NCBI GenBank assembly: GCA_022835595.1
Contig: BQUP01000006.1
Span: 124,001 to 188,000 of the forward strand
Reading direction: 5' to 3'
DNA length: 64,000 nt
From: Cystobasidium ongulense
Taxonomy: Eukaryota; Basidiomycota; Cystobasidiomycetes; Cystobasidiales; Cystobasidiaceae
Shown here piece after piece: positions 1 through 64,000 of the stretch (position 1 is its first letter; each line of letters begins with the position of its first letter). Under the pieces are notes generated by a model that ran no database searches, had not been told where the DNA came from, and saw only the letters and a program-made list of their open reading frames with translations. The position numbers and the translations under genes are program-made.

Positions 1-3000
1 GCTTTCGCTGTATATAGTATGGTAGAAACTGGAGCCACGCCAACGCTGACGAGAGGCTGCAGTACAGGAGGGTCTTTTGTACCTCTGCGACATCCAGCCG
101 ACGACCATGAGCAAGACGATGCCCACGCAAGCAAGGTGGAGGCGCTCTCACCTTTGCAACCATCGACTGCTACTTTCGGAACACCCAAGTCTCCGCGTAT
201 CTCCCCTCGTCCTGCAACTACGCTTTCTTTTCCGCCTCTATCTGCATCAGCAAGATGTCCAAGCAGATCGCTTACTCCCCTGAGTTTCACTATAGCGGCT
301 TCGCAGCGTTCACCTTCCATAACTCAAGATGATGTTGCGAGACCTGACGTTATCAAGTCCGCTTCACCTGCCGGGAGGTCGCGAAGTCCAATACCTCAAC
401 CAGGTACTCTGCTTGCGCCTCCTTCACCCTTCCTACAACGGTCGTCCCGCTCACCCTCGCCGAATCGACAAGCTGAACAAGCGGCGGCAAGCTTGCTTGA
501 TCGTGTTCGTGCATTACGTTCTCCGAGTATTGCCAAGACGCTGGAGGCGACCATATTACACGATGCCGAAGGGCAGCCTGAAAGCGATGTAGAGCCTGCC
601 GTGGAGCAGCCCATCGAGGAGCAGCCTGTACAATCTACAACAAATGAAGACGGCCCAATAGTCGAGCCTGAGCATAATATAGATGCCACTCACGATGGCA
701 TGGACGAAGCGAGCGAAACAAATATGAGCTGCGACCGAGCCGAGCTGCCTGCACTACCAAACACGTCTACAGCTGCTACAACAGTGCAAGAGCTGCAGTG
801 TGACCACGATGTGAGGACAAGTGCGCCGGAGAGCCGTCTAGATGATGGTGACGATATATCTTCCACTGGCCTGACCGATGCAAGGTGTGCCTCAGACTCC
901 GAGGCTGAAGACTTGGATGTCGAGATACCGTTTCTGCACAAGAGAACACCCTCAAAGTCGCCTGCCGTCCACCGTGTTCTGTTACCTCTGCGTGAATCTC
1001 CGTTGTCTCCCAATGTCACGGTTCGTAGAGACCGGTCGGCATCAAGATCAACCGCTAGTGCAAGAAGCACCAAGAGTATCAAGAGCAATAAGGTACATGC
1101 AAAGAGCCCCACAAGGCGAGCACGTCGAATGTCCTTTGCCGACATCGGCTCTTTGCACAGCTCGCCACTGTCTGTTGCAGCATCCATCGGACGGGCGAGC
1201 TTCGATGCCCTCGATTCTAGCAGCGAAGACGAAGAAGAAAATGAAGCCGGAAGTGAGCAGCACATCGCTAGGCCATCCCCGTCTAAAGCAATCGCTGCAC
1301 AACAGCTGCGCTATGGTCATATGCAAGAAGACCAGTCAGGCTCTTCCGACGATGAGGGATTGGACCTGTCCAGCTCGCCCACAAGGAGTATTGCGACTGA
1401 TCTAGTCCACACAAGTCCTAGATCTACGGACGCACCTCTGAATACGTCGACCCCAGCGCGTATGATGCATACACTCGAACTGCAGAGCTCAGACATCTCT
1501 GAACAGCTACTGCCGGTCACCGTCTCGACGCCAAATCCTCGGCGCCGAATGGCGGCAAGTCCTAAACCTGCCGCTTCTCCTCATCAAAGGGATAAGGAGA
1601 TCACGACTAGCGATGGAAACGCCTCCGCTGCTGCCGGAACTAAAGTCAGCCTTTTGACGACTTCCTTCGAAGCGACAGGTCAGTGCAGTCAGATATTCTC
1701 GCTTGTGATAGCGCTAATGTCGTCTTACAGAAGATCAAGAGCACGCTGATCTGGAGCCTAAAGTCGAGGGCTGTCAAGACTCGCAATTGCTAGAGGACCG
1801 TCCAGATGATAGCTACGCAGAGACAAGTGAGATCGCTACATCTGAAGCAGGACTTCCAGCGGCTGACTCTATAATCATGCAGTCTTATCTGTTGACACTT
1901 CTGCTGCGCTCGATGAAGCACGTCCACGCACATCTCTGATAGTCCCGCCGTTGGCGAACGTCGCTCGACCGTCTCCTGCAAGATTTCATCGGTCCAGTCA
2001 TACTCATCCAGCTCCTTCTATCTTAATGACCACCCCTCATATTTCAATGTCAGAAACTTCAGAAGCAACTCGCGCGGTCCCTTTGGAAGCACCCTGCAAT
2101 GCGAGAAGGTCTCAATCGGTCGTTTCGAGACAGGAATCTGTTACCAGTCAAGCTTCGACTGTGGTCCAAGTGTCTAGTGCTGATCCCCTAGCTGCTGCAC
2201 GTGCAGCTGCTATCCTCAAAGTCCACCATCACTATATTCAGGAGGGCCCTTGGCTGGCCGGCGTCGACCCTCTGTCACGGGCCGCGTCTGGCTCTTCAGA
2301 AGAAGGCGAGCGCGCACTTGATGACCTTTTGAAGCAGGCAGAGCGTGAAGTCTCGGCGACAGTGCAAGAAAGCTCTCAGTCCTTACGGATACCTGCAGAT
2401 TCCAGTCAGGAAGAATCTTCTATGGATGTGATGATGGCCAGTCACGATGACTCGCAGAGAGAGCGCTCCATTAGTGCTTCCAGGCATTTCATCGATCAAT
2501 CAAAGCTGGATGTGTGGACTCGCCATGATTGGAGAGCACTTGAGCAATGCTTCATAGATGAGCTGCGGCGGAAACGCAGTAGCCGCGAGCAGGTCGAGCC
2601 AGCTGAGGTCGTAAGACTTTATTTGGAGTCCGAGCAGTTGAGACCAGAACAGTGCATTGGGCAGCGCAGACCGTGAGTGCTGTTGCTGTCTCCGCGCGAA
2701 CATTCTTCTTGGCTGATTCTTGCTTTCAACAGCGAATTGCTCGGGATCCGAGTTGAAGCATTGATAGCTAGAAAGCAGCAGAAAGGGCCTCGGGTCAATC
2801 GTGAACGATCTCACTCAGTAGTCAGCACAGCATATTCTCGCGCTCCATCAGACTTCTTCGTGGATGAAGATGCCCACATGCGTATACAGCAAACCAGCGA
2901 AAGCTTTGCCGATACAACGTATCTCGACATTCCAGGCGCTCTACTTTCTCCAGGTCGACGTAGGTACGCGAGGAGTGCTGAGCCTGTTAGGGTAGAGAGG

Positions 3001-3402
3001 CCAAGCGGCCAGCAAGACTACGCTAGACATCGTGGTATCACCAAATTTCAGAGCCTCCAGAGACGTTTACCTATACACACTTCCTTGTCGAGGGAGACAT
3101 CCCTTTCATCAGTCGCGGAAGCGGAAGAAGCACAATCCATATCGTCTGAACCTCCTTTTTCGAGCGTCAACAGGAGCCTGTCGCGCTTATACCCTTCTTT
3201 GGAGGATTTGAGAGCCGAAATGAAGCCGAAGAAGCTTTTGCCCGTTCGAGGAAGGTCTGTAGCTGCAGCTGTCGATCTCTTCGAGAAGATTGAGGAGGAG
3301 CAATCGGTGGAAGCGCAATTGGAGCAGACTTGGCTGAAGAGGAAAGCTTCGGAACAGGACCTTCTTAATTTGCGAGATTCGAACAAGAAGGTTCGCATAT
3401 AA
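1..3402 (+). CDS. Large Ser-rich, mostly disordered hypothetical protein (5' end may be missing)
   Basis: Model: join(<19..1678,1731..1826,1883..2672,2733..3402), 1071 aa from the first ATG. All three introns (52, 56 and 60 nt) have GT/AG ends and phases that close; the second has a CTGAC branch just before its acceptor. The frame is open to base 1, so the true start may lie outside the window. The first 550 residues are rich in Ser, Pro and Arg with many SP sites and an acidic run near residue 400. A more ordered, helical part follows at about residues 640-850, containing VWTRHDWRALEQCF and a leucine-rich stretch. The C-terminus is basic and ends in a predicted helix with KRKASEQDLLNL. I recognise no domain and assign no function. 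The layout (long phosphorylatable tail plus short helical module) would suit a nuclear scaffold or regulator, but that is a guess. Confidence 0.75.
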
Positions 3403-4133
3403 GGAGATGCCAAATTTTGCTTTAATTTACGAATGGCTTGTTATAACATACCGCACATAATCATTAAACTTGAGTCATCAGTATCAAATAGGTAATGTTG
3501 TTGATAGTCGTACCCGTACTAGGACATGCAATACTGTCTTGGTGAGCAGGTACTCAAGGGAACATCGGTCTTTGGCTATGCTGATTTTGGCCAGTTTCGC
3601 AGTTTACCCTGTACCTCGACTGCTTCTTGAGGCAAAGCTGCGTCAACAGTCCTGATCCTCAGGAGCCTAAATGAGAACCCTTCAGGTCAATTCTCCCATG
3701 GCTACCTTTGCTAAGCAGTACGGTATTCCTCCTAACCGCCACCATCGGTCGGACACGTCCCGAAGCCTTCGCTGTACTTACCTTTCCGACCCAAATCACT
3801 TGAATGAGGAGGCTTGAAGACATGCGGCCGACGGCCAGGGAATGCCAGAACATATGCGGGGAGTCCCCTTCCGCATTTGGTTCTTGCAACCGACCTGCCT
3901 GCAACGGGCCAGGTACCTTACCACGTTTCAAGGGAATGGACAGCTTGTTACAAGGGGCTCAACTTTGGTCCTTCCGCACCCCTACGATTGTACTATTCCT
4001 TGCAAGATTGCTGAAACGACTGCCGTGGCGTGCCTCACATCCGCCTTTCCCAACTCCTTCCCAGCTGCCTTCTTACGCTTTCTTTTGGTCGTCCGTCGTC
4101 CCTCAGCAGAGCAACTCATCGCGTTTAGCAAGC
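3403..4133. other. Intergenic, 3' UTR and promoter
   Basis: No gene seen. The last 150 bases are pyrimidine-rich on the plus strand (CCTTTCCCAACTCC and similar), which fits a fungal promoter and 5' UTR for the next gene. An open frame runs upstream from that gene's ATG to 3804, but its composition is not protein-like. Confidence 0.5.
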
Positions 4134-5017
4134 ATGAACAGCCGACCTCACTCTGATCGTTCACGGTCTACTCCAGCGGGATTACAACAGAACAGGCCTT
4201 CGGTAGGTCCAGGCCAGCTCTGATATGGCCGTCACGTGTGCTAACGATTCGCCACCAAATTGTCCAGCTCTTCCGCAGACTTGCCCGGGCATTCAAGCGT
4301 CCCTCGATGCCTGTGTCAGACACGGAAGTTCTATCACCTCTACCAGCCAAAATCTCAAGAGCCGAGCGAACTCTGCACAAACGTTCCGTTACATGCACGC
4401 CGGATTGGCTTTGTACACCGATCATTGCGGATTCGACTGTTCCATTACGAATACCCGTTTTAACGCCTTCGACTCCGTACTCAGCGAGTACAAATACGAC
4501 GAGGTCGCGTAATTCAGCAACATGGAGGAGAGCAACATTCAGTAGAGCGTCGGATACTGCTAAATTCCGATTGGGCAGTGGATCCCCTTCTCAAGTCGGG
4601 CTACACAGGAACAACTCGGTCCTTTCATTCGCATCTGCTGATGCATTTGGGAAGACTGATCTATTCGACGATGACGAATTTGATGCTTATCTGTCACCGA
4701 GAACACCGACTTATACAGGAGGTTCAAGTATATCGTCGTCGCCCCGTCGAGCACGATCTCATACCGACAATTCGAACTATTCCTTGCCAAGTTCATTTAA
4801 TTATCAACCTTCAGGGTTTCCCACTCACAGTCCGAAGGGCTCTCAGAGCTCATCAAACTACACCGATGATACGGCCGACTCTGAAGTGTTGATGACCTGT
4901 CAAATGGAAGAATCAGCTTATCAGGCTGTCAAAAGCCGGCCTTCCAGCGTCATCAAAATCAGAAGGAGCTTCTCGGATGAAAGGGGCGCTTATGGAAAGC
5001 AGCCCGTCTGGATATAG
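4134..5017 (+). CDS. Small basic Ser-rich hypothetical protein
   Basis: Model: join(4134..4202,4268..5017), 272 aa. The intron (65 nt) starts GTAGGT, has a GCTAAC branch and ends TGTCCAG, and both exons are in phase 0. The start was chosen because it lies just after a pyrimidine-rich leader and gives a Ser/Arg-rich N-terminus continuous with the second exon. The protein is low in complexity. It has an early basic helix (residues about 24-34, LFRRLARAFKR), many S/T-P sites in the middle, an acidic patch (FDDDEFD) and a C-terminal segment with RRSFSDERG that looks like a basophilic kinase site. No family was recognised. It lies between two plus-strand genes and looks like a single transcription unit. 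Confidence 0.6.
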
Positions 5018-5604
5018 TCTCGACTGCTAACAAATCTGTGCATACTGTGCAGCAGTGGGATGTGGGTAGAGGGTGTGTCATAGCTGGTCTATAGGAGCAG
5101 TTCCGCCAGACATCATGCAAGAATGACGGGTATCGTTCGCATGTGTTCTGGAAAGCCAAATATCAATTATTCAAAGCCGTTCATTTCGAAATATTATAGC
5201 CTGGGTAGTGTAGCCAGAACAGCTGGGATAGCACGTGTACCTTATAGTACAGGATAGAGTACGTAAGATTTTGGCTCGCCGTTTTAGTGGCGCTGGTGTA
5301 CAGTTGTTAGGATATTAGCCGTGCAAAGCTATAGCGACTTGAGCTTCTACTTCTATTAGCTTGAGTGTGAGCCCCTGTCTGCCTGACTGAATGAAACTGC
5401 TCGAAATGGATACGTCTTTCGAGTCTGCCACCCAAGCAAGCCCGTTCAAACGGCATAAATGAGGGACCTTTTCTCTTTCGCTCGGAATTGAATTGCAGCT
5501 TGGTGTACTTCTACATCGCTGCACACTCACACATCAGACGCTCAACAGTCACTCTACCAGCTCTATAGACACGTCCCACTCCGTCCCATCCATCTCCTCA
5601 CACG
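5018..5604. other. Intergenic: 3' UTR and hexokinase promoter
   Basis: No gene seen. The last 100 bases before the hexokinase ATG are C/T-rich (ACTCACACATCAG, CCATCCATCTCC), as in the other plus-strand leaders of this window. Confidence 0.5.
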
Positions 5605-8034
5605 ATGTCATCGGAGGCCAGCTCGCGCCGCCCAAGCTCGACCAGCAGCCGGCGACCTTCTGGAGGCCTAGGCAGCCGCCTGGTCAAGCTTACAGGCCTC
5701 GACGAGGCTCGCAAGGATCCTGATGTCGTCGAAATGCCCGCAAACGGCGTGTACAGAAAAGGCTCGGTGTCGCAGAGACGTCACTCGACGGCCTCGGGTC
5801 GAGGCAGTAGAGCGAGCTTCACAAGGTGAGCTGGACTGTAGACCTGACAGCGGTGGCAGTGATTGAGCAGCGTGCTGATGCTGCTGCTGCTGCTCTTACT
5901 CTTTTCCGTCTCCACTTCTTCACATTCTGCGGTCGACGCGGCTTATTACTCGCACGCCCCAAATTGGCCAAACCTCTACAACACACGCCATTCACTCAAA
6001 CGCTGTATGAATTGGAAGAACATACGATGAAAACGCTCCTCCAGGTGCCGAGGTCAAAGATCTCGAAGAATGGGCCCGCAAATTAGAGCACATGCTGGCG
6101 GTCACTCCGCAGCGTATGAGAATGATAGTCGAAGGCTTTATCGACGTGCTGGAGCTTGGCCTAGAGAAGGAAGGTCAGATGGTAGTAAGTAGCTAGACTC
6201 GGACACTCTGTCCAAACCCTCAGCTAACGACACCTCCAGCCCATGTTGCCTACCTGGGTGTTTGGCTGGCCTTCTGGCAAAGAGACTGGCTCTTATCTAG
6301 CCGTCGACCTAGGAGGTACCAATCTACGAGTCTGCGAGGTTGAATTAGAGGGAGAAGGCAAATTTTCCATTACTCAATCCAAATACAAACTCACCGACGA
6401 GCAAAAGGTCGGAGATGGGCAAGCCTTATGTAGGTTTCGTTACGCTCAGCCTCGTGTCTACACCCCCGTGTCTATTTTTGTACTGACTCTCCACTGAATG
6501 ATATACTAGTCGACTTCTGCGCAGAGTGCTTAGCCAGTTTCATACAAGATCACTACACAAATGAAGACGGCAGTGTGCTGTTAGACAAGGACATTGCTCT
6601 CGGTTTCACCTTCAGTTATCCTTGCGTGTAAGTTACCCATCTGCTCGTGCTTAGGATGGGCTATAAGACTGACGATGTAATCGTCATCAGACAAGAACGT
6701 ATTGATCATGGTGTTCTGCTTCGATGGACCAAGGGCTTCGGCGCTGCTGGTGTTGAAGGTCAAGATGTGGTTGAAATGTTCAAGAAATCACTTAAGAAGA
6801 ATGTGAGCCGGATTTCCCGAGCTTTCATATTATTTTGTATCGCCAACTTGCATGCTGATTCATATCCTGCAAATCCTCTTGCTAAACCAGAATGTGCCTG
6901 TAGAGATCACCGCTCTCATCAACGACACTACAGGAACTCTAATGGCTTCGCACTATGTTGACCCTAGAACGCGCATGGGTATTATTTTCGGTACAGGATG
7001 CAACTGTGCCTATGTTGAAAAGGTCAAGAACATTCCTAAGATCGCTCATCTTGGCTTGCCTGGTGATGCTGAACTCGCTATCAATTGCGAGTGGGGAGCG
7101 TGAGTATACTGCTGAGCATTTGATACTTGGGAGCCTTGCCGATAGCTGACGGCATTCATACTACGACAGCTTTGATTCTGAGACAAAAGAGTACCTGCCA
7201 CGCACAAAATATGATATTCATATCGATGAAACTTCAAACAAGCCAGGTCAGCAACTCTTTGAAAAGATGATTGCTGGCCTCTACCTTGGAGAGGTATTCC
7301 GCCTTGTCCTCTGCGACATGATTGAGGAGGGCGTCTTGTTCCATGGTCAGAATACGTACAAGCTAGATAAACCTTTCTGCTTTGATACTGCTTTGGTATC
7401 CTTGATTGAAGCGTGAGTGCACGCTACCTTCGAACAGGCAAGTGTCAAATAGGGGATGACTGACTTGTTCATAATATGTGGGGGTGAATGACATAGCGAC
7501 AACACAGATGATGCTCTTACAGTCCTTGGTCTATTCAGCCACTTCTACGCTCTAGACACAACTGAAGAAGAGCGCAAATTCTTTAAGAGGTTGGCGGTCG
7601 CTATCGGAACTCGCGCAGCTAGACTATCGGCATGCGGTATCGGAGCTGTCGTTAGCAAGATGGGCTATCTGGATGAAGGTGTTGTCGGTGTTGCTACTGA
7701 TGGTAGCTTGTACAATGTGAGTTTCAACTCACAAGTCGTTTACCGATTGCGGGACAATGGTTAATGACTATACTTCCATCAATGCTAGAAATACCCCAAA
7801 TTCCCTGATCGCATCCATGAAGCACTCGTTGACATTTTCGGCGAAAAAGGTAAGTTGATACATACTTATCACGCTGAAGATGGATCAGGTGTTGGTGCTG
7901 CTATTATTGCTGGTAAGTTTGGCCCTCATTATGGATTATTCACTGAAAGAATTACGACTGAGTCATGTCCGTTTGATCTCCACACAGCCATGTCCAAGGA
8001 ACGGAAAGACAAAGGACTCCATCCCCAGGTGTAG
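5605..8034 (+). CDS. HXK: Hexokinase
   Basis: Phosphorylates glucose and other hexoses with ATP, the first step of glycolysis, in the cytosol. Model of ten exons: join(5605..5825,6019..6184,6240..6429,6510..6627,6691..6802,6891..7099,7170..7412,7497..7716,7789..7912,7988..8034), 549 aa. All phases close. Family motifs appear in order: PMLPTWVFGWPSGKE, the ATP/sugar site DLGGTNLRV, the sugar-binding region GFTFSYP, RWTKGF, the loop LINDTTGTL with the catalytic Asp, FGTGCN, NCEWGA and the C-terminal adenosine site EDGSGVGAA. Compared with yeast Hxk2 (about 486 aa) there is a roughly 70-residue Ser/Arg-rich N-terminal extension. The first intron (193 nt) is the least certain part of the model, because its acceptor has a weak pyrimidine tract. 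The other introns are 55-88 nt. A glucokinase of the same fold cannot be excluded. Confidence 0.95.
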
Positions 8035-8855
8035 GTAGTCAGTCATAGTTCATGGGCGATCTTGAGTCGTATGGGCCCCATTAGAATGAAAAGAAGCGAA
8101 TTATTTCTCGTAAGTACCGTATACCTCGAAGTATACGGCAATTGTAGTACTAGTCTTTCCTCCAAGCGTAAATGCGACTTTGCAAGCAACCAAGACATTT
8201 GCTCCCTTGAACAAAGTGCAGTATGAAAGTATCGAGCTGAAGCAAGTGTTCGCTATTGTATTCTCCTGGAGTTTTGTCCGATCGCCTTTTCAGCCGTTGC
8301 CTCGGGATGCTATGCTCTTTGCTTTAACCTTGGACGCTTTCTTTTGTACTTGTTTACAACCGTACAGACTGTGCAGATACTCGCCTCTTAGATGCCGCTG
8401 CTTGCAGGACAATCCTCTCTCTAGGCTCTCCAACGAGCGAAGCTTCTGCGTGAAGGGAGCAGGCTGAGATATCCCAGGCTGGCAGGCTATCTGTTAAGGA
8501 TGCGTGCGACTCCAACATGAGTGAATTGGAGTACCGTAGACTGCCGGGAACACGCTCATGCAAGGCTTCTTGCCTTGTCCTATCGAGACAGCTGGCAGAG
8601 TCGACAGGCCAAAGGATGGAAGGAAGGATGGACAAACAAAGCATGCGGTCAGCTCGGGGCGTGTCCGCTGTTGGACGCAACGGGAGGAAGGAAAACAACA
8701 ACAGAGTGGATGTTGAAGTGGAAGTGCAGGGAGCTGAGATTGTTGCTTGTTTCGAGGTGCTGGTGGTGCACATTCGAGTATTGTACTGATGGACCACCGA
8801 CTGAATACCACAACCTCCACCACGACCTGACTGCCACGACTCATTCACATTCACA
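8035..8855. other. Intergenic, 821 bp
   Basis: No gene I can support. Short open frames on both strands have no protein-like composition. The last 60 bases (CACAACCTCCACCACG and on) look like the pyrimidine-rich leader of the next gene. Confidence 0.45.
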
Positions 8856-11800
8856 ATGCTCTCGTCGGACCTGCTGTCGGTCACCCTCGCACTCACGCTC
8901 GTCTCGTGAGTCGTCCAAGCTCGTATGTTTACTGGATGAGATGGGATGAGTAGGCTGACATCGACTGCTTCAACACAGCTTCATCGCAACGCTCTATGTC
9001 ATCATACGAACACTCACTCCGCTGGTCGGACCTCATATCCTCTCTCGCTATTCTCGCCCTACGAATCCCTTGCCCGTCTTTGGATGTGCAAGCTCTGCAC
9101 CTGGCAAAACACAACTCAGATCCGCACAGAGATTTCAATGCTGGCTAGGTACGCTCTGCTGTCACCATCTGCCTTAGAACTTAAGCTCATGCTATCCTGT
9201 GCTTTTACAGCTGTCGTAGACCTCGCTTCCTCGGCAGTCTGGCTATGGGAAGTCGTCTCTTTGGCAAGTGGAGCAGCCAGCTCTCCGGCACGAATGGCAT
9301 GTGCGATATGCGCAAGACCAACTATACTCCTAGTAGTCAGTCTGCTGTCCTATCTCAACGTCATCAGAGGCAAAGTCGTCGATTTGGGCAGATTCGACTT
9401 TATCGTCTGGATTCCTTCACTCGTTTTGCTGGGTGAGTTGAAGATTCTCATGAGATTGTTTCTCTGTGTCGGATACTTACTACCTCTGCTCCTCTTCTTC
9501 TCCTCAACTCTTCTTCAACCCTCAGCCATCATGATCTCGCTGGCTTATGTCGCGCCGCCAACCTCTTCCACTGTCTGGCAAGTCATGATGGGTGTAGAAA
9601 CTGCACTCCTCTCGATATGCAGTCTCTGTTTCGGTCGTCTTCTCCTAGCAGTCTTTCGCGTGCGAAGAGATACCGTACGTTCTCACATGATTCGACATCG
9701 CATAATGCTCGAAGAAAAGGCAGCTGAACAGGAGCGAGCAATGCAAGAAGAAGAGGATGCTCGAGCCGGTATTTCAGATTCTCCACCTTTTCTTCCACCT
9801 ATGAAAACGAACAGATGGCTCATCTCGAAAACTTTCCTACTCAAAAAAGCAAGTTCGGCTGCTAATACTGTGCACACTTCATTGCATCGTCGTTCTCAAT
9901 CTGGTGCCGCTACAATCGCTGGACGGCCCTCAACTGCAAGTGAGCTACCACGCGTTTCCTTCGCATCAATGGAGCGAGCATCAGAGAGAGACAAAAACGC
10001 ACCATACAGCTTTCTCAACCATGATCCTGCTACTACGTCTCGCTTCGGACATTTACGCGCACAATCCAATTCACAAGCTGAAAGCCAAACACACAACACG
10101 AACAACAGTATTCGTAACTTCCCTACCTCTCCAATAATTACTCCTCGTGCGGTCTCCTTTGATATAGACACTGTAGCGCGGGGTGCTTCTCCTGCACCGC
10201 CTCTACACGAAGCTCGTTTTGGTACACTCAGTCGAATGACTGATTTCTCCAAGATATCAATCGATCAACCACGTCCGAGTATGGGCAGTTTCATGTCGAA
10301 TGACTCTTCTTCATCTGAATCTGCAGTCGCTGGTTATCTCTCTAGTGGGAGGTTAGCCCAGCATAACAATGGTCGTAACAATGGACTTTCAAAGAAAGAA
10401 GCGAGGAAAGCGGGAGCTAGAATGGGAGGTCATCTCCTCAATTGCGTCACTACTTGGACTTTGATACTGCCTTTCCTCGTCTACAAGATACATCAACCTA
10501 CTAGGCCCGTGCCGTTGTATGCTGGCATTCTGGTAGCGCTCGGTCTGAGCTTGTAAGTCTACCCGAGATTTTCTACCTCGATTCGCATAATAGAACTAAT
10601 CATTACCTCTTCTATTTATTGCTTCTTCTCGCAGATCTGGCCCACTCCTAGCCATTCAAACTATCCTTGCAGAAGGTGGACTGTGGTATGCTAAATCCGT
10701 GCCACCCCTCATGGCTTCTTCTTCCGCTGTGGCGTTCGAGCAGCTTAATTCTCGAGGTGGCACCCCTACGCCAAATGTCCATTTACTATATCCGACCACA
10801 GTCTCACAACCCAACTCTGCCAATACAGACATTACGCAAGCTACCGCTCAGTCTACTATCACCGGTACCACAACGTCATCTCACCGTTCTTCATCGTCGA
10901 ATGATTCTGTATCGTCACTAGCTTCCATTGCTGCGTTCTCAAATCCAGCACCTGGCACCTTTCGACATTCCCTCGATACTCAAGATGCACCAAGTACTAT
11001 CCTAGGAAGAGCACTGGCAATGGCAGCTCCCCACCCTAAACTTCAGATCATGAAGAGTAAAGGAGTACGCGATTCACATAATATTGAAAATATTGACATC
11101 GAAAATCACCTTCCTGGAGATCCAGAACTTCGAAAACGAGAATCCAGGAAGTTGAAAAGCTATTCAATGTCTCGTCATTCCGTCATTTCGCAACATTCAC
11201 TTCGCTCACAGCGTGAGAGACGCAGAAGCAACACTATTGGTCTAACTGCTGCTGCCGAGAAATCGTGGGAGGACCTGGAAGGTGGAAATGATTTCGGATT
11301 ACAAACTCCTCATCGTCGTTCTGCTTTGTCCATGAAAGATATAAACAGTCTTACTGCCGCTATGCTCGCTGAGAAGAAACGAACTCCACCTCGATCACCC
11401 AGTGTTTCTTCCTTCACTTTCAGATCAAGTCAAGGCACTTCAGCACATGAAAGAAGAAGATCGGCTCCTATTACTCCGTCTTCATACAAATCTACAGACG
11501 AGTCCGGTGTGCTGGTACCAAGATATGCCGACGCTAGCAGCTACAATATCGACTCACTCACTGCTTCGCTGCTCACGAACATGCTCCCTGGCATGAGAAT
11601 CAGCGCTTGTGCGCAGTCTTCTTCAGGTAAAAGAAACAGTCTTCACAAGTCAAAAAGCAGAGGAGATAACGCTGTTCATTCGCGCTACGAAGCATCAAGT
11701 ACCGCTTCGAAGAAATCAAGACCGAACCTCAGCCTAGACATTTCTGCACAGGATTCAGCTTTTGCCAAATGTGACGAGACCTTTGTCGCTGCGCAACCAA

Positions 11801-12974
11801 GTCTGTCTCACGAGTCGCCTACAAATTACCTTGCGAGGGCAAGTGGCAACGACGGTCAAAAAGACCACGGAAGGCAAGGCCAACATCTTCGAAGGAGATC
11901 ACGAAAGAGCGTTTCGTATGCTCTTCCTGATGCCGACGAGAACGAGAAACGAACGGAACAAAGAATACAATTGCCTGTCGATGAAAAGAATATTACCACT
12001 CGACGAGGTGGTAAAGCTCGACTTTCTCCAGCCGTCGAAGAGCGTGAAGAGAGCCGCACCATACCTGCCGCTCCAAGACCATCTTTGGAAGAAAGCTTCG
12101 AAGTAGTCGATAAAGCCCAGTTTCTTGATGAGTCTAATGTGGAGGTGAGAATCTGCATAATCTTGTGCCGATGGAGTCAGTAGCTGATTTCGCATCGTTC
12201 AATACCCAGGTTTTGTCTGATCACGGGGCAGCGAACCAGACTACAGGCGTGGAAGCCCTAGATGTAAGCTCGCCTCGGACTCCAAGCATTATTATTCGTA
12301 CCAAGGCCAGCACCACCTCTCAAAATGCTCAACGAGATGATAGTGATGAGATCGGTGTAGTGGCCATGGCAACTCGTATCGCAAGAACACCCTCGGTCAG
12401 CTCGTTCGGATCAGACATTCTACGGCCTCTATCTATGACTTCAGTAGATGAAAATGCCAATCGCTCGAGCACTTTAAGCAGTCTCACAAGCGAAGGTTTC
12501 AGAAACATGATTCAGACAAATCGAAGCAGCTGGACTGGTTCAGAACTTGGTAATGAAAGCATTTCTGCAATGCTGGAAAGACAAGGCGCTTTGGCGAATG
12601 CAATTGTTTCGCCTGCTCAGCATCAAACACAGCCTCTGCACGTCAGAGACAAGAACATGAGCAATCAGAAGGCCCAAGCCGAGGTCGAAAATGAGAAGAG
12701 CCCTTCGAGCTCTCAGGTAACTACGCCTACGGGTGCAGGCTTCAGCCCTCCAACCGGGCTGTCGCGAGGAGGATCTTTCACGTCGCCTCAAAAAATCAAT
12801 CTTTCAGAAGCTCGTCAAGTACGAGCGGCCGTTCCTAACGACGAGAATAATCCCGCTTCATTGTCCACTGCCGATACTCCTCGAGTTCCTCAACGCTCAG
12901 TGCCAGCCGCTGCTGTCAACCAAGGAAGAAGACCTCGACTTATGAACCAGCGAAGCATCATGTCTTTAAGATAA
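8856..12974 (+). CDS. Multi-pass membrane protein with a long Ser-rich cytosolic tail
   Basis: Model: join(8856..8905,8979..9148,9211..9432,9526..10552,10635..12144,12210..12974), 1247 aa, with all five introns in phase. The N-terminal 220 residues hold about five hydrophobic segments: the start itself, a stretch around AVVDLASSAVWLWE, then TILLVVSLLSYL, FIVWIPSLVLLGAIMI and ALLSICSLCFGRLLLAV. A charged linker (EEKAAEQERAMQEEED) and about 250 disordered residues follow. Near residues 480-530 lies another hydrophobic block (TWTLILPFLVYKI, YAGILVALGLSLSGPLLAI). The remaining 700 residues are Ser/Thr-rich with repeated RRSxS-like sites. I do not recognise the family. The topology suggests a plasma-membrane or endomembrane receptor or scaffold with a phosphorylated tail, but this is inference. 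The fact that the membrane segments read through five spliced exons supports the model. Confidence 0.75.
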
Positions 12975-13360
12975 AGCTCCTAATCAAGCCATTCACAGAT
13001 TGTTTGTAGTATAGCATAAGAAGTTTCGCGTTTTCTTCTCGTTTGAGTCACTGGCTAGCAACTTGGGTATCGTCTTCAGACAACATTATCCGAGAGTCTA
13101 CCTTACAAGCCAAAAAGCCTGTTCCAATTTGCATCGTTGGTAAATCTTTGCTCGTAAGTAGCAACATTTAGCAATTTTGTGTAAAGTTCAACAGTATTTA
13201 TTTCTGGAGGTCGAAGGCATCTCCCAGCAGGCCTCAGGCACCTTGAGCAATAGCGTGCATTTTGCCTTCCTTTGTTTGGGTGGGCTCGTAGGCAGCCAAA
13301 CCCCGCATCCTAGCATTTCTCCAGACTTCAACTTTCTTTCTCTGCGCGGTGACCTGCACT
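12975..13360. other. Convergent 3' intergenic region
   Basis: Lies between two convergent genes. It should hold both 3' UTRs. No gene seen. Confidence 0.5.
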
Positions 13361-16300
13361 TCACATGTAAAACATGTTCTGTTTCAAAAGAAGTCAGTTT
13401 GGCCGGCTGAATTGCTAGCCTGGAAAGATCCGAAGACTCACTTCTTGTAGTTTAGTGTGTAGAACGTTAGGTCTCTCTCTGGCCAGTTTGAGGAGAGCGG
13501 TTCTCTTTTGATCATCACTCATGTCGGCTGCCGTAACGACAGTCAGCACTAGGCGAGAAACATTGGAGTCTGGGACTCACATGCAACAGACATCTGCTCA
13601 GCCTCAGCGTCCAGGTTACCGATCCATTTGCGAGCGCGCTCACAAACCAAGTGCGCATATCTGGTGAATTGAACAAGTTAGCTAGATACAAGAGGCAAAC
13701 TACTACCCATAGATTTAGACACTCACTGTGCCGGAGCGGCGATTGAGATCGAACGAGTTGCGCGAGGCATCAAGTAGGCTGATTGATAAGTCAAATTCTG
13801 GATAAGATCCTTGCCCAATTTGTTCTCGTCAAGAAGGATAGTGTAATGGGTACACTTGGAAGTACCCAATAAACCAGCGTGAGAGAGCAAGTAGAAGTCG
13901 TCGTATGATGGGTGGACAACTTCGGTGTCAACGACAGTGCCGGCTTTGGCGTTACCGCTTCTGTCTGCTTCCTTGTCAGAAACAGGGAAAAGTCTGATGG
14001 TGAGAAATGCAAAATGTCATTGGATGACCGAATGTGACGCCCTTCAGATCTAGTGCTGCTTACTGGAAGTGATGGCGCTTGGCGCAAATGATGAACGTGA
14101 GAGCGGGATTATAGCCCTTCTCCATGGCTTGGCATGCCTCTGCACAGATACGTAGGTGTAAGCATACTCTTCTAACAACAGGATAAGACGAAGATATGCT
14201 CACCCTTGATAACTGCAATTTCCTTCTGTGCAACAATAGCAAATTGACCCTCAGAGACACCATCGCGGTAAAAGACGAGTCTTTGAGGTTTGACTTTGTT
14301 CTTCGCAAAGAAGTGTTTCAGGTGTTTAGTGAGCATGTTTGCGAGATCTCCGATCTATTGGCATCGCATCAGAAGTTGGTCAAAGCTGCGCTCATGGAGA
14401 CTACTCACTATCTCCACGGTACTCTCCTGAATGTTGTGCTCTTCGGAATACTCCACTCCGGCTTTGTCGTGTGAGGCGACGAGCGCTGCGATCGAGGGTA
14501 TGAAAGTACCCGGGCTAGGATGAGTAACGCTAGACGGGAGAGGCCAGCTTCAGCTATAGTATTCACATTGACACATACACACAACGACGTACTCGGCTCC
14601 CAGGAGCATGGTTGGCACCTGGCTACAGCCGGGCAAACCGGCCGTTATGATTTGATTCACACCCCTGAGCTTAGTGTTGACCTTAACGACAGAGTACATC
14701 TGTCAGCTTGTTTTGCTTTGCAGATCCTGCGGAGAAGGGCTTACTTTTAGGGCAACGTTGACCCAGTATCCACCTCTATTTCCATCCGCTTTGCCTAGCG
14801 ATGTCAAAAGTGCATCAATACAGAGAGTACTAAAACAGCTTTGTCAGAAGTCTACTGACCGATAGCAAGGTTTTGCGAAGGGACTCCCAACTCGACGTCG
14901 CAGACCCTTTTGATGACGTCGTATTGGTTACTGCCGATACTCTGGAAAGGTTTCGTTGTCAGCACTGCAGCTCATGTTTCGCTTTGTCGGGCTGGCGGAA
15001 GACGTACGTATGTAACAACGAGCTCGGGAGGGGTCTGAGGGCCATACCCAGCCTTCTTGCATGCGGCGACAAGCTGCTCCTTCACATTCATCACATTTCC
15101 GGCGTGGAAGATGGTAGGTTGCTCGTTTTCAAAGACTATACCAAAGTCTTTGCAGCCCTTGATGAAACCTCTGAGGGAGTCTCTCACTTGGTCCATTGGC
15201 ATGCTACAGGCAAAAATGTGCATTAGTACAACAAGTACGGGGTCTAAAGTCAAGCCTGATCGTGAGAATGCAAACTCACCCGTCCCAAGTGGGAGGTCTT
15301 CCAGGCTTATCACCCTACAAGAAATCACTGTTTCAGTGCTGTTTCTCGTTACATCTATTTGAGCATATACTTACGGCGAAGACCACTACAATCCATCTTG
15401 ATACCTTCAAACCGGCTCGGAAACCGCGCAAATCTTTGGTCATCCAGGCACCATCCATGGTCTTGACATTCTGTGGCTGACCTTGTTTGTTTCGGTAGGA
15501 GAGTTGTGGACTATTGAGCTGTCTAGCTCCGACCTCCATAAAGTCAGGCTTGACTCTCAATCCCCATCCTTGGTGATAGGTGGAATTGATAGACATCTGG
15601 TTGAGGCCGACCGAGATGGCCTGTCTCTTAAGGCCCGGCGATAATGTGACGACTAGTTCCGAAAGAGAAAAAGGATAAAGTCAGTTTCTGCATCCAATCT
15701 CAAGGTGGCGATAACAGAAGCGAAACATACATCGACTTTTAAGCATCTCGGAAGTCTGCTGAGCAGACAACTTCTTGAAGAAATTGCTGCCAGGCCAGAC
15801 GGTACAACATTCTAGAGGATAAAATGCTCTCTTGGTAACTGCAACAACGGGCATGTCCGGGTGTTTGAGAGTAATGTTGTGCTTCTTTTTGAAGTATTCC
15901 ATAACACTGATTCGTCCAAATTCTTCGCAATCAAACATGTGATCCCGGGCAGATTTGCGGTCGACCTGCTTAATGGTGCTGGTGATGCAGAAGGTGAGAC
16001 TTGGCAGGTCAGCTATCTAGCTTGTTTCATGTAATCTGGAGTCGATGCATTCCAAGCTTACAACTTGTCGTTTGGGTTGCGAGTAGCAACTCGCACATAC
16101 GTTCCTTTCAGGAAGCGAACAATTTTCAATCTGACTTGCGGAGGCATCTGCGGATTGAGAGGGTTGGCTCTATTGGCCTCGCGGACATTCATGTACTCCA
16201 TCAGGATATCGATGATATTGCCCGGCTTGATAAGTGGTGCAGAAGCACGATTGACATTCAGGATCATTTTTCCAATGCCACTTTGAGGTTTGAATCAGCC

Positions 16301-17884
16301 CAGCGAATCCTCTATTAAAATTCGGTCGGAAGCAGAGCACTCACGGGCGAATGGAGGCGAAGTAGCCTCCCCAAAGCTCGCAAGCTCCCTGCAAGATTGT
16401 TTTAACAGGCTGTGGCTTAAACATATCTACCAACAGAGCGCCTTCGGCAGGGTTCTCTTTAGGAACATAAAACTTTGGTCCCTTGGAAGGACAGTTGTTC
16501 ACATAGACCGGAGGCATCTTCATTACAATGTTGAGAGCTTGCATTGCTGTCGTGGTTTGAGTGCTGCGGAAAGACCAAGAGAGTGGCATCAGCGTCTACA
16601 CAGACTGAGGCACTTAGCGAATTTGCCCGCTCACTCGTCGATACCAGAGCAGAGACCTTTGATTAGATCAAGGAGCGCCGCTACTGGCACAATTGCGGCG
16701 TGATCAATCTGTTGCAGAGAAAGATCAGACATGCAGACAATGTTCCTACAGTAGAAAAGAAGCTCACTTTGATCGTGAGCATTTTTGGTTCCTTGCCGGC
16801 AGGAGTCTTTATCTTTTTGACAATGTCTTCGTTGATATGATGGATTTTGTCAGGCATAGCCTTTTCAGATAGTATGTACCTGGGTGTGAGATTTAGGATG
16901 GTCGAGAGTGAAATAAGATAGAAGAGATGAAAGCACGATGGGCAGTACCGTTGTCAACGTTAACAGTATATAAAAGATGACCATGAGGATAAGTAGAAAT
17001 AGGATTTGTATGAAGTTATGGAGAGTTGTGAGAGGATATGCAAGTAGTAAAGGGCAGAGTAGTGTGAGTAGAGGAAGGTCGAACGCGGTTCAACACAGTA
17101 GCAGGCAGAGGTGACGTGGGTCCATGAGTCAGGAAGGGGATGAAGTAGATTGATGAGCGGATCAAGAAGGGTGCGAGTGGGAGAAGGAGGAGGCGTGATG
17201 TATGAATGAGGTGTTCGAATGAGGAGGAAGAGAAAGCGGTGGTGAGATCCGGTGGCAGGTGCAGAGAAGGAGGAAGCTGTCAGTACAAGCCGACGTGATA
17301 GCAAGGAGCATGAAGTCGACGAGGAGTCTTACATGTTCGCTCTGCCATCGAATGAGAATGGAACAGGCTTTGCTCCCTGCCAGAGCTGTCCAGTAGCATC
17401 GAGATATTTCATGCACGTGTTTCTGAAGTCTTTGTTGAAGCCAGCGCCAAACTCGACCTGTGAGTAGCGGAGGAAGCCGGAGCAGGAGTGCAGCAGATGG
17501 TCAGCGAGAGTAGGAACAATGATGAGCGTGAGCATGAGGGACAGGATGTAGCACTAGAAGAGGCGAGGAGGGGTGTGCCGTCACGAATAGTGTGGCGGCG
17601 AGCTACCATTGGCTGAAGAGTGGTGGAGCGCGTGCGGCGTAGGACAGGCAGGAGGGATGGGAACAAGGCAGGACTCACGCTGTAGTGTCGAACAGTGCCT
17701 GTAGGGAGCTGCATACACTCGAATGCATTTACTCTGATCTTGACTGGCCTTCCTGACCTGCGATGTAAAAGTACGGCCCTCAGCAACGTCGCGTCGAGGA
17801 TGGGCGCTTGGACCGCCAGCCAAACAGACGGCGAGATGCAACTCACTTGCCAGGCGCTGTACGGCGCTGGAGCTGGCTGGCCAT
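13361..17884 (-). CDS. AGO1: Argonaute (AGO/QDE-2 type)
   Basis: Small-RNA-guided silencing effector. Model of 21 exons on the minus strand: 17847..17884,17679..17757,17333..17457,16768..16879,16635..16708,16345..16563,16062..16280,15731..15999,15375..15652,15280..15314,15008..15203,14860..14941,14745..14794,14593..14681,14409..14529,14204..14354,14064..14139,13727..13993,13581..13660,13442..13527,13361..13378. It encodes 887 aa, normal for the family. Domains in order: N domain; DUF1785-like linker (SIRPGIGKMILNV); PAZ at about 230-380; MID with FAGDKP and LVVTY; PIWI with ANVALK-like WVNVALKVNTKL. The slicer residues are present: Asp622 in GADVTHPSPG, Asp693 in YRDGVSEGQF, His830 in QYAHLV. 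It ends in the typical MFYM. The PAZ exon junction near 16000-16061 uses a weak acceptor. Intron 3 (453 nt) and intron 2 (221 nt) are long for this genome. No Dicer or RNA-dependent polymerase gene lies in the window. Confidence 0.95.
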
Positions 17885-18349
17885 GGTGACTAGTGTGTGG
17901 TGAGGGTAGTAGGATGCTGCTTGTGTGCTGTGTAGGTGGTAGTGTGCTGTGGTGGTGGTGTCGCTTGCCCAATCCTGTCTGACGACGACGAGATTGGGTT
18001 GGAGGAGAAGAGAAGAGAGAGAGAAGAGAAGAGAGACGAGTTGAAACGAGAACGAAAGACTGGACACGATCGTCGTGAATTGAGTTCAGCGTCAGACAAG
18101 AAACATCTCTTGTTCACATTGAAAACTAGATTGCCAGCATGTGCACCGGACAGGCTGGTGCGCGGCCTTGTCCGACAGAAGTAGGCGCGCACCTGGAACT
18201 ACATGGCACCTCTCTGAACTTCTTCGTTGGCGTGTTCTGCCCTCCCATCACAGCTGCAAGATAATACTGCTTCATGGCATGCTTGCAATCTAGACTTGGA
18301 GAGAGTTTGTCTACCGCCCCCCAACGCCACGACTCTTACTTCGCCTGTT
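17885..18349. other. Argonaute upstream region
   Basis: No gene seen. The part next to the Argonaute ATG (to about 18070) is a purine-rich tract on the plus strand (AGAGAAGAGAGAG), so it is pyrimidine-rich on the coding strand, as expected for the promoter and leader. Confidence 0.5.
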
Positions 18350-20840
18350 CTACATAGCGTACTCTGACTGATCCCAGAGATGCATAATCTGCGAGAACGA
18401 GCGTGCCGTCAGCTTTTGCAGTCTTCTATCATAAAGTACAGCCAAACCCACCTCGTTATAATCCTTCTTTCTGCGTCTTCTCAGACTAAAATATCCCAAT
18501 CTACCAACTTTTCCACCTCTTTCCTTGAGTCGTCTTTCATTCGCCTCTCTCACGAACACCTCTGGATCATCTGGTAATTCCGCACATTGTACAGCGACTC
18601 TAACTACTCTCTTCTGCAATTCTTCCCTTTGTGTACGAATCTCTCGTAAGCGCGTCTTACCAATAGCTAGCATCGAAAGCAACGCTATTGCAGCTCGTAG
18701 TGAAGACAGGCAGTCCTCCAACCAACGAAGTGAAAACCACATGAAGAAAGGAAAGACGAAAAATGTAAGACCGGAAAGTGGGAAGGTGACGAGGGTGGTT
18801 AGAAGCCAGACAATGGTACCGCTCAGCAGTCCGTAGATCCTTTGGTTGCAGTGTGTTTGTCAGCTTTACATACTGCCGTACCACTTGTATGACGCTCTGG
18901 TACTCACAACTTCGTATGCGCGACTCCGTCCCAAACATCACGTAACTTGCCACTACTGCCAGCTCTCCAGCCGAAGAAGCCAGCAGTAAGAAAGATAGGC
19001 GACCAGAAGACCAGCCCAGGAGCACACAATACGAATAAAGCAGCCGCTCCAGCCAGTCTGACAAAGAGACGCTTTACAAGTATTCGTTTGTCGGGTGGCG
19101 TCTGTCGGACGCGGTCGTCCTTGAGGCCGATGTGGGTGAGGAGATTTTGATAGGCCTGGTTCAATGGCAAAAGCAAGCATCATCGTCAATTAAAGTCTCC
19201 TCTACATGAATGAAGAGCCACTAACATGCAAATCCCGCTTGAGCTGCTCAATCTCTTCATCCGTTACTTTCGCTTCCCCCTTGTCACCGTTTGTCCTCCT
19301 TGACACGCCAAAATAGTCACCATTGACAGCAGTCGACTGTGCTTCCGTTGCGCTCCCATCTTTCGAGTGGCTGGTCGAGTCTGCTGTGATTCTAGCAGGT
19401 GTATTGGGCACATGCATCGCCATTGGTAGAGGCGTCATGAGAACCTCTGCCGGTCTAGCGCTTGACAAGTCGACCGCCTTTGCTCTCCTGGCGAACACAT
19501 CAACAAATCGTTGTGTGATGTGAACATGATCGCCTAGAGTAATTTGAGTACCTAATGGAGCATAGAGACGTCGCGCTGTATTTGCAATTCGTACAGTTTC
19601 GAAATCAGGCGAGTCGAGTGTCGATTGACGAATCTGTTCGTACATCAATTGAGTTAATTGCTTTACTCCATCTAATACGGGTGGTTGTTGAGGTGAGGTG
19701 AGTGAGATGGAACTGGTTGCTGTGCTTGTAGATACGGTCCCCTCGATGCCAGCAAGCGTACCATCTGTAGCAGGTAATGGCTTAGGCGTAGAGAAGAGGG
19801 CATAGTGATCCTTGATGGTGAGTTCGATAGGAGGATTGTAGGAGACTAGTACATCACTTCGGAAAGCTTCGCGGTGGAGATAGGTTATCGAGCATGTGAG
19901 AAGGACAAGCTTGAAATCTGGATTGTCCTTGTTTCGTCTAAGCACGTCGGAAGTCATTCGCGCGACTCCGCTTTTGAGTGGTGCTATGCTAGGTCCATAG
20001 TGTGATATGCCCTCTGCAAGTATTGAGAGAGTTCCGTCAGCTAGCCTCAGTGGAAGTTCGGTATACTCGGCTCACCTGGAAACATGCACACCATATCACC
20101 ATTCTTCTCCAAAGCCTGCATGAGGGTCTCAAATACAGCAGTGTTATCAATCTTCTGCCCAGGCGTGTCCCACGGCCTCTTCACAGGCAGAGTCCCGACT
20201 GCCTCGATAAGCCAGCTTGAGAAAGTACGCAGGCCAAAGAGAGTCGACTTTGCTGTCATTCGAATCCATTTTCTTTTGCTTAGAGGTACAGAGGTGATTG
20301 TGATTAAGGCATCCTGATGATTCGTGGAAAGAGAACACGTCATTAGGTTCAGAATGGGTGGGAGATAACAATGCTCGCGACGCAAGGCTTACGGTGAGAG
20401 AATTGGCTGTAAGGGACGGTGGGAGAAAGAGCAAGAGCAATTAGAACAGGTGGGGTGAGTTAGAAGAGACAAGGCTAGCTTGCAGTGGTTGACGCAGAGT
20501 ATGCTGGCAGGAAAACCGAGATCAGCTGCTTCCGTTGGGCCATCCAGCTCCACGGCGGGCCGTGTCTCGACTCTCAACTCACCAAGGCACGCCGTCTGAG
20601 GGTATGAAATGGGCATTCTCGACTACGATACTGCTGTAGAAGACCTGCAGCGTACGCATCCATACGCGTCAGTGTGTGTGCTGTCTTTGCCCCGCTCAAG
20701 TCAAAGGCCGTTCCATCATCATGCAAGGCGTAGACCATGGCGTATGACCAACAACACACCTTGAGCACAAACTTGAACAGCAGACGGATGAGGAGGTAGG
20801 GCAGCGGCGTGCCCCAGACGGACACCCTTGACAGAGCCAT
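18350..20840 (-). CDS. SCT1: Glycerol-3-phosphate / DHAP acyltransferase (SCT1/GPT2 type)
   Basis: Makes lysophosphatidic acid from glycerol-3-phosphate (or dihydroxyacetone phosphate) and acyl-CoA at the ER membrane, the first step of glycerolipid synthesis. Exons on the minus strand: 20760..20840,20583..20644,20484..20503,20393..20406,20076..20313,19226..20013,18908..19155,18350..18839; 646 aa, a little shorter than yeast Sct1 (759). PlsC-type motifs: NHSNSLTD (His54, Asp60, spacing as in the yeast enzymes) and FPEGISH at 137-143. N-terminal hydrophobic segments (YLLIRLLFKFVLK) and three C-terminal ones (AALFVLCAPGLVF, TIVWLLTTLVTF, FFVFPFFMWF) anchor it. Exons 3 and 4 are only 20 and 14 nt, and the intron between them starts with GC instead of GT. 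The head-to-head neighbour 240 bp away is the paraoxonase-like gene. Confidence 0.92.
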
Positions 20841-21080
20841 CACGCTGCCATATCGTTGCGCACTGGACTGGGCTGCAGCAAAGCAGCGTCAAGCACCGAG
20901 TCGCTCGGGAAGGCAATCGGCCTTGACGCCGGGCAGGACTCGCTTCTCGAAGCTTCACGCCAAGAGCTCTCTGGCAGAGGATACTCCACTCCTTGACTTC
21001 GCTGCTCTCACAAGACCGCTCTTCTCCAGGTGTTCTTCCATTTACAGCCATCCTAGAACGCCACCCTGGACCTTTTTAAA
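20841..21080. promoter_or_regulatory. Divergent promoter, acyltransferase / paraoxonase-like gene
   Basis: The two genes start 240 bp apart on opposite strands and must share upstream sequence. A TTTTTAAAATG context lies directly before the plus-strand start. No specific factor site was recognised. Confidence 0.5.
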
Positions 21081-22448
21081 ATGTCACTACCTACGGTATG
21101 TGGAGTGTCTTGCAGGGCCAATACTGTCTCTACTAACTATCCTGTGACTGTTTGCCGTACGAAGCTTCCGTTTGGCATTCTCCAGGCCCCATCCTACATC
21201 CTCCAGCTCAAGCGGTCTCTGTTTCCAAACCCAATCAGCAGTATCCCGCAACTTCTCCACAATGGGAGCTTGGTCGATGCTACCGCACACACTTCTCATG
21301 TTGCAAAAGGGTCAATCACCTACGCCGAAGATACGGTTATATGGCCGCGCGACAAGATTGCCATCTTCTCCGCCGACCCTGGAAGAGGTGTCTTCAACGC
21401 TTTTACGGGTGAAGGGGACGAAGCCCGCGCTGGTAACGGCTCACTCAAGACTTGGGTCATTGGAAGTGATCCAGTTAGTAATGTGAAAGACTTGCCATTG
21501 CAAGACTGGCCTGAAGGGCGCACCTTCCATCCTCTTGGAATCAATGTGCTCGAGATACCGGGAACCGAAGGCAGAGAAGCGTTTCTTGCTATAGCCAATT
21601 GCATGTCGAAGATGTGCAGTATTGAGCTGGTGAGACTGGTATGCACAATCGAGGGAGCGACCGGTCCATCCCTGTCAGCGACATACCTTCACAGTCTAGA
21701 GCACCCATCCATCACCGCTCCCAACGCCGTTGTGATCCTCTCTGAAAGCCAGATTCTCTTCACCAATTCTTTCAGATTCCCACCTCGCAAATCCCTTTTC
21801 CTCAATACACTCGAACAGTTCCTAGCCATACCAGGAGGCAGCGTCCAGCTCCTGACTTACGACTCGTTACAGAAGAGAACCGTGTGCGATAAGGTAATAT
21901 CCGGCATAGCAGTTGCGAATGGTCTAGCAATGAACAAGGAAAAGTCTATCCTTGCAGTAGCGAGCTCTACCGCTCACTATGTCAAGATCTTCGATCTCAG
22001 CAATGTTGAAAACGGTATTACGTCGGCGGATCAATTCAAATTGCGTCGAACAATTCACGTAGGAATGACACCGGACAACCTACGTTTCTTCGAATCTCCA
22101 TTGGGATCAGGAAGCTTTGAAACTCTTCTATGCGCGGGACATCCGAGAGTACTAGAATTTGTCAAAGTAGCCAAAAATCCATCAAAGGCCTTCCGCTCTC
22201 CTTCAAAGGTGGTCAAGATCAAGGTCGAAAAGCATTCAGCTCCATCGTCCATCATGTCGAAGCTTAAAGAGCTTTTTTCCAATCAAGATAAGGATGCTGT
22301 CACAGTCTTTGAGAGTCTTGGCTCGTTTTATGGCACTTCTTCAACTGCTGCTGCGTACCGTACGCCTGATGGAAAGGATGCAATAATAGTGTGCGGCCTA
22401 TTCGAAGATGGTATCCTAGTCTGCAAGAATGTGGATCTTAACTTCTGA
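21081..22448 (+). CDS. Paraoxonase/arylesterase-like six-bladed beta-propeller
   Basis: Resembles the PON family (calcium-dependent lactonase/arylesterase propellers). The frame is open without splicing for 455 aa. Family-like blocks in order: FHPLGINVLE (cf. FNPHGIS), PNAVVILSESQILFTNS (cf. LNDIVAVGPEHFYGTN), VANGLAMNKEKSILAVAS (cf. FANGINISPDGKYVYIA), VGMTPDNLRFF (cf. DNISVDPE), CAGHPRVLEF (cf. VGCHPNGMK) and SSTAAAYRTPDGKDAIIVCGLFEDGILVC. The Asn and Asp residues that bind calcium in PON1 have plausible counterparts. The first 35 codons contain GTATGT (21096), a perfect TACTAAC and in-phase AG acceptors (21164 or 21185). A 69- or 90-nt intron may therefore be removed without changing frame, giving about 432 or 425 aa. 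The substrate is unknown. Confidence 0.8.
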   Translation: MSLPTVCGVSCRANTVSTNYPVTVCRTKLPFGILQAPSYILQLKRSLFPNPISSIPQLLHNGSLVDATAHTSHVAKGSITYAEDTVIWPRDKIAIFSADPGRGVFNAFTGEGDEARAGNGSLKTWVIGSDPVSNVKDLPLQDWPEGRTFHPLGINVLEIPGTEGREAFLAIANCMSKMCSIELVRLVCTIEGATGPSLSATYLHSLEHPSITAPNAVVILSESQILFTNSFRFPPRKSLFLNTLEQFLAIPGGSVQLLTYDSLQKRTVCDKVISGIAVANGLAMNKEKSILAVASSTAHYVKIFDLSNVENGITSADQFKLRRTIHVGMTPDNLRFFESPLGSGSFETLLCAGHPRVLEFVKVAKNPSKAFRSPSKVVKIKVEKHSAPSSIMSKLKELFSNQDKDAVTVFESLGSFYGTSSTAAAYRTPDGKDAIIVCGLFEDGILVCKNVDLNF

Positions 22449-22648
22449 CATGGACGCACATTCGATAAGATACTCCTGTATCAGCGCATCGTTCAGATTT
22501 GCGACTCACGTCAGGTCAGTAATGTATTGATCTAAGTTCAAATGTCCCGGAGAGCTGGTTATCACATTTTTCGTCTGGATTCGCTATATACAAATTCTAC
22601 AGTTGCTGGTTGGTCTATCGTAGTAACGCTTATAGAGCAGTTTTGGCA

Positions 22649-25600
22649 TTACCATGGGGCTTTCAGAGACCGAATGTTGTAGTTTAGGGTATCGCTATCT
22701 GATCCAAGTGCTGAAAAGAAACATATGAATCAGCAATCACAGCGAGAGGCAACTTGGGAAGCGCGAAGCCGGACTCACGATCAGCAAGCTGTTGCTGCTT
22801 GACAGTACTGAGCGTACTGTATGTGGACAAGAGGTCCCCATCCAGTAAGCCTTTAGTCAAAGGTCGCGGTACGAAGGCGTTGGGAACGGTCCTGCCATAA
22901 TGGAATTGGAAGACTTAGTATACCACATTGAGGAGGCGATACGTTGGAAGAACCTACCTGTAGGCTCGAGGATTCAAGCCTGAGAAATGATGGGTATGTC
23001 GAATAATTTGACGCTCCAGCAGTTGGAGGCGCTTATAGACAGCATCCCGGACAGGTACAATTGTACTCAAAGATCCATCGATGTGCACTGCAGGGTAGAA
23101 TACAAGCTCAGAGTGTTTGCATTAAAAGCAAGCAACAGTATAGTTGGACATACGATAAAGTATACCGCTCTGTTTTGGATCGTCTGTTGAAGCTCGTGCG
23201 AAAGGTATGCTGCATGCTGCCTCAACACCAGCGTGATATTCCAAGCGCGGCAGAAGTCGCTGTCCGCCGTGTGTCTCGGCCCCTGCGGATCGAGTTTTTG
23301 TCACTACATGGACGGTTACCGTAAAGGAAATGACATACGGAGGGGATCGTATTCGTAAAGGCGGATATTTCCGTGCATGTCAGATGACACAAGCTGTACT
23401 TTGCCTTCCGAAACAAGGAAGTCTGCTGTTACGACCGGAGTGCTGACTACTTCTTTACCGAGAGCTGTGAATTTATAAGGGCCCTCCTGAGAGATTCACT
23501 CGAATTATTAGTCGTGACACATACATAGCAGTCGTGAGTTGACCGGACTTACTCCAAACGCGATGAATTGAAGACCGTTGATTGCATCGCCGATGAGTAT
23601 CAGATTCTTGAGCGTACGTATGCACGTCGTGTGCACTCCGACATCGAGGAAACCGACAGCCAATAATCGCTCGTCTTGGTCGAATGCTTTGGCGTAGATC
23701 TACAAGGCTTAAATCAGCGAGACTCAATTGCCTAACCCTCGACCATTACCGACCTTCAGACCAACGGAATGCAAGAGATAACAGTTTAGAGCGCTGACGT
23801 TAGCGATAGGTGCCTTGAGATCTTCGGTAAACAGCAAACGCAAGCTCCGACGTGGCGGAAGGTCTTTCCTTATAGCTTGTGCAGAGACTATTTCGAATAC
23901 GTAAAGCTATTACGATGAGATCCTCAGTATCGGTAAATGGTTTGTTGACTGGACAAATTCACTTACACCACCTCGAGAAGCCAGATCCTCTCCTCGGGAA
24001 ATAATAGTTCCGACCGCCAGAAAGTCCTTCAATCCTGATTCCGTGCTTTTGCTTTCGAGCTGGACAACCGATACGGACAGAGCCGTCTCGTATTGTCGGA
24101 ACTCGTACCCATCTACACTCTCCCAGCTGCCTGGCTCTACCAGCTCGAGCGCAGATCGCGGCGCAGTAGGCTGAAGTGCCTGCTCTGCATCGTAGGGATG
24201 GAGCGGCTCTCCTTCGTCTTGAAATATCTCGAAGGGTGCCGAAAAGGTGGAGATGGCGGCATAGCACGCCGATTCTGGGTGATAAACTATATCCGTATAC
24301 AAACGTCCCTGAACAACTTTAGTGAACGGTAGTGCGCGCGCGAAGCATGTGTCTTGGTGCAATTCGCCAATGATGACATCCTGTATTGAAAAAAGAGTCA
24401 CACACGTGAGTCCGCTAGTACACAAGCCTATCTTTTGACTGATCTCACCTCGCCTAAGCTGATCACACACTGTGAGCGATAGAAGTGGAAGCCGTACACG
24501 GGCCCCATGGTACTCTCGACGAGCCTCGACGGTCCAACATCGTCCTTAAGCAGCCAGACTGGGTTCTCGCCAGTAACGAATACGCCGTTATAGCCAGCGA
24601 GGTCGGAGAATGGAATGAATTGACGAGCAGCGGGGCCCAATGAGTCGCTGTCGTTCGCAGATCGAGGGCGTTTCGAGGTGCCAAGAGCCTGTGCATCCAC
24701 CTTCACCCAACGTAATCCAAGTGTCTTGTCCACCCCTGGCCGCAGACTTGCGTAACCGAAATCTTCAAAAGCCTCGTAAATTATCAAAGTACCGTCTTCT
24801 AAGAGAAGCTGCTTCTGGTGTCAATCGAGACCTGCGAAGCTGGACAAGTGGTTCACTTACAAGGAGGTGCGGTTTCGAATTGTCTTTGCCCATCAATACC
24901 ACTTGCATTCGCTCTATCCCAGTGTCTTCAGGCAAATCTTCGAAGCATTGGTCTTGTTGAGTGTCTTCAATGACATGCGGCTGTGTAAGTACGTCTCCGC
25001 TCATAAAGATGAGTTCCAAGCTTGGCAAAGTAAAGACCTAATACCGAAGGTTAGCAAATACGGTCTCGTTCTCTGTCCATTTCAGGCCTACCTTAAATAC
25101 TCCTTCTTCCGAACATGTGCAGAGCCATGCGTCCATCTGTCCTTCTAGCAGATCGTCTTCCTCGTCGACCATGTCCGAATCTTCCAATTTGGCCACATTA
25201 ACCGGCCCTTTCACAGGATCTTGCTCGCCATATATATCGTCATCATTGTAGGAGTCAGCTGAATCTTTCCCATTTGTAGAAGCACGTGTCTTGTAAAGTT
25301 CACTGCGTTTGGTTCGTACGCGCGATCGTCTCAACAGAGGGAAATTCAGTGATTTGTCTTGAAATAGTGCAGCGTTTTTTGGTGCCTGTAGCTATCATTG
25401 TAAGCTGAAACAGATTATTTGGACGCAACGAAAGTGTTCACTCACCTGATCTGGCCACGATGCGGTCGTCAGATGGCCTCGGTCATCCTGGAAGAGGAGA
25501 GGGGTGGCATCTTCGCGTTCGACAAGTACAAAAGAACTTGATACAGTGGCTGAAAGAATGCGGGCATCCTTCGGTAGAGCTAGCCTCTGCACCTCGCGAA

Positions 25601-28257
25601 AGTCGGCGTCGACGATGACAATAGCGTCCCGGAGAAGGTACACTATTGCAGTACGGTCGCGGAACGAGAAAGCTGATAGAGTCGTCTTCGCAAAGGTCTT
25701 CACATATTCAGGTTGCTCGGGTTGGTCGGGTTCCAAGGTGTATACCTGTTGTGATGCAAGTTAATGAGAAGGATAGGTGCTCTATAGGGCGATCATACGA
25801 ACCTGAGATTCGCCCTCCGACGCTGTGAGCATCCAGACTCTTGCATTCCCCTCCTTTGTTGTAGCCTCCAAAATCCACACGCTCTCTGTCGAATGGTCCA
25901 AGTCCATTCTTCGTCTCTTTGTTGGCAAGATAGACCGCTGAGCAGAACATACATCTTAGTCGGTGAAAGTTGCATGGAAGCTTACGTCCCGGTGGTAGGT
26001 GACACCTACATGCAGAATCGTCAGTCCGCCTGTGCCTTCGTCTCCAGTACACGCTACGAGTTCGGAAGGACCCTGTGACAGAGAAACAGATCAGATCGTG
26101 CGGGCAGAGTAGCAGGCCGAGCAAAGCTGGTTTCCTCACCTCGGCCTCTATCAAGCCCATAGCTGCGGCTCTGACAGGTCCGTAGGAGGGAATCATAAAG
26201 CATCGATTTGTGGAAATGACAAAGCGGGAGGCCGCCGCAATGCGTGAATCGTGTGCATCGTTGAGAACTGCTTCTTTAACTTCTGCTGATCCGTAGATAT
26301 CTGTGAACCGAGAAAACCGGGTGAGCAGAGTTCCGGTCTAATCGCTAATAGACTGACCAATGTCGTCCTCATCTTCCTCAGCAGGCAAGGTTTCTTCCAT
26401 CTTCGCTTCGGCTAATTGCGTGGGCTGAAGTATGCTCTCTTCGAATATCGTGCGAAAGTCGACTTTCAACATTTCACTGTCAGACAAAAGACTGCCGACG
26501 AAGGCATAGCAGGCTTGGGTGGAGCCACCTGCAGCTTTAGAGGACAAATGGCTTCTGATCAATTCTATTGAGCTTGGTGGGACAGTTGTATCCAGCTGAT
26601 CTGGCAATAGGACTATTTTGGTGATCGTTCTGCCGTCTCTTTGAACTTTAATAGCTCGTATGCGGCCGTCTTGCAGAAACAAAAGAGCGACATCGGCTGT
26701 GATGAACATCAAGTCCGAATGCTCGAGGGGTAATGGCTCTTCCGAGACTAGTTCAAACTTCATGGAGTCACTGACTAGGTTTGCCCAAGGGTTCAAAGCA
26801 GCGCCAATACATTTGCCCGCTTGATCGACGTGAATGAGGGCGTTGTTGGTGGTGATTATGATTCCGCCGAGGTCCCGAGGACAGGCAGTGAGATTCCGGC
26901 AGTCGTACGGTAGTGAGGTAGTATGTGAGATAATTGTACTGGATGGGGGAGTAGAGGTGACATCGATGGTGAGTAGGAATAGCTGGGTAACATCCTTGGC
27001 ATTCTCGAGTCGTCTATAGAAATGTCAGCTAGGTACGAATGTCCAATATGCAATGTATTCATGAATGGCCTTACCCAGTCCAGGTCTGCTCGGGCTGTGT
27101 CAAGATAGCCAGCGTAGGCTCATTGAAGCCAGCTAGGAAGACAAAGTCTTTCACGTGACGCAGCTGAGGACTGATTTCCGTCAACTCGACTACGGAACTC
27201 GGAGCATAAGGCAAGCTGCAAAGCATTGTATCAGTTTGTGAAAGTCGCCATTTGAAGCCAAGCCGCACCTCGCCATTCCTTCCTCCGCGCCTTCCAGCTC
27301 TATTTGATCTTGGAAAAACGGTGTAATAGCCATTGCATCTTGCGGAAGTAGCAGACCAGCGCATCTACTCAGTGGGTCAACGCGAAGGAGCGATGTATAA
27401 CCGGTGAGATCTCCTTGGATCTAACGAGCGAGAGACTTCAATGGCTGCTATATAACTTTGCACGGCCGAGCCTACTCACCAGGTGAGGCAGCTTCTCGAA
27501 AGTATGCAAGGACGCTGTGACCAGATCATACTGCTCGGACGACCACTCTAAAAGGGATGTCTGGAGACGGCAAAGATAAGCGTAGTCAGCTTTTATAGCC
27601 TTTGAAATGCCTTGCAACGAATAGCCTTGATACAGCACCTCACCTTTGCATTCTTGAAAGAAACTAGAAGCCGGTCCAAACCGTCTCGAGCTGTATCAAT
27701 GGTCTGTATGCGCTGCAGGCCGGTAATAGCGCCGTGAAGGCTGTACTCTCGAACAAAACGCAGACGGGCTCTTGTTGTCGTGTCTTCCTGCGGTATTCCG
27801 GACTCGCTCTAAGATTTAGAAGTATGAACCCGACAATGCACGGAAAAGCAGGCAGCAGCATCAGCGCGAATGCCGTTGATAGAGGTGATTGCATTGCTAG
27901 TGGACAGAAATACAAGCCACGCAACACGCCAATATGCAAATATGGACTGACCTGTGTCTCGCCGTCCGCCGCTGCAGGCTTCTTCTTCTCTTCTGACGGC
28001 CCTGCATGACTATTGCCCGTCTCTGTCTCTCCACTCGCGAGGCCATTCGAGAGAGGGTGCAAAGCAGGCATATCATTGCTGACAACCTCTTCCACTACCT
28101 CGAACAGCTGCAAGAAGTCATTCGTAGCCGTGACGAGATTCCTGACAATCTTGGACCTTGAGGACGAGGTGCTTTGCAGGCAGCTCGGCGTGAGTCTGGC
28201 GCTGAGGGAGAAGGCTACGCCCGACGGCGGTGCTGCCTGCCTATGGATGGCATACAT
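22649..28257 (-). CDS. CFT1: Cleavage and polyadenylation factor CFT1 (CPSF160)
   Basis: Scaffold of the mRNA 3'-end cleavage and polyadenylation complex, in the nucleus. 21 exons on the minus strand: 27952..28257,27644..27808,27480..27560,27269..27420,27075..27215,26358..27013,26140..26300,26010..26072,25803..25937,25446..25745,25092..25385,24861..25037,24449..24814,23967..24380,23754..23906,23553..23699,23339..23486,23154..23282,22958..23087,22779..22891,22649..22710. The phases close to 1430 aa, normal for the family. Recognisable parts: the N-terminus AAPPSGVAFSLSA, then LHGAITGLQRIQTID, the GDIYGSAEV loop, ATGDEGTGG-like CTGDEGTGGL, the CPSF_A domain towards the end (LYVFEIV, ILIGDAINGLQFIAF, DMHGNIRLYEYDP) and the C-terminal PVRDAVYKRLQLLERQI ... 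GLNPRAYR block diagnostic of CPSF160. An acidic insert lies near residues 770-860. One intron is only 46 nt and one uses a GTTCGT donor. DDB1 and SF3B3 share the fold but lack the C-terminal block. Confidence 0.95.
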
Positions 28258-30929
28258 GAAAACACTACAGCGCAGGCTGTCGATGAAGTCGGTGCTTTTG
28301 CAACTGCTGGTGAACTGGACTCGCACCGATCACCCTCATGCAAGCAGCACTACATCAACAAGAACGAACCACGTAGCTCCTAGGGCCGCTTGATTCACGG
28401 TGCTGAAGTTCAACTAATGACCCGCTGTGGGTTCGGCAAGAAAGCTAAAGTGGGTTGGAAGTTTGTCACACTTGATTCATGTGCTATCTGCACGGACTGC
28501 TACACGGTATCATATATGAAGTCGACACTTCGTTTTCGACATATGGTCTGCGAGACACTAGTAGCATTAAAGGGTCAACACACCATTGTCGGGTTCATTC
28601 TTTAGAGCCGCATCTCTCTGAAGCAACTGCAGACTATTTTGAGCGGTTCAGCCTTTCCTTACATTTCACAAATGAACGCGGTGGTAGTGGGACACACCTG
28701 TGTCGGCGAAGCTAGAGCAACAAGCTACTGGAAGCCTGAATCTATGATGCATTTTACCTGCTGAAAGGTTGGCAGGTACAGGAGGGATCGCTGCTTCATT
28801 TTGATAAGGTAGAATGGGATGGAAGAATCGTCGCCCATCAATCAGCACATTATTAGGATACACGGTGCACCCTGCATCCTGGCGACTGAAGTAACGGTGC
28901 GGGACTACCTATGTGCCCATACGGCAAGAGCTGCGGGTGCAGGTCAATTTCTACGATCAGCTTAAAGGGGATTATGATCTTTGAGGAGGGTGACACGTTC
29001 TTCAGCTTTACTGGTCAGTCTGAAAGCACGTTAGGAGATTAGGGGTTTGTCGTAAGTTGTCAATGGTCAAATTGCAAATTGCTTTGTCAAGGTACACCTG
29101 AGGAAAGTTAAGTCAAATGCCTTTTCACACACTCTCTCATTTTCCGTCAAAGTTAGGTTCGTCGCGTACGCCCGTAAAGCCCGTGGCCTCTCTTCACCAA
29201 GTCGCGTGGGGAGTATCGTGGAGTTCCATTAAATTGGGCGATCGATGGCCCTTTCCGACAAGGAGCAATTGCAAAAAAGCAGTCCGACGGCTTGCAGTTC
29301 ATTCGAGCGCCAATGAAGCTGCAAACTATCGGGTATACGTGCTTTGTTCGGAGTGTTATTAGTCCAACGCTGCATTAATGATGGGCGTCTTGATCGTCAA
29401 GGACTTGCCAGCAGCCAGGTCTGGAGCATGCAGGCAGGAAAGCATAGGATCTTCGCTGCGCAGGCTGCTCACTTCTGTGTTGCAAGCTCACTACTTGCAA
29501 CTCTCAGTCTCTTACTAGCTTACACACTGACGGTCGCAGGCTAAGGTGAGTGTCTGCGTGGAGGACGACCTCGTTCAAGGCTGAAGCTTAAGCTTAAAGA
29601 TCCCGTAAACTGTCCATCTGTGCACTCTGTGCACTTGATATTAATCCACCGTCGCACAGAAGTGGAGTTCCCAAGTTTGACAGACTACCGTACTCTCAGA
29701 GGAACACAAGTAGTGCTCTTTGACGCGTAAAGCCTTGGCTACTGGCGCGACCCAGAAGAAACCACGCCAGTCACTTCCGCTCGCGCTCTCTGCCAATATA
29801 TAATTGGAGAACTCAAAGCACTGCACTCGCACCCGAAGGCCGGCATCCAACGTCGAACTTGTAGACAGGTGGGTGGGCCTGCACATTGATTGACAGATTG
29901 CCTCGTGGACTCTCAAGAAGTGCTTAACCTTGCTTTTCTAACCTCAGATTTGATCACCTGTCACTTGCTTAGGAGCTCTTCCCGTGTCACCTTCCAGGTA
30001 CAAACAGCTAGAGGCATTCGGGTAAGCAGATGTGCGCACTTCGGAGTGTCTTCGGCAATGCTTAATTGGCTCTCTTTCAACAGCTTGATAACGAGATTAA
30101 CTTAACTACTGTTAGCATTCAAAAGGATACCGTGGAACGGTCAGATTTAGACTCCGGCAGGTGAACAGTTACTTGCGGAGCCCCTTCCTTCACCACGGCG
30201 CCTTTCTCTAAATCCCTCGAGCACCGGAGCAGTTGAAAGCTTGAAGACAGGGTACAACCCAAAGGCCGCTCATCAGTGCTCCATCTAGGTACACCTACTC
30301 GCAGTACCCACGATTATCATCGGTCAAACAGGCCGCCGAGCCATCTCGATCGAACCGCCTTACCTTACAATATTCCTGCAAGCACCAACTAGGAGGCGAT
30401 TTTACGTGGGCTCAACGCGATTTAGCACAGTATACGGCAGCAAGAGATCATTCCTCCCGTTCATAAAGTAGGTCGGGTCCTAATCACGGTTTTCCCACTC
30501 GGACTGATCAGCTTATTATCACACACGCGCTCCCCTCTAGGCTCTCTTTCATTAGCATTTCCTTTCTCTTCTTCCCGCTTCCTCTTGTTCTTTCTGCAGT
30601 GGCCTAGCACTCATCAGTCTTACAGTCCATTATTAGCAACCTCATTTCACGGCACCTACCATCCTCCTCGTTACTACTCCCTCCCTTTCCAGACAATAAC
30701 TCCTTCGCAGTAACAGTTTCTTCCTCTCCTTTACGCGTCGATCACCTGTTCGTACCAAGCTCATCCGTGCGTCTGCAAGGTCAGATATTTCGGTACCAGC
30801 GTAAAGCCTAGACCTGCCTCCTTGGAGTCATCTGATACTGAACTACGTGAGTCCTTCTGGCATCTGGCTTGCTTGTTTCTGCGCAAAATGCTAATGCAGC
30901 TCCGGTCAACAGCGAAGAAAAGAATTACC
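28258..30929. other. 2.7-kb gene-poor region and long leader of the next gene
   Basis: I find no protein-coding gene here. Open frames are short and lack splice-consistent extensions. From about 30500 the plus strand becomes strongly pyrimidine-rich, and at 30847 a GTGAGT donor, a GCTAATG branch and the acceptor AACAG (to 30912) form a 5' UTR intron just before the ATG at 30930. The region may contain a non-coding transcript or an extended promoter. Confidence 0.4.
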
Positions 30930-32117
30930 ATGAGTGCCTTCACTGCTTCCGGATCTCGCCAAGCATACTTCGACACTACATACAAAGAGCAACATCAAGA
31001 TCATCAGTGGTCTCTGTATTCAAATGACCTACCTGATAGTAATCACGACACATTTGATCTCGCTTCAATCCACCCTTCTCATGGCCTATCCCCGATCTCT
31101 GGCGCTTTCATGACGGACGGGTCGGCTGGAGAGGGACAGTCAGAAGCCCAGAAAATCATGGCAGCTATGCTTGCGTGTGGATCTGAGCACGAGTCGAATA
31201 ATTACGTTCGTCAAAATAGTTCAAATGGAACTTTCGACGAGCCACAAGATTGGACCTCTGATTCTTCCTTCGGAACGTCTCTACCAGACGAAGCGAGCCA
31301 ACTTGGTTACAATGATTCCGCAACTTCGTCTTTTCATTTCGGAAGCAGCCTCAGCAGCAGCACCGCGTCGATGTCGCTGGAACGCGTTTCGTCGTGCTAC
31401 TTCGACCCACCTTCCGTTGAGCAGCACACTAGAGAATCTCTCGTCCCGCTAGATGGAGCCTTACACCGGAGGCTTTCTACCTCGACCACCCCTTCCATAC
31501 CCACAGCAGCTTCCTCACAAGGGCACATGCTGTCCTCCGCAGCGCTGTCATTCTCCCTTGCGCCTACACAATCAACCTCCAGCTTCATGATGCGTTCCTA
31601 CTCCGCACCAGCTCAGACACAGGCCCAATTCAACGTGTTGAAGCAAAAGTGGAACATCGAAGCTCTGGCTGCTGCTGAGCTTACGGAAGCTGGACCATCG
31701 TCACAAGGACAGACTTCCCCTAGGCCTAAAATTACTCGTCGAAACACGTCCGCCAGTATTCCGTCGCTACGTCGTCAGCGAGATAGCTGTGATGAAGACG
31801 CAAGCTACTCGTATGGCTCGCAAGTCCATGATACCTTCACTTCGCGTGCGCATCTTCTGTCACCAGCTCATAAGCACAATCCTTTCAAGAGATCGCGATT
31901 GTCTTTCACTGCTATACGAGAGGCAGACGATACATTCCCTGAAGAAGCAGGATCACCTCAATCATCGACCACTGAGCGTCGGGCGCCTTCGCCTCCAAAG
32001 TCTCCCGTTCGTCCCAGCTTGAATCGATTCTTCACGTCTCCCGAATTCTACCTTGGCGACTCGCGGGACATTGCGGGCGACGACGATGATGAGGATTTTG
32101 ATGCCTCTATTGCTTAG
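30930..32117 (+). CDS. Ser-rich hypothetical protein, possibly a phosphorylated nuclear regulator
   Basis: Intronless coding frame of 395 aa. The ATG at 30930 was chosen because a 66-nt leader intron (30847..30912) ends 18 bases before it; an upstream in-frame ATG would lie within or before that intron. The protein is Ser/Thr-rich and disordered. It has acidic glycines early, a central poly-Ser part, a basic segment ITRRNTSASIPSLRRQRD (about 300), NPFKRSRLSFTAI (about 340), several SP sites (SPPKSPVRPSLNRFFTSP) and an acidic end GDDDDEDFDASIA. I recognise no family. The long leader, upstream intron and multiple Cdk-like sites would fit a regulated transcription or cell-cycle factor, but no domain proves it. 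Confidence 0.65.
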   Translation: MSAFTASGSRQAYFDTTYKEQHQDHQWSLYSNDLPDSNHDTFDLASIHPSHGLSPISGAFMTDGSAGEGQSEAQKIMAAMLACGSEHESNNYVRQNSSNGTFDEPQDWTSDSSFGTSLPDEASQLGYNDSATSSFHFGSSLSSSTASMSLERVSSCYFDPPSVEQHTRESLVPLDGALHRRLSTSTTPSIPTAASSQGHMLSSAALSFSLAPTQSTSSFMMRSYSAPAQTQAQFNVLKQKWNIEALAAAELTEAGPSSQGQTSPRPKITRRNTSASIPSLRRQRDSCDEDASYSYGSQVHDTFTSRAHLLSPAHKHNPFKRSRLSFTAIREADDTFPEEAGSPQSSTTERRAPSPPKSPVRPSLNRFFTSPEFYLGDSRDIAGDDDDEDFDASIA

Positions 32118-32922
32118 TTCATGCTCCAATCACACGTCGAGTGTAGCCTATGCTTTTCTCTACAAAGGACTTCGTTGGTTATTCGTGTAATCTGTTTGTG
32201 GGAAGTTTTCGTGTCATGTATCATAGCATGGTTTATCAATTTTATCATTGAAATTGCAAGGGGATCTGGGACCTACGTATCTTAGCGGTGCTCGCGATGT
32301 TTGTGATTATTTGGCAATCATTTTTGGGCTAGCGGTCTGTGTCTATTTCTCGCTTCTGCCTATATGGCTTGCGGTGTTTGATGGGCACGGCGACCGATCG
32401 GTTTCTTCAGAGCGCCAGGATGCGATGCACCCTCTTGCATGCGTTTGAACCAAACTTGGAAATAGGAAGCAGCGCCTGGACATCTCAAGTCTTAGCATAA
32501 TTCTATTAATACGTAGCTGGAACGACAGCTCATACCAATTGGGAAGCTCATCTCGAAGCTGTGCTATCTGTACATGCAAGCCCTCGTGTCGGGCCGATGC
32601 GCCGCCCTACACAACGGCAGACCAGCTTGGAGGCAGTGTCAGCTTGCAGAAAGGCTAGCCAAAATACACACGATTTGCTTATATACACATCTACGCCGAC
32701 AAGTCGGGGGCACTGCAATTCTTCGCACGACCGAAGGCACTGCAACCCTTCGCGAAGACTACTTGCGCACTGCATCGCCGCCATTTCTTTGAAGAGTATA
32801 AAAGCCTGTCCGAGATTCCCTTCTTGTTTCTTCCTTCTCACCATCCACAACAGTCTAATCGTCTAGGCCTATTTCATTCTAAACACTTAAATCTGAACAG
32901 ACAGATCTCCAATCACTGCAAG
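32118..32922. promoter_or_regulatory. Promoter of the first small secreted protein
   Basis: A TATAAAA box at 32797-32803 lies about 120 bp before the ATG at 32923, followed by a C/T-rich leader. This is a strong TATA promoter, unlike the housekeeping genes here, and suggests regulated, high-level expression. Nothing else was seen in the 805 bp. Confidence 0.55.
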
Positions 32923-33643
32923 ATGAAGTTCATTGCAACAGCTGCAGCATGCCTCATTGCTCTCCCCGCTCTGATTAGCTCAGCTCCAACAGGCGAAGCT
33001 AACATGGAGAAGAGACAGAGCTTTCCTACTTCAATCACGTATGATGACCAAGATTCTGTCGTCGGCTACCACGGCTCCTGGATTCACCTGCAGAACCAGG
33101 GTCACCAACTTCAGAGCAAGACTGAATCCTACACTGGACAAGCGAATGCGTGAGTAGTTTCTTGTGTCAGACGCTTGTGTTATACGAATATGCAGAACCT
33201 GATTTGTGGCCCTGCGACTTCCAGCGAGGTTCACTTCCCGAACCCCATAGGAGCAGGCGTTTCGCAGACGTTCAAGGTCACTGTTTTTTCCACAAAGAAG
33301 TCTGACAGAGGGATCTTCAATGTATACTGTGGTCACAAACTGTTAGCCATCTTGATTTCTCGCATGGAAGCTAGAATCCGAACTCACCACCGTCTTCATT
33401 CTTCTTCTGCAGCATCGGTTCGGGTAACGAGAAATCCAGCAATGGTGAGACCAATTCGGATGTCGTATTCCATACAGAGAAGTAAGTTGAGCTGCCGATC
33501 TTCTTTGGCTATGAAGCAATGTACTGACATCCCATCTCAACAGTGCTCTATGCGAAGGTGGCCAGGACTTTGTCGTCAAGAACGACAGAGGTGCCAAATT
33601 CCTCGCCATCGATGCTTTCAAGCTAGAATTCAATGCTCCCTGA
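32923..33643 (+). CDS. Small secreted protein A (tandem pair with B)
   Basis: Model: join(32923..33149,33225..33341,33413..33481,33544..33643), 170 aa. Signal peptide: MKF followed by a hydrophobic core (AACLIALPALI) and a cut site near SSA/AP; a dibasic EKRQ at about residue 32 could be a Kex2 site. The mature part has YDDQDSVVGYHGSW, then FKVTVFSTKKSDRG, a single YCG, and C-terminal EGGQDFVVKNDRGAK. The spacing of a DDxD...GxW start and alternating hydrophobic strands suggests a beta-sandwich of the carbohydrate-binding or jelly-roll kind, but I cannot name the family. Exons 2 and 3 (117 and 69 nt) are identical in length to those of B, with the same phases (2, 2, 2). The exon-2 donor (GTTAGC) is weak. 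It is probably extracellular; its role is unknown. Confidence 0.8.
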
Positions 33644-34556
33644 TTCTTATGCGATGATGATGCCAGCCCTACGTCCTGTGTCATCCTTACAATTTAGCAA
33701 CTTTGGTTATTTCCGGATTTCACTCAAGGACAACCTTCTCCATACGATACACACAGTCATTACATGTAGCATACTTTTTCATCTTCTAATACGACCGTAC
33801 TGCCTTGAGCAATATCCTTGACTAGTTACAAATGGTGGCGACTGCTTGCATCTTGCTGGCTCTGTCTCTGCTGGCTTTTGCTTCAACCTATATCGAAAAT
33901 GTGACGCACATCACAGAGAAAAAGTCTCTACGGTGGAGTGACTACATCGTCACGAGAATGGTGCGGCAATCAAGTTCTATGAGTTCTATCAAAGCTCAGG
34001 CTGGTCCCAAGTGGCCCGGGGTCAAAACTTGCGTGACACTGGGCCCCCGAGCCGTTTCGCTCGCAGGACCGTACAGTCACAAAGCTTCGAGTTGCATAAG
34101 CACGTTGGCTATATCTATACACTTACGGGGCGAGGCTGTGATAGCTGCAGGTAATGCATGTAGACGCCAGTCCTGCTTCCCTCGCTGCCCAGCCACCCAG
34201 GCCGAGGTCTAGCTAGGTATGGCGCGTTGCAAATCCAGTCACAAGCCTGAAGACCCGTGGTCCACAATGCAGCTATGACATGAATGCATCGAGTACTACG
34301 AATTAGCCTCTTCACCAGGAAAGTACCGACCCTCTGACTATGGGCGGGCGGGCAGGTAGAGTAAGTTTGCCTCTGCATAATCCTGCATGATCAGTGAGAC
34401 TACCATATCTGGATACGACTGCCAGTCCCACATACATGCAGAACAAGCGGCCAAGGTATTTATTCAGCCAAGATTCTCTCTCCAAATCTTGTCTCTCCAT
34501 TCCATTCATCACAGTATTTCAGCACTACGCATCGCACTCTTATTTACATTTTCAAC
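33644..34556. other. Intergenic between the secreted pair
   Basis: No gene seen. The last 60 bases are an A/T- and pyrimidine-mixed leader for gene B. No copy of the A promoter sequence is obvious, so the pair shares coding but little upstream sequence. Confidence 0.45.
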
Positions 34557-35262
34557 ATGAAATTCCTCCTAGTCTCTGCTGCACTCGCTGCCGTATTCTC
34601 CACAGTCGTTATGGCTGCACCGACAGGCAACGAGAGACGTCAGAACTACTTCACGTCTGCTCATTACGATGACCAAGACTCGGTAGTGACTTACACTGGC
34701 AATTGGACTCGAATAACCAGTGAGGACTTCCAGCTTCAAAGCAAGACTGAATCATTCTCCAAAAGCCCAAATGCGTGAGTTAAATAAAGTCACCACATCT
34801 AGCGTTTACAGAATTGACATTAGCGGCATTTAGCGAGGCCCACTTCCCTAACCCATTCCCACAAGGCGCAGACCATACTTTCAAGGTGACTGTCTTTTCG
34901 ACAAAGAAAAACGATAGAGGGGCTTTCAGCGTGTATTGTGGCAAGAAATTGTGAGGCACAAATACTATGCTATCGAATTGATCTCCTTGTACACCTCTGA
35001 CACTCTCATACCGCCATGGTACTAGGATCGGCACTGGTAGCGAATACTTTAATGGGCCTGAGACCAGTTCGGGAGTAGTTTACCAGAGTGACACGTGAGC
35101 ATTATGACCCTCTTACAGCTTCCAGTAGTGTACATTGCTGACGAGATTCATTCTTCTTATTCTGGCAGCGTCTCGTGCAAGGGTGGGGACGATTTTGTGG
35201 TAAAGAATGACAAGGGAGCAAAATGGCTTGCTGTAGACGCTCTCAAGCTGGAATACCACTAA
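34557..35262 (+). CDS. Small secreted protein B (paralogue of A)
   Basis: Model: join(34557..34774,34834..34950,35026..35094,35169..35262), 165 aa. Signal peptide MKFLLVSAALAAVFSTVVMA, cut before APTG; the ERRQ after it may be a processing site. The mature protein follows A closely: HYDDQDSVVTYTGNW, LQSKTESF, FKVTVFSTKKNDRG, VYCGKKL, then VSCKGGDDFVVKNDKGAK. Two cysteines in the mature part (YCG and SCKG) match those of A (YCG and LCEG) and could form a disulfide. Exon 2 (117 nt), exon 3 (69 nt) and all intron phases equal those of A, so the pair arose by tandem duplication. Introns are 59, 75 and 74 nt. Function is unknown; likely cell-surface or secreted. Confidence 0.85.
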
Positions 35263-35907
35263 GTAGGTCTAGTTCAAGTGGCGCAGGCAGCCTAGGGTGA
35301 AATTTAATGTCACACTGATGTCACTATCTATAACATGAACAAGCCAAAATACAAAATAATATACATTTTTTGGACTATCATCGTCACGAGTTGGCATGTG
35401 ACTGCTGGCCGTGCGCCGGAAACCGTGCAGGCCGGCCAGTCCAGATTCGAATTGCAATAATTTGCGTTACAGTTGCTGAATACAGGCGAGGACCATGCAC
35501 AAATTATCTGGTCTATTTAATCATCTGTGACAGCAGCAGTGTTAGCAAGTGGCTGAACTTCAAGTAATCAAGTGTTCGGACGCTTGGATAGACTTTTCAC
35601 AGACGAGCTGCGCGAGCCCACGCAGAAGTAGCCTCTCACTAAACCGGTCGGATCTGGATGGAAAAATTATATGCTCTTTCCGTGGTCCTCGATATCACAA
35701 CAAGCCATGTTATGGATTTGCTCTCCCGTAGCATGTTTAGAGCGGGCCAAGTGATGAGCCCGAGGTCTTGTTCAAGAACGAGGGTTGTTGTTTCTTCAAC
35801 TGATATCCTTAGCTTGCCTGTGATTGCTGAAGAGGGATAAAGTTTGCCTGCTCAAAAGTACAACAAACATCTACTACACTGACACTCGGGCCCATTGAAG
35901 GTATCAA
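35263..35907. other. Convergent 3' region
   Basis: Holds the 3' UTRs of secreted protein B and of MGM101. No gene seen in 645 bp. Confidence 0.5.
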
Positions 35908-36902
35908 TTATTTCTCCTCATATGGGTAGGATAGCTTATCATCTTTGCGGCGCCACAGCTTGCGCTTCTTCTTTGTCGCGACGTGTTCTGCCCACACCTC
36001 TTGCCCGTATTTTGCTTTGAATTTGCCTATAAACCGGGGATCCCTGATTGAGAAGGAACAATATCAGATGAAAGGTCTTTATGCTGTCAAAGGGCAGCTA
36101 GCTCACCATAGTTCGCTTGCAATGCCCAAATCCTTGCAGTTTCGCATGAGTGCATTACTCTTGCAACCCTCTGTTGCAGTTGGGATTCCAGACGGATCAA
36201 AGTATTCTTGTTCTCCTCTTGCAATACTGACCATCCGCCCTAGACAGATCAGAGCATATTCTCTCGAGACAATCTTTGTTCCGATATTGTGGTCGCCTCG
36301 AGGGTGCATGCCCCATCCTCCCGGTCCGAATGCCTTGTTCAGTATACGACGATACTTGATCTCAGGTAAATATATGAGCCCGTCTAGTGGCATTACACAT
36401 ACAGAACGAGTCAGCTGCACTGTCTTACATAGCATTGCTAATTTGCGGGAGTCTATTCAAACTCCGCCACATGTGACTGACCTGGCTTGATTTCTATCGA
36501 TTCTGGATCGATAGGCGCTAAGAGAATGTCCGAGATCTCTTTTGGGAATGGCTCTGATCCAAGGCCATGGAAAGAAGCTGACCAGTCTTGCTCGGATGCG
36601 GGTGCACTTGGAATACTAGCAGAATCGAAGACATTGCTGGATGCTGCACCGGACGGCCCTTCGCCGGAGGAAGGCATAGGAGCGAGTTCTGCAGCATTCA
36701 CGGACGCTATCGATGCCTGCTTCGGTCGTCCTGCTGTTGTGCTCTTTGAGCTGGTGGAAGCTGAAGGTCCTGCGAGATCCCAGGCTGAGGCGAAGGTGCG
36801 AGCTGGCGCTTGGGCAGCCATGCTTGACCGTCCACCAGCACCAGCAACAGCAAACTGGCGTGCAGCCAGACTGCGACATCGTACTCCTGATGCGAACAAC
36901 AT
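35908..36902 (-). CDS. MGM101: Mitochondrial genome maintenance protein MGM101
   Basis: Rad52-related single-strand annealing protein of mitochondrial nucleoids, needed for mtDNA repair and maintenance in fungi. Exons on the minus strand: 36482..36902, 36107..36383, 35908..36043; 277 aa with phases closed. The N-terminus is rich in Arg, Ala and Ser without acids ([15 protein letters not shown]), a typical mitochondrial presequence, followed by a low-complexity linker. The conserved core starts at about residue 118: DWSASFHGL, then [55 protein letters not shown] and [19 protein letters not shown]. It ends in a basic tail ([10 protein letters not shown]). Introns are 98 and 63 nt. It is followed on the same strand by nothing until B, and its start lies 215 bp from the stop of VPS29. 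Confidence 0.96.
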
Positions 36903-37117
36903 CTTCGCTGAAGGCTGGCTCTGGCAGTGGATATCAGCAGCAGAAATGCTTTCGTGTAAAGCAGAGATGCGAAGCCGTTGATCGCTGCAATAAGCTCAGA
37001 GTCCTGTGAAAGTACAGATGGATCCAAAGATGCACACTCTATTCGTACTAAGTGTCGCTGACGACTGAATGAACGATAACGCCTATTGCTACATTATTGT
37101 GACCGGCTGAGCTCTGC

Positions 37118-38013
37118 CTAGTCCTTGCGGAACTCGACCCGCTCCACCTTGACTTCGCCCTCCATCAATTGGTATACATAAGTCACTACATTGTTGCCTT
37201 GAATGTCCATGAGCGCAAAGCTGGGTGTCGTGCTGTTGATACTGTCTGGGTCTGCTTGGAGTTTGGCCTGCTGCTGCTGCCGCTTTGTTTCGGCTTCGGT
37301 ACTAGCACCTTCCTGCACATTCTCCTTGTCATCATCGGCTCCTGGACCACTCTCGCCTTTTGCCGTGGCAGCCGAGTTGCCCAGCTTGCTAAAAGTGAAA
37401 GCACCTGTTGCGCTGCCTGGGTTGATAAAAAAACGGCCTTCGAACTCGAATGCTTCGAACTTGTGCGTGGCGCCGGAGACCAGTATGTCGACGTCCAGCT
37501 TGCGTGCGACCGCGGAGAGGGCCTCGGTGTCACCAAGCGGCACTACTTGATGTCCGTGTATGATTCCTATCCGCAGAGGACCGTGTGTGATGATCTGCGA
37601 TGGCGGCGCGGTGGGCAGCTTCAACACATGCAATGACCAGGATGGATGGGTCATGGTCGCATCAGCATGGTCGATGGAATGACAATCTCTTCCATATATG
37701 TTCTCACATCGTCCCAGTCGCCTCGTGCAGCTCGCACATCGCCATTGCATATCCCTCTGAGCCACTCCAGCGTCTCGCCGTCGCATACATTGCCCGTCAA
37801 GAGGACTTGCTGGATCTTGCCTGGGACGAGCAGCTTCTTGAACTTGAAGGGAAGGTCGTGCGAGCGGATGGGAATGTGCAGGTCACCAATGACCAGAACA
37901 AGCACTGTGAGAGCGGAGTGGGTGGACAGACGCGTTGAGGTAGTCGCATTGATGGAGCATATCATCAGAATCGTGAACGAGCACAATGCAGTACAATTGC
38001 CTCGCTCACCCAT
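37118..38013 (-). CDS. VPS29: Retromer subunit VPS29
   Basis: Retromer cargo-recognition subunit with a metallophosphoesterase-like fold, acting in endosome-to-Golgi transport. Exons on the minus strand: 38010..38013, 37708..37904, 37118..37618; 233 aa. The first exon carries only four coding bases (ATGG), and splicing gives MVLVLVIGDLHIP. Family motifs: GDLHIP, FKKLLVPGKIQ, LTGN, RGDWD, IGIIHGHQVVP, DVDILVSGATHKFEAFE, FINPGSATGAF, LMDIQGNNVVTYVYQL and VKVERVEF at the end. Between the GSATGAF strand and PSFALMD there is an extra stretch of about 55 residues, acidic then Gln/Lys-rich, absent from yeast and animal VPS29 as I know them. It falls in a surface loop and keeps the frame, with no GT/AG pair that clearly removes it. 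Confidence 0.96.
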
Positions 38014-38427
38014 AGTGCCGCTGGACAGGCAGGTCGCCTACTTCTCGTCGAGTCGAGTCGTCACAAACTTGCCGAGTGCGATTGATGGCGGGTGGTGTGT
38101 TGTCCAAGATGTGATCCATCCATTTCATGGGAGTCGCAGTGGCCCCGAGCACGTGAGCAAGCGATGTCGGCACATCCAACTACAAACCACATTTCAAACT
38201 GTCACACCCCACGGAGCTGCAAGCCAGCCCAGTGAAGATATACTTCACTCTTCTAGGCCTGTTCTGCTCAGCTTCACTCCATGTCCCGAGCTCAGCGAGC
38301 TGAAAAGGTGATATAACGATGCTTCAAGAACAGGACAGACTGAGATTAAACTAGAGTAGTACAACATCACGACTTATTTTGAATATCGAACATAAAGGCT
38401 ACTGATAATATGATGATAGACATAATC
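38014..38427. other. VPS29 upstream / SMC2 3' region
   Basis: Holds the VPS29 promoter and the SMC2 3' UTR. No gene seen in 414 bp. Confidence 0.5.
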
Positions 38428-41400
38428 TTAATGTGCTACCACAGGTGCGCCGCCTATCCCAAGGGTACTCCTGCCACTTTTACCACTTGATGTTGTTGCG
38501 CTTGTATTGCCAGCTTCGCGATACATTTCGGCAGTGGTAGGGTTCGTCGACCTCTGTGCCGTTCGCTCACAAATAGAAGTACCGTCCCTGAAGCGCGTCC
38601 TGAAGAGAACGTTTGCATTTGTGAACAAGCCTTCTTTAAGTGAGACGACGATGAACTGAGAGCCATGGAAGCGTGTTCGGAACAGGTGTCCAATATGTTG
38701 AGTGTGTGAAAGATCCAAGGCAGCGTCCACTTCATCTAGAATGTACATTGGTGCCGGTTTGAATTGCAGCAACGACATGATGAGCGAGAGAGCAATGAGC
38801 GATCTGGACAAGGGTTAGTATTGTAACCAAGATCAGCGGGGGTTCACAATGTGGTATCGATCCAGTAGACAACAGACTCACCTCTGGCCGCCCGATAATT
38901 CAGTCAAAGACTGTTTCCATACATTCCCAAGCCGAACCTTCACTTCAAGACCTTGTGTAATGTCCTGACCATCTGGAGGCTGAAGTTTTGCAAAATTGCC
39001 AGGAAGCAGTTCACCAAAGATGCCACCGAAATCGCCATCCACTTTTTCCCAAGTTTTGGTGAGGGCCTCCTTCTTGTATTCGTCCAGCTTGACTATCGTT
39101 TCTTCAATCTTCCGCTTGTCCTTCTCAACTTGAGTATACATCTTAAGCAATTCCTTTTCTTGTTTTTCGACCTGATCAATCATAACCATGACTTTCGGAT
39201 TGAGCTTCTTGCTTCTACCCTTCTGACGCTCGGACAGATCCTCGCACGTCGTCCGTGCTGCCGCCATATCATGCTGCGAGAAGTCGTAAGGCGTACCGGT
39301 TTTGCCGAAAGAAGGACTGTCTTCTTCAATCCACGTATACTTGTTCTGGTAGTTGACAAGATTCTGCTTAATCTTTTTGTTCTCTGCGTCCATCCTCTCC
39401 AAATCATGCACAAGCTTCTTTTCCTCCACATCCAGGTCAGCAGTATCCTTCTCTTTGCGCTTGCGAGCCTTATCGAGCTCATCCAATTCTCGAGCGAAAG
39501 CTGACAAGATCTTTGTCTCTTCGCGCAGCTCGCCTTCGACTGAATCGTGTAGGCTCTGCAGACTGTCAATTGACGCCTGTAATGAAGAGTGCTCCTTTTT
39601 ACTGCGCTGAACAGCTTTGGCGGCCTCGGTAACCTCGGCTTGAGTGGTTTCGAGATCCTTGTCCATTTGCTCAAGCTCAAGCTGAACGGTCTGCAATCTC
39701 TTCTGTACAGACTTGACGGCTGTCGTCTGTTTGGAGAGATCCGCTTTCTTCTTGCTAATATCCTTTTTGAGCTCATCCAATTTGCCTTCGCGATTATTCT
39801 TGAACTCGTTCATTTCCTTCTCGAGTCGCTTGCACTCCTGCTCGGCTTCTTTCTGTTGCTGCTTAGAGGTGGTGATGCTTGTCTGGAGGGTTTTGATTTG
39901 CTCCTTCAAAGCCTCAACTTCTGCTATGATCCGTGTCGTGTTGCTCTCTTTGACCCGCTCTTCTAGTAAAGTGACTTCGTGTGACTTCAAGTCAAGTTCC
40001 CTTCTTGCCTCCTTGTAACGAGTCATACGGTCTTTCACTAGTTCCCACTCTCGCTCGGCTTGATCTAAAATCCGCTTCGACTGGTTGAGTTCATCCTCGA
40101 CAGCTTTCAACTCTTGTACCTTAACGAGAATGCCACTGGTACTAGGTTTGCTGCCGCCACTGAGAGTTCCCGAAGGATCATATACATCTCCATCTAGTGT
40201 CACACTCTTCATCTTGATGTTTGCGTGGAAAGTGACACGCTTAGCAGTCTCGGCATCGGGGCACACCAGCACATTTCCAAAAACGTACTCCATCGCTTTA
40301 GACACATCGTCAGCGTAGCCGACGAGCGACAGAGCCAAATCAGCACTATGATTTGACACTTGTTTGACTGTTGCTATCCGCTCTGCTGAAGCCCGGAAAG
40401 CTTGGATCTGGTTTAAGGGGATCATGGTCACGCGCTTCGTGAGTCGTCCGTTCTCGAGGAGTTGAGATCCGACCTTTTCGTTCTCGACGACGACCTGTTT
40501 ACAAGCGGCATTTATCAGCCGACCTGTTGACTATCATAATACAAGCCTACTCACATTGTATAAACGCCCGCCTGCGCAGACCTCGAGAGCTGTCGAGTAC
40601 TTGTAGTTGTCTGGCACGATGTTGATGAGACTGGCAACCAGACCTTTAACCTTTGTCTTATCGAAATCGCGGCTTGGCATAGAGTAGTTGAAATCCAAGC
40701 TTGCAAGCCTGCTCTTCAAGGTATCTCGCTTTTCGAGTAGTTCTCGTACAGCTCTGCCGGCACTTTCACGCTTGTCTCGTAGATTTGTCTCACGACTTTC
40801 GTCCCAGTCCAGATTGCCTAATTCGGCACTTAGACGTTGTACGAGCTCTTTCGCCTTCTGCAACTCTTTCGTAAGTCCAGTATCCTCCGATTGAGCTTTC
40901 TTGGCTCGCGGCTCTTTCTCTTTCAGTTCCCGCTGGAGATGGTCGATTCTGGCCTTCGCTTGCTCCGCTTCTGTAGCAGACGTGGACGCTTTGTTTCGAG
41001 CATTTGCAATCTGTCCCATATAGCCTGTAGAGACTGAATCGGCGTCATTTGAAGATGATGAGAGACCGGTTATCAGAGTTTGGAGCAAATTTTCCGTCTG
41101 CTTGAGGGCAAGCGTCGAATTGTCATAGTTGCCCTTGATAGATGCTAATTCTTCAGTTGCTTTCGTAAGAGACTTTTTCTTTTCTTCTCTCTGACCTTCG
41201 AGCTAAGAACAGGATTTTATGTCAGATCATGATGCAAACAATTTTGCGTAATCTCAAACTTACTTCTTTAACAGCTGCTTCAGTATCCGCTACACGCTTT
41301 TCGTCCTCCGCTATAGTCTGTTTCTTTAGGTCAAGCTGTGTTTTGGTCTTCGTCAAGTCTTTCGCCAATTCTTTCAGCTTAGTATCGAGTGTTTGGACTT

Positions 41401-42816
41401 TTCCACCTTTCTGCATTTCTTTGTCACGTCGGCGAGTGATTTCCTCAACTTCTTTCTCAATACGCTTTAGTTCTTCTTGTATTCTCTTAGCGGACTTTCT
41501 GCCTTCAGCAATCTGATCATGCTTCCCTTGTATTGTCTCTCCAGCTCTTTCTACTCTATAGACAGGGCAATAATGGATCAGTTGTGCCTTTGCGGGCTTT
41601 GGCGTACAATAATTAACCTACTTCGACTTGAGAGCCAGCCATTCGTGCGCTACGACTAAACGAGATAACCGCTCGAATTCACTTTGAGCTTTCTGATACT
41701 CGAGGTATGACCTTTTCTCTTCGCGCAATCTGTTCAACTTGGGGGTGATCTCCTCTTTTAACAGCTACAAATGCACGTTACTTAGTCAGCTGACGGCTCT
41801 TAAGACGGAAGGAAGCATGTCTTGCTTACAGCCTGGATCTCTTCAATCTTCTTCTCCTTCTTCGCCATTGTCTTGACTGCCTTGTCTTTTTTATCTTCGA
41901 ACATGCTCGTGCCTGCTGCTTCTTCGATCATTCCAAGTATCTCAGCCGGCTTCATATTGAGCACTTTGGTAATCTTGCCCTGCATGATAAGGAAATTGGG
42001 ATTGTTTATGTTGAGCTGAACAGACTGGAAGAGGTTTTGTACCGCATTTTGAGTTGCTCGGTGACCACAGATTAGGTATTTTGATACGCCACCCATTGCG
42101 ACCTAGTCGTTTGCGAGATCTTCAGCAGGAAGGCAGAAGGAGACATACACATAAGAGACATACCTGTCGGGTGACTGTGACTTGCTTGTAAGTTTCAAAT
42201 CCCACGGGTGCTTTTTCGCGGTCTGAATTGTCAAACACTATTGTAACAGACGCCTTGGTGACACCTGCTTGACCGCGCTTGTAAATTAGATCCTGAAGAT
42301 TGGCAGCTCTGACCTGTGCAATGGAAAGAATGTATCAGTGCAAAGTTTGGCTTACAATGCCACGGCGAACATGTTCACCTACTGCTTGCAGATTTGTGAT
42401 TCCCAAAACAAAGCAAATGGCGTCGAGAATGTTAGATTTGCCCGAACCATTCTGTACAAGAGCTGTATTTAGCTCGTGTCTCTCTGTGCTAGTAAAGGTA
42501 TACAGCTCCACGAACCAGTCCAGTACTGCGTAGTTTGAGATTGACAATTGTCAGCTTGCTGCTTCCTGGGTCAGCAACAGGGTCGCGTGCTTCGGCAGAC
42601 TCACATTGCATTGAACGACTTGTCCCACCCCGAGATGCTCGTCCGAACGGCTGCAGTGTGCTTTGTCAGCTCACCAACGAGCTCCTGCTCTCCTCATGCT
42701 GTGCTCACGATAGGACTTGAAGCCGTCCAGGATGAGCTCCTCGATACGCACTGTGCAAGCAAGCGTGTCAGCTCTGCAGCAGCAGCACAAACACGCAACC
42801 AGCGCAGCGACCCACT
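38428..42816 (-). CDS. SMC2: Condensin subunit SMC2
   Basis: ATPase of the condensin complex; compacts mitotic chromosomes. Twelve exons on the minus strand: 42816..42816,42709..42750,42605..42650,42516..42525,42383..42451,42164..42313,41830..42102,41622..41764,41264..41555,40555..41202,38882..40494,38428..38803. The phases close to 1220 aa. The start codon appears split: exon 1 supplies A and exon 2 supplies TG, giving [14 protein letters not shown], exactly the family start. Exon 4 is a 10-nt microexon coding the TGL of GLNGSGKSN (Walker A, Lys38). Then come coiled coil, the hinge (about 520-680, with GRLYN and [11 protein letters not shown]-like text), a second coiled coil, the signature LSGGQ at 1091-1095 and Walker [12 protein letters not shown] near 1119. 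The [15 protein letters not shown] end distinguishes SMC2 from SMC1, SMC3 and SMC4. Confidence 0.96.
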
Positions 42817-43259
42817 CTTGAGCGATGCCTGCACGCGACTGACGCGCGTTCTTGCAAGCCTACTGTAGTGTGTCGATGGTGTTGAGCAGGAAGATGGCGT
42901 TGTTTACAGTACAGGTCGGCCAGCAGCAACGTGATCGGGCCGGAAAGAAGCAGCAGTGGAAAGGCAGAGATGAGTGTAGCATGAGGAGCAAGCTTTACGA
43001 CATATGACATATTATTCTACAGTGCAGAAGGTCTCTATGTTTCGCGGTACAAGTAAAAGCACAAGCTAATTGGCAACAACGGATACTGCAGGGTGCGTGA
43101 GAGAAAAAGACATTCAACAATACCCAAGTACGGCTTTGCTACACAGACGGAGATGAAGCGGAGGATTGGCAGTCGATAAGAGAGAAGCTGATTTTGCGCT
43201 GCAAAGAGCTGCAACACCGTCCTTATGGCCCTGCGCGAGCCATAGCGAAAAGGACATAT
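42817..43259. other. SMC2 upstream / SNF1 3' region
   Basis: Contains the SMC2 5' UTR. Its last coding-strand bases before the split start codon read CTCAAGA followed by a GTGGGT donor. No separate gene seen. Confidence 0.5.
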
Positions 43260-46617
<3,358 letters not shown>

Positions 46618-47088
46618 TGCTATTGTATGATTCTCGCCAGCTTGGTGCGCTTTTGCTGCGTGGATGCTGTAGTAGTTGATGTGCGTACGGAAGAGAGCTG
46701 GAGAGGATCACGACTGGAGGGTCAGCAAACTGGGCGATGGAAAAAGCAGGAAAGCTGGTCCGTGATGCACATTCGCTTCAATGTATTATAGGGCATCAGG
46801 ACGTGATCCGCTTACTTTGCAGCCTCTTTGGCATTATATTGCAGGCGTGTCCGGCAGACAGCTTTCATGCGCAAGTCTTACCCCACCAGACAAAGTACGA
46901 AACAAGTTCTAATTTCAAGAGTATATGCAGATATTGCTCTATAGATACATATGGTATAACGATGATGATATGCAATTTACATACGGACGGGCCCAAATAG
47001 CAAAATTACATGTGACCGGATGATGCGAATAACAAGTTGTGTATGCGGATTTCGTTAATCGATGGAAATCCTGAAGACCCCGACTCAA
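46618..47088. other. SNF1 upstream / TBC gene 3' region
   Basis: Holds the SNF1 promoter and the 3' UTR of the TBC gene. No gene seen in 471 bp. Confidence 0.5.
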
Positions 47089-49442
47089 TCAGTACGAATT
47101 TCCCCTCTCTTTCTCTTGCTGCTGAAACTCAAGTTTCCACTTTGCAAGAAGACCTGTAACATCCTTCCTTATGAGCATCTTCCCAATCCATCGTACGAAG
47201 GCATCTTCATCCTCAGGAACGAAGAAGCTGGAGAGCATGCTTAATATAGTCTCAAAGTCGGCAGATGGCTTTGTGATGTGAGGTGCGAGTGCCCAGATAA
47301 CCGCTGCTGAAGTTAGAATGAGAACATCCTTTCCGCCATAGAGGAAGAGATCCCAGATCCGAAGCTGAGTACTAAAGGGGAGTACGTTGACGAATAATGT
47401 AATGTACCACTTGGTAGCGAAGGAAGTGACAGATATGTAATTTTTATCCTACCATGGTGATGTCAGTACAATTCGAAATTACTCGGATTGAGTGCAACAA
47501 TTAGAAACGTACAAATACTTCAGCTACATTGGGCATAAGCAGCTTGACCAACTCTTCTTGCGCATGAAGGCACTCGAGCATACCAGGAAAGCCCGGCATG
47601 AAGATCGTGTGAAGATCATACGAATCATGCAGGTATACCATGGCGGCATAGACTTTCTATGACCATTCGAGAAAGAAGTCACTTGTCATAAATCAACCCT
47701 GTACAATCAGAAAGGAGAGCTCTACATACCTCTGGTAGCATGTAGCACAGGAACGTAGCGGCCAAACTGCCCATGCCCTGGCAATACCCACAGTCTGGGC
47801 AGTACAAAGCAAAAGCATGCAACACATTGAAGAGGGCCCGCTGACTGATACCAAAGGACGTTTTAAACTTTGTCGCAAGAATCAACAGATGAGCACTCAC
47901 CCTAGGCCGTATCGAGTGTGAAAGTAAAGATGCCCTGATATAGTACGCGGGACATCGAGATCAATCTGTACATCATGCTCGCATGGCTCGAGTATCAACT
48001 CCTGCATACAATAGGGGCGTCAGCAGTGCGTAAATCCAAACCAACAGGCTGGTATGACGCACGTAGAACCGCCGTTCCAGGATGGCCTGCTCGGGGCCTT
48101 TCTTCGTCTTGTCCATCATTCTTATGCACAGTGCCTCCCAAGCCGCCAATCTCCATCTATCCGGTATGCCCTTCCGGATTCTTCGACTCAACTTGTCTTC
48201 GCTGTTCTTCATCTCATCGCTAAACATCCAGGCAGCCACATTGCCACCTGCGTCTTTTCTCGCAGGCACAAGCATCTCGTCGTACCATTTCAACATACGT
48301 ATAGGTTCTTTTTGTCCGTTTACTGACTGCGCGAGGGGTCTACCAGACAATGAGTGCAAGGAAGACAGAGATGTAGATGCAGACATGGCGTTGCTGTCAG
48401 GTGGCTGTAATGACGCTCTCGGTGAGTTGTTGCGGGTGTTACCTGGTGATGGGTGAGCTGAGCCAGCAGGCAGGCTGATGTAGGGTGATGGTAGAGAATC
48501 GGCTTTCGATCTTGCTTTCGGGTTCGATTTGGCCTTGAGTGGTGCTCTAGGTAGCTCCAGGCATCGCTCTTTTGCGAGAAGCACCAAACGACCGCTTGTA
48601 GTGGTAAGGTAGGCCGGCGTAAAGAAGCCATAGCGATCCACTTTTTGTAAGAACTCTAGCTCTGCTTCCTCCTCTTGGGGTGCCTTGGTACTCGCCGCTC
48701 TAGAAGCTGCTGAAACTTTCCGACTTCTGTCCGAGGGAACGCTGGGTCGACGATCTTTAACTTCATTCACAGAGAGGAAGCTTGTCGAAGCGCCTTCGCT
48801 TCTTCGCCTTGAGATTGATGTAGGCGTGTCGGACATACGGTCGGTGGAAGATGATGGACCCCAGCTAGCAGCTAAAATCGGGTCCAGATAGCCACTGATT
48901 GAAGCTTGCGTGCGCCTTTCTCGGGTTAACTCAACGCCCTCTACAAATCCGTCTCCTGGTATCCCGCCTATTTCATCAATTCGAGCGTAGGTCTTCTGCA
49001 CAAGCAGTGAATCCGATGCGATGTGATCTTCCTTAGGTGGCTCTAGATTTGAAGGAGGAGCGGCTCCCTTGGCAGTGATACTTGTAGAAGTAGCCGGTGA
49101 AGGTGAAGGCGTGACGTGCATGGCAATGGTGTTTGGAAAGGACAGCGAAGGTGGAGCAGTGACACGCACAGATGGAAACGTGTTCCCGCCAGTATCTGAA
49201 GGTCGCACCGGTTTGCTGAAATTCGTATGTCCGTTAAGAGGCTCCTGGGTATCTGCATTGTCCTGCCGCCGCCGCTTTCCCCGGCTCGCAGGAGGGTACA
49301 GAGCATTCTCGTCGATTGAAGCCCTGCTATACTGGCTGCCAGCTAAAGAAAGGCTGCTGCTATTCGGCTGTAAAGTTGCCTGACCATTGCCAGTGTGAGG
49401 AGTATAGTCTTCCAGTGTGTTGCTACTGCCGCTCGCGTACAT
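47089..49442 (-). CDS. TBC-domain Rab GTPase-activating protein
   Basis: Stimulates GTP hydrolysis on a Rab protein in membrane traffic. Exons on the minus strand: 48063..49442, 47901..48001, 47730..47844, 47513..47656, 47089..47448; 699 aa with all phases closed. Residues 1-370 are disordered, Ser/Pro-rich, with a short basic motif (SRGKRRR). The TBC domain begins near 385: IRMLKWYDEM, then SRRIRKGIPDRWRLAAWEAL, the catalytic-Arg motif IDLDVPRTISGH (the usual IxxDxxR), YCPDCGYCQGMG with the catalytic Gln finger, and IWDLFLYGGKDVLILTSAAVIW. A short C-terminal helix follows. Both catalytic fingers (Arg and Gln) are present, so it should be active. Which Rab it acts on cannot be told from sequence. 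Its start faces uL16m across a 394-bp divergent promoter. Confidence 0.92.
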
Positions 49443-49836
49443 GATGGGGAGTACGGTGGTCAGTCCTGCCAGTCACGATGCTAAGAGCAGATGGTGTCCA
49501 AGCTAGATTGTGTCCGAACGCATGCGTTATTGCTCTTCGTTGACGCCTGCCTCGAGCCACAATCTTGCAAGCCGTGCGCTATAGTCCCGTCGAAGAGCGA
49601 GACCGAGACCGCCAGCTGGCTGAACGCGGAGGCTGTCGCAGCTATCGTACAGGCCACATCGTATCGTTGAGCGGGTGTCAAGGCCTGAGACTGGCTGCTC
49701 ACCGCGTCTTGCCGTGTCGGTGTTGAGGCGAGCTGAAAGCCTCCAGCCATTGCTTTTTAAGAAGTCGTTCGTACAAATCATGGCTTGCTTCTCGTCGAAC
49801 TGCTGTTGACAGCACCATCACATCCAGCGAGCCACT
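49443..49836. promoter_or_regulatory. Divergent promoter, TBC gene / uL16m
   Basis: The two genes are head to head 394 bp apart. No TATA box was seen on either side. No gene was seen in the interval. Confidence 0.45.
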
Positions 49837-50761
49837 ATGCTTCTTCGAACAGCAACACAGTCACTACTGGCGTCCTCAAGTCGCGCGCGAGCCTCGCCAG
49901 CCTCTTCAAACTTCGGCGCACTCGTCGCCGCATTCTCGCAAGTCTCGCTCGGTGCTGCAGGACCATCGACGAGCTGGACGCCATCTCTATCTCTACAAGC
50001 GAGCAGTTCGCGACCGCCCTCGTACAACTTTCAGCAAACACGGACGAAGCTCACTCTTACACCTCGCCGCTCGAAATACAGAAAGGCTTTCAAGGGAAGA
50101 GTTCCTGTTCATACCGGGGGAAGCACAGCTGGCTCGACTGTAGAGCATGGAGAATACGGACTACGAGTGAAGAGCAGACCGAGCAGGCTATCTGCAAAGC
50201 AGCTTTCTTCAGCACACGAAGCGTTGAGAAGAGGCATCAAGGTCGTCAAGGGAGCCAAGGTCTATCTGCGAGTCTTTCCAGATATCCCAGTCTGCATAAA
50301 GGTCAGTCCTTGCCAATGCTGTTTGTTCTGAAGGTCTGTTCAGCGGTAGTGACGGCCATTTCTCATACTATAGGGCAACGAGACTCGTATGGGCAAAGGA
50401 AAAGGTACCTTCGAATATTGGGCATGTCGAGCTCCCATTGGAAAGGTCATTTTCGAGGTTGGAGGTGGTGGTATCGCAGAGCAGGTTGCAAAGGATGGTG
50501 AGCTGCATAGCTCCAGGACAAAGGACCTATGGCACATATCTGACACACATCTCTCTCTATTCAGCGCTCCAATTAGCAGCAGCAAAGCTTCCCGTCCAAA
50601 CGGAATTCATCACTCGCCAAAGTCTTCCAAGATTAGGTAACCTAGTCGTGCCAGAGCACAACAAGCCAGCAAACCCGAGCTCGTTACCGGCGAGTAGCAA
50701 AAGCACCGTAACCGTTCCCTCAGAGGATCTTGTACAGTCTACAGAAGTACCCACAGCATAA
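49837..50761 (+). CDS. MRPL16: Mitochondrial ribosomal protein uL16m
   Basis: Large-subunit protein of the mitochondrial ribosome near the peptidyl-transferase centre. Model: join(49837..50301,50374..50497,50565..50761), 261 aa, introns 72 and 67 nt. The presequence is Ser/Arg-rich without acids ([18 protein letters not shown]). The L16/L10e core runs from [12 protein letters not shown] through [51 protein letters not shown] and [10 protein letters not shown] to [17 protein letters not shown] Ser/Pro-rich tail of about 45 residues follows. Its 3' end was later copied, in broken form, to 56.59-56.74 kb inside the small-protein array that begins 250 bp downstream. Confidence 0.96.
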
Positions 50762-51011
50762 GTGTACTGACGCAATGAGGCGTATTGGTGCATGTTGCCT
50801 CGTTGTCTGTCTGTTAACGAGGCAGGCTGATGACACTGTGTCGGAGATAAAGGTCGTACGGTAGTTTGCAACAGCTGCACCAGGCAGCATCTTTGGGCTA
50901 AAAAAACAAATCTAGGAGCTTTCTACCAATATAGAGGACAATCACATGGGTATCGTTCCACCATACTGCTCAATCAATCAATCACGAAGAATCTGTCTAC
51001 GAAGTTGGAAC

Positions 51012-51830
51012 TCATACCGCATACACCAAAATCACAGCTCCAGTATGCTCCTGCTTCTTTGTGGTCCCAAATGCCCCTTTACTCGAAACCTCGACGTACC
51101 AAAAATGGTTCGGATCTCCACCGCCAATGCTCTCGCTTCCAGTGCATCTAGCCATGTTTTCTAAGGTCGCGCCCTCTACGGGGGTTCTAGCTATGCAGGC
51201 ATCAATCAGGCTCGTAGCTTGTGAAGCTACGTCCCTCGAGGAACATGGGAGAGGATACGCCTCGGCCGCACCGCTTTCAGGCCGCCGAATTGAGGTAAAT
51301 CAGCTTCCAAGTCGACGACTGCAAAGAAGAGGTCGCAAATCATGAGCTACGTACACATAAACGGCACACTTGTGTATTGCGTCTTCGAAGACCAGTGGTC
51401 CTGACCCTGGCGCAATATTTGTGACGTTGAACAGGCTCATCTTTGAGTAGTTCGACACAGTCAGTCTGAACGTGCAGTTTCAGGGAAGCGCTGCGAATGG
51501 TATGTGTTATTGAAAACGTACGTAAACGGCATTCCCATGCACAACGTGGCCCACATTATTGCCCTGATACAACCCCTCGTAGACTCGCTTGTCCTCAAAC
51601 TCCAAGACACACATAGCTTCGCTATTGCATACCTGTGGCTGGGGCGCGGTCATTGCTAAGAGAGTAAGAGTGCTGATGTCAGTATAACCGCTTTCAAAAG
51701 GGCCTTGCTCTCAACTTACCTACGCTCCTCACTGGCAAGTAACTGACTGTGGCGCCCACATTGTCTTCTGAAAACCACTGCAAAATCGATGGTGTGCAGA
51801 ATTGGATGTGGATGAAGAAGAGAATACCGC
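51012..51830 (-). pseudogene. Six-cysteine family, copy 1 (probably decayed)
   Basis: First member of the array, tail to tail with uL16m. Exons matching those of the intact copies are visible on the minus strand at about 51720..51790, 51522..51655, 51355..51465 and 51012..51273. They carry the family marks CNSEAMC in exon 2, DCVELL at the start of exon 3, KCAVYV at its end, and LIDACI ... ENMARC ... FWYVEVSS in exon 4. The residue aligned to the start Met of copy 2 is not Met, and exon 3 does not hold one reading frame from end to end, so I call it a pseudogene. It could still be transcribed from its conserved TATA promoter at 51838-51844. A sequencing or assembly error is the alternative. 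Confidence 0.6.
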
Positions 51831-51837
51831 ATTCCAG

Positions 51838-52165
51838 ATTTATACCATTGGGTGAATAAAAGGATGCGTCCTTGCGATGGAGATGACAGGCGACCCCGGA
51901 TGGACTTTAAAAGCTGGACTTCGACCGCCTAGGTGATATCCCCGGCTCCTGGCCAAAGGGAACCTATGAACGGCCAAGGAGCTATACGTTAGGCAGCCAT
52001 TGGACTCCTAGGCCGTGAAAACGGAAATAGTGGTCGGAAACGACGCTTTACGGACAGATAGCGATTCGATGCCAAGTTACGTAAATCGCTATACTTCCAT
52101 CGAAAGGGGAGTCCTTCAAAGGTGGAATACTTCCTGCGGAAGTCGGCATCATGGTGTTTCGTAGA
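51838..52165 (-). promoter_or_regulatory. Conserved upstream module of copy 1
   Basis: TATAAAT (minus strand) at 51838-51844, then about 320 bp clearly alignable with the modules of copies 2-5. Shared blocks include CCAAAGGGAAC, GGAGCTATACGTTAGGCAGCC, GGAAACGACGCT..ACGGAC and TGCGGAAGTCGGCATCATGG (plus-strand order). The inverted repeat TAGCGAT (52069-52075) / ATCGCTA (52085-52091) is present, here with a nine-base stem. Confidence 0.6.
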
Positions 52166-52638
52166 GGCATGCCTGGATCAAGGGGTCAAGGGAGCATTGA
52201 TCGTGCTTCAGCGTAGCTTGTGCGAGCTCTCGCCTGTGGCTCGCTGGTTTCAGACTCTGCTCAAGTGAGCAACTCGTGGGTCTTATTTCCCGTGCAATGT
52301 AGAATACGCAAGGGGCGTGTAGGAGTCTGCGATTATGCATATAAGCAGATTCTGATCGATTGTACATCTATATATGCCATTGAATCGCTGACGCCAACGA
52401 GTGCCTCAAGAGTTGTACTTCACAGCACATATAGTTCTATTGCACAGAGATGTTGCTCACTACATTGCTTCTTAATATGCCCTAGCAATGAGTCAAGTTG
52501 TCACCGAGGATGAATAGAAAGTTCGTTTGACATGAGCTGTGGTTGCTGCTCCAGGCAGCGTTTGCGAACAATAGAGTAAGGTCTTCAAGCTCAGATGTAT
52601 ACAGACAGGGCAAGGGCTTCGACAATAAATTCGCTCGA

Positions 52639-53425
52639 CTATTTCAGAAACACCTTGCCAGTGCCCATGACAATGGCATTGTCATTTACTCCGTTAACCA
52701 TCACTTCTCCCCTATATGTTTGCCTGCCAACACTGTCTTTACCCAAATCTTCGAATACGTCCCTACCCGAAACCTCTATGTACCACTGCCAGTCGGTATC
52801 CACGTCCTGACATCGGCTCATATTCTCAACCGATCCTGCAGGAGGGTTCTTCAAGCAGGCGTCGATGAGGTACTTGGCCGCATCACCTATGTCCATAGTA
52901 GTATGCTGAAAAATCGCTGATTGGTCAGCTCCCGGTTTACGCTCGACGCCTCTATTTACCGTCCACGTGATAACATCAGCTTGAAGCGTAATGAGATCGG
53001 GCGCATACTTGCGATACAGTACGTACAGATGGATGGCACAGTTGAGTTTGTTGTCTTTGTCCTTGAAGACCATGCTTGCACTTGGAGTTTTGATAAGATC
53101 CCAATTGAAGATCGTGTCGTCCTCCAACAGCTTTAAACAGTGATCCTATATAATAATCCAAGATCAGCCACTGTCTGCTCCCTGTCGTCTCCTGTATAAC
53201 GCACATAGTTAGCATTCCAGTGGATCACCTCGCCTGTCCTGGCATCCCCCGGCTGATCGCCTGCAAGAATGTTGACCTCAAGGAAGCACGCGGCCACTCC
53301 GTTGCACATTTGTGGCGCGTCCGCAATGGCTGAAAATGAGTGCCAGAGTGAGGCTCAGTGACGTTACTGGCAGGGTGTTGGTGCCGCAACGTACGAACGT
53401 TCCTCACGTTTAAGTAGCTGACCAT
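52639..53425 (-). CDS. Six-cysteine small protein, copy 2
   Basis: Exons on the minus strand: 53395..53425, 53205..53329, 53027..53145, 52639..52951; 195 aa, phases 1, 0, 2. The start is the first ATG after the TATA box (53509-53515). Family marks: MCNGVAAC (exon 2), DHCLKLL (start of exon 3), NCAIHL (end of exon 3), LIDACL and SRC (exon 4), then WYIEVSG. The C-terminus is longer than in copies 3-5 (RQTYRGEVMVNG ... FLK). No classical signal peptide is visible from this start, although six regularly spaced cysteines suggest disulfides and hence secretion or an oxidising compartment. An alternative upstream start in the same frame has no ATG. I recognise no family; function is unknown. Confidence 0.65.
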
Positions 53426-53508
53426 GTTTATACTCGGAATACTGCTGCAGACTTCAAGGTATGCAATGTTGGTAAAGAGGGAAACCAATACCGTACAGAA
53501 TTCCAGCC

Positions 53509-53890
53509 ATTTATACCATTGGGCGAATGAAAGGATTGGGCCTTGCGATGGAGATGAAAGGCGAATCAGGTGGATATCAAGCATCGGAGTCCGACCAACT
53601 GGACGACATCCAGGCCTCTGTCCAAGGGGGAACTGTTTACGGCCGAGGAGCGATACGCTAGACAGCCGCTTCAGTCCAAGGCCATGAAAGGCTACACTAC
53701 CGTAGGCAGGAGCACCTTTCATCCGAGTTGGTGGGCAAAGGAAGTAATAAGCGGAAATGACGCTATACCGGGAGTTTGCGAGTCAATGCCGAGTTGTGTA
53801 ATCGCTATGCTTCCGTCGAAATGGGAGTCCTTAAAAGGTAGGAAAAAATACCTGCGGAAAGTCGGCATCAGGGCGTTTCACAGATCTCCC
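53509..53890 (-). promoter_or_regulatory. Conserved upstream module of copy 2
   Basis: TATAAAT at 53509-53515 on the minus strand. Downstream in plus-strand order come ACTGGACGACATCCAGGC, GTCCAAGGGGGAAC, GAGGAGCGATACGCTAGACAGCCG, AGCGGAAATGACGCT and ATCGCTATGC at 53801. The left half of the inverted repeat is degenerate here (TTGCGAGT). The similarity continues past 53890 into AGCATAGCTTGTGCAAGCTC, also found near 52207 and 59899. Confidence 0.6.
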
Positions 53891-54450
53891 TAAATAAAGG
53901 GGAGCATCAATGGGTTCTCAGCATAGCTTGTGCAAGCTCTCGCCCGTGGACTCGCTGGATGCAGTCGCTGCTCAAGTGACCAATCCGCCGGTCTATAATC
54001 CCGTTTTACGCGAAATACCCTGGCGTTTCAGAATTTACGATGCTGTATATAAGCATGTTTGTATCAATTGTACTTCTGTATATGTAATTGTATCACCATC
54101 ATCAACGACTATCTCAAGGAATGTACTTACGGGCCCATTTTGTGGCGTGCGCGCAGCATGTGCGTCTTTTAGATCTGTTCCAGACGCTCTCTGTCAAAAG
54201 TTAGGTTTCGCAGAATGAAACTACCCAGAAACTCAGTGCACGTCTGGGCGCTAACCTGACTATGGTTGCCCCGCAGTCAGTAATGAGCTTTTGATACCTT
54301 TAGCTCTGTATATTTCGTTTCCTTCCAAGAATCCCGTTGCTTGTGACCTTGTGCGAGAGTGTCTCCTGGATGTGTTGTACTTTTGATACGATTTGCAGGA
54401 TCCAGCGCGAGTGTACGACAGGCACCTACTGCCACTCCAGGTAGCAGTAG

Positions 54451-55029
54451 TTAAGGACTGGAAAGGTCGTCCTTGGGTACCGCTAGCCCTTGCAGATGCA
54501 GAAATGTTGTCTCCGTGCGATGATGGTACGAGCTAGGCCTTCGATAGCCTTGAACCACCGAAGGCTTCGTGTTAGCAGGCATGATTGCGGTAATCTCCCA
54601 CGAGCAGAACCTGCTGATTGTGGTGCAGTAGGCGCTTCTCCGGTGGAGAATTAGCTCGAGACATTCATCCTGAACAAGGCTGTGTGAGATGACCGCTTCA
54701 TGGGGAACAGTATGCGGTACTGACGAGCGAACGTAAGCTGCGTTCTGTTGGGCAAACTCGCCCCTGGGCAGGTCATCGGCGTTTCGCGTTGCGCAACCCA
54801 AAGGCACACATATAGCTTCGCAGTTGTGTACCTCTGGCAGTATCGCCGGCTTCGCTGAGGTAGTAGTGCAAGCATCAGTATCATCGCTTGCATCATCCAT
54901 CAAGTTGTGCCCTCCACTCACTGCGTTTCGTCGACGGGCGCGTTCCTGACTCTCACGCTCGTGTTTATCTAGCAGCAAGCTCTTCCGACTTGATGGTGCG
55001 TGACGTTGGGAGAAGACGAGGGTGAGCAT
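54451..55029 (-). pseudogene. Relic of a six-cysteine family member
   Basis: Minus-strand sequence at about 54790-54840 aligns with exon 2 of copy 1 at DNA level (ACACATA.AGCTTCGC), giving NCEAICVPL. About 150 bp further on, DECLELIL matches the start of exon 3. No complete four-exon gene with the family phases can be built and no conserved promoter module follows, so this looks like an old, decayed copy. The open frame over the span is probably fortuitous. Confidence 0.4.
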
Positions 55030-55359
55030 ACGCAGGTTTCAGACGGCGTCCTGGCTCGTTCCGCTGATACAGGCATTCGCTACACGGGCTGTTGAAAGCC
55101 AGTCCACCAGCTTGCCTGTTCCATGTCGAGTGCTCGCATGATCGACAACTCGCAAGCGCACAAATGTTCATTGTATCATACTGGGATCTCGATCCAGTGA
55201 GCTTGCATTTCAACCAGAGCACAACCATAGTCATCGAGAACAGAAACAAAACGCAATCTACATCAATACACACTCGTGAAAAGGCCTGTCGTCCACCCTC
55301 CGACCCTTCATGCAGCCAGCCAGGCGGTGACCGAGTACTCTGGGCCGTAGCAAGGACTA

Positions 55360-56062
55360 CTAGACCTCCTCCTCAGTCGTTCCCTGAAAGACCATCATCC
55401 ATTCCAGACTTTCTTGCTTAGAGCCTGCTGGAAGAGGCATGGAGCCGTGGCAGGTAATTCTATTGTTGATACCGTCAGTGAAACACGGGTCATCGATCAT
55501 CTTGCGGCCTTGTTCAAGTATATCCTTCCATAAAAAGACGGTATCGTCTGCATTAAGGTGTTCAGGGGAGTCCGTTCCGTACCTGTGGGTTCCCGTGAGT
55601 GGAAATCAGCTTGCGGCAAGGTAATATACTTAGCAGCATACCTCTGGTAACCTATACGTACACATTAAACTGACAGGAGCCCGGCGAGTTTTGCCAAACG
55701 TCGTGCTTGACCTTGAATCTGGCGTTGGAATTTCCGTCCGGATCGTGCTGGTGCAGCAGGTCGTCGAGCAGCTCGACACAGGCAGCCTGGAAAACGGTTT
55801 ATCAATACTCGTGGCTGATCATGTCTGTCAAAAGAGTACTCACTTTGTCCGGCGGATTACGTACATTGTAGGCCGGTGGAGGAGGCTGCTGGTCACAGTG
55901 AAACTCAGGTTTGCATATGGGTCCCAAGAACAGGTGACCTGAACCTAAGGAAGGACAAGCATTAGTACTACTATTGCTTACAAAAGCTTCGTACCGCAAC
56001 GAACCACGCCCAAGGTTAGTAGTTACAGGTGCCATGATCAACTTTGAATCTCCCTGGCCCAT
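55360..56062 (-). CDS. Six-cysteine small protein, copy 3
   Basis: Exons on the minus strand: 56005..56062, 55865..55944, 55662..55786, 55360..55582; 161 aa with phases 1, 0, 2. The ATG at 56062 is the first after the TATA box at 56153-56159. It begins MGQGDSKLIMAP, like MGQVQSTVTAP in copy 5. Cysteines: ICKPEFHC in exon 2, AACVELLDD at the start and SCQFNV at the end of exon 3, DDPC and ITC in exon 4, followed by an aromatic pair. Intron 1 uses a GTTCGT donor, as in copy 5. The remaining introns use GTACGT donors, shared by the whole family. There is no signal peptide, membrane segment or known domain. Confidence 0.6.
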
Positions 56063-56152
56063 CTTCGCGTCGAAGGAGGTATTGCAGGTTTATTGATAAG
56101 CAATGCTGGCGAGGTTGAAAAGAGAGGAGGGATTGCAAACTCAGACTCGGGT

Positions 56153-56540
56153 ATTTATACTATTAGGTTAACAAAGGAATGTCTTTTGCAGAAGAAAATG
56201 AAAGGCGGAATGAGTGGACTTCCGGGGTTGAACGGACCACGACTTTCTGGCTGATATCCACACTTCTGTCCAAAGGGAATCTGTGAACTAAGGAGCGATA
56301 GGTTAGGCAGCCGCTTTGGTCCAAAGCCACGAAACGCTTCACTTCCATCGAGCAGGAGCACCTTTCATGCAAGTAGACGGTTAAAGGGAATTGGTAAAGC
56401 GGAAACGACGCTGTACGGACGTGTAGCGATTTGTTGCCAAGTTTGTATATCGCTATACTTCCAACGAAGAGGGAGGATACCCACAAGATAGCAACCTGCC
56501 TGCGGGCAGTCGGCATCATGTCGTTTCATGGAGGATTCCC
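56153..56540 (-). promoter_or_regulatory. Conserved upstream module of copy 3
   Basis: TATAAAT at 56153-56159. The inverted repeat TAGCGAT (56424-56430) / ATCGCTA (56449-56455) lies about 270-300 bp upstream of the TATA box. The block from about 56276 to 56400 is nearly identical to 59601-59740 of copy 5, including ACTAAGGAGCGATAGGTTAGGC and CGAGCAGGAGCACCTTTCAT. Copy 4 differs there but agrees again further upstream. Confidence 0.65.
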
Positions 56541-56587
56541 CTGGCGATGGAGGGGTGCTCGCCAAGACCGTACCAGTTGTAAAAGCT

Positions 56588-56740
56588 ATTCGTACCAGAG
56601 CACGACAAGCCAGAAAGTTCCAGCTCGTTACTGGCATGCAGCAGAAGAGTTGTGAATGTGCCCGCGGAGGACCTCCTACAGTCTAAGAAGTACCTATAGC
56701 ATGAGTGTTTATATCGCGATGAGACACTGACTACTATACG
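56588..56740 (+). pseudogene. Broken copy of the uL16m 3' end
   Basis: Plus-strand sequence from CCAGAGCACGACAAGCCAG to AAGTACCTATAGCATGAGTG aligns with 50650-50770, the last codons and 3' UTR of uL16m (CCAGAGCACAACAAGCCAG ... AAGTACCCACAGCATAAGTG). Only the C-terminal part is present, with substitutions and small length changes, so it encodes nothing useful. It sits about 240 bp from the stop of copy 4, the same spacing and orientation as uL16m and copy 1. Confidence 0.75.
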
Positions 56741-56983
56741 CTGGCTTATATCAAGACATGGCAGTCAGCCTTGGCTGCGGATAGGCAGGACAGATGTTGC
56801 TCGGCATGCATTGCAACTGCGGCACTCGTCACTTGACAGCGTCTAATCTAAGGGCAGGAAAAGAAGTTGGCATTCTAAGAGTAACAGTGAGGGCATCGAA
56901 GAGGGGAAAACTATTCGCTCAGGCATAAATATCATAACACGTTAGACGCGCTTTCCACAGACGGCGTTTCCGATGGGAAGCTC

Positions 56984-57641
56984 CTAGATAAAAATATCAG
57001 CCGCTCCGGCTTTACTGTCAACATCTATAGACCAGTTAGCTGTGTATATATAATCATCTGGCACGGGTTCCCCGCCGGTTGGAGGTAAGCCACCACAGTG
57101 ATATGATGTGCTTGCAGGTTCAGCGTCGCATTTGGCCAATAGTGCTCTGCCTGCTGCAGCCACGTCCGCCATGTTAAATTTGTAATTCAATGGGGCGGTC
57201 CTGTTGGTTGCCGAAGACAGACATCAGCCGGCAGCAAGATCGGAGACTCTGGCCAGTATTTTCTAGCGTATGTCACACGTACAAGCTTAGTACACAATCG
57301 CCACCTGCGGAAAATTGTTTGAGCTTCTCTTTGACTTCATACTCTCCTTCGTTCTGCAGGGAATCGAAGAGAGAATTGCAATGTGCCTGGATATGAACAT
57401 ATCAGTATATCATGGGCACTAGGTTTTGCCAAGTACTTACCCGATCCGGTTTGACTCGGCGAGCCGGAGTGCTACTCTGGGTACACACAAACGGGCTCGC
57501 CGCCGAGCTCTGAATTTGGCATAGATCCGTTACTACCTGGCCTGCCAAAAGTGCAGAGACGATGATCAGCACTAATTCGCACAGCAGCTCCTATTACAAC
57601 GGACCGAAGGGTGTAATAATCGTTGACGGTACCAGGCTCAT
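56984..57641 (-). CDS. Six-cysteine small protein, copy 4
   Basis: Exons on the minus strand: 57605..57641, 57441..57541, 57283..57386, 56984..57200; 152 aa, phases 1, 0, 2. The 37-nt first exon has the same length as in copy 5. It begins MSLVPSTIITPFG and continues QVVTDLC (cf. QVTTNLC in copy 5). Cysteines: LCQIQSSAASPFVC in exon 2, AHCNSLFD at the start and DCVLSL at the end of exon 3, LLAKC and YHCGG in exon 4, then NWSIDVDS. Intron 1 has a GTCCGT donor, the others GTAAGT and GTACGT. No signal peptide is visible. The TATA box is at 57743-57749, about 100 bp before the ATG. Confidence 0.65.
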
Positions 57642-57742
57642 CTTCACCTAGAAGAAGATAGTATAGATCGATGGTGGGCAAGGTTCAAAGGAGAAGTGCA
57701 AGCTTGAAAAGAGAAGAGAGAAGAAGATACCCAAGTCCAGGT

Positions 57743-58134
57743 ATTTATACCATTGAATACTCAAAGGAGTATCTTTTCGAAACTGAATTGAAAGGCAGTT
57801 TGAGTGGATGTCAAGCGTTGGAGTCCGGCCGACTGGACGATATCCAGACGTCTGTCCAAGGGGAACCCGCGGACGGCCCAGGAGCGATACGTTAGGCAGC
57901 GGCTTCAATCCAAGCGCTTGGATCGCTGTACTTCCATCAAGTAAAAGCGCCTTTCATCCAAGTTGGCGACTAAAGGGAGGAGTAGGCGGAAACGACGCTG
58001 TACGGACGTGTAGCGATTTGTTGCCAAGTTTGTATATCGCTATACTTCCAAAGAAGAGGGAGGATCCCTACAAGATAGCAACCTGCCTGCGGACAGTCGG
58101 AATCATGGCGTTACATGGAGATAGCCACTGTACG
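57743..58134 (-). promoter_or_regulatory. Conserved upstream module of copy 4
   Basis: TATAAAT at 57743-57749. The inverted repeat TAGCGAT (58011-58017) / ATCGCTA (58036-58042) is present. The module ends abruptly at about 58134, within CATGGCGTTACATGGAGAT, where adenylate kinase sequence begins. In copy 5 the same phrase continues into different sequence. Confidence 0.65.
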
Positions 58135-58541
58135 GCCAAAAGCAAGTGGATTGTCTGATGCAATTTCAACTGCACAGCGCCGAAATCTATCCTAAGCTGG
58201 AGAAAGTAATCATTGAGCGATTTCCTCATCTATGGACGCGTCCTTTCGCTGCTGATACGACACTGTAACAAATACAAACATGCTATGCTTCAAGATTCTG
58301 GCGCTCGAGCAGAGCAGTCTATGTACGAATACGATCTAAGTGTGTAAAGTCTGCCTAGGTGGCACAAGTCCCTCCTCGGTCATTTCCAACGCCATAACTG
58401 TCTCCGTTGTCTGTTCTTCAGTCCGCTTTGCCGAGCGGAAGTAACCTTGCTATTCGAGAGCTGACCGTATCCAAAGATGATTTGGTAGAGACCTCTCGGA
58501 AGCCATCGTTGCCATCCTTGGATGTATTGGGCAATTCAGGC
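58135..58541 (+). pseudogene. Duplicate of the adenylate kinase 3' end
   Basis: Nearly identical to 61146-61551: the end of intron 2, the whole last exon and the 3' UTR of the adenylate kinase gene, in the same orientation. Only scattered differences are seen, for example in the codons before the stop. The 5' part of the gene is missing, so this is a truncated copy. The start of the match, inside the kinase intron, marks the junction with the copy-4 promoter module. Confidence 0.9.
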
Positions 58542-58745
58542 CGCACCAATTGGAGCCGACGAGTCTGTAACTATCGCAACCATTGAGACGAGTTCGCATT
58601 CCAAGCAGAGCACAAGCTGAAATATCCGGGAAGCAACAACAGGTAATCTACCTTCTACAGAACCGTTCAAATACTATCGCTGTCCCGGCGTCCAATTTAC
58701 ACAGCTTCACAGCTGGGTGTGCGACCGGTTCCCACAAAGCGAGGA

Positions 58746-59410
58746 CTACACCTCTAAAGGCTTCGTCCAATCAAACAACGTTTGAAGCCCTTGTACAGTC
58801 GAGAGATAGATGGACCAATTAACAATCTTTCCGTCACTGCCCGGTATAGGCGCGCTGTTGTAACAGTGAGCTGAAGTTGCGGGGAGACATTTAGCCATTT
58901 GTCTCCCTACTATGGCTAGTTGCTTCATATCGAAGGTAGTGCCCACATTGGCGATTCTGGAAATTTTACGAAATCGAAAATCAGCTTGCCGCAAGGAGCA
59001 TACTTTACGGAATCTTGCGCTCTCTATACGTACATGGTAAATGCGCAATTGTCGCGCTCTTCAGACCCCGCAAACCAGATTGGATGGTCGTTTTCTGGCA
59101 CTGTCCACGTATTCTGAAACGGCTCACTAGCGAACAGAGCTTCACAGTCACTCTGGATACAATTGTTCAGTACTAGTATGGAAGGATACGAATTCTATCT
59201 GATGAAAAAGTACTCACTGCCTGAATCTTACGGCCTGAGTTCTCGTTTGCGCAAACAAGTGGGGTTCCACCGACGGCACCAGTGCCGCATAGATTTGTTG
59301 TTACCTGAATGCCTAATGCAAGCCAGGAAGCGCGTCAATACCACCGCTCAGAACCGCTTTGTGTGGCACGAACCCCCAGGTGCAGTGACGGTTGATTGTA
59401 CTTGGCCCAT
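58746..59410 (-). CDS. Six-cysteine small protein, copy 5
   Basis: Exons on the minus strand: 59374..59410, 59218..59312, 59034..59152, 58746..58956; 153 aa, phases 1, 0, 2. It begins MGQVQSTVTAPGG. Cysteines: NLCGTGAVGGTPLVC in exon 2, SDCEALF at the start and DNCAFT at the end of exon 3, MAKC and AHC in exon 4, then NWSIYL. It is closest to copy 4 in layout, yet the two proteins share only the framework residues. Intron 1 has a GTTCGT donor. The TATA box is at 59492-59498, about 80 bp before the ATG. No signal peptide or known domain; function is unknown. Confidence 0.65.
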
Positions 59411-59491
59411 GATGGTGTTGTAGCAGATACTGCAGATTCGATGGCGTGCAATGTTGCAAAGAGAAAAGGGAGAGCACACTCAAGCCCAGGT

Positions 59492-59882
59492 ATTTATACC
59501 ATTAATCCGATGAAAGGACTGACTGTTGCAAGGGAGCTAGAGGCGAATGAGGTGGATGTCGAGCGTTGGAGTCCGGCCGACTGGACGACATCCAGGCTTC
59601 TGTCCAAAGGGAATCTGTGAACTAAGGAGCGATAGGTTAGGCGGCCGCTTTGGTCCATGGTCCAAAGCCACGAAACGCTTCACTTCCATCGAGCAGGAGC
59701 ACCTTTCATGCAAGTAGACGGTTAAAGGGAATTTGTAAGCGGAAACGACGCTGTACGGACGTGTAGCGATTTGTGAGTTTGTATATCGCTATACTTCCAA
59801 AGAAAAGGGAGGATCCCTACAAGATAGCAACCTGCCTGCGGACAGTCGGCATCATGGCGTTACATGGAGATTCCTTTGGTGA
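59492..59882 (-). promoter_or_regulatory. Conserved upstream module of copy 5
   Basis: TATAAAT at 59492-59498. The inverted repeat TAGCGAT (59764-59770) / ATCGCTA (59785-59791) is present, with a spacer four bases shorter than in copies 3 and 4. It is nearly identical to the copy-3 module over 59601-59740 and to copy 4 beyond 59745. Confidence 0.65.
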
Positions 59883-60271
59883 GGGAAAATGATGAAGTTC
59901 AGCATAGCTTATACAAACCTCCTTCGACGGCTCGCTGAAGTCAGTCTCTGATATTCGAAAGATGTCAAGGTCTACACGGTGGAGCTCTGTTGCGCATGTA
60001 ACAACCCAGTCTTGCTCATCTGCGGACATTGACAATTAGACCTATCTGCTGTTTTGCCGACCGTGAAGGTTGTCAAAGGTCGTAAAAACGCATCGTGCTG
60101 CTAGCTTGCTGAGTGACGAACAATTGAGAAAGGTGACACCTCTGCATCTGCACCAGGTAGAAAGCTTCTCATACGATATATGTATGAGCTGCTGTTTGTC
60201 AATGAGATTACGGTGCCGTGGCTCGCCCCACTCGTCCGCAGGTCTGACGGCACTCGACACAAGCTGGCTGG
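59883..60271. other. Junction of array and adenylate kinase promoter
   Basis: The first 60 bases still resemble the far-upstream part of the family modules (CAGCATAGCTTATACAAAC, GGCTCGCTGA). The rest is the adenylate kinase promoter. No gene seen. Confidence 0.45.
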
Positions 60272-61289
60272 ATGCGTTCGCAGCATGGACGTATCTATGC
60301 AGGTGCATTGGTCCAGGTGCAGGCCAGCACTCGGATAGCGACGACTGCTTCTGCGCGCTTTCTGTCGAGCCATGCCGTGCGAAGACAGCAAGCAGCCTTC
60401 GAGACGAGCTCGCCAGCAGCACCAACGCCAGGACAGCCGCCGCTGCGCTTGATTCTCCTCGGTGCGCCTGGAGCAGGCAAAGGCACGCAGACCGACTCGC
60501 TGCTGCGCAAGTTCCACCTGCGCTCGCTTGTAGTTGGCAACTTGCTGAGAGACGAGGTCGCGCGCAAGACTGCTGTCGGCGTCCAGGCTGCAAAAGTCAT
60601 GAAGGAAGGCGGCCTGCTGGACAACGAGACCATCCTGCAAGTCGTCAAACCTGGACTGCAGCAGATGACCGGCCAGGACTGGATACTGGTGAGCTGCTTC
60701 GGTCCCTTCACTCTCAGGTCTCCACCGCCAGCAATGATCGTCAGCGTGTCTGTACAGGATCCTGATATATGAATACGCGCTTCAGGATGGCTATCCGCGT
60801 ACTGCTCAGCAAGCACTTGACCTTTCAGACGCTCTCGGCGAACACGACGAGGCCATCAATCTCGTCGTCAACCTCGACGTCCCGGACGAAGTCCTCATAG
60901 ACCGAATCGAGAATAGATGGGTCCATCTACCATCCGGCAGAATATACAATACAACATACAACCCGCCCAAGACGCCTGGAAAGGACGACGTTACAGGCGA
61001 TGACCTCATCAAGCGCATGGACGACAGGGTCGACGTTTTCGAGCGACGCCTCTCCAAGTTTCACCAGGAGAATAACCCCATAAAGCAATTCTACAAAGCG
61101 CGAGGTACCCTTGTCTCTCTGTCAGGACGTACAAGGTACGTTAAGCCACTGTACGGCCAAAAGCAAGTGGATTGTCTGATGCAATTTCAACTCCACAGCG
61201 CCGAAATCTATCCTAAGCTGGAGAAAGTAATCATAGAGCGATTTCCTCATCTAAGAACGCGTCCTATGGCTGCTAATACGACACTGTAA
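60272..61289 (+). CDS. ADK2: Adenylate kinase, mitochondrial (AK3/ADK2-like)
   Basis: Transfers phosphate between AMP and ATP or GTP, probably in the mitochondrial matrix. Model: join(60272..60688,60786..61135,61199..61289), 285 aa, introns 97 and 63 nt, phases closed. A mitochondrial-type N-terminus (ASTRIATTASARFLSSHAVRR) precedes LILLGAPGAGKGTQ (P-loop), GNLLRDEV, VVKPGLQQM, ILDGYPRTAQQA (the usual LDGFPRT with Tyr for Phe), VVNLDVPDEVLIDRI, the lid WVHLPSGRIYN (no zinc cysteines), YNPPKTPGKDDVTGDDL and DDRVDVFERRL. The long lid and YNPPK mark the long AK form. AK3 versus AK2 substrate preference cannot be settled here. The last exon and intron tail are duplicated at 58.1 kb. Confidence 0.94.
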
Positions 61290-62489
61290 CAAATACAAAC
61301 ATGCTATGCTTCAAGATTCTGGCGCTCGATCAGAGCAGTCATGTACGGACACGATCTAAGTGTGTAAAGTCTGCCTAGGTGGCACAAGTCCCTCCTCGGT
61401 CATGTCCAACGCCATAACTGTCTCCGTTGTCTGTTCTTCAGCCCGCTTTGCCGAGCGGAAGTAACTTTGCTATTCGAGAGCTGACCGTATCCAAAGATGA
61501 TTTGGTAGAGACCTCTCGGAAGCCATCGTTACCATCCTTGGATTTATCGCAACCCCGCGCACAGGCCTGACTGCAGCAATGCTGAAATATGAAACAAGTG
61601 ACGTCAGGCTTTTGACACCTCCATCGCTTGTTATAGTCTCGTGAATGAAAACTTACCTTGTCCACCGTCCACATTTCACAGCCTGTTTCCTCAACTAAAT
61701 GCTTGGTCATGCTAACGGTAGCTATACCGCCGCACGGAATACACTCTGACAAGTCCTTCATGTTGAAGCTGAGCTCACTTTTTTCTGGAGATTCTGCTGT
61801 ACTGGAACGCTCATCCTCCTCCTGCTCTCGCATGAAGCCGTCCCATTCCATAGGATCACAGAAGATAGAGCTCAGCATGTCTGGGTATTAAAATAGCTTA
61901 GAGGTTTTTGGTCAGGATGAGACCTTGACTCTAGTCGCTAACAGGGATAGTGTGAAGGAGAAAGAACCAGATGAGAGATGAGAGATGAAATAGCCTTTGC
62001 AACTGGGCGACCAGGCCAGACAGGAGATGAGGCTTTAGATGGATGTTAAGCGGAAATTCAGCGGCAAACCTTTTGGTGGATAGGCGTATTGTCTGAGGCT
62101 GTGTATCTGTGCAACTCTGTCGATGCGAGTCTAGACTCTCGTGACCACGGGCTGTACCCCAAAGATGTGTGAAAGGCAAGAGGCGTCTATTGATAGCTCA
62201 GACCACCTCTGCATGCAGTGGTGGATGACCGCTCAGTGGAGAGTCCTCTAAGCTTTGCAAAAGTTGTATGAAGACAGGGAATCAGTATCGTTGTGTAGTA
62301 CAGTTCAAGAGCATCTCCTATGCTTGCGTCGAGTGTCATATCACTCGGAGTGGGCAAAGGGTAATGCGGTAGGTAGAACAACATGCGGAGCGCGACCTGG
62401 CTTTGTGACATTTATCCATTCATGTCCCAGAATTGAGAGGAAGTCAGCCAGGTCAACACTGATCTCGAAGGGAATTCTTGGGGAAACCT
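61290..62489. other. Adenylate kinase 3' region and doubtful small frame
   Basis: To about 61551 this equals the duplicated segment at 58.1-58.5 kb. After that it is only patchily similar to 58545-58630, the region just before copy 5. No further supported gene before KRE6. Confidence 0.45.
61560..61878 (-). CDS. Doubtful small Cys-rich frame, possible diverged sixth family member
   Basis: An ATG at 61878 opens a Cys-rich minus-strand frame with FNMKDLSECIPCGG and ETGCEMW, followed by a GTAAGT donor (after WTVDK) and an acceptor TTTCAG about 70 nt later leading to HCCSQAC. FNMKDL resembles FNMADV and FDMKQL of exon 4 in copies 4 and 5. Its position tail to tail after the intact adenylate kinase copies the arrangement of copy 5 after the duplicated kinase tail. 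However, no TATA module with the family blocks lies upstream and the exon phases cannot be matched, so this is tentative. Confidence 0.3.
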
Positions 62490-64000
62490 CTAATGAAACA
62501 ATCGCATCAGCGTCGAAAGCAAGGTAGTATCTGAATCTGAAACGCACTCTGGCTTATGATCCTTCCATCCTTTAATATTGGGATCGCTGTAGACTGTCTG
62601 GTGTTTTCTGATGCGACAGAGCGAAATCAGGACTTGAAAGCCAAATATTGGCTGCTCACTACCGTTATGCTCACTCTATGTATTCACGGGTGGGAAACTT
62701 TGGCGGGTCGCAGTCGACATTCTCGTAGCCTTCAGGCTGATACTATAAAGCAGCTGCCTTAGCTGGATGCACGTATATCGAATGCCAAATCACTAATTCA
62801 CCACTCTGACCCAGTCGAAGCGCATAACAGCTGGAAGGGTCAACTTTTTATAATCGACTGCCAGACGAAGCGAGATATAAAATAAGCCAGGGGATGAGCT
62901 GTGGAGTCATTAGTGAGCCTTACCTCCTTCACTCCATGTTTCAGAGATGGCGAGGTTCATAATGATGTACATAGGCTCGCGAGGAACGAGTCTTTGACCA
63001 ATATCCAAATCCGCATCAGCAGCAAAGGCTGTCTCATTTACGTGGAGTGTTTTAGTGCCGTCCTAAAGTCGTACACAGCTCTCAGTTGTCAAAGCCGAGA
63101 ACGCCTGGCGACGTGAGCATTTCATCGGGTATGCTCACTTGTAACCAAGATATGTAGCCATCTGAATGGTCGCCATGACTTGGAGCAAATTCAACCGCGT
63201 ACGTCTGAAAGGATTTCTCGTCTTCCAGATGGTACGAATTCTGATCTGTCTTTGAAATCGTTGAGACACACTATTGATGCATGTAGCGGGTCAAACGTCG
63301 GATAGAAAGGGTAGGGATAACAGGTCAGGCTGTAAGATCATGAGATCATTGCGTCCGCCAGAACGCGAGGTCAGAAGTAGAAACAAACCCGCTGATACGA
63401 ATTCCCTATAAACTCATTGGGACGCGTCTCGAAGTCCTCGCCTAACATGTAAACATCAGTTGTATTCTTGACCCATTGTTGGTTATTGAAAGGTGCAAGT
63501 TGTAGCGCTGAAAGTGTGCAAGAAGGTATTGTTAAAGTGTTATATTCTCCAATAGCGTGGTTGAGAGAAGGCTTACACTGAGTCATTTCGCCAAACAAGC
63601 CATCTATGTTTACGGTACCCTCGAGCACATCGATTTCGGGTGCACCTCTACCGACATTGTTTGAAGGACCAGGATGACTACGAAGTGAAGAAATCAAGTC
63701 GGCTTCGCTATCACACACCATAGACCATCACTGAATCAAGCGCAAGACTTACTCAGTTTCTCCCTCGCAGGTGCAAGCTGACAGTCTCTGGCCGCCTAAG
63801 GTTGACAGAGGTTCTTCCTTACCATCCCTCATCATAGTAGGTGTCTTTTGTGTCTTAATGTTGGTCTGCCTAGCTAAAGTTCCGGAGTCACAAGTATCGT
63901 ACGAATAAGGCCTGTCTCAACACGAATTGCACATGGCATGTGCGGTACAAATGAACATTTGAGCCAAAGCATGAGCAAAAGCATATGGGTGGTCACTTAC
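62490..64000 (-). CDS. KRE6: KRE6/SKN1 beta-1,6-glucan synthesis-associated protein (C-terminal part)
   Basis: Type II membrane glycoside-hydrolase-16-like protein needed for beta-1,6-glucan in the fungal wall. Visible exons on the minus strand: 63753..63865, 63577..63677, 63389..63507, 63139..63270, 62924..63062, 62802..62857, 62675..62742, 62490..62607, with the upstream intron reaching the window edge (its GT is the last two bases). Motifs: LGGQRLSACTC, GPSNNVGRGAPEIDVLEG (catalytic-type EIDxxE), LQLAPFNN, EFIGNSYQR, YAVEFAPS, GYISWLQ, IGQRLVPREPMYIIMNLAIS, LPAVMRFDWVRVYQ, VDCDPPKFPT and YSDPNIKGW. The N-terminal cytosolic and membrane parts lie beyond 64000. The last 15 residues differ from the usual Cys-ending tail, so the 3' end is a little uncertain. 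Confidence 0.93.

Follow-up and report, generated by a model that had tools for sequence, protein, structure and literature searches.

A tandem array of small genes with a common exon plan and six fixed cysteines in Cystobasidium ongulense

Gene array and exon plan

The window (the whole stretch of 64,000 nucleotides that was analysed) contains a locus of approximately 9 kb with a tandem array of five related small genes on the minus strand, of which copies 2-5 are intact (Table 1). On one side the array is bordered by a ribosomal protein L16 gene, the product of which probably belongs to the mitochondrial ribosome, and on the other by a gene for adenylate kinase. An SMC2 fragment gives 661 hits in a protein search, and a tree of 33 sequences (the query, 13 named and 19 unnamed), full-length named proteins having been excluded by length, places the fungus among the basidiomycetes without resolving its position further. 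The gene models of copies 2-5 are predictions built from the minus-strand sequence. In these rebuilt models, all four copies display the four-exon plan with intron phases 1-0-2 and the third donor GTACGT that were described in the first-pass annotation, and the protein lengths (195, 168, 152 and 153 aa for copies 2, 3, 4 and 5, respectively) reproduce the range of 152-195 aa given there; the same third donor is present in copy 1. All 12 introns of copies 2-5 have intact GT..AG ends, and in 10 of them a branch-like YTRAY site lies 14-23 nt from the 3' end. The third intron of each of the four copies has CTGAT 22-23 nt upstream of its acceptor. Of the three frames, the modelled one receives the best codon score in 4/4 copies, albeit at no more than 0.00-0.10 bits per codon.

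The fixed exon positions of the six cysteines also stand: exons 1 to 4 encode 0, 2, 2 and 2 cysteines, without any others, in each of copies 2-5, so that all 24 cysteines are intact, as are the four reading frames. The two cysteines of exon 3 are, in 4/4 copies, residue 3 of the exon and the fifth residue from its end (with four residues after it). The spacings between successive cysteines are 5 or 11, 13-29, 27-34, 26-36 and 7-14 residues. When six cysteines are placed at random, a looser version of this pattern arises in 204 to 417 of the 200,000 trials run for each copy. Copy 1 is broken: its exon 1 has no in-frame start, the ATG found there opening only ten codons; a later ATG, in exon 2, is in frame; and exon 3 changes frame between its first and second halves, both of which are family-like.

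Table 1. Features of the array locus (window coordinates)
Feature	Coordinates	Strand	Remarks
Copy 5 exon 1	59374..59410	-	start MGQVQST
Copy 5 exon 2	59218..59312	-	Cys 1, Cys 2
Copy 5 exon 3	59034..59152	-	Cys 3, Cys 4; donor after exon GTACGT
Copy 5 exon 4	58746..58956	-	Cys 5, Cys 6, stop
Copy 5 upstream block	59411..59870	-	TATAAAT 88 bp before ATG; AGCGAT/ATCGCT sites
Copy 4 exon 1	57605..57641	-	start MSLVPST
Copy 4 exon 2	57441..57541	-	
Copy 4 exon 3	57283..57386	-	
Copy 4 exon 4	56984..57200	-	
Copy 4 upstream block	57642..58121	-	TATAAAT 108 bp before ATG
Copy 3 exon 1	56005..56062	-	start MGQGDSK
Copy 3 exon 2	55844..55944	-	
Copy 3 exon 3	55662..55786	-	
Copy 3 exon 4	55360..55582	-	
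Copy 3 upstream block	56063..56535	-	TATAAAT 97 bp before ATG
Copy 2 exon 1	53395..53425	-	start MVSYLNV
Copy 2 exon 2	53205..53329	-	
Copy 2 exon 3	53027..53145	-	
Copy 2 exon 4	52639..52951	-	long C-terminal tail
Copy 2 upstream block	53426..53880	-	TATAAAT 90 bp before ATG; copy 1 likeness extends to 54128
Copy 1, broken	51012..51761	-	recognisable remnants of exons 2 and 4
Copy 1 upstream block	51762..52165	-	has TATAAAT; copy 2 likeness extends to 52420
L16 3'-end fragment	56583..56708	+	duplicate of 50639-50765 in the adjacent gene for ribosomal protein L16, 76%
405-bp fragment	58123..58527		duplicate of 61144-61547, 96%
Decayed inverted fragment	54208..54540	-	from a neighbouring gene beyond the window (L022:2371-2707), 72%

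Divergence of the copies and search for relatives

The coding sequences of the copies show approximately random identity, exons and introns both being near saturation, whereas an upstream block of about 400 bp containing TATAAAT is common to all five copies and is 70-88% identical among copies 2-5. The description of the proteins as barely alignable applies to 5 of the 6 pairs but not to copies 4 and 5, which give a clear BLASTP match (28% over 157 columns; 50.8 bits; E 6e-13 with these four proteins as the whole search space). The proposal that the family is fast-evolving agrees with the contrast between the coding sequences and the linked promoters; however, the promoter likeness is partly due to gene conversion, the distal promoters of copies 3-5 forming mosaics, and introns are about as diverged as exons. 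Given these two observations and the saturation of dS between copies, diversifying selection is not demonstrated.

The upstream block is treated here as a promoter. No hidden leader exon is found in the block. A small gene is not supported either: the two longest open reading frames per strand in copies 2-5 (the longest being 73, 61, 74 and 59 aa) differ in frame or strand, although pairs of copies have a partial frame in common. For an RNA, the covariation term is unfavourable, and an Rfam scan of the region 50500-60300 up to E 1 yields one match, below threshold and outside the upstream blocks. A DNA search of the fungus's own genome finds the block confined to the array locus. A pattern built around the TATA motif has four matches in this genome, all inside the array (reversed control, 0), and a donor-motif pattern has 26, five of them in the array (reversed control, 36); the exon 3 test applied to all 26 singles out copies 2-5 alone. 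The own-genome searches given here cover the top-scoring candidates.

A MAFFT alignment of copies 3-5 and an exon 4 profile of copies 1-5 served for database searches; a cysteine-anchored alignment was also built. The family was considered lineage-specific from the outset, in agreement with the lack of any relative in 5.8 billion proteins (a search limited to exact five-residue words), the PDB, Pfam and the fungus's own genome. No homologue at E<=10 is found among 623 and 303 word-sharing protein candidates, protein queries of the own genome reveal no further member among the best-scoring candidates, and a scan of viral contigs gives 76 matching stretches and zero relatives. For copies 2-5, the Pfam-A scan up to E 10, with filters that discard most matches above about 0.1, lists just Rz1 (copy 3), ZapC_N (copy 2) and WD-like_fungi (copy 4), none of which reaches its cut-off. 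The last of these (PF20493) matches copy 4 with E 0.037 and 14.4 bits against a cut-off of 22.5, and is unlisted for copies 2, 3 and 5; a search of the own genome with this profile is uninformative, the control genomes being silent.

Possible roles of the array

Promoters that are alike, combined with proteins that have drifted far apart and preserve little besides six cysteines, form the pattern expected in a biological arms race, and a defence-related role, as initially suggested, is possible. The best explanation of the locus as a whole, which we hold tentatively and with somewhat less than even confidence, is an array that is specific to its lineage, co-regulated and built on a cysteine scaffold, and that probably serves in a biotic conflict. 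It would have grown through local duplications of a unit made up of promoter and gene. The six cysteines would be a scaffold, most likely of three disulphides, such that one fold is kept while the remaining surface changes, and the partly homogenised promoter may hold the copies under one regulator. If both the scaffold and the common regulator are as we infer, the array would therefore offer a set of variants that change while their frame stays common, as do proteins facing a biotic partner that itself changes, whether host, prey, competitor or parasite.

Disulphide bonding of the cysteines would require export. The suggestion that the proteins are secreted is not borne out by a hydropathy scan of starts and splices, in which a leader-like stretch is absent in copies 3 and 5; given that no clear leader is found, export would be non-classical or would proceed via a leader that the scan missed. 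It is unlikely, although this reading carries appreciable weight, that these are ordinary classically secreted small effector-like proteins with a signal peptide that lies on an unrecognised start or splice or is too weakly hydrophobic. The six-cysteine frame is typical of secreted proteins, and the leader search took the form of a hydropathy scan. Copy 2 contains a moderately hydrophobic stretch (1.83, residues 21-32) which, however, includes a glutamate and one of the conserved cysteines. In copy 4, a leader becomes readable only via an alternative intron of 42-45 nt (with the 42-nt intron, the protein reads MSLELLCELVLIIVSALLAGQVVT..., with a 12-residue hydropathy mean of 2.9), but this stretch overlaps the pyrimidine-rich 3' part of the intron and may therefore be due to chance. 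Furthermore, the enumerated GT..AG joins of intron 1 reach means of about 1.2 at best in copies 3 and 5, and the ATGs within 700 bp upstream give values of <=1.43 (copy 3); in the other three copies, no exon that could encode a leader is found.

Intracellular proteins with metal-binding or redox cysteines, N-myristoylated in copies 3 and 5 (MGQxxS...) and acting, e.g., in self-recognition or, conjecturally, as a selfish drive element, appear distinctly improbable. A clear leader is absent in 3 of the 4 intact copies, and the starts of copies 3 and 5, with Gly as residue 2 and Ser as residue 6, conform to the myristoylation consensus; rapid divergence, tandem arrangement and the presence of a broken copy are features known from drive families. 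However, Gly at position 2 is missing from copies 2 and 4, and the cysteine spacings are, to our knowledge, unlike common zinc motifs. Alternatively, the array might be decaying under relaxed constraint, on course to be lost and not at present part of an arms race, as the broken copy 1, the neighbour-gene fragments in the spacers, the weak codon signal and the approximately equal divergence of exons and introns could indicate; this seems very unlikely considering that copies 2-5 keep 4/4 frames, 12/12 introns and 24/24 cysteines. Also very unlikely is the reading that a leaderless six-cysteine family constitutes a recognition or selfish (killer- or drive-like) system, in which gene conversion would unify the promoters and the payload exons would vary, so that regulation is concerted while specificity diverges.

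Within one 9-kb locus, promoters that gene conversion has helped to keep alike lie next to coding sequence in which almost all identity is lost apart from six cysteines and the exon plan. The locus bears on how a co-regulated array diversifies, and offers a compact example of how families can be recognised from gene architecture where sequence search fails. Leaderless export or intracellular action, if true, would be out of the ordinary for proteins with a six-cysteine frame.

Comparison with known systems

The order of elements in the array proteins (Cys..Cys, xxC..L/F, C-x-hydrophobic, a helix-like stretch, Cys, Cys, W-x-I) recalls that of Hce2 (Ecp2) and KP4-like proteins, which we regard as a lead only. 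Unlike these secreted cysteine proteins, copies 2-5 lack a clear leader and match neither the Hce2 profile (PF14856) nor a KP4-like killer toxin profile in the filtered Pfam scans up to E 10. An Hce2 search of the own genome also gives no match but is uninformative because 14 control genomes gave none either.

The smut clusters (UhAvr1 of Ustilago hordei and its U. maydis and Sporisorium reilianum counterparts) resemble the array in consisting of small, diversified, partly paralogous basidiomycete genes. The mig2 genes of U. maydis are tandem and cysteine-containing and have promoter elements in common. They are listed among effector genes in one account (PMC4836707). According to another, UhAvr1 is a protein of 171 aa with a predicted 19-aa signal peptide, and transposable elements make up more than half of its U. 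hordei cluster (PMC4081816). In contrast to the UhAvr1 cluster, the array has no clear leader in three of its four intact copies and an upstream block confined to the locus. No sequence relation to the smut proteins emerged from the database-wide searches described above.

Another counterpart is provided by the CSEPs of barley powdery mildew, which PMC3582587 describes as small proteins united by intron position and conserved cysteines, with exons that differ more than introns and flanks in two families. Like CSEP-type effectors, the array proteins are small (152-195 aa), cysteine-patterned and without a homologue outside the lineage in the collections searched. However, CSEPs have a signal peptide by definition, and many of them are ribonuclease-like and have one intron position in common, whereas the array has three introns and six cysteines, lacks a clear leader and shows about the same divergence in introns as in exons. 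Without any implied relation to the array, the aphid bicycle genes, which are insect salivary gland genes, illustrate how gene structure carries homology after sequence similarity is lost (PMC9168663).

Gene models and the cysteine frame

The genome (19.77 Mb, 19 contigs) carries the window at C6:124001-188000, and a tree of an SMC2 piece, comprising the query and 32 of the 120 matches listed (13 named, 19 unnamed), assigns the window to the basidiomycetes, where it groups separately from the four Agaricomycetes sampled. Five tandem copies of one unit occupy 51012-59870 on the minus strand, between genes identified with Pfam as ribosomal protein L16 and adenylate kinase. Copies 2-5, with predicted proteins of 195, 168, 152 and 153 aa, respectively, each contain four exons with intron phases 1-0-2 and use GTACGT as the third donor (4/4), so that the architecture described in the first-pass annotation recurs in all the rebuilt models. 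The third introns, 75-82 nt long, all carry CTGAT at 22-23 nt before the acceptor, and a YTRAY site is found 14-23 nt from the 3' end in 10 of the 12 introns. The third intron of copy 2 is open in frame; the exon 3-4 joint of this copy is supported by the recurrence of these intron sites across the copies. The modelled frame has the best codon score of the three in 4/4 copies, barely over background (0.00-0.10 bits per codon). Copy 1 retains the promoter, the GTACGT donor and recognisable pieces of exons 2 and 4 (exon 4 against copy 2: 38%, E 6.5e-4); its exon 1 has no in-frame start, and its exon 3 consists of two family-like halves in different frames.

The six cysteines at fixed exon positions, also claimed earlier, are confirmed: the intact copies carry six apiece and no more, exons 1-4 contributing 0/2/2/2. 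In exon 3 one is always residue 3 and the other the fifth residue counting back from the end. Random placement of six cysteines yields a looser form of this pattern in 204-417 of 200,000 trials per copy. A tryptophan near the C-terminal end is common to copies 2-5. Apart from these residues, a four-protein BLASTP search detects clear kinship only between copies 4 and 5 (28%, 50.8 bits, E 6e-13), the best other pairs reaching E 0.008-0.03; the proteins are barely alignable, as originally stated, except for this one pair. With cysteines masked, the real score is reached by 0 of 300 shuffles for the pair of copies 4 and 5, 2 for copies 3 and 5, 10 for copies 3 and 4, and 109 to 295 for the pairs with copy 2. 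Nei-Gojobori estimates from exon-wise alignments give dN of 0.70-1.00 (six pairs) and dS of 1.45-1.73 for four of the pairs, the other two having no defined value; synonymous sites are saturated, and therefore the proposed dN/dS comparison, although computed, supports neither positive selection nor its absence. Intact frames and cysteines speak for maintenance of the proteins encoded by copies 2-5.

Search for relatives

Neither a profile built from copies 3-5, with 623 candidates sharing words, nor one of exon 4 from copies 1-5, with 303, identifies a relative at E<=10 among ~5.8 billion proteins, a collection that lacks the window's own proteins and a search that reaches only relatives sharing exact five-residue words. 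This outcome of the profile search suggested at first pass is in line with a lineage-specific family. The PDB yields a single match (E 0.99), and Pfam matches of copies 2-5 are all sub-threshold; neither Hce2 nor KP4 is among them in scans up to E 10. In the fungus's own genome, protein queries and an architecture scan find the family at the array locus alone. A literature search, judged by titles and abstract openings among the papers listed and covering few subscription journals, shows no described family with this pattern.

Spacers, neighbours and promoter sites

Copied pieces of neighbouring sequence sit in the spacers, and the array locus is prone to local copying (see the table; L021 and L022 denote DNA upstream of the window and beyond its other end, in their own numbering). 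The fragment copied from 61144-61547 is recent, given its 96% identity.

Features in and around the array
Feature	Position	Identity	Counterpart
Copy of L16 gene 3' end	56583-56708	76%	
Copy in copy 4 - copy 5 spacer	58123-58527	96%	61144-61547
Decayed inverted fragment from the 3' part of a gene beyond the window, 12 kb distant	54208-54540	72%	L022:2371-2707, in the gene at L022:1700-2722
90-bp stretch in copy 2 - copy 3 spacer	54806-54892	69%	copy 1, exon 2 plus a piece of intron 1
Two-exon gene-like frame (-)	61144-61880		
Direct duplication just past the window	L022:211-479	69%	L022:5010-5278
2.4-kb direct duplication upstream of the window	L021:119-2479	74%	L021:3845-6171
Inverted AGCGAT...ATCGCT pair (example)	56425-56454		

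The source gene of the inverted fragment resembles one for a mitochondrial carrier, and the gene duplicated just past the window resembles one for a KRE6/SKN1-type glucan synthesis protein. The 90-bp stretch is perhaps, by its likeness to copy 1, a relic of a sixth copy. The small cysteine-rich frame adjoining adenylate kinase has no Pfam match, and its 3' part is the source of the recent copy. The promoter blocks (~400 bp, TATAAAT-bearing) of copies 1, 3, 4 and 5 contain the inverted pair, spaced 20-25 bp start to start, a candidate site for a dimeric regulator.

Leader peptide, proposed mechanism and known systems

For each start, GT..AG joins that span 38 nt or more around intron 1 and leave exon 2 in frame were scanned for the best 12-residue hydropathy mean. 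This is 1.2 in copies 3 and 5, 1.83 in copy 2 (residues 21-32, spanning its second cysteine), and 1.3-1.5 in copy 4 with ordinary joins or 2.9 via a 42-45 nt intron; ATGs up to 700 bp upstream give 1.43 at most. By this hydropathy scan, the want of a clear leader is what speaks most against reading the proteins as standard effectors. Copies 3 and 5, and not copies 2 and 4, start with MGQxxS, a candidate N-myristoylation site.

The copies form a tandem array in which the promoter is shared and the frame of cysteines and exons does not vary. The six cysteines would provide a disulphide-type scaffold, the copies may be under common regulation, and a changing biotic partner might drive their divergence. 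The array is alike in layout to smut effector clusters (PMC4081816) and mildew CSEPs (PMC3582587), both of which, unlike the array in the hydropathy scan, have a clear leader peptide; it also resembles the bicycle genes, in which architecture likewise outlives sequence (PMC9168663).
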